Virus record (IMG/VR): IMGVR_UViG_3300010885_008274
Span: 1-24,133 of that record
DNA: 24,133 bases
DNA from: a virus
Direction: 5' to 3' (one strand)
The position numbers were made by a program, and so were the translations under genes. Positions 1 through 24,133 of this stretch are shown in pieces. The first letter of the stretch is position 1, and every line of letters begins with the position of its first letter. The notes beneath the pieces are model-generated. The model saw only the letters and a program-made list of their open reading frames with translations. It was not told the DNA's origin and searched no databases.

Positions 1-26
1 ATTATACTTTATTATTTAAAAATATA
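1..26 (-). other. AT-rich end of window downstream of endolysin gene
   Basis: The 26 bases after the endopeptidase stop codon contain only A/T-rich sequence. On the minus strand the last bases read AAAGTATAAT, a consensus -10 hexamer without a recognisable -35 or extended TG. It could be a promoter for the next gene outside the window, but an AT-rich genome gives such matches by chance. No terminator hairpin is visible here. Confidence 0.3.
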
Positions 27-416
27 TTATGATTTAAGGATTGTTGTTGGGTCAATATCTTCGCCAGCAGACCAACGAATATTATTTCTCATTTCAAAAT
101 GTAAGTGTGGCCCAGAAGAATTTCCTGTATTTCCACTTAGTCCAATTGCTTGTCCTTTAGTTACTTTATCTCCTGCTTTTACATCAAGTTTAGAAAGATG
201 TGCATAAATTACCCATCCACCCTCAACTTTTTGCACTGCTTGAGTTCCGTATGATTTACCCCAGTTTGCTGGTTCAATTTTTCCATCTGCAACTGCAACG
301 ATAGGTGTTCCCTCTTTACATGCGAAGTCGACCCCAGTGTGATAACCTTTTGACCAAAGTTTACCTAATTTTTTATATGCAGTAGTAATTTTTCCATCTT
401 TAATTGGTAATCCCAT
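27..416 (-). CDS. M23-family peptidoglycan endopeptidase (phage endolysin)
   Basis: A 129-residue zinc metallopeptidase of the M23/LytM type, expected to cleave peptide cross-bridges of host peptidoglycan at lysis or entry. The zinc ligands and catalytic set are visible: H26-x3-D30 (in HTGVD), H73 (in YAHLS) and H104-x-H106 (in HLHFE). The protein is little more than the catalytic domain: it has no signal peptide, no transmembrane segment and no separate wall-binding domain, so release would need a holin or damage to the membrane. The ATG at 416 has a strong AAGGAG ribosome-binding site seven bases upstream. It follows the ssb gene but is separated from it by an intrinsic terminator-like hairpin at 441-468. 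It could instead be a virion-associated lysin; a free endolysin is the simpler reading. Confidence 0.9.
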   Translation of the reverse strand: MGLPIKDGKITTAYKKLGKLWSKGYHTGVDFACKEGTPIVAVADGKIEPANWGKSYGTQAVQKVEGGWVIYAHLSKLDVKAGDKVTKGQAIGLSGNTGNSSGPHLHFEMRNNIRWSAGEDIDPTTILKS

Positions 417-430
417 TATTATTCTCCTTA

Positions 431-468
431 TAAAATAAAATAGAGGGGAAGATTTCTCAACCCCTCTA
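431..468 (-). terminator. Rho-independent terminator-like hairpin after ssb
   Basis: On the minus strand, TAGAGGGG (468-461) and CCCCTCTA (448-441) form a perfect 8-bp stem around a 12-base loop, followed by TTTTATTTTA (440-431). It lies 25 bases past the ssb stop and just before the endolysin ribosome-binding site. A -10-like TATAAT occurs at 472-477 just upstream, so the hairpin could alternatively be the 5' end of an endolysin transcript. The stem and T-tract are seen directly; termination is inferred. Confidence 0.7.
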
Positions 469-493
469 ATTATTATACTATCTAATTACAATC

Positions 494-910
494 CTATGAT
501 TCCCAAGGATTTTCTTCAGTAGATGTATTTATTGTATCTGTTCCTGCTTTAGCAGTTGAGCCACTATATGGCTTTGCTGTTTTAGCATATAAAGATACGC
601 CTACATCAGTTGCTTCAATTTCATACGCATGACCATTACTTCCATCATTGCGTTTAAATTCTCGGTATCTAATTTTACCTTGAACGATAACTTTATCGCC
701 TTTTTTAAGTGAAGAAGCCATATACTTTCCTAAACTTCTCCATGCTGATACATCATAAAATGCTGTATCTCCATCTTTCCATCCACCGTTACCATCTGGC
801 ATACGATCTGTGCATGCAACACGAATTTTCGTGATGTTTTTATCTGGTCCAAATTCTTTCTCTTCTGGATCTCTAACTAAATTACCTACAATTGTTGTCA
901 TTGCTGGCAT
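494..910 (-). CDS. ssb: Single-stranded DNA-binding protein, OB-fold SSB type
   Basis: A 138-residue protein with the layout of bacterial/phage SSB. An N-terminal OB-fold of about 105 residues begins TTIVGNLVRDPE, has the internal FYDVSAWRSLG and KKGDKVIVQGKIRYREF strands, and is followed by a Ser/Thr/Ala-rich flexible tail ending ENPWES. That acidic-aromatic tip stands in for the DDIPF-like tail by which SSB recruits partners. It would coat ssDNA during phage replication and recombination. The first ATG (910) is chosen because AAGGA lies six to seven bases upstream; the Met at residue 4 would be too far. The phage also encodes a gp32-like ssDNA-binding protein at 13516-14166, so two unrelated ssDNA-binding proteins coexist. 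A terminator-like hairpin follows the gene. Confidence 0.88.
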   Translation of the reverse strand: MPAMTTIVGNLVRDPEEKEFGPDKNITKIRVACTDRMPDGNGGWKDGDTAFYDVSAWRSLGKYMASSLKKGDKVIVQGKIRYREFKRNDGSNGHAYEIEATDVGVSLYAKTAKPYSGSTAKAGTDTINTSTEENPWES

Positions 911-931
911 ATCTTTCCTTCTCTCTTATCT

Positions 932-1174
932 CTATTGTTTGTATTTAACATCTAGAATAGGATCTAAAGCAACCCTTGCTCCTAGACTTTCCAGTATAGC
1001 CTTTACCTTTGATAGGTATTGAATGCACTGAAATCTTTCAGAGTCATTATAATGTCTCCATTGACTCTCATAAAATTGTACCGTAAGAAAGGTATCATAG
1101 TCAAGTATATCTATCTTAAATTCTTTTGGTGCTTTTATAGTTCTAATTGATCTTTTCATTTCATTTGTATACAT
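932..1174 (-). CDS. Hypothetical protein, 80 aa
   Basis: I do not recognise this 80-residue protein. It is soluble, mixed alpha/beta by appearance, with a basic N-terminus and no Cys cluster or membrane segment; the second half (DSERFQCIQYLSKVKAILES) looks helical. The ATG at 1174 is preferred over the TTG one codon upstream: it shares its first base with the WhiB stop (TGATG) and has GGAG eight bases upstream. The stop lies 21 bases before ssb, so it is probably co-transcribed with whiB and ssb. Confidence 0.7.
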   Translation of the reverse strand: MYTNEMKRSIRTIKAPKEFKIDILDYDTFLTVQFYESQWRHYNDSERFQCIQYLSKVKAILESLGARVALDPILDVKYKQ

Positions 1175-1455
1175 CAATCATTCTCCATTATTGCACCAGA
1201 CCAAACTGCAAACCAATCTTCTTTTGTTTTATGTGAATTAAACTCTCTTGATATTTTTCCATTTTCAAAATATATTCCACCCCATACACCCCACTCTTGA
1301 TTGCTTACTGCATAAGCAAGACATTGTCTTTGTGCTGGACATCTTATACATAATGAGTCAACACTTGATGCAACACTATCAATTTCTTCATACTTATCAA
1401 AAAATAAATTTGTATCCATATTTAAACATAAAGCATTTTCATCAAACTTGTACAT
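1174..1455 (-). CDS. whiB-like: WhiB-like Fe-S transcriptional regulator
   Basis: Starting from the ATG at 1455 the protein has 93 residues, normal for a WhiB-like (Wbl) factor. The four [4Fe-4S] ligands are present as C10, C36, C39 and C45 (C-x25-C-x2-C-x5-C), preceded by the typical D-x-x-LFF stretch at 13-19 and followed by the GVWGG turn at 56-60, which contacts the sigma-A region 4. Wbl proteins bind the primary sigma factor and alter promoter choice; mycobacteriophage TM4 WhiBTM4 is a known phage example that represses a host whiB gene. Wbl proteins are essentially confined to Actinobacteria and their phages, so this gene is the best host clue in the window. An ATG 12 codons upstream would overlap the previous gene by 50 bases and add a stretch unlike Wbl N-termini, so it is rejected. 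Confidence 0.9.
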   Translation of the reverse strand: MYKFDENALCLNMDTNLFFDKYEEIDSVASSVDSLCIRCPAQRQCLAYAVSNQEWGVWGGIYFENGKISREFNSHKTKEDWFAVWSGAIMEND

Positions 1456-1660
1456 GTGCAATATACCTATCTGGAATATCCCACACACCATTTATACAGT
1501 CAAAACTTTTTTGTATTTTCCAACCATTTTCTGTATAGACACCATTTATAGATGAGTAACCATCCCCATTTTCTTGTGCAATTATTGACCATCCATCCCA
1601 TTTTAAATTAGGATTATTATCAACTATATTATTTGCATGTTCTAATGTTCTAATCTTCAT
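1442..1660 (-). CDS. Hypothetical protein, 72 aa
   Basis: A small soluble protein of 72 residues that I cannot assign. It is rich in Trp and Asn (KWDGWSII, ENGWKI, GVWDIPDRYI) and reads as a compact beta-rich domain: strand-turn repeats such as GDGYSSINGVYTENGW suggest a small beta-sheet. The start at 1660 is preferred over the ATG three codons upstream because AGGGG lies nine bases before it but directly abuts the upstream ATG. It overlaps the membrane-protein gene by 11 bases and the WhiB gene by 14, consistent with a translationally coupled operon. Confidence 0.7.
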   Translation of the reverse strand: MKIRTLEHANNIVDNNPNLKWDGWSIIAQENGDGYSSINGVYTENGWKIQKSFDCINGVWDIPDRYIAHVQV

Positions 1661-1964
1661 CTTCTTCATCCCCTATATGAGTCATCATTTCTTCTCTATC
1701 ACCATTTAAATATAAAAATGTCATAAGAGTTAGAAAAAATTGAAATACTACTATCAATATAAATCCTACTTGTAAGGTAGATATTCCATATAATACTAAT
1801 ACTGTGTTATACATTATAAAACTAATTAGTATAGATAAAAATAATAATTTATTACCCTTGCCCCCAAAAACTGAGAGTGTCATACAAATTAGAAATACTG
1901 CATAAAAAAAGAAAACAATCATAGACCATGTATTGAGGCTAATATCTAAAAATACCAACTTCAC
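1650..1964 (-). CDS. Three-helix membrane protein (possible holin)
   Basis: A 104-residue integral membrane protein with three clear hydrophobic segments at about residues 15-35, 39-61 and 66-86, and a strongly acidic soluble tail ending DEEDED. Small size, three helices and a position four genes before the M23 endopeptidase fit a class I holin, but an acidic rather than basic tail is unusual for holins, and superinfection-exclusion or envelope proteins can look the same. The start is uncertain. The GTG at 1964 gives a 26-base overlap with the upstream gene and a weak ribosome-binding site; an ATG at 1922 would begin right at the first helix (90 aa), also with a poor site. The function is inferred only from topology and position. 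Confidence 0.65.
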   Translation of the reverse strand: MKLVFLDISLNTWSMIVFFFYAVFLICMTLSVFGGKGNKLLFLSILISFIMYNTVLVLYGISTLQVGFILIVVFQFFLTLMTFLYLNGDREEMMTHIGDEEDED

Positions 1965-2289
1965 AACTTTCTACTAGTTGAGCCTGTTTTACTAATCTTG
2001 ATACTGGCTCTTGTGGGAGACTAAAAAAAGCAAAATAGTTTACATGATGTAAATTATCAGAGATCCATGTTGGATGTACTTTAGAGAACTTAACTTTAAA
2101 CCCCTTTTGTCTTAAAAAGTTTTCAGATGAATTACAAAATGCAGCAGTATAGTTATTTATTACATGAGGTCCAGCAGACCATACTTGAATATTTGAATCA
2201 TTATTTATTCCAGACAAAGCAACCCCCATTGCCCTCATAAACATTTCATAATCACAAAACTTTTTAGTTCCTTCAACAACTATAATCAT
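1939..2289 (-). CDS. SLOG/Rossmann-like hypothetical phage protein
   Basis: A 116-residue protein that opens with a hydrophobic beta strand and a turn (IIVVEGTKKFCDYEMFMRAM), resembling the nucleotide-binding G-x-[RK]-x-F start of SLOG/DUF2493-type Rossmann proteins (G at residue 7). It continues with SAGPHVINNYTAAF and ends VGIFRY. I recall similar short proteins in other phages, but no defined function. SLOG folds bind nucleotide-derived ligands, so a nucleotide-sensing or hydrolysing role is possible but inferred. The ATG at 2289 has AAGG six to seven bases upstream. The gene sits 12 bases after the preceding stop. Confidence 0.72.
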   Translation of the reverse strand: MIIVVEGTKKFCDYEMFMRAMGVALSGINNDSNIQVWSAGPHVINNYTAAFCNSSENFLRQKGFKVKFSKVHPTWISDNLHHVNYFAFFSLPQEPVSRLVKQAQLVESCEVGIFRY

Positions 2290-2301
2290 ATTTTACCTTA
2301 A

Positions 2302-2511
2302 TTATTTTTCTGATAGTGAATCTAGTATTGTTAATAATTGTTTTGTTTCTTTTTTAGATAATGAAAATACATCAATTGGTTTTGCATTATCCGTATCAAT
2401 TTTTCCAAAATTATTTATATTTGCACAATAAAAAATATTTTCATGAACCCAATATGCTTTATTTTCTACTATAGCAACGCTTATACTATTTTTATCAAAT
2501 ATCTGTTCCAT
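2302..2511 (-). CDS. Small conserved-looking phage protein, 69 aa
   Basis: The reading frame is open for 124 codons, but only the last 69 look like protein. From the ATG at 2511 it reads SVAIVENKAYWVHENIFYCANI, then KPIDVFSLSKKETKQLL and a C-terminal helix: a two-strand plus helix layout I recall from small phage proteins of unknown function. The upstream 55 codons overlap another frame that encodes a better candidate (2522-2683). The ATG lies ten bases behind that gene's stop and lacks a good ribosome-binding site, so translation is probably coupled. Function unknown. Confidence 0.68.
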   Translation of the reverse strand: MEQIFDKNSISVAIVENKAYWVHENIFYCANINNFGKIDTDNAKPIDVFSLSKKETKQLLTILDSLSEK

Positions 2512-2521
2512 TTGTGATCGT

Positions 2522-2683
2522 TTATTTTTCTTTTTTAAACTCTTGAATTGATGATTCAAGTTGCTTAATTCTGGAGTCTGTTTGAATTTTGTAGCCAAGA
2601 AACTCATGCTCAAGTTGGGAGCACTTTGTACGATAATACTGAAGCATAGATTGTAAAACCTCAGCAGATTCTTCATTATTCAT
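2522..2683 (-). CDS. Small coiled-coil protein, 53 aa
   Basis: This gene is hidden under a longer open frame. ATG at 2683 with AAGGGG six bases upstream, 53 codons, stop TAA at 2524-2522. The product starts MNNEESAEVLQSMLQ and ends SSIQEFKKEK; it is charged, Gln/Glu/Lys-rich and predicted to be one long amphipathic or coiled-coil helix, with Leu/Ile/Met spaced in heptad fashion (L10, M13, L24, L29, I39, L42, I46). Unlike the competing frame it has a strong ribosome-binding site and fits the normal spacing to both neighbours (26 bases after the three-domain protein gene, 10 before the next). Function unknown; a dimerising adaptor is only a guess. Confidence 0.7.
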   Translation of the reverse strand: MNNEESAEVLQSMLQYYRTKCSQLEHEFLGYKIQTDSRIKQLESSIQEFKKEK

Positions 2684-2709
2684 CACTTTCCCCTTCTGTT
2701 ATTTATATT

Positions 2710-3621
2710 TTACAGGTTAAAGTCTGTTTTGTCAATATACTTTTGCAAAGTAAATGGAGAATCTATCCAAATGCCATCAGATTTTTGTGATCTAATATTC
2801 ATAATTGCATTTCTTTTTGATTTAGCCCATGCATAACCAGAATCTCCACCCCAAAGAAGCCAAGCAATTTTTCCATTAGAAGGTCTTTCTGAATTATTCC
2901 AATCCTTACCTTGTTTATCTACTTCATGACGAGAAAAGAATGAATACATTCTTAATACAGTATCTGGACTTAAATTAGTTCTATTCATTAAGTCACGAGC
3001 ACGAGCAACTCCAACTGCTGTTCCTCCACGCCCAAATTTTCTTCTTAATTCTAAACCTCTACGAGCATTATTTGCCATAGATTCTGTTGGCCTTAAATCT
3101 AAATCTGCAATAGATGCTTTAGACATATCAAGTTCGTAATCTTGATTATCCATATCATCTTGAACATCGCTACCAACTGTTACATATCCATCTGGAATTA
3201 CTGCAAACCTGCAGGCACCATTTTCTTCAATTGGCATTTCTAATATTGAACATGCAATAGATGATTTATGAAGTGCACAATTTCCACATTTTACACCAAT
3301 TTCTGCATTATCATTATTTTCACCATTTTCATATCCAACCCAAATTCCTTCTGCCTTATCTAATGGTCCTGCTTCTGTTGCTAATTTTAAAAGTGAGTCT
3401 GCAAGCATTTGCTCTGCATCTGATAACTGATCATATAATGGTTTGCCTTCCCATTGCTCTGCCTTAATAACTTTTTTGCTATCTGCTTCTGCTGCATATA
3501 AAGCACGCTGTTGTTGAATAGCAGAACTTCTTGTTTTATGGCACCCATGTGCACCTGAAGGTCCTACAACGGCATATCCGCCATTGCATCCAGGACCATT
3601 TCTTATAATATCGTAAGGCAT
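2710..3621 (-). CDS. Three-domain phage protein near terminase, function unknown
   Basis: A 303-residue protein built from three recognisable blocks. Residues 1-45 (GGYAVVGPSGAHGCHKTRSS, then a helix QQQRALYAAE) match an N-terminal module I recall from several phage morphogenesis proteins. Residues 108-140 hold four cysteines, C112, C115, C124 and C137, resembling a zinc or Fe-S binding domain. Residues 180-275 (NARRGLELRRKFGRGG, VARARDLMNR, SPDTVLRMYSFFSRHEVDK, IAWLLWGGDSG) form a domain common in phage proteins encoded near terminase, portal or prohead genes. I infer a head-assembly or DNA-packaging role from context. The gene has no Shine-Dalgarno: the ATG stands six bases after a TGATATAAT promoter, which predicts a leaderless mRNA. 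Confidence 0.8.
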   Translation of the reverse strand: MPYDIIRNGPGCNGGYAVVGPSGAHGCHKTRSSAIQQQRALYAAEADSKKVIKAEQWEGKPLYDQLSDAEQMLADSLLKLATEAGPLDKAEGIWVGYENGENNDNAEIGVKCGNCALHKSSIACSILEMPIEENGACRFAVIPDGYVTVGSDVQDDMDNQDYELDMSKASIADLDLRPTESMANNARRGLELRRKFGRGGTAVGVARARDLMNRTNLSPDTVLRMYSFFSRHEVDKQGKDWNNSERPSNGKIAWLLWGGDSGYAWAKSKRNAIMNIRSQKSDGIWIDSPFTLQKYIDKTDFNL

Positions 3622-3636
3622 ATATAAATTATATCA
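3621..3636 (-). promoter_or_regulatory. Extended -10 promoter, predicted leaderless start
   Basis: The minus strand reads TGATATAAT (3636-3628), six bases, then the ATG of the 303-residue protein at 3621. The TGn plus perfect TATAAT is an extended -10 element, which needs no -35; only a poor TTGAAA with a 20-base spacer lies upstream. Counting from the hexamer puts +1 on or next to the A of the ATG, and the gene has no ribosome-binding site. The same element and spacing recur at 15395-15410. Confidence 0.7.
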
Positions 3637-3999
3637 CTAGTCTTCAAGATCTTTTTCAACCTTGTCTATAAGGTTTTCTAGAAAAAATCTTTCATCATCT
3701 GGAAGGGTATTCATTATTGACCTTGTATATTCTATACCCTTTGACATTATCATAGGCACTCCATCAATATCAAAGGTAATCTCAATATGATCTTTTTGCC
3801 ATAATTTAAAGGCTATTTCATTAATAAATTTAAAGTGTTCCTCAAATAATTCTGGAACTAATTCTTGACATTTTGGGGTAATGTTATATGTAAATTGTCC
3901 AGTTATAGAGTCATACCCTCTAACCTCTATAGCACCTAACTCAATAAGTTTTTCTATAAGAATGTTTAAATCTTTATCGCTTAAATATTCATCAGACAA
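3637..3999 (-). CDS. Hypothetical protein following terL, 120 aa
   Basis: An acidic protein of 120 residues between the terminase large subunit and the three-domain protein. The first 55 residues (SDKDLNILIEKLIELGAIEVRGYD followed by a beta hairpin and TPKCQELVPE) look like a winged-helix fold with a helix-helix-wing order; the rest is helical with the short strands ITFDIDGVPMI. The start is chosen as TTG at 3999, because GGAGGG lies seven bases upstream and the overlap with terL is then 8 bases. The ATG at 4017 would add six residues, but has GGA touching the start codon. Its place in a packaging operon suggests a terminase accessory or DNA-binding role, which is unproven. Confidence 0.72.
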   Translation of the reverse strand: MSDEYLSDKDLNILIEKLIELGAIEVRGYDSITGQFTYNITPKCQELVPELFEEHFKFINEIAFKLWQKDHIEITFDIDGVPMIMSKGIEYTRSIMNTLPDDERFFLENLIDKVEKDLED

Positions 4000-5773
4000 G
4001 ACGATACCCTCCACCATTCCAGTCTAAAGACCTTCCCCTTACTTTATCTGGCAAAAAGTCATCTATATTATCTGCATCTACTCCACCTTGAGACCATGTA
4101 TGAATATTAATTTCTTTTACTTTATCTCTTTCTGTATTTGATATTGAATTGTAAACAGATCCACACATAGCATCTGCCAAGTCTTTAGATTTTTTTCTAG
4201 GGTGGTCTACACGGTTGCCAATAATTCTTAATTCTAATAATTCTTCTAATAATATATCAATATGTGGGGCTACTAATCTTTCTTCATAAAATAACATAGT
4301 CATGTCTTCATAATGTTTTTTTGCTACTGATAGTGTTTCTGTTTTTATTCCTACCTGTTTTAATTCTTGTTGAATATCAAATGATTGCCATCTATCAAAT
4401 GTAACTAATCCTAGATTGAATCCTTGTCTTCTTAAATCAATAATCCAATTTTTAACCTCACTAAGATCAACTGGTCCTTCACGATGTGGCTCCCACCATG
4501 CAATTGCGTCAACAACTACAAACGGAACTATCTGCTCATAATCATTAAATGACTGTACATGAACCCACTTATCTACATGGCTTATGGCTACTGCACACTT
4601 GTCATGTTTTTGTGCAAGGTCGGCGTGAACATAATAAACAGTATCTGGATTTGGTTTAAAATTAATATCAAATCTTCTTGTCATATCTAATGGATTTCTG
4701 TTTGATAATGCTTTTTCAATCTTATCTCTTGATTTAAAGAAGGCATCTGAAGATGTAGTTGGCATGCATGCAAAACGCATAAGTGCATCTGATGGATCTG
4801 TAAAAAATGCTAACTTAAAATCTTCTATTTTTCTAGTAGGATTCATTTCCCAAGTTGGTCTTCTTAATGCAAAAACTCCAGGGTATTTATATGATTCTAT
4901 ATGATCTTCATCCCATTCTATTTCAAACTTATTATTTGGATCATCTTCACTTAAAATTGGATTAATAACAAACTCATGCTTTCTTAGTAAAGTCTCTTTT
5001 TCAGCAATAACATCATCATATCTTTTAGAAATAAAGTCTCCTTTAAATCTAGGAAATGAAAGAAGTATTACCTTGCCATAATCTGGAAAACGTGAATCAA
5101 CTGATCCACGGAATGCTTTATATAAATTATCTGCAGTCTTTCCTTGATCATTTCCACCAGCACCTTCCATTGCAAAACCAGATATTTCATCAAGTACTGC
5201 TAATATTAAGTTTAAACCTTCTGCTGATTCTCTTTCAGAATGTCCAGAATATACTGTTATTGATTTATTAAATTCTATACTATCAATCTTTGGTTCTTTA
5301 TATTTACCAGCAAACCATGGAGATCCTTCAATCTTTGATTTAAACCCTTTAAAAAATACATTCTTTGCTTGTTGTGCATTTACTGCAACGTTAATTAAAT
5401 CTATAGCATCATTTGATGGTTTTCCAAAATATCTTGATGCATCTTTTAAACATAATAGTTTATAAACAATATAAGCACAACCTATAGTTGAAGTGTGATC
5501 TTTTCCACTACCTTTTCCACACATAAGAATAACTTCTTGCTTAGTATACTTTTTATAGTGCTCTTTACCATTTTCTGATCCTAAATATCTTTTTACATCT
5601 TCTTCTTTGTAAACTTGACTCATGCATTCTACAAGAGTATATTGATACTCAGATAATTCTGGCTGATTTAAATAATCTTTTCCAGTAACAAATGTTCTAA
5701 CATCTACTGGATATTCTAAAAATGGACTTTCATCTAATGCTTCAATGAAGTCACTAAAATCAATTGTTGTCAA
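3992..5773 (-). CDS. terL: Terminase large subunit (DNA packaging ATPase-nuclease)
   Basis: A 593-residue packaging motor that translocates phage DNA into the prohead and cuts it. The ATPase half shows a Walker A-like GKGSGKD at 86-92 with K91, and Walker B LAVLDE at 191-196 with D195-E196. The RNase H-like nuclease half shows the acidic set D385 (in YVHADLA), D460 (in LVTFDRWQS) and D531/D534 (in KSKDLADAM). Length is normal for TerL. Translation appears to start with TTG at 5773: AGAGGT lies nine bases upstream, the next Met is residue 51, and the frame overlaps the small-subunit gene by 14 bases. The usual next gene, portal, is absent downstream, so head genes must lie outside the window. 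Confidence 0.92.
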   Translation of the reverse strand: MTTIDFSDFIEALDESPFLEYPVDVRTFVTGKDYLNQPELSEYQYTLVECMSQVYKEEDVKRYLGSENGKEHYKKYTKQEVILMCGKGSGKDHTSTIGCAYIVYKLLCLKDASRYFGKPSNDAIDLINVAVNAQQAKNVFFKGFKSKIEGSPWFAGKYKEPKIDSIEFNKSITVYSGHSERESAEGLNLILAVLDEISGFAMEGAGGNDQGKTADNLYKAFRGSVDSRFPDYGKVILLSFPRFKGDFISKRYDDVIAEKETLLRKHEFVINPILSEDDPNNKFEIEWDEDHIESYKYPGVFALRRPTWEMNPTRKIEDFKLAFFTDPSDALMRFACMPTTSSDAFFKSRDKIEKALSNRNPLDMTRRFDINFKPNPDTVYYVHADLAQKHDKCAVAISHVDKWVHVQSFNDYEQIVPFVVVDAIAWWEPHREGPVDLSEVKNWIIDLRRQGFNLGLVTFDRWQSFDIQQELKQVGIKTETLSVAKKHYEDMTMLFYEERLVAPHIDILLEELLELRIIGNRVDHPRKKSKDLADAMCGSVYNSISNTERDKVKEINIHTWSQGGVDADNIDDFLPDKVRGRSLDWNGGGYRLV

Positions 5774-6281
5774 TTATAATTACCTCTGTTTGAATTTCAG
5801 AAAGACGTTTCATAATCTCTTCTCTAATTTCAGGATGGCTAGATGCTATGTCTTTTAATATCTTTATTAAGATGTCATGTTTTCTTTCCATTTCAATAAT
5901 TTGTTCTGCTATTTCTTTATTATCTAATAGCCCTGCTTTTTGAAGCATTTCAAGTCTTTTAGTTTCTATATCTGCAATAAGTTTGATAGATGTTGTTTTA
6001 GCATTTAAATTAGCAGTTTGATCTGCAGCATCAATTACTTCATATGCTTTTTTAATTAAAGATGAAAAGTGTTGATCTGCTCCAGCCAGTGCTTCTTTTG
6101 CTCTTGCATGAATTGCTTGATTATTAGAAGCCATGACTCGCCAGTCATTAAGAAGTGCCATAACTCTTGGCCTTGGAATTGATAAGGTATTAGAAATTTC
6201 AGATGCGTCTAAACCTTTTAGGTATTCTGAAGCAACCTTGTTAACAAGGTCTAAATGTTTTACTAAATCATCAGTTGTCAT
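5760..6281 (-). CDS. terS: Probable terminase small subunit
   Basis: A 173-residue, highly helical protein immediately before terL, overlapping it by 14 bases. Residues 20-48 (GLDASEISNTLSIPRPRVMALLNDWR) form a helix-turn-helix typical of TerS DNA-binding domains. Residues 55-165 are long charged helices likely to oligomerise: AKEALAGADQHFSSLIKKAYEV, then KTTSIKLIADIETKRLEMLQKAGLLD. That layout (N-terminal HTH, central oligomerisation helices, short tail) and the position match small terminase subunits, which form rings that recognise the packaging site and regulate TerL. No direct sequence signature defines TerS, so the assignment rests on fold and context. The ATG at 6281 has AAGGAC five bases upstream. 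Confidence 0.75.
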   Translation of the reverse strand: MTTDDLVKHLDLVNKVASEYLKGLDASEISNTLSIPRPRVMALLNDWRVMASNNQAIHARAKEALAGADQHFSSLIKKAYEVIDAADQTANLNAKTTSIKLIADIETKRLEMLQKAGLLDNKEIAEQIIEMERKHDILIKILKDIASSHPEIREEIMKRLSEIQTEVIIIDNN

Positions 6282-6603
6282 CTAATGTCCTTAATAGTAC
6301 TAAATATCCAATAAGATCTAGAATAGTATCCTCAGATGCATATTCTTTTCCCTTATATATTCTATTAAGTTTATCATCAATACGAATATAAATTTGTTCT
6401 TTTGGGGTGGATTTACTAAATATATTAATAGGATGACTATATGAACTACCATATGAAGTATTCTTATTAATAAGTAGTTCTGCTATATCAAGACATTCTT
6501 CCAATATCTTTCTACCCGCAGGTGCTTGAGTGGAGATATCTTTGATAAACTTCATTCTGTCTTCAAGTTCTTTTTCAAAATCTGGAATTTTATATTCTGC
6601 CAT
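6271..6603 (-). CDS. DUF1599/MazG-like nucleotide-metabolism protein
   Basis: A 110-residue all-helical protein resembling the DUF1599 family (nucleotide modification associated domain 1), related to MazG-type NTP pyrophosphohydrolases. Visible family features are the EECLDIAELL helix (36-45), K47 followed by YG at 51-52, the IRIDDKLNRI helix (73-82) and the acidic EDTILDLIGYLVLL helix (91-104). E36/E37, D76/D77 and E91/D92/D96 could bind Mg-NTP. Phage MazG-like enzymes are thought to adjust host nucleotide pools or alarmones; substrate and activity here are inferred. The ATG at 6603 has AGAGGT four to five bases upstream. It starts two bases after the previous stop and overlaps terS by 11. 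Confidence 0.72.
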   Translation of the reverse strand: MAEYKIPDFEKELEDRMKFIKDISTQAPAGRKILEECLDIAELLINKNTSYGSSYSHPINIFSKSTPKEQIYIRIDDKLNRIYKGKEYASEDTILDLIGYLVLLRTLDDN

Positions 6604-6605
6604 TT

Positions 6606-6755
6606 TTACCTCTTTGATTTTCTAAGACCAAATTTGGCAAGATATACGTATATAGTTTCAATAGATGCTCCGCATTCTTTTGCAATTTGTTCTGGAGTTT
6701 TTTTATCCATAACATATCTTTTCTTTAACCATGCCTCACTTGTATATAATTTCAT
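6606..6755 (-). CDS. Tiny helix-turn-helix DNA-binding protein, 49 aa
   Basis: The open frame extends to 6866 but the gene should start at the ATG at 6755, where AGGGG lies four bases upstream and the spacing to the ruvC-like stop is seven bases; the 37 codons further up lie inside the previous gene. The 49-residue product is essentially one HTH: an N-terminal helix (TSEAWLKKRYV), then TPEQIAKECGASIETIYVYLAKFGL at 20-44 and a basic KSKR tail. It resembles homeodomain-like HTH units of transposases or HNH-associated regulators. It could be a small regulator or an accessory DNA-binding peptide; no target can be named. Confidence 0.7.
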   Translation of the reverse strand: MKLYTSEAWLKKRYVMDKKTPEQIAKECGASIETIYVYLAKFGLRKSKR

Positions 6756-6762
6756 TGTACCC

Positions 6763-7371
6763 CTAACCTTGCTTCTTGTCAACATTATTTGGCTCTTGTG
6801 CAAGTTTATTCCAGTTTTTGCTTGCATACCATCCAATAGCAACTGAGTCAGCAACATCGTCATCATCTATATTTATATTAAAATTCATATTTACAAAATT
6901 TATAGTTCTTGTTTTTCTGAATTCTCTTTCTTTTTGTTTATACCAAGAAAATGAATGACCAGGATTAGCATCTCTAATAACTTGCTTTTCATCTTTGTTT
7001 AATTTTTTATTACCAATCCAGTTTTGCCAAGCAACAGGTGAACAAGAAACAACTGATCTATTTCCAAAGGCTTGAACAGATCCTATAATTGCACCTTGAA
7101 CTAATGATAAATTCATTGCAGTTTTTTGAGAATTTGTATATATTGCAGACTCTATCACAACAGCATCAATATCAAAATCTTTTAAAAATGGAACAAGTTT
7201 TCTACAAGCATCTCCTGCTTTTTCGTAAACATTAGTGCCATAAAAATTTATTTTTCCATACTTTACTAAAACTTCATCTTTAAATATAGAGAAAGCCATT
7301 GAATTAGTTGAAGCATCTATTGCAAAAATAGATTTTGGATAACCTATAAATAATAGTTTATTTTTTTTCAT
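6763..7371 (-). CDS. RuvC-like Holliday junction resolvase
   Basis: About 202 residues with an RNase H/RuvC fold. The first strand carries D19 in FAIDASTNSMAFSIF; the second catalytic acid is E74 in AVVIESAIY; the acidic cluster DDDDVADSVAIGWY supplies D172 and D175 in the last helix. This arrangement (D ... E ... DxxD with the ADSVAIG helix) is that of RuvC-family resolvases, which nick branched DNA symmetrically. In the phage it would resolve recombination or replication intermediates before packaging. The ATG at 7371 is used; a TTG two codons upstream is equally plausible, since AAAGGA is five bases before it and eleven before the ATG. A second, unrelated resolvase candidate lies at 8731-9024. 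Confidence 0.8.
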   Translation of the reverse strand: MKKNKLLFIGYPKSIFAIDASTNSMAFSIFKDEVLVKYGKINFYGTNVYEKAGDACRKLVPFLKDFDIDAVVIESAIYTNSQKTAMNLSLVQGAIIGSVQAFGNRSVVSCSPVAWQNWIGNKKLNKDEKQVIRDANPGHSFSWYKQKEREFRKTRTINFVNMNFNINIDDDDVADSVAIGWYASKNWNKLAQEPNNVDKKQG

Positions 7372-7651
7372 AATCAAAATAATCCTTTATGTCTTTAATA
7401 AATTTATCTACTTTCTTATTATTTACCAAACAATTATTACAAAATGTATCATCATTATAAATGCTTAGCAATATTCCGCACCCTCCAGCACATCTTCGTT
7501 CTTTGCCAATTCTGTTTTTAAATTTAGTTGTTTGATATCTTTGTGAAATTTTATCTTTTGTTGAGTTTGTGCGACATTCAGCAGAACAATAAATTTGATT
7601 TTTACTCATTGTAGTAAATTGTTTCTCGCACCACTGACATGTTTTTGTCAT
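7358..7651 (-). CDS. Small protein with two zinc-finger clusters
   Basis: A 97-residue basic protein with two four-cysteine clusters: C5-x2-C8 ... C22-x3-C26 (TCQWCEKQF and YCSAEC) and C54-x3-C58 ... C71-x2-C74 (CAGGC and CNNC), joined by a Lys/Arg-rich linker and ending in a charged helix. The first cluster resembles FCS/MYM-like treble-clef zinc fingers, often found in phage HNH or DNA-binding proteins, but no HNH catalytic histidines are present, so I call no nuclease. The ATG at 7651 overlaps the stop of the Cas4-like gene as ATGA, with only a distant AGGA, which suggests translational coupling. A nucleic-acid or protein-binding role within the recombination module is inferred. Confidence 0.78.
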   Translation of the reverse strand: MTKTCQWCEKQFTTMSKNQIYCSAECRTNSTKDKISQRYQTTKFKNRIGKERRCAGGCGILLSIYNDDTFCNNCLVNNKKVDKFIKDIKDYFDYEKK

Positions 7652-8427
7652 CCAAGATCTTTCCTAGGATCTATTTTAATATCACCAACAGGTTTTGTTT
7701 GACACACCTTAAGAAAGTCACAACCCTTGCATATCTTATTTTCATATTTATTTCTAAATGGGTTCTCTGGAAGTTGTTTATCATCAAAAGCCTTTTGTAC
7801 AGATATCATCCAATCAAAAAAATATTTCATAAACTCTTTATATTTATCGTTTAAATTGACTGGAAAAAATTTTATCTCATGGGTATTTTTATTTTCATAA
7901 ATAAGAAAAGCAAATGCTTTTTTCATAATTTTCATATAAATAAGCAACTGCTCTATATGATAACTTCTAGGCTTTAATATTCTTTCATAAGCATCATTGT
8001 TAACTGTTTTAATTTCAGTAAGTATTTCCATATCATTATGTTTAATAATTGCATCTGTTTTTCCAGATATAATAGGGTTTTCAGTTTTTAATTGATACTC
8101 TTTACTTATTAAAATTCCAGCATTTTCCATTGCATCTTGAATTCTTGTATGCCTATCTGTACCAGAGTCCATATTTGCAACTGCATACCAGTCATTAGTA
8201 TTTTCTGCTTGATTTCCTTCAAACCATAGATACCACATTCTTGCACACTTTCCAGCACCATATGTTAATCCAGAAGGAGTAAAACCAACTCTTTTTTTAA
8301 AGGTCATACCTTTTTTAATTTCATATCCATCGTGGATCTTTTTAATTATTTCTTTTGTATCTATTTTAGTTTCTTCTTTAAATTTTTCTTTTTCTGGAAC
8401 TATTTTAGACATTAATCTTCTAGCCAT
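7648..8427 (-). CDS. Cas4/RecB-like PD-(D/E)XK nuclease with Fe-S cysteines
   Basis: A 259-residue exonuclease-type protein. The nuclease core shows H93 (DRHTRIQDA), D125 (SGKTDAIIK), E138-x-K140 (LTEIKT) and the downstream motif Q160 (HIEQLLIYM), which together make the RecB/Cas4 family PD-(D/E)XK site. Four cysteines, C61 and the C-terminal trio C233-x2-C236-x5-C242, are arranged as the 4Fe-4S staple of Cas4, AddB and Dna2. Such proteins degrade or process DNA ends, here most likely feeding the adjacent recA, resolvase and SSB system; there is no CRISPR array or cas1/cas2, so adaptation is not suggested. The ATG at 8427 shares one base with the previous stop (TAATG) and has AAGGAC six bases upstream. 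Confidence 0.85.
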   Translation of the reverse strand: MARRLMSKIVPEKEKFKEETKIDTKEIIKKIHDGYEIKKGMTFKKRVGFTPSGLTYGAGKCARMWYLWFEGNQAENTNDWYAVANMDSGTDRHTRIQDAMENAGILISKEYQLKTENPIISGKTDAIIKHNDMEILTEIKTVNNDAYERILKPRSYHIEQLLIYMKIMKKAFAFLIYENKNTHEIKFFPVNLNDKYKEFMKYFFDWMISVQKAFDDKQLPENPFRNKYENKICKGCDFLKVCQTKPVGDIKIDPRKDLG

Positions 8428-8738
8428 TAAAATGTCCTTACGTTATATTTAAGGGCATCCACTAGTTTGTCTACCGCTTCTCTTGCTGTATAATAAATAT
8501 TTTTCTTTGCTCTCTCATCTTTTTTAACATGAGAATACCATGATGCTAACATTGCAAATTTTGCTGAGTATGCTTGCAATTGTGTAATTGATATCGTTGC
8601 TTTTGCTGGAGGTATGTCTGGATTAGCAATTAACTTAGCAATCATAACTAATGCTTTCGTTAACTCTTCATCTTGCATATACTCTGATATCTCATTAAAC
8701 TGAGTTACTTTATTTAATAAGTCTACTGTATTATCCAT
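8427..8738 (-). CDS. Helical hypothetical protein, 103 aa
   Basis: An all-helical 103-residue protein lying between two nuclease genes. I recognise no enzyme motif. It has an acidic N-terminal part (NEISEYMQDEELTKALVMIAKLI), a short NPDIPPAKATISI turn, and a C-terminal pair of helices (AKFAMLASWYSHVKKDERAKKNIYYTAREAVDKLVDALKY) that looks like a helical bundle for oligomerisation or partner binding. ATG at 8738, eight bases inside the resolvase gene, with a purine-rich AAGAGAG upstream; its TAA shares a base with the Cas4-like start. The tight coupling with the Cas4-like gene suggests an accessory partner, but this is only context. Confidence 0.75.
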   Translation of the reverse strand: MDNTVDLLNKVTQFNEISEYMQDEELTKALVMIAKLIANPDIPPAKATISITQLQAYSAKFAMLASWYSHVKKDERAKKNIYYTAREAVDKLVDALKYNVRTF

Positions 8739-9024
8739 TGCTCTCTCTTAACTGTTCGAATACTTCCCACTCTATTATAGCAAGACGCACCTTTTTATTT
8801 CCTTCTCCAAGAACTACCATTAGTACTGGATCTTTTTTTCTATCTACGCTCATTGTATCTGATACTATTTTAGCCCAAGAATCTCTGCTAACAGAATATG
8901 ATTTAGAATACTCTTTAACATCTACAACAAATTTATCTAGTGATCCATCTGCTTTTACTGGACCTCTTCCAGAATTAATATGTTGTTTTGCACCAATGCG
9001 TTTAAGTTCTCCTTTTTCACTCAT
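8731..9024 (-). CDS. Hjc-like PD-(D/E)XK Holliday junction resolvase/endonuclease
   Basis: A compact 97-residue protein resembling phage and archaeal Hjc-type resolvases: a basic N-terminus (KRIGAKQHINSGRG), D26/D30 in the KADGSLDKF loop, the D35-x-K37 pair in VVDVKEY (variant of E-x-K), a conserved-looking KSYSVSRDSWAKI helix, then the core strands DPVLMVVLG and RLAIIEWEVFEQL. The PD-(D/E)XK fold would place D30, D35 and K37 in the active site. It would cleave branched DNA, overlapping in role with the RuvC-like protein encoded 1.4 kb downstream. ATG at 9024 with AAAGGG six bases upstream; it shares one base with the TAA of the small zinc-ribbon gene. A general structure-specific or restriction-like endonuclease is the alternative. 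Confidence 0.68.
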   Translation of the reverse strand: MSEKGELKRIGAKQHINSGRGPVKADGSLDKFVVDVKEYSKSYSVSRDSWAKIVSDTMSVDRKKDPVLMVVLGEGNKKVRLAIIEWEVFEQLRESNG

Positions 9025-9194
9025 TAGTAGCCCTTTATATTAAAGTTAACTTTAGATAAATGTTTTTGCAAACAAAGCCATGTTAACTCTTGAGTTTCTT
9101 TATACATTCTTGCCTTTTCTACTATTGCCTTACATGTATGGCAAACAAATTTACCATTATATAAAGTGTATTTATTATTATAGTTTTGATTCAA
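9024..9194 (-). CDS. Small zinc-ribbon protein, 56 aa, TTG start
   Basis: A gene without an ATG start, filling what otherwise would be a 153-base gap between recA and the resolvase gene. From the TTG at 9194 (inside the last codons of recA) it runs 56 codons to a TAA whose last base is the first base of the resolvase ATG (TAATG). The product reads YNGKFVCHTCKAIVEKARMY, then ELTWLCLQKHLSKV and a basic tail. C18-x2-C21 plus C41 and H45 form a plausible zinc site. I recall similar 50-60 residue zinc-ribbon proteins in other actinophages, which supports it. The ribosome-binding site is weak (AAAAGAAC), so coupling to recA translation is likely. Function unknown. Confidence 0.7.
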   Translation of the reverse strand: MNQNYNNKYTLYNGKFVCHTCKAIVEKARMYKETQELTWLCLQKHLSKVNFNIKGY

Positions 9195-10194
9195 GTTCTT
9201 TTAATTTTTCTGGATTTTGTTTTAAGTATTCTATTACTTTTGCCCTGCCTTGTAATCTTTCTTCAAAAACTGTGTACCATGCCCCACCTTTTTCAATAAT
9301 GCCAACTAATTCTGCTGTATCTACAAGATCAGCAATTTTATCTATACCAACTTCGTCAGCATCAAAATAAAAATCATATGAACCACTAACAAATGCTGGA
9401 CCAGTTTTATTAAAATCAACATGCCAGTTTACAATTCTTCCAACCTTTGATTCAATAATCTTATCTCCTACAGTAGTCTTTCCTTTAATAGCCTGATTGT
9501 CTGATTCGCTTGACCATAGTTTTACTACTGTGCTTGAAAAGAATTTAACCGCTTGTCCACCAGTTGGCATATGTGATGCATACATTGCACCAATATTATT
9601 TCTCTGTTGTGATATTAACACAAGCAGTGTCTTATTCTCTTGATTATTAGCATAGTTTAACATTTTAACTGCATTTGTCATATCTTTTGCTTCAGCACCT
9701 ATTTGTTTTGTATTTTCTAATTGCTTTAATTCAGTTGAATCTTTTTCAAAATATATTGCAGGTAACAATGCTGATATTGAATCTACAATTAAAATATCTA
9801 CTTTTGCTTTCATCAATTGTGTTGCAACATCAACCATATCGTTAATTGTTCTTGCTTCTGAATAGATTAACTTGTCTGTATCTACGCCAAGTTTTTTAGC
9901 CCACTCAGGATCAAATGATTGTTCTGCATCAATCCATGCACAAAGTTTTCCATCTTTCTGTGCTTCACCTATCATTTGCAAACAAAATGAAGACTTACCT
10001 GCTGACTTATTTCCCCAAATAAGAATTTGCCTACCGTATCCAAATCCACCTTTAAGTGCATTATTTAAACTAGGACTTGGTGTTTTTTGTTTTACTATTT
10101 CAACATCTGTTGCATTGCTTAATCTTTTTCTTAGACTTGGTTCTAGTTGTGAAAGAAATTCCTCTGTTGATATTCCTTGTACTTTACTAACCAT
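9178..10194 (-). CDS. recA: RecA/UvsX-type recombinase
   Basis: A 338-residue strand-exchange ATPase. Walker A is GNKSAGKS at 61-68, the catalytic Glu is E91 in WIDAEQSFD, Walker B is DILIVDS at 133-139, and the ISQQRNNIGAMY region with the following Gly-rich PTGGQAVKFF segment covers the Q-switch and DNA-binding loop 2. It lacks the extended C-terminal domain of some bacterial RecA proteins but keeps the core. It would drive recombination-dependent replication and repair together with SSB, the gp32-like protein, the Cas4-like nuclease and the resolvases. The ATG at 10194 has GAGAGG six bases upstream and overlaps dnaE by 8 bases. It is clearly diverged from host-type RecA, as expected for a phage copy. 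Confidence 0.93.
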   Translation of the reverse strand: MVSKVQGISTEEFLSQLEPSLRKRLSNATDVEIVKQKTPSPSLNNALKGGFGYGRQILIWGNKSAGKSSFCLQMIGEAQKDGKLCAWIDAEQSFDPEWAKKLGVDTDKLIYSEARTINDMVDVATQLMKAKVDILIVDSISALLPAIYFEKDSTELKQLENTKQIGAEAKDMTNAVKMLNYANNQENKTLLVLISQQRNNIGAMYASHMPTGGQAVKFFSSTVVKLWSSESDNQAIKGKTTVGDKIIESKVGRIVNWHVDFNKTGPAFVSGSYDFYFDADEVGIDKIADLVDTAELVGIIEKGGAWYTVFEERLQGRAKVIEYLKQNPEKLKELESKL

Positions 10195-13100
10195 TTACTA
10201 CCTCTCTTAGTATCTCTGTACCATCCTTAGTTACTTCAAATGTCATCTTCTTTGCTTTTCCAGGTTCACATTTCATAAAGCCTTCTGAAAATTTTGTTGG
10301 GAATATAACAATAGATCTCATATCTCTATTAACATCAGCAACAATCATATTTGCCATTTTCTTTCCAGTTTTTGTAACTCTTGGTTTAAATGATAGCACA
10401 TAGTGCTCTTCTTGTCCATATGGAAGAGTTTTATAATTTAAAAATTTAATTAGTGGATTGTCTAAAGAATTTTTAGCATCTTCTACAGGAACTGCTTCCA
10501 TTATTCTATTGCTTGCTACTGCTAATATATAAGTTTTTCCAGGTTCAATCTTAGTTTCTTCATCATCAAATATTCCAACAAGTCCAGTTGCATCCATCAA
10601 TTCTACTCTAGACCAACCTTTGCCTCTTTTAATATTCTTAACTACGCCCATAAGAATGAACACCCCAGTTTCTTCAAAGTCTTCTACATCATTGATATAT
10701 GCGTAGTAGTGTTGTGGAACTGTAGTTTTAAATTCTGGAAGATTAAGGTATTCATATAAATTTTCTCTGATTTGAGATTCTTCTCTTGGGTTATCTGGAA
10801 AAGTTAAAGCACCTACTGCATCTAGTGCTGATAATGCCCTAGAGTTAACGCCACTACCCTTTTTAAATACAAAGTCATAAAACTCTTGATATGTTTTAAA
10901 AGGTCTTTTATTTATAATCTTAGATGATATACCATCTGATATCCATTTGATAGCAGATAGTCCTATTCTTATTCCCTTGCCCTCAATTTTAAAGTCACTA
11001 TCTGATTCATTAATATGAGGCAACTTTAAAGAAATTCCCATACGCTTAGTTTCAATTAAATACTCAGTTCTAGCATCTTTATCTTGTTCATTTTTTAATA
11101 ATGAATACATAAACTCTATTGGATAGTAATACTTTAACCAAGCAGTCCAATATGAAAGCATTGAGTATGCAACAGCGTGTGATTTATTGAATGAGTAGCC
11201 AGCGTGAGCCTCAAAATCATGCCATAAGCCCTCTGCTTTAAATGGGGTAATATGTTTTGATGCACCAATAACAAATCTATCTTTAAACTCGTCAAATTCT
11301 TTTGCATCTTTTTTCTTGCCAATAATTTTACGAACTTTATCTGCTTCAGCCATTGACATACCACCAAGATGTACACAAGCCTGCATTACTTGTTCTTGAT
11401 ATAAAATACATCCATATGTATCTTTTGTAAATTCTTGCATGATTGGATGCACAAACTCTGTTAATGCCTTTCCGTGTTTTCTAGCAATGTATGTTTTACC
11501 AATTGTATTCATTGCACCTGGTCTAACCAATGCGTTTGATGCTGCTAATTCATCTAAGTTTCTTACGCCCATTTTAACAAGTAAATTTGTGTACGGTGTT
11601 GCTTCACACTGAAATACTCCTTTTGTTCTTCCATCTGAAAGCATTTCATAAACTTTTTTATCATCTAGATCTATATCTTTCAAAACAATATTTATCTTAT
11701 GTCTTTGTTTAATAATATTAATAGTATCATCAATAACGGTTAAAGTTTTTAATCCCAAAACATCTAACTTAATTAATCCAATATCAGCCGCCTCATTCAT
11801 ATCAACAGCAACTACAGGAATTCTTTCTTTTGTTCCTGGTGCAGTTCTAGTTTCCATTGGTGCATATTTAAATATAGGTTCCTTAGCAGTAACTACACCA
11901 GCAGCATGAATTCCAGTACCACGAATACGTCCCCTAAGTTGTTCTCCATATTTAATTACATCTGGATACTTTAACCTAAACCATTGTGCTGACTTTGAAT
12001 TAGTAAAATCATCCCAGTCATCAACTGTTTTTAAAACCTTATTAACTTCAGATAGTGGTATGTTAAATGCTCTAGATACATCTCTTACAATACCTTTGCC
12101 TCTAAATTCTAAAAATGTAGCAATAGAAGCAACATTTTCGTATTCTGTTTCTAAATAAGTTTTTAGTTCATCACGTCTTGAATCTGCAATATCGGAATCA
12201 ATATCTGGAAAATCATTTCTTTCTGGATTAACAAATCTAAAAAACAAAAGTCCATATTTAATAGGATCAACGTCTGTAATTCCAAGAACGTAACACACCA
12301 ACGATCCTGCTGCTGAACCGCGACCTGGTCCAACCAAGATTCCTTGAGACTTAGCCCAATTTAACATATTTGAAACAATTAAAAAGTATGGAGAAAAATT
12401 CTTATCTTTAATAATATCTAGTTCTTCTTGCATTCTTTCTTTATATTCTGGAATATCATATAAACCTTTTTCTGTCATACCCTTTAGAACTAGGTCAACA
12501 AGACCCATGTGAGGATCATCCATTTTAGTGGGTAGCAAATCTAGTCCAGACTTAATATCATATTCTTCTATTTTATCTACTATCTCTAATGTATTAATAT
12601 AGATATCTTCTCTAGTTATACCCTGCATATTCATACATTGCTTCATCTCTTCGTATGATAACAAATGTATATCAAATGTTCTAAATGACATAGAACGATC
12701 TTCACCATATAAATAATCTAATCTCTTCATAGGATCTGCAATTTTTTGAGATTTTTCAAACTTAACATCTTTATCTAACTTAGCGTGTGTATTTAAAAGA
12801 AGCATAATTTCTTGTATTACCTTTTGGTCTGTATTAGAATGATGACAATCAGGTGTTACAATTGTCTTAATGTCCATACTGTCTGCAAGAGCCAAAAGTT
12901 CATGATTCATCTCACGACTATTATGTGGCATTATTTCCACATAAAAATCATCACCGAAGGTATTCTTAAACCAAGTCAAGTGCTTTTTGGCAACAGCATA
13001 TTCATTAAATTCAAGAGCCTTATTAATAAGACCACTAGGACAGGCAGTAGATACAACTAGTCCATCTTTATATTTTTCTAATATTTCAAAATCTATTCTA

Positions 13101-13468
13101 GGTTTTTTATAAAACCCCTCTGTCCATGCTAGTTCATTTAGTCTATTTAAATTTTCTAAACCTTGTTGATTTTTAGCAAGAATAACTATATGGTTATAAA
13201 CTAAATCTAGTGGATCTCCTTCCCTTTCTAACTTATCTCTTTTATCAAATCTATCAGCAGTAATATATCCTTCTATTCCAAGTATTGGTTTTATACCCTC
13301 TGCTTTTGCTGCACGATACATTGGACGATGTCCAGACAATGCACCATGATCTGTGATTGCAATTGCAGGCATTCCTAAACTTTTTGCACGTTTACAGTAT
13401 TCTTCTGGTGTAGCAACTCCGTCCATAAGTGAGTAGTGAGTATGAACGTGTAATGGTGCGTAATTCAA
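10187..13468 (-). CDS. dnaE: DNA polymerase III alpha subunit (C-family, with PHP domain)
   Basis: A 1093-residue replicative polymerase. The PHP domain (1-270) retains all nine metal-ligand positions: H7, H9, D16, H41, E66, H93, C143, D207 and H209, so it may proofread, as the PHP domain of mycobacterial DnaE1 does; no separate epsilon exonuclease is seen in the window. The palm holds GPGRGS at 380-385, D424 and D426 (in PDIDSD) and D569 (in IKLDVLG). Helix-hairpin-helix and OB-fold regions follow, the latter near VFILMGVVKNIKRGKGWSRV. The start is TTG at 13468, with AAGG six bases upstream and a hairpin just before that. Low initiation from TTG fits a protein needed in few copies. recA follows with an 8-base overlap. 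Confidence 0.95.
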   Translation of the reverse strand: MNYAPLHVHTHYSLMDGVATPEEYCKRAKSLGMPAIAITDHGALSGHRPMYRAAKAEGIKPILGIEGYITADRFDKRDKLEREGDPLDLVYNHIVILAKNQQGLENLNRLNELAWTEGFYKKPRIDFEILEKYKDGLVVSTACPSGLINKALEFNEYAVAKKHLTWFKNTFGDDFYVEIMPHNSREMNHELLALADSMDIKTIVTPDCHHSNTDQKVIQEIMLLLNTHAKLDKDVKFEKSQKIADPMKRLDYLYGEDRSMSFRTFDIHLLSYEEMKQCMNMQGITREDIYINTLEIVDKIEEYDIKSGLDLLPTKMDDPHMGLVDLVLKGMTEKGLYDIPEYKERMQEELDIIKDKNFSPYFLIVSNMLNWAKSQGILVGPGRGSAAGSLVCYVLGITDVDPIKYGLLFFRFVNPERNDFPDIDSDIADSRRDELKTYLETEYENVASIATFLEFRGKGIVRDVSRAFNIPLSEVNKVLKTVDDWDDFTNSKSAQWFRLKYPDVIKYGEQLRGRIRGTGIHAAGVVTAKEPIFKYAPMETRTAPGTKERIPVVAVDMNEAADIGLIKLDVLGLKTLTVIDDTINIIKQRHKINIVLKDIDLDDKKVYEMLSDGRTKGVFQCEATPYTNLLVKMGVRNLDELAASNALVRPGAMNTIGKTYIARKHGKALTEFVHPIMQEFTKDTYGCILYQEQVMQACVHLGGMSMAEADKVRKIIGKKKDAKEFDEFKDRFVIGASKHITPFKAEGLWHDFEAHAGYSFNKSHAVAYSMLSYWTAWLKYYYPIEFMYSLLKNEQDKDARTEYLIETKRMGISLKLPHINESDSDFKIEGKGIRIGLSAIKWISDGISSKIINKRPFKTYQEFYDFVFKKGSGVNSRALSALDAVGALTFPDNPREESQIRENLYEYLNLPEFKTTVPQHYYAYINDVEDFEETGVFILMGVVKNIKRGKGWSRVELMDATGLVGIFDDEETKIEPGKTYILAVASNRIMEAVPVEDAKNSLDNPLIKFLNYKTLPYGQEEHYVLSFKPRVTKTGKKMANMIVADVNRDMRSIVIFPTKFSEGFMKCEPGKAKKMTFEVTKDGTEILREVVNG

Positions 13469-13485
13469 ATTATTCCTTAATATAG

Positions 13486-13509
13486 TGGGGGAGATATTTC
13501 ACTCCCCCA
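13486..13509 (-). repeat. GC-rich hairpin between gp32-like gene and dnaE
   Basis: On the minus strand TGGGGGAG (13509-13502) and CTCCCCCA (13493-13486) form a perfect 8-bp stem with the 8-base loop TGAAATAT. It starts seven bases past the gp32-like stop and ends before the dnaE ribosome-binding site. No T-run follows (CTATATTAAGG), so it is not a standard intrinsic terminator. It may protect the 3' end of a processed gp32-like mRNA, attenuate transcription weakly, or hinder ribosome access to dnaE. Confidence 0.75.
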
Positions 13510-13515
13510 GTTGTT

Positions 13516-14166
13516 TTACCAATCAACAGATGTTGATGTTGCTTGATTGCTGAATCCAATATAAAAATTTTCTTGCTCTGCATATGGAACTTCTCTAACA
13601 ACCTTTTCTAAATTAGGATATTCGTAATTACCCCAATTAAATGGTTCTGAGTCTTGTTTTTGTGGAAGCAGTACATAGTTTGTTTCTGTTCCTTTTCCAT
13701 TGCGTTTTAACTTCCAAGTCATATTTGAAATACTTGGTGAGTCTGAAGCAAATTCTCTAATTGTATTAAATGTAGCAGCCTTGCTTACACCCATACTCCA
13801 AACTGCAACATGTGGTGCGTCAATTGCATTATCAACCAACACATTGCAATAAAAACGAAGACGTGCTCTCCATCCACTTTTTGGATCTTTTCTAAACATC
13901 TCGCAACCAAAACAACGACCTTGTGTATCTGTTGTGCAAGCAGACTTGCGTTTATAATCATCTGGATTTGAGTGTTCACTTATCACAATTGCAAGACCAC
14001 GTTTTTCATCATAAGTTGGTGAGTCTGCATCTAATTCACTGATAAATCTAATTTGAGCACTTTGCCCATCATCTAATTTTAACCACGTTACTTTTTCACC
14101 TGAAACATTTGATTTTGGTTTATCAATAATTGCTTCAATGTTTTTTAGTCCTTTAATAATTGCCAT
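13516..14166 (-). CDS. gp32-like zinc-containing ssDNA-binding protein
   Basis: A 216-residue protein that resembles phage T4 gp32 in its most diagnostic feature: a zinc site of H65, C77, C85 and C88 (H-x11-C-x7-C-x2-C), placed almost exactly where T4 gp32 has H64, C77, C87 and C90. The early strand (VTWLKLDDGQSAQIRFIS) and the basic-aromatic RFYCNVLVDN and GNYEYPNLEK regions fit an OB-fold core. The C-terminus (STSVDW) is short and only weakly acidic, unlike the long acidic tail of gp32. It should coat template ssDNA between the primase and polymerase encoded on either side. It has one of the strongest ribosome-binding sites in the window, AAGGAG five bases before ATG 14166, as expected for a stoichiometric protein. 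A hairpin follows. Confidence 0.82.
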   Translation of the reverse strand: MAIIKGLKNIEAIIDKPKSNVSGEKVTWLKLDDGQSAQIRFISELDADSPTYDEKRGLAIVISEHSNPDDYKRKSACTTDTQGRCFGCEMFRKDPKSGWRARLRFYCNVLVDNAIDAPHVAVWSMGVSKAATFNTIREFASDSPSISNMTWKLKRNGKGTETNYVLLPQKQDSEPFNWGNYEYPNLEKVVREVPYAEQENFYIGFSNQATSTSVDW

Positions 14167-14205
14167 TATTTCTCCTTAGTAATTGCCCTGTATATGAGCG
14201 ATAAT

Positions 14206-15159
14206 CTATTGTAGCATAGAGGATAGTATGTCGTCAAATCTATCAATAAACTTTTTTAACTCTTCATTTGACAAATCGGACACATCTTTTATGTCATCTG
14301 GAAGTGGTGGTGCTATACATCCTGTTCCAAAATATGCAATCATTTTTTTTGACATATTTTGTCCAGCCTCATCATTGTCTCCTAAAACAATTACTTGATT
14401 AAAATATTGCTTTAAAAGTTTTCTTTGTTCTTTTGATATAGTAGCCCCTAATGTTGCAACAGCATGAACACCAATTTGCTCTAGTCTAATTGCATCAAAT
14501 GATGACTCTACAACAAAAACTTTATCATATCTTTTTGCCCTATGTAAATTAAATAAAGTTTTACTTTTAGGAAGTCCAGGTGTATTCTTAAATACTTTAC
14601 CCTCTACTGATCTTCCAACAAAACCTAAACATATTCCGTTTGGAGAATAAACTGGAATAGTAACCATATCTTGTTTTTCTGAATAACCAAGTTTATAAGT
14701 TATAACACTATCTTTAGTTATATTTCTAGATTTATAATAGTTAGCAGCCCTAGAAGAATTAAGAGCACCACTATTTAGTTTATCAATAACTGTTAAATCA
14801 TATTCTACAAACTCTACTTTTTTATCTAAAGTTTGTTGTAATATTTCTACTAAATTTTTATCATCAGATTTAGAATCTATAAGTCTTGCTGCTTCAAAAT
14901 ATGATCTTCCACTTGCTTGCATAATTACTTCTGTAAACTCTTTTGTTTCCTGACAGGCAAAGCAATAAAACATTCCATTAGTCTTATGAACTTCTGCCGC
15001 AGGTGTTCTTGAATTGCTGTGAAAAGGACAATAGATAATAAAGTCTACATCTACTTCTGAAACAATTCCAATACCAGATGCTAAGAGGCTTCTTCTTATT
15101 TGATTTTCTGAATAATATTGGATACTATTGGATTGTTCTTGTCTATTCCTAGTATGCAC
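14206..15159 (-). CDS. dnaG-like: DnaG-type DNA primase
   Basis: A 317-residue primase making RNA primers for DnaE. The N-terminal CHC2-type zinc domain has C44-x2-H47 (in YCPFHSN) and C66-x2-C69 (in FYCFACQ). The TOPRIM core has E218 (in FVVESSFDAIRL) and the D-x-D pair D261/D263 (in VIVLGDNDEAGQ). It lacks the C-terminal helicase-binding domain of cellular DnaG, hence the short length. The start must be GTG at 15159: the only downstream Met before the zinc domain ends is residue 63, past the first ligands. AGG lies four to six bases upstream. This gives a 64-base overlap with the preceding gene, the longest true overlap in the window. Helicase, primase and polymerase genes lie in sequence in one operon. 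Confidence 0.92.
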   Translation of the reverse strand: MHTRNRQEQSNSIQYYSENQIRRSLLASGIGIVSEVDVDFIIYCPFHSNSRTPAAEVHKTNGMFYCFACQETKEFTEVIMQASGRSYFEAARLIDSKSDDKNLVEILQQTLDKKVEFVEYDLTVIDKLNSGALNSSRAANYYKSRNITKDSVITYKLGYSEKQDMVTIPVYSPNGICLGFVGRSVEGKVFKNTPGLPKSKTLFNLHRAKRYDKVFVVESSFDAIRLEQIGVHAVATLGATISKEQRKLLKQYFNQVIVLGDNDEAGQNMSKKMIAYFGTGCIAPPLPDDIKDVSDLSNEELKKFIDRFDDILSSMLQ

Positions 15160-15395
15160 TTTGCCTGATCCCTTCCAACATAAACTCCGTATACAGATAA
15201 TTCAAATTCAAATGTCTTTCCATTATAACTTACAGTAAAGTCTGTGTCAATATCATATCTTGGAACATAGCCTTTATTTCTCATTCCATTAATAAGCATA
15301 AATGTGTATTGATCTTTAAGTCTTAGGATATGAGAGTCGTCAAATATTTCTCCTTGTAGGAAAAATCTTCTAATTCTTTTATGACTGTATGACAT
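15096..15395 (-). CDS. Hypothetical protein at head of primase-polymerase transcript, 99 aa
   Basis: A 99-residue basic protein that I do not recognise. It has a helical, Arg-rich start (SHKRIRRFFLQGEIF, then LRLKDQYTFMLINGMRNKG), a beta hairpin in the middle (YDIDTDFTVSYNGKTFEFELSVYGVYVG) and a helical C-terminus. There is no Shine-Dalgarno before ATG 15395; instead a TGATATAAT promoter ends six bases before the start codon, so the message is predicted to be leaderless. The last 64 bases overlap the primase gene in another frame. Being the first gene of a new transcript that carries primase, gp32-like protein and polymerase, it may act in replication. Confidence 0.75.
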   Translation of the reverse strand: MSYSHKRIRRFFLQGEIFDDSHILRLKDQYTFMLINGMRNKGYVPRYDIDTDFTVSYNGKTFEFELSVYGVYVGRDQAKCILGIDKNNPIVSNIIQKIK

Positions 15396-15410
15396 AGTTT
15401 AATTATATCA
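15395..15410 (-). promoter_or_regulatory. Extended -10 promoter, predicted leaderless start
   Basis: On the minus strand TGATATAAT (15410-15402) is followed by TAAACT and then the ATG at 15395. There is no -35 match at 16-18 bases upstream (the hexamer there is GGCTAG) and no ribosome-binding site for the gene. Position and spacing are identical to the element at 3621-3636, and the base after the -10 is T in both. It probably drives the primase, gp32-like, dnaE and recA transcript. Confidence 0.72.
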
Positions 15411-15417
15411 ACGTTAT

Positions 15418-16644
15418 TTAAGAACTAGCCTCATTATCTTTATACATAAATCTACCGCTATCAAAATCAATATCTATCATAAAATCACCACAAAAACCGT
15501 GTCTGTTCTTTCTAAATACGCATTCTAAGATACTACTTCCTGCTGCACGTCCTAGTGCTAATACCCAGTCAGCATCATATGCTAACTGTCTAGACCATGC
15601 TACCTGACCTAATGAAGGCACGGTATACATATCAGTAGCATCATCTGGAGTTGCTGATGCAATTGCAACTATTGGAACATTTGCTGATATTGCTAAAATC
15701 TTTAATTCTCTAGAAATATTTTTAATTTTTACTACTTCATTATCTGTATAGTTGTTTGATTGCATTAATTGAATATAATCAACAAATACTATATCTGGAG
15801 AGTATTGATCTATTTTACCCCGCAAAATTGATGGAGATACTTCTCCAAGTCCATCATTAGAAACTATATGAAATGATGGCATTCTTTGTAAATGTTGCTC
15901 TCCCCATACTTTAAAAGATTCTGTATCTATAATTCCAGAACTTAATTTTCTATGAGACCACATTCCTTGACCCATAATTGTATATGCACGATTACGAACT
16001 TCTGACTCTGTCATTTCTAATGAGATGAATAACGGCTTTCTGCCATTCTTCCATGCCTGTACAGCCATAAAAAGTGCCAACCAAGACTTACCAATAGCAG
16101 GATAAGCAAGAAGAATGCCAAACTGACCAGGAGTAATACCCGCTGGAAGATAGTTATCAAAGCCTGCAAGGCCTGTTTTAATACCGTGAATACCTTTATC
16201 ATGCATCTCCTTAACGTGTTCATAATATGCAACAGCATCTTCTATATCAACAGCATCAATATCTCTAATCTCTGCTGTAATTCTTTTTAAATCTGCTGTT
16301 TTTGAAATAATACTATTCAAGGCTTCAACTGGTTGATTAAGTTTTAATTTATTTGCTGTATCCATTAAAACATTACTTAGACTAGTTTGTAAGTTTGCAG
16401 TTCTTAATTCTTCAAGGTGATGTTTAGTTCCACCAATCTCACCTACTGGACTAAAGTCTCTAAACTTTTCTATTACCAAATTTATTGGTGGGACATTGCT
16501 ATTTTGTTCTTGATAATTTCTTATAAAATCCCAAATATCTTTATGTGTTTTAAATAAAGAGTCTGGGTTTGATTGCAATAATATATGGATCTGTTTATCT
16601 TTTAGTACGGCTGATAATACTTTACTTTCTAATTCTGCCGACAT
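15418..16644 (-). CDS. dnaB: Replicative DNA helicase, DnaB family
   Basis: A 408-residue hexameric helicase that unwinds the fork 5'-3' and recruits primase. An N-terminal helical domain (1-125) precedes the RecA-type motor, which shows Walker A AYPAIGKS at 180-187 (DnaB proteins normally read ARPSMGKT here), the catalytic Glu in FISLEM (E210), Walker B DIVFVDYIQLM at 284-294, motif H4-like SRQLAYDADWVLALGR, and the terminal arginine-finger region FRKNRHGFCGD near 377-387. It is somewhat shorter than cellular DnaB (about 450-470) because of a reduced N-terminal domain. The ATG at 16644 shares a base with the preceding TAA (TAATG), with no strong ribosome-binding site, so translation is coupled to the gene before it. 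Confidence 0.94.
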   Translation of the reverse strand: MSAELESKVLSAVLKDKQIHILLQSNPDSLFKTHKDIWDFIRNYQEQNSNVPPINLVIEKFRDFSPVGEIGGTKHHLEELRTANLQTSLSNVLMDTANKLKLNQPVEALNSIISKTADLKRITAEIRDIDAVDIEDAVAYYEHVKEMHDKGIHGIKTGLAGFDNYLPAGITPGQFGILLAYPAIGKSWLALFMAVQAWKNGRKPLFISLEMTESEVRNRAYTIMGQGMWSHRKLSSGIIDTESFKVWGEQHLQRMPSFHIVSNDGLGEVSPSILRGKIDQYSPDIVFVDYIQLMQSNNYTDNEVVKIKNISRELKILAISANVPIVAIASATPDDATDMYTVPSLGQVAWSRQLAYDADWVLALGRAAGSSILECVFRKNRHGFCGDFMIDIDFDSGRFMYKDNEASS

Positions 16645-16949
16645 TATTTATTTAACCATTCTTTTGCTTGTTCTTTTAGTATAGATCTAATTCTATCATC
16701 TTCTCTTTTGCTATGCAAATTTTTATATAACTTATCTGCATTATTTACAAACCATTTCCAACTTGGTGTTTCTGATATTCTAAAATAATAATCTAATAGT
16801 TCATAGCATGTGTCAAGTGTGTATGATTCTATTAATGAATCAGCAGCCCACTGCTCAACATGTATATTTATGTTAGAGTCTATACCCTTATCGGTTGCCA
16901 GTTTTTTATATCTAGTAATAAGTGCATGGCGTAATTGCTTTTGTGCCAC
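16644..16949 (-). CDS. Hypothetical protein coupled to dnaB, possible helicase loader
   Basis: A 101-residue basic helical protein encoded directly before dnaB, with the TAATG stop/start overlap. Its start is GTG at 16949, which shares its first base with the previous TAG. It contains several Trp/Tyr-rich helices (VEQWAADSLIESYTLDTCYELLDYYF, PSWKWFVNNADKLYKNL) and a charged C-terminus (REDDRIRSILKEQAKEWLNK). Helicase-loader proteins of phages are often small, helical and encoded beside the helicase, so a loader or adaptor role is a reasonable inference, but no sequence motif shows it (there is no Walker A, so it is not a DnaC-type ATPase). Confidence 0.72.
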   Translation of the reverse strand: MAQKQLRHALITRYKKLATDKGIDSNINIHVEQWAADSLIESYTLDTCYELLDYYFRISETPSWKWFVNNADKLYKNLHSKREDDRIRSILKEQAKEWLNK

Positions 16950-17149
16950 TACTCTAGTTCTTTCTTGGCTTCCTCAATTTTTGTTACGACTTTTGTTTCA
17001 ATGAATTCATAAATTCTTTCCAGTGCTGCATCTTTGTCTTCGCCCTCACGAACGAAATCTGTGCATCCTAGATCAAGTCTTAAACTTTGAAAATTACCTA
17101 GATTTAATGTATAGCCTAGTGTTACTGATACTGTAGTTTTGTCAGACAT
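16949..17149 (-). CDS. Small conserved-looking phage protein, 66 aa
   Basis: From the ATG at 17149 the product is 66 residues: two beta strands (TTVSVTLGYTLNLGNFQSLRLDLGCTDFV) followed by a charged helix (DKDAALERIYEFIETKVVTKIEEAKKELE). This strand-strand-helix layout is familiar from small phage proteins of unknown function that lie in replication operons. A longer TTG-initiated form (17173) is rejected because the extra residues overlap the previous gene and add no recognisable sequence. A weak GTGG site lies five to six bases upstream of the ATG, two bases after the previous stop. Function unknown. Confidence 0.72.
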   Translation of the reverse strand: MSDKTTVSVTLGYTLNLGNFQSLRLDLGCTDFVREGEDKDAALERIYEFIETKVVTKIEEAKKELE

Positions 17150-17151
17150 TA

Positions 17152-17529
17152 TTACCACGTTTCTTCTGTCCAAACAGGGACGTATTCCCCGCTTTTAGTT
17201 CTTGTATATAACATAATAGCATCTCCTATCAAAGAACGCAACTCTTTTTCAGTAGGAACATCTTTTCTAGCATTTATCCTTCCGTCTTTTCTAGGTCTGC
17301 CTGTATGTATTGTAGCAAGAATTGATCTAATTGTAAAGAGGTCATCTTCTGAATAGTAGGCTAATTTTCCAAATACCCTTTTTCCACCAGGCGTAAGTCC
17401 TGTTGGTGGTGGTATTAATTCTTTTTTAATCCATCTTTCATACTGAATTCTAGATCTTTTAAATATTTTTAGAGTATTTGTAACTAGGTATGCTCTTTTT
17501 CTATGTTTTTTAAAATCAGAATATAGCAT
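17152..17529 (-). CDS. HTH DNA-binding protein with AT-hook-like motif
   Basis: A basic DNA-binding protein. The core (VTNTLKIFKRSRIQYERWIKKELIPPPTG, then a GGKRVFGKLAYYSEDD wing) resembles MerR/excisionase-type HTH domains. A GRPRKDGR segment matches the GRP core of an AT-hook, which would bind the minor groove of AT-rich DNA. I use the ATG at 17529 (125 aa). The frame is open to an ATG at 17697 (181 aa) which has a GTGGAG site ten bases upstream but would overlap the preceding gene by 55 bases and cover a promoter-like region; the longer form cannot be excluded. A replication-origin binder or regulator is a fair inference from its place at the head of the replication genes. Confidence 0.75.
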   Translation of the reverse strand: MLYSDFKKHRKRAYLVTNTLKIFKRSRIQYERWIKKELIPPPTGLTPGGKRVFGKLAYYSEDDLFTIRSILATIHTGRPRKDGRINARKDVPTEKELRSLIGDAIMLYTRTKSGEYVPVWTEETW

Positions 17530-17553
17530 GGTTTGTTCTTTGTCTTTTATAAA

Positions 17554-17581
17554 ATTATATAGTATGCAAACATTATTTGCA
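17554..17581 (-). promoter_or_regulatory. Candidate promoter with overlapping inverted-repeat operator
   Basis: On the minus strand TGCAAA, five bases, TTTGCA (17581-17565) is a perfect 6-bp inverted repeat. Five bases later comes TATAAT (17559-17554), and the ATG at 17529 lies 24 bases after that. The repeat covers the spacer and -35 region, where a repressor site would be expected; the -35 itself is poor (GTGCAA at 17 bases). If the HTH gene starts at 17529 this is a 113-base intergenic region (17530-17642), the largest in the window. If it starts at 17697 the elements lie inside its coding sequence. Confidence 0.4.
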
Positions 17582-17642
17582 CGATTGTGATGCTCTAGCC
17601 TAACAATATCGCTATTTAAAAAAAATATTTTTGAACTAGGTT

Positions 17643-17861
17643 TTATAGACTGTTTCCAGTCACTCTTAGCCTTGACTTCTCTGCTCTCATTATCCATTTT
17701 GGAATATCTCCACTACTTTCTGGTTTATTAAAAATTTCTCTTTTCCCACAAACTAAACAGTATATCTCTAAATACTGTTCTGATAAAAATACTCTATCTA
17801 CAAGCATTCTTCCTGAGCATTTATTACATTCTAAAGTTCTATTATTAACAATACTGGCCAT
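17643..17861 (-). CDS. Zinc-ribbon protein, 72 aa
   Basis: A 72-residue protein with one rubredoxin-like zinc ribbon: C12-x2-C15 (CNKCSGRMLVDRVF) and C35-x2-C38 (YCLVCGKREIF), joined by about 19 residues that would form the ribbon strands. The C-terminus is basic (RAEKSRLRVTGNSL). Such CxxC...CxxC ribbons occur in many phage genomes at module borders and may touch DNA, RNA polymerase or ribosomes; no specific role can be given. ATG at 17861, ten bases after the tail-fibre stop, with only a weak purine-rich site upstream. It is the first non-structural gene after the tail module. Confidence 0.75.
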   Translation of the reverse strand: MASIVNNRTLECNKCSGRMLVDRVFLSEQYLEIYCLVCGKREIFNKPESSGDIPKWIMRAEKSRLRVTGNSL

Positions 17862-17871
17862 ATGATGCTTT

Positions 17872-18297
17872 CTATTGAGGAATGCCTATTGCTATCATAT
17901 TGACTGATAGGTTAACTGCACCAGCAACGTTAAATCTAACTACGGCTGTAGCCCCAGAAGTTGTTATATTTCTTAGTGTGCATATAACATCATCACCATA
18001 TTTTGATCCTGAATTATTAACAACTGTAGCAGTTACAACTGGTGGAAATTTAAAATTAATTCCATAAGGTATTGTTATGGTTTCAACAACGTTAGCAGTT
18101 GCTTGAGTTGTAGTTAATGGCTGTGTTATTGCAAAAAACTTCATATTGCTTGTAGTGTCTGTATTTGCATTAACCTTTGATACAGATGTCTGTCTTACCG
18201 CAAGTCTATTTTCAATAGAGTTAATTTGATTTACAATAGCATATAGATACTCTGTATCTAGTGGTTGACCACGTTCTGGTAAGTTTATTGCTGCCAT
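17872..18297 (-). CDS. Short tail-fibre/lectin-like structural protein
   Basis: A 141-residue structural protein. The N-terminus (INLPERGQPLDTEYLYAIVNQINSIENRLA) is a helical attachment segment typical of phage fibre proteins. The C-terminal 75 residues (TITIPYGINFKFPPVVTATVVNN, GDDVICTLRNITTSGATAVVRFN, LSVNMIAIGIPQ) are beta-rich and resemble the H-type-lectin-like domains at the tips of phage fibres, which bind host surface glycans. It follows the tail spike after 21 bases and probably belongs to the same receptor-binding complex. ATG at 18297 with GAAGGT three to four bases upstream. Structural identity is well supported; the glycan-binding role is inferred. Confidence 0.78.
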   Translation of the reverse strand: MAAINLPERGQPLDTEYLYAIVNQINSIENRLAVRQTSVSKVNANTDTTSNMKFFAITQPLTTTQATANVVETITIPYGINFKFPPVVTATVVNNSGSKYGDDVICTLRNITTSGATAVVRFNVAGAVNLSVNMIAIGIPQ

Positions 18298-18318
18298 AAT
18301 ACCTTCAAGTATATCATG

Positions 18319-20382
18319 TTAGGCGTTAGTTGTAGTCGTAACTGCTACACCAGTGCTATCTACATATGCCGTAGTAGCAGCAGATCCGATATGGTTTCCA
18401 AATGCTCTCATTCCTACTGTGCATGTACTTGTTATTCTTAGCCCTTCAATTGCCACGTTAGCACCCTCTTTAAATCCTCTATTTGCAATTATTGAAGTAT
18501 TTGAAACAGAGTCACTTATATAAATATATCGATAGGTATTGTTTGTTAATTGAGATACATCTTTAATAATATTATTAGATATCATAATTCCAGATGAAGT
18601 AGTTCTTACATCTATACCGTCATTATCTATATCTTCAATTCTATTATTAGAAATTAATCCATCTGTTACCGTTGTAAAAGAGATACCATCTGCAATGTTA
18701 GTACCACTTCTAGTTATGTTTTGCACATGATTATTTGTTACAATTGCACCATCAACATTCCATAAGGCAATACCCCAAGCACCATTTTTGCCAGCATTAT
18801 TTATTATATTATTAGATATAGTTATGTTTTGACTTTGCTGTGGTGCTGTCTGAGTTGTTGTAGTATGATCTGCCCCACCATCTAGTCCAATTGCAATACC
18901 ACCATATGATCCACTAATAGTGTTATTAGCAATTATTAAATTTTTATACATAACGTATGTTCTAATTGCAAATTCTGTCATTCCATCAAAGTAGTTATTT
19001 ATCATTTTTACATTTGTATGATAATACCCTGCAGTATAAGAATGAGTTCCAATACCACTAGGCCATGAAGTTGTTCCAACTGTTCCAGATGCTCCAAAAT
19101 AACAACTATCGATAACAACATCTTCACATGGTGTATCATCATATGCACCAAACCAACCAAAATATGCAGAACCTTTTGCTAAATCTATTTGAATTGCTTC
19201 TGAATATCCACGACTTCCAGTATCTATATAGCCAGTAAATCTACAATTTTTAATTCTTACATTTTTAGATGAATTTATCTCAATAGCATGATATCCACCA
19301 ATATTGCTTATAGTTAAATCTTGAATTATAATATCAGTACCGTGACCTATGCTCATACCCATTGCTGGTGTTGTTGGATAGGCCTGTGCTCTTGATTCCC
19401 AAATTCCACCAATAATTCTAATATTGCTTTGTCCAGCATAAGCAGAATAACTTGCACCGTAAGCACCATTAGCAATCATTGGTGATGATGAAAATGTTCT
19501 AAACATTACAGTTTTTGGTGTTAATAATAAAGTTGTTCCAGAAAATATTTGCAATGTAGAGCCTATATTATATGTTCCTGGCGGGATATAAACAGTTCCT
19601 CCACCAGAAGCACTTGCTGCATTTAATGCATTTTGTATTTTAGTTGCAGAGTTTGCTTCACCAGCAACTACCCCATAATCTCTGACTACATCATAAAGAT
19701 TATTTTGCGGGCTTGCTGTTGCTGTTAAAAGTACTCTATCATTTGCATCGTCATATGTAGCAGTTAAATTTGTATGAAAAGCATGATTTAATAAAGGTGC
19801 GGCAGCATCTTGAATTTGCTCTGTTGAAATTGCAGCAGATGCTGTTGATGTTAATAGCACTCTATTGCTAGCATCATCATAAGTTGCTGTTACATTTGTA
19901 TGAAAAGCGTGAGCCAATAAAGGTGCAGCAGCATCTTGTATATCTTCGGTTGTTGGATTTGCAGTTGTTGAAAGTAACACTCTATTGTTAGCATCATCAT
20001 AAGTTGCTGTTATGTTTGTATGTAGTGCATGATCTAATAAAGGTGCTGCAGCATCTTGAATTTGTTCCGTAGATACACTTCCAGACCCACCACCACCAGT
20101 GACTAAAACACCACCAACGGTTAACGTACTTCCAACCACTAGATTATTAACTACAGAAGCACTGCTAGCATTTAATGTTCCAACTCCAATAGTTTTGCCA
20201 GCAAGGTAATTTCCTATACTTGTATTTCTAAATTCTGAAGATGCACTTACATATCTTAAAATATCATCATTTTGAGGAGATACTACTTCTATACCACCAA
20301 GAGATGACAATGTTAAATTGGTATCAATTAAATTATTCCAACCTCTACCTGGAATATATACCTTTGGATATGAACCTGTCAT
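18319..20382 (-). CDS. Tail spike with pectate-lyase-type beta-helix
   Basis: A 687-residue receptor-binding protein. Residues 1-100 form an N-terminal virion-attachment part ending in a Gly-rich linker (VTGGGGSGS). Residues 105-224 contain three tandem modules, each starting TE-[QD]-IQDAAAPLL and running through HTN-x-TATYDDA to RVLL, with spacings of 40 and 42 residues. From about 234 the Pectate_lyase_3-type domain begins (DYGVVAGEANSATKIQNALN, then GGGTVYIPPGTY), and a long right-handed beta-helix follows, visible as repeated Asn-rich rungs such as ISNNIINNAG, VTNNHVQNIT and ISNNRIED. Spikes of this fold bind or degrade surface polysaccharides. ATG at 20382 overlaps the previous stop as ATGA, with TGGAG ten bases upstream. 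No catalytic residues can be assigned by eye. Confidence 0.88.
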   Translation of the reverse strand: MTGSYPKVYIPGRGWNNLIDTNLTLSSLGGIEVVSPQNDDILRYVSASSEFRNTSIGNYLAGKTIGVGTLNASSASVVNNLVVGSTLTVGGVLVTGGGGSGSVSTEQIQDAAAPLLDHALHTNITATYDDANNRVLLSTTANPTTEDIQDAAAPLLAHAFHTNVTATYDDASNRVLLTSTASAAISTEQIQDAAAPLLNHAFHTNLTATYDDANDRVLLTATASPQNNLYDVVRDYGVVAGEANSATKIQNALNAASASGGGTVYIPPGTYNIGSTLQIFSGTTLLLTPKTVMFRTFSSSPMIANGAYGASYSAYAGQSNIRIIGGIWESRAQAYPTTPAMGMSIGHGTDIIIQDLTISNIGGYHAIEINSSKNVRIKNCRFTGYIDTGSRGYSEAIQIDLAKGSAYFGWFGAYDDTPCEDVVIDSCYFGASGTVGTTSWPSGIGTHSYTAGYYHTNVKMINNYFDGMTEFAIRTYVMYKNLIIANNTISGSYGGIAIGLDGGADHTTTTQTAPQQSQNITISNNIINNAGKNGAWGIALWNVDGAIVTNNHVQNITRSGTNIADGISFTTVTDGLISNNRIEDIDNDGIDVRTTSSGIMISNNIIKDVSQLTNNTYRYIYISDSVSNTSIIANRGFKEGANVAIEGLRITSTCTVGMRAFGNHIGSAATTAYVDSTGVAVTTTTNA
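19711..20070 (-). repeat. Three tandem 40-residue modules in the tail spike
   Basis: Three direct in-frame repeats begin at 20070, 19950 and 19824 on the minus strand (periods of 120 and 126 bases). Each encodes the core IQDAAAPLL, HA[LF]HTN, TATYDD and RVLL with a few substitutions. They lie between the attachment region and the beta-helix and may act as a rod of variable length. I recall similar IQDA/TATYDDAN units in other phage fibres. Confidence 0.85.
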
Positions 20383-20849
20383 AGCGTCATTACTCCAGTA
20401 TCAAATATTGTAAAATTATTTATTAATTCTGTTGGAACTGGATGAACTGGCAACTGACCTACAACACGCAATGTTGTTGTATTTCCTTCAGTTATTAATA
20501 CGCTATTAGTGTTTACTCTTGAATAATATTCTATACCTGTCCCATTTCTGTCAATAAAAATATCATAAGACTGATTATATAATTCACTTGATAGGTTAGC
20601 AGTTGATGGTAATGCTGGTATATTTATATTACTATCCCACTCTACGGTAAATGGTCCACTTGCGGTTAGTGCTGTAAATCTAGGAGAAACTGTAGATGGA
20701 CTAATTTGTCCAATGCTTAGTACTTTAAATAATTTTGAGTATCTTGATTTAGAGTTATTGTCAACTGATCCAATTCTAAATCTAAGAAGATGAGTTCCAT
20801 CATGATTTGGAGGTGGCAAAGTACCAAGAGGTATAGTAATTTTTGCCAT
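20379..20849 (-). CDS. Tail-associated structural protein, 156 aa
   Basis: A beta-rich 156-residue protein encoded between two tail genes. It begins AKITIPLGTLPPPNHDGTHLLRFRIGS and continues with YSKLFKVLSIGQ and FTVEWDS strands, the pattern of an immunoglobulin or fibronectin type III-like domain as found on phage tails and baseplates. The second half (YDIFIDRNGTGIEYYSRVN, LRVVGQLP) repeats that character. Its ATG at 20849 shares a base with the previous stop (TAATG) with GGAG seven bases upstream; its own TGA overlaps the spike start. A connector between baseplate and spike is a fair guess from position only. Confidence 0.72.
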   Translation of the reverse strand: MAKITIPLGTLPPPNHDGTHLLRFRIGSVDNNSKSRYSKLFKVLSIGQISPSTVSPRFTALTASGPFTVEWDSNINIPALPSTANLSSELYNQSYDIFIDRNGTGIEYYSRVNTNSVLITEGNTTTLRVVGQLPVHPVPTELINNFTIFDTGVMTL

Positions 20850-21967
20850 TATGATACTCCAATACCAAACCTGTATTCAATATAATTATTTGTATTTTCT
20901 TGTTTTAAAATTGGTTGTCTATCTGTATTTTCAATTATGCTATATCCAACTAGGGAGTATAGAGGGTTTGGAGATGAGACATTATCTAATCTTATACCAT
21001 CATATACTACACAATAGTCATTAGTTAAACTGCCGCTAACTAGCACTGATGTAAATATTTTAAGATAGTTAACGTTAGCAAATGTAAATGAAGAGTCTTT
21101 AATAAAATCTGAAAGTGTTTTTTCAATAATTATGTATCTATTTTGATTTCCTCCTACTTCAAAATCAGAACTATTTAACTCTATATTAAGAACCGCTTTT
21201 GCTGGAGTATCTAATGTATTTGAAATGTTATTTATAAATTGCAATGATATTCTGACCGTAGTAGGTGCTGTGCCATTAAGTGCAGTTTTACTTAATAAAC
21301 TTAGTGCAATTTTAATCTTATCTTCTGAGTTATTCTGACTTAAATCAAAGTTCAACGTTGAGTTTTCAATATATGATGCACTTGCCGCAATCTCAAAATT
21401 TGATGGTATAAAACAACTACTGCCACTTATCATCAATGCCTTGCTTAATAATCTTGGTGGCTCTAATCTTAAGGTCCTATTTGTATTGTTAAAAACTGAT
21501 GCATCTGAGTTTATAAATTGTGCTTTAATTGGTGTTATTATGTCAGATACTGAATCATCAATTGCATCTTGTTGTATATTAATAGCAGATCCTGCTCCAG
21601 ATGAAACATAAGACCATTGTTCTGTTGGAGTAAATGTTACTAACAATTTACTATCGTATTTTCCAGCAACAGCATTATTTGCAGATGGATACAACCCAAC
21701 CTCAGAAATTAGATATCTTTGAGATGTTGGCATTTCTGCTTTAAAAACTATTTTTTCAATGCCGTCTTCTTTGATAAATCCTTTTGCTGCAATAGGAACT
21801 CTAAATGCTTCAAAATCTAATGATTGTACAGATGCTGATATTGTTGGTTCTTCTCCAGTATTAACAGGTCTTGCTCCAACACCAGCAGCAATATGTGATG
21901 CAAATGATGGTGCTTGGCCAAGTAAGTATTTGGCAATAATTTGTTTTCCATCAGTTGTAATAGCCAT
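20849..21967 (-). CDS. Tail/baseplate structural protein, 372 aa
   Basis: A 372-residue structural protein. The N-terminal 130 residues (MAITTDGKQIIAKYLLGQAP, ASHIAAGVGARPV, VQSLDFEAFRVPIAAKGFI, then RYLISEVGLYPS) resemble the start of minor tail or baseplate proteins of actinophages and gp37-like fibre bases. The remainder is Ser/Asn-rich beta structure (SASYIENSTLNFDLSQNN, TVRISLQFINN, LKIFTSVLVSG) that may form a carbohydrate-binding or jelly-roll domain. ATG at 21967 with TAATG coupling to the preceding gene and GAGGTG upstream. Role in the baseplate or adsorption apparatus is inferred from sequence character and gene order. Confidence 0.78.
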   Translation of the reverse strand: MAITTDGKQIIAKYLLGQAPSFASHIAAGVGARPVNTGEEPTISASVQSLDFEAFRVPIAAKGFIKEDGIEKIVFKAEMPTSQRYLISEVGLYPSANNAVAGKYDSKLLVTFTPTEQWSYVSSGAGSAINIQQDAIDDSVSDIITPIKAQFINSDASVFNNTNRTLRLEPPRLLSKALMISGSSCFIPSNFEIAASASYIENSTLNFDLSQNNSEDKIKIALSLLSKTALNGTAPTTVRISLQFINNISNTLDTPAKAVLNIELNSSDFEVGGNQNRYIIIEKTLSDFIKDSSFTFANVNYLKIFTSVLVSGSLTNDYCVVYDGIRLDNVSSPNPLYSLVGYSIIENTDRQPILKQENTNNYIEYRFGIGVS

Positions 21968-22647
21968 TAATTGTTCACCTCATATATTGTACCATTTGTA
22001 TCAATTTGAACTTCTACTGTCTCAGAGTCTTTCATATTAACAACATGTATAACTAAATCTCCTGTTGCCTCATCTATGTATACGTAATCAGTTATTCCTT
22101 GGGCATCTAAATATTCTTGATCTGGTATTTTATTATCTATATTTATAGAATACCCTTCTGAATCTATATCTGTTATTTGCTCTGATATTAAATCAGATGG
22201 ATTAAATCTTCTTCTTATATCTGATAGATTAGATATTATATTATAATATGGATTAAGTCCTTCTATAGTATCATTTCTAACAAATTTTACTAATTCATTT
22301 GCCCCGATATTTTCAAATAAAAGATTAGTTATTGTTGTTGCATCTATGTCTTCGGTTGCAAGGTTCACTACATCTCTTTCTGGAATCATCACAATACTTG
22401 GTACTGACTCTCCAACTGATTCTGCATTAAAAATAAAATTTCCACCTTGATCTGTTGGTGGTGGTTCTTTTGGAAGATAGTTTTTTATTTTGTTTTGAAT
22501 TTTAGCAAGTTCTTTTTTTGTAACATTATTGCCACTTTTAGCATATTTTTTTAAATCTTTTTGAAGACTTTCTCTTTGTTTTTCTGTAAGTGGTGCAGCA
22601 GAAATTGCGCTTTTAGCCGTTGATTTTTCTTTATCTTTTTTTGCCAT
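21967..22647 (-). CDS. Virion structural protein with basic N-terminus, 226 aa
   Basis: A 226-residue protein with a Lys-rich, probably disordered or helical N-terminus (MAKKDKEKSTAKSA, then LTEKQRESLQKDLKKYAKSG) and a mixed acidic C-terminal domain (DIDATTITNLLFENIGANELVKFV, NIISNLSDIRRRFNPSDLISEQ, EVQIDTNGTIYEV). The ISNLSDIRRRFNPS and GTIYEVN features recall small tail-tip or baseplate wedge proteins of phages, but I cannot name a family. It is coupled to both neighbours by TAATG overlaps (shared bases at 22647 and 21967), showing that it belongs to the tail operon. Confidence 0.7.
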   Translation of the reverse strand: MAKKDKEKSTAKSAISAAPLTEKQRESLQKDLKKYAKSGNNVTKKELAKIQNKIKNYLPKEPPPTDQGGNFIFNAESVGESVPSIVMIPERDVVNLATEDIDATTITNLLFENIGANELVKFVRNDTIEGLNPYYNIISNLSDIRRRFNPSDLISEQITDIDSEGYSINIDNKIPDQEYLDAQGITDYVYIDEATGDLVIHVVNMKDSETVEVQIDTNGTIYEVNN

Positions 22648-24133
22648 TATACTTCTACCAACCTTAGTCTATTGTTTGCTCCGCCAGATGCTCTTGAATA
22701 AAAAATTTCAGATACAACAAACTTAGTATCTGGATCTATAAATAAATCATCTTCTGGTAGGGTATAGTTAATCTTTATAATATCACCTAATTGTATATGC
22801 TGTGTTCCAAAAGTTCCTAGATATACATTTTTTCTAGGTCTAATAGTTTTTTTAACAATCCACTCCATCATATTCCTTGCAAGATCGTCATTTTGAATAT
22901 ATGCTGATTCTAGTGAAAATGATCTATCCCCATATTTTGATCTACTTAATTTGACATCTTGATATGTTTTCTTTCCTATTTGTGGAGATTTAATTCTGTT
23001 GTCAACAATAACTGGATCTGAAAAATTTGATATATCTTTAAAGTAGTCATCTACTGTTAATACATTAGTAGTATTTTGTGTAAAGGTTACTCCTATAATT
23101 CTTAAATAACTACCCGAAGTTTCATCTAAAACTATTGCCTTATCTGTGTTGTTGAATATTAAAAACTCTGCCCCATATGATCCAGCCTTAAATCCAGAAA
23201 CACTGTAAGTTCTTTCGCTATTAAATGTTGGTGCTATAAATGCTAAAAATGCTGGATATGCTTTATCATATTTTATATTAAAATAGGCACACTCTCTAAA
23301 TATTGTTCCAAACTCTTCAAAGTATATAGCATGCTGAGGACCTTTTGTAGCACTAATTCCTTTTAAGTATGATGATTGAATAAGACCTGAAACAGCATAG
23401 GTTCTAAGTGCATCTGATGATGTAATATTTTTATCTGTAAATGTTTGATTTACATTTTCAATAACAGGAACTGCTGATTCTTTACTTTGAAGATTCTTCA
23501 AGGCATAAACATTATCAAACATACATTTTGAAGATCCTCTTGTAAATAGTGCAATATTATTGTAAATAGGAAGTGGATCTGTATCGTCTACAGTTTGTAT
23601 AAGTGAGTTATTTATGTATAGATAAAATCTTCTTATACCACCAATATCTTCATACTCAACACCCAAATCATATACGGTTGGATTTTCTTGATTTACTAAC
23701 CTATCATTTCCAACAAACTTTCCTTCATCAACTAATATTTGTGCAAGTCCTCCCCAAAGTTTATAAGGAACTGCAACAGTTTGACCATCAACAGTTCCTG
23801 GTCTTACTTGATAAAACAAAACATTATGAATTACTGACTTAAGTTCTCCAGTAGTAGCATCAGCAGTTGTATATTGTTCTAAATTATTTCCAGTTAAAGA
23901 TACTATTTCAAAAAAGTATCCACAATTTGTTGATTGGTTAATCATAACTGCAATTCCTCCAGAACCACCTTCAATTGTAGGGCTTTGCTCTGCTGATTGT
24001 GGAGCAACGGTATAATAGTCTCCTGAATTTTGTGGAGTTAAAATTTTATCTCCATATTTTGATTTTCCAATAATTCTCATTCTTGTTCCAAAATGTTTAA
24101 AATCATTATCTAATGTTTTATAAGTATATGTTA
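22647..24133 (-). CDS. LamG-like minor tail protein, 5' end outside window
   Basis: An ATG exists at 24080, but the frame stays open through it to the window edge, and the upstream codons (DNDFKHFGTRM) read as protein, so this is the C-terminal part of a larger gene (about 495 residues visible). Residues 20-200 counted from that ATG (GGSGGIAVMINQSTNCGYFFEI, FYLYINNSLIQTV, IALFTRGSSKCMFDNVYAL) match a LamG/concanavalin-like beta-sandwich often fused into phage tail proteins. The rest (about 270-477) is beta-rich and ends RLRLVEV, with segments such as NRIKSPQIGKKTYQDVKLSRSKYGD and HIQLGDIIKINYTL resembling baseplate hub or tail-tip domains. It probably contributes to adsorption. Its TAA shares a base with the next start. 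Confidence 0.8.
   Translation of the reverse strand, partial: TYTYKTLDNDFKHFGTRMRIIGKSKYGDKILTPQNSGDYYTVAPQSAEQSPTIEGGSGGIAVMINQSTNCGYFFEIVSLTGNNLEQYTTADATTGELKSVIHNVLFYQVRPGTVDGQTVAVPYKLWGGLAQILVDEGKFVGNDRLVNQENPTVYDLGVEYEDIGGIRRFYLYINNSLIQTVDDTDPLPIYNNIALFTRGSSKCMFDNVYALKNLQSKESAVPVIENVNQTFTDKNITSSDALRTYAVSGLIQSSYLKGISATKGPQHAIYFEEFGTIFRECAYFNIKYDKAYPAFLAFIAPTFNSERTYSVSGFKAGSYGAEFLIFNNTDKAIVLDETSGSYLRIIGVTFTQNTTNVLTVDDYFKDISNFSDPVIVDNRIKSPQIGKKTYQDVKLSRSKYGDRSFSLESAYIQNDDLARNMMEWIVKKTIRPRKNVYLGTFGTQHIQLGDIIKINYTLPEDDLFIDPDTKFVVSEIFYSRASGGANNRLRLVEV

Follow-up and report, generated by a model that had tools for sequence, protein, structure and literature searches.

Leaderless genes marked by a -10 element a few bases upstream of the start codon are established for Actinobacteria (Zheng et al. 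2011, PMC3160421). The transcription start sites (TSSs) of S. lividans are located 6.3 nt downstream of the -10 element on average, 88.7% of them at 5-7 nt, and among the primary TSSs 17% give leaderless mRNAs (PMC8079986). For leaderless translation in M. smegmatis, a 5′-terminal ATG or GTG is both necessary and sufficient (PMC4633059). Leaderless mRNAs are also known from phages, with examples in lambda and P2 (cited in PMC4633059), and gene 90 of mycobacteriophage Adephagia has been predicted to be leaderless (PMC11373665). A literature search of a limited library returned no paper on leaderless transcription in the phages considered here, which does not prove that none exists.

The site that we describe lies at position 15395 of the window, by which we mean the whole stretch of viral DNA that was analysed (24,133 nt); as the window is a 24-kb fragment, it is described only as a relative of the Stanwilliamsviridae. 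With the actinobacterial genes led by a -10 element (PMC3160421, PMC8079986, PMC4633059) the site shares the distance of that element, the lack of a Shine-Dalgarno (SD) sequence, an ATG at the predicted +1 and the coexistence with SD-led genes; a TG before the -10 element has been reported for low-GC genomes. It differs in that the sequences come from tailed phages of uncultured hosts with a GC content of about 32%, that the 5′ ends are predicted, and that the hexamer is strictly TATAAT, whereas high-GC actinobacteria use TANNNT. The cases in lambda, P2 and Adephagia likewise involve a phage transcript that starts at the start codon, but they are single genes, whereas here a multi-gene set is conserved across a phage group, with one of its sites located within the replication genes. 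The promoter at 15395 is thus well supported as a new instance of an established kind of gene start.

The minus strand reads TGATATAAT (15410-15402), followed by the spacer TAAACT and then by ATG (15395-15393); the features are collected in Table 1. The stop codon of dnaB, a TAA, occupies 15420-15418, and the entire promoter signal is contained in the 22-nt non-coding gap that separates it from ATG 15395. The open reading frame that begins at this ATG has no start codon further upstream. No -35 element is apparent at 16-18 nt, and an SD is absent in 44 of the 45 distinct ortholog contexts. An earlier note on this DNA had described an extended -10 element, six bases and an ATG with neither SD nor -35, and the minus strand reads exactly so from 15410 to 15393. 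The same note let the gene head the replication cluster. Genes for the primase, the ssDNA-binding protein, DnaE and RecA do lie downstream, but the DnaB gene (15418-16644) stands directly upstream of the promoter, which is therefore located within the replication genes, between dnaB and the rest, and not at the head of the cluster.

Table 1. Coordinates of the features discussed, in the window unless a cultured phage is named.
Feature	Position	Strand	Basis or remark
TG of extended -10 (TGA-TATAAT)	15409..15410	-	direct sequence; the A between TG and hexamer is 15408
-10 hexamer TATAAT	15402..15407	-	direct sequence and ortholog contexts
6-nt spacer TAAACT	15396..15401	-	length kept, sequence free (16 versions in 28 d=6 contexts)
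ATG start, predicted transcription start (putative +1 at 15395)	15393..15395	-	spacing, cf. S. lividans TSSs (PMC8079986)
Predicted leaderless first cistron, 99 aa, phrog_17515	15096..15395	-	ORF and family search
DnaB-like helicase, upstream of promoter	15418..16644	-	PHROG phrog_19, 6.4e-63
Primase, second cistron, overlaps first cistron	14206..15159	-	phrog_47
Single-strand DNA-binding protein, gp32-like	13516..14166	-	phrog_9721; SD-led in 49/49 contexts
DnaE-type DNA polymerase III alpha	10187..13468	-	phrog_405
RecA/UvsX-like recombinase	9178..10194	-	phrog_97; SD-led in 9/10 contexts
Second predicted leaderless promoter: TGATATAAT, TTATAT, ATG 3621	3628..3636	-	sequence and ortholog contexts
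Predicted leaderless gene, 303 aa, phrog_2859, just downstream of terminase region	2710..3621	-	family search
WhiB-like regulator, marker of actinobacterial host	1174..1491	-	Pfam PF02467, 1.6e-12
TunaTartare genes 144 and 190, annotated start 30-42 nt upstream of TATAAT-N6-ATG	L186 4202-4558, 21082-21315
EGole gene 223, annotated start 30-42 nt upstream of TATAAT-N6-ATG	L188 153-501

The product of the first cistron belongs to no Pfam family and has no significant sequence match in the PDB. At E<=0.001, its AlphaFold model (pLDDT 86.5) matched no fold in the PDB and a single viral entry, which is unnamed.

TATAAT is common in AT-rich DNA, and the motif might have arisen by chance. With up to one mismatch, TGNTATAAT is not enriched in the 24-kb window (79 matches, 77.8 expected from shuffled sequence), and the exact motif occurs three times on the coding strand, for 1.7 expected. 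In two of these three, at 15395 and 3621, exactly six bases separate the motif from a gene's ATG. The full arrangement TGNTATAAT-N6-ATG occurs twice, against a mean of 0.12 in shuffled sequence, and at least two occurrences were obtained in 1 of 500 shuffles. The comparison with shuffled sequence proposed in the earlier note thus has a divided outcome: the motif alone is at chance level, while its placement six bases before an ATG is above it. The third exact site (8774-8782) is intragenic and its conservation tracks the peptide LAIIE, so it was not counted. Since plain TATAAT-N6-ATG is not significant in the window alone (2 versus 1.4), the comparative evidence carries the case.

For this comparison, 80 IMG/VR loci encoding a related DnaE were collected and searched with the 99-aa protein by tblastn, and the upstream sequence was then read. 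The 60 orthologs represent 45 distinct upstream contexts, window included. TATAAT is located 5-7 nt before the ATG in 44-45 of these 45 contexts (d=5 in 3, d=6 in 28 and d=7 in 14, where d is the distance from hexamer to start), a count to be read with the caution that related phages are not sampled independently. No base of the hexamer varies and the start is ATG in all listed contexts, while the spacer takes 16 versions among the 28 d=6 contexts. The spacing of 5-7 nt holds among relatives down to 45% protein identity. The T at -15 and the G at -14 are only partly conserved; the G is present in 64% of the contexts with d=6. In the clade with d=7, the TAA inside TATAAT itself is the stop codon of dnaB, as the 8-nt gap in one relative (G016) shows.

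The second site, at 3621, is conserved more strictly: TATAAT stands exactly 6 nt before the ATG in 23 of 24 ortholog contexts, all 23 carry the TG, and the remaining context reads TGGTATACT-N6-ATG. Ten different spacers occur, and the motif is retained although the upstream sequence is wholly different in several relatives. Among the 28 other window genes (30 were tested), there were three scattered cases of TATAAT at 5-7 nt in all. With the exact placement in the window, the retention in all ortholog contexts read and the peak of distances described below, a chance origin has a negligible likelihood and is, for practical purposes, refuted by the comparative data.

In the longer contigs of eight relatives, ORFs were called by a simple procedure, and the spacing between TATAAT and candidate starts was recorded over 9 contigs, using unselected starts with no preference for 6-7 nt. 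The distribution has a sharp peak of 31 at d=6, most other distances having counts of 0-10, and a control with late in-frame starts gave 3 at d=6 and no peak. Independently of gene calls, TATAAT-N6-ATG occurs 48 times on the coding strand of eleven sequences, the maximum for all distances from 0 to 20 (other distances mostly 6-24, the next highest being 24), versus 9 times on the other strand. The 21 leaderless families of the aquatic phages all lack an SD of 4 or more, which 75% of the families with d=15-30 possess. The proportions with a TG before the hexamer are 57% in the leaderless families and 50% in the d=15-30 families. The mean best -35 match of the leaderless families, 2.43 of 6, compares with a background of 2.52. 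Distances of 11-14 nt are rare, which fits the avoidance of 4-14 nt leaders in Lactococcus (PMC10986495), though that is another phylum. A terminator-like stem directly precedes some leaderless sites, as would be expected for a true transcription start. For abundant uncultured actinophages, these data suggest a simple conserved start rule, namely TATAAT, six bases and ATG.

Extended -10 boxes are also located 15-55 nt upstream of SD-led genes in these phages. Promoter distance, and not promoter type, thus appears to divide the leaderless from the SD-led mode. One such box, TAGTATAAT at 472-480 (minus strand), precedes the M23 peptidase gene, which has an SD, by 55 nt; in longer contigs of relatives, TATAAT stands 51-54 nt before genes similar to it. 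We regard the 472-480 site as a putative SD-led promoter of the same extended -10 kind.

Leaderless transcription at 15395 is strongly supported by these sequence comparisons. That transcription starts at the AUG, that host RNA polymerase is the agent and that ribosomes translate the 5′ AUG are inferences. Host RNA polymerase would very probably bind the sigma-70-type extended -10 element in the gap between dnaB and phrog_17515 and begin transcription six bases downstream of the hexamer, with the A of ATG 15395 as the first base, and the ribosome would bind the 5′ AUG of this leaderless mRNA to initiate the first cistron, a mode common in actinobacteria. The primase, the ssDNA-binding protein, DnaE and RecA would be translated from the same transcript, mostly from SDs; in the ortholog contexts the SD signals of the DnaE and primase genes are weaker than those of the ssDNA-binding protein and recA genes. 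That the transcript would start at the AUG had been predicted in the earlier note, and the retention of hexamer and spacing while the spacer drifts, the d=6 peak and the lack of SDs in this class all point the same way. An actinobacterial host, as the note had also supposed, agrees with the WhiB gene in the window and with the closest cultured relatives, which infect Streptomyces and Rhodococcus; a search of bacterial genomes with DnaE matched only distant cellular polymerases.

Other points also weigh against the leaderless reading. The TG is poorly conserved at 15395, and a promoter-like sequence inside the 99-aa ORF might drive the primase instead. This is a perfect TTGACA-N17-TATAAT at 15250-15222 (minus strand), some 60 nt upstream of where the primase gene begins. 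The primase might have a promoter of its own here, or the match may be a coincidence; it is conserved along with the peptide YDIDTDFTxSYNGK, and since the two are kept together its conservation is not independent evidence.

It is also conceivable, though unlikely, that the promoter is real but yields a short leader or mixed starts, or that read-through mRNA from dnaB dominates and ribosomes reinitiate after dnaB. The genes form a dense array on one strand, no more than 22 nt separate the dnaB stop from the ATG, a distance that would allow reinitiation, and in cultured relatives the two genes are coupled by the closeness of stop and start, without a promoter. Reinitiation alone, however, would not need a conserved TATAAT, the spacing of 5-7 nt persists at 45% protein identity, and the 3621 motif survives next to wholly different upstream sequence in several relatives. 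We retain leaderless initiation at 15395 as the preferred reading.

By the 99-aa protein, the closest cultured phages are Stanwilliamsviridae phages of Streptomyces and Rhodococcus phages such as Trina. The tie to the Stanwilliamsviridae consists of a matching replication gene order and homology at a protein identity of about 33-55%. TunaTartare, EGole, Coruscant and Trina share the order dnaB, 99-aa homologue, primase, ssDNA-binding protein and DnaE, which in TunaTartare is interrupted by an HNH gene. None of the cultured relatives read has a promoter at the junction of dnaB and the 99-aa gene, where the helicase stop and the next start overlap or lie within a few bases; either the aquatic phages gained this site or the others lost it. 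Their predicted leaderless starts are at other genes, for example at a small gene before UvsX in TunaTartare. The counts of TATAAT-N6-ATG on the coding strand versus a reversed control are 6/0, 3/0, 2/0 and 4/0 in four cultured phages, and 3-4 versus 2 in Trina. Over four cultured genomes, the d=6 count is 12 for TATAAT and 70 for TANNNT, the latter over a background of about 20. The arrangement of -10 element, six bases and ATG thus appears to belong to a wider phage group.

In TunaTartare, EGole and Blueeyedbeauty, most of the ATGs in TATAAT-N6-ATG are annotated starts. Three, in TunaTartare and EGole, lie in frame 30-42 nt inside an annotated gene. The annotated starts of these genes (TunaTartare 144 and 190, EGole 223) are probably misplaced, and gene 144 as annotated overlaps a tRNA. 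The rule settles start codons in places where gene finders that rely on SDs can err, as in these three in-frame cases. The culturable Streptomyces phages, moreover, allow leaderless and SD-led translation of the same gene to be compared directly.

The earlier note had further proposed that a switch from SD-led to leaderless genes could separate early from late translation. Two leaderless genes do stand among SD-led ones in the window, and one of them heads replication genes, as might be expected if SD-led genes served one phase and leaderless genes the other. Leaderless starts, however, are predicted in replication and structural genes alike, namely at the replication gene, an SNase-like nuclease gene, a tail-fibre-like gene and a tail-chaperone-like gene (the last in G016 and G018), and the prohead (capsid) protease gene has predicted leaders of 3-4 nt (d=9-10). 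In EGole and Coruscant, the head-tail adaptor gene belongs to the leaderless class, whereas in aquatic relatives it is SD-led, with d=24, and SD-led genes carry the same extended -10 element. Only a first cistron can be leaderless, moreover, and the later cistrons of this operon are mostly SD-led. Such a timing class is accordingly very improbable, and the proposal is not supported.

We tentatively consider another role, which we think possible but doubtful. As its ORF has no SD, phrog_17515 might need its own leaderless transcript for efficient translation and be translated only poorly from dnaB read-through, in which case the promoter would make this gene and those after it independent of dnaB. 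Within the phage group, the promoter-to-ATG distance would then be an evolvable means of changing between translation modes, as the two states of the head-tail adaptor gene suggest.

Some further arrangements were observed. In five relatives (G001, G003, G004, G008 and G009), a terminator-like stem is located upstream of the tail-chaperone-like gene, and its T-rich tail leads directly into the extended -10 element (GGTGGGTTTTGTGC-TATAAT), so that a terminator and the next promoter appear to be fused. Two TATAAT boxes ten bases apart precede a single predicted leaderless ATG at G001:59415 and at G002:4785 (d=16 and d=6). Finally, the gap from the ssDNA-binding protein gene to DnaE holds a strong GGGGGAG/CTCCCCC hairpin (13486-13509), a possible terminator, attenuator or processing site.
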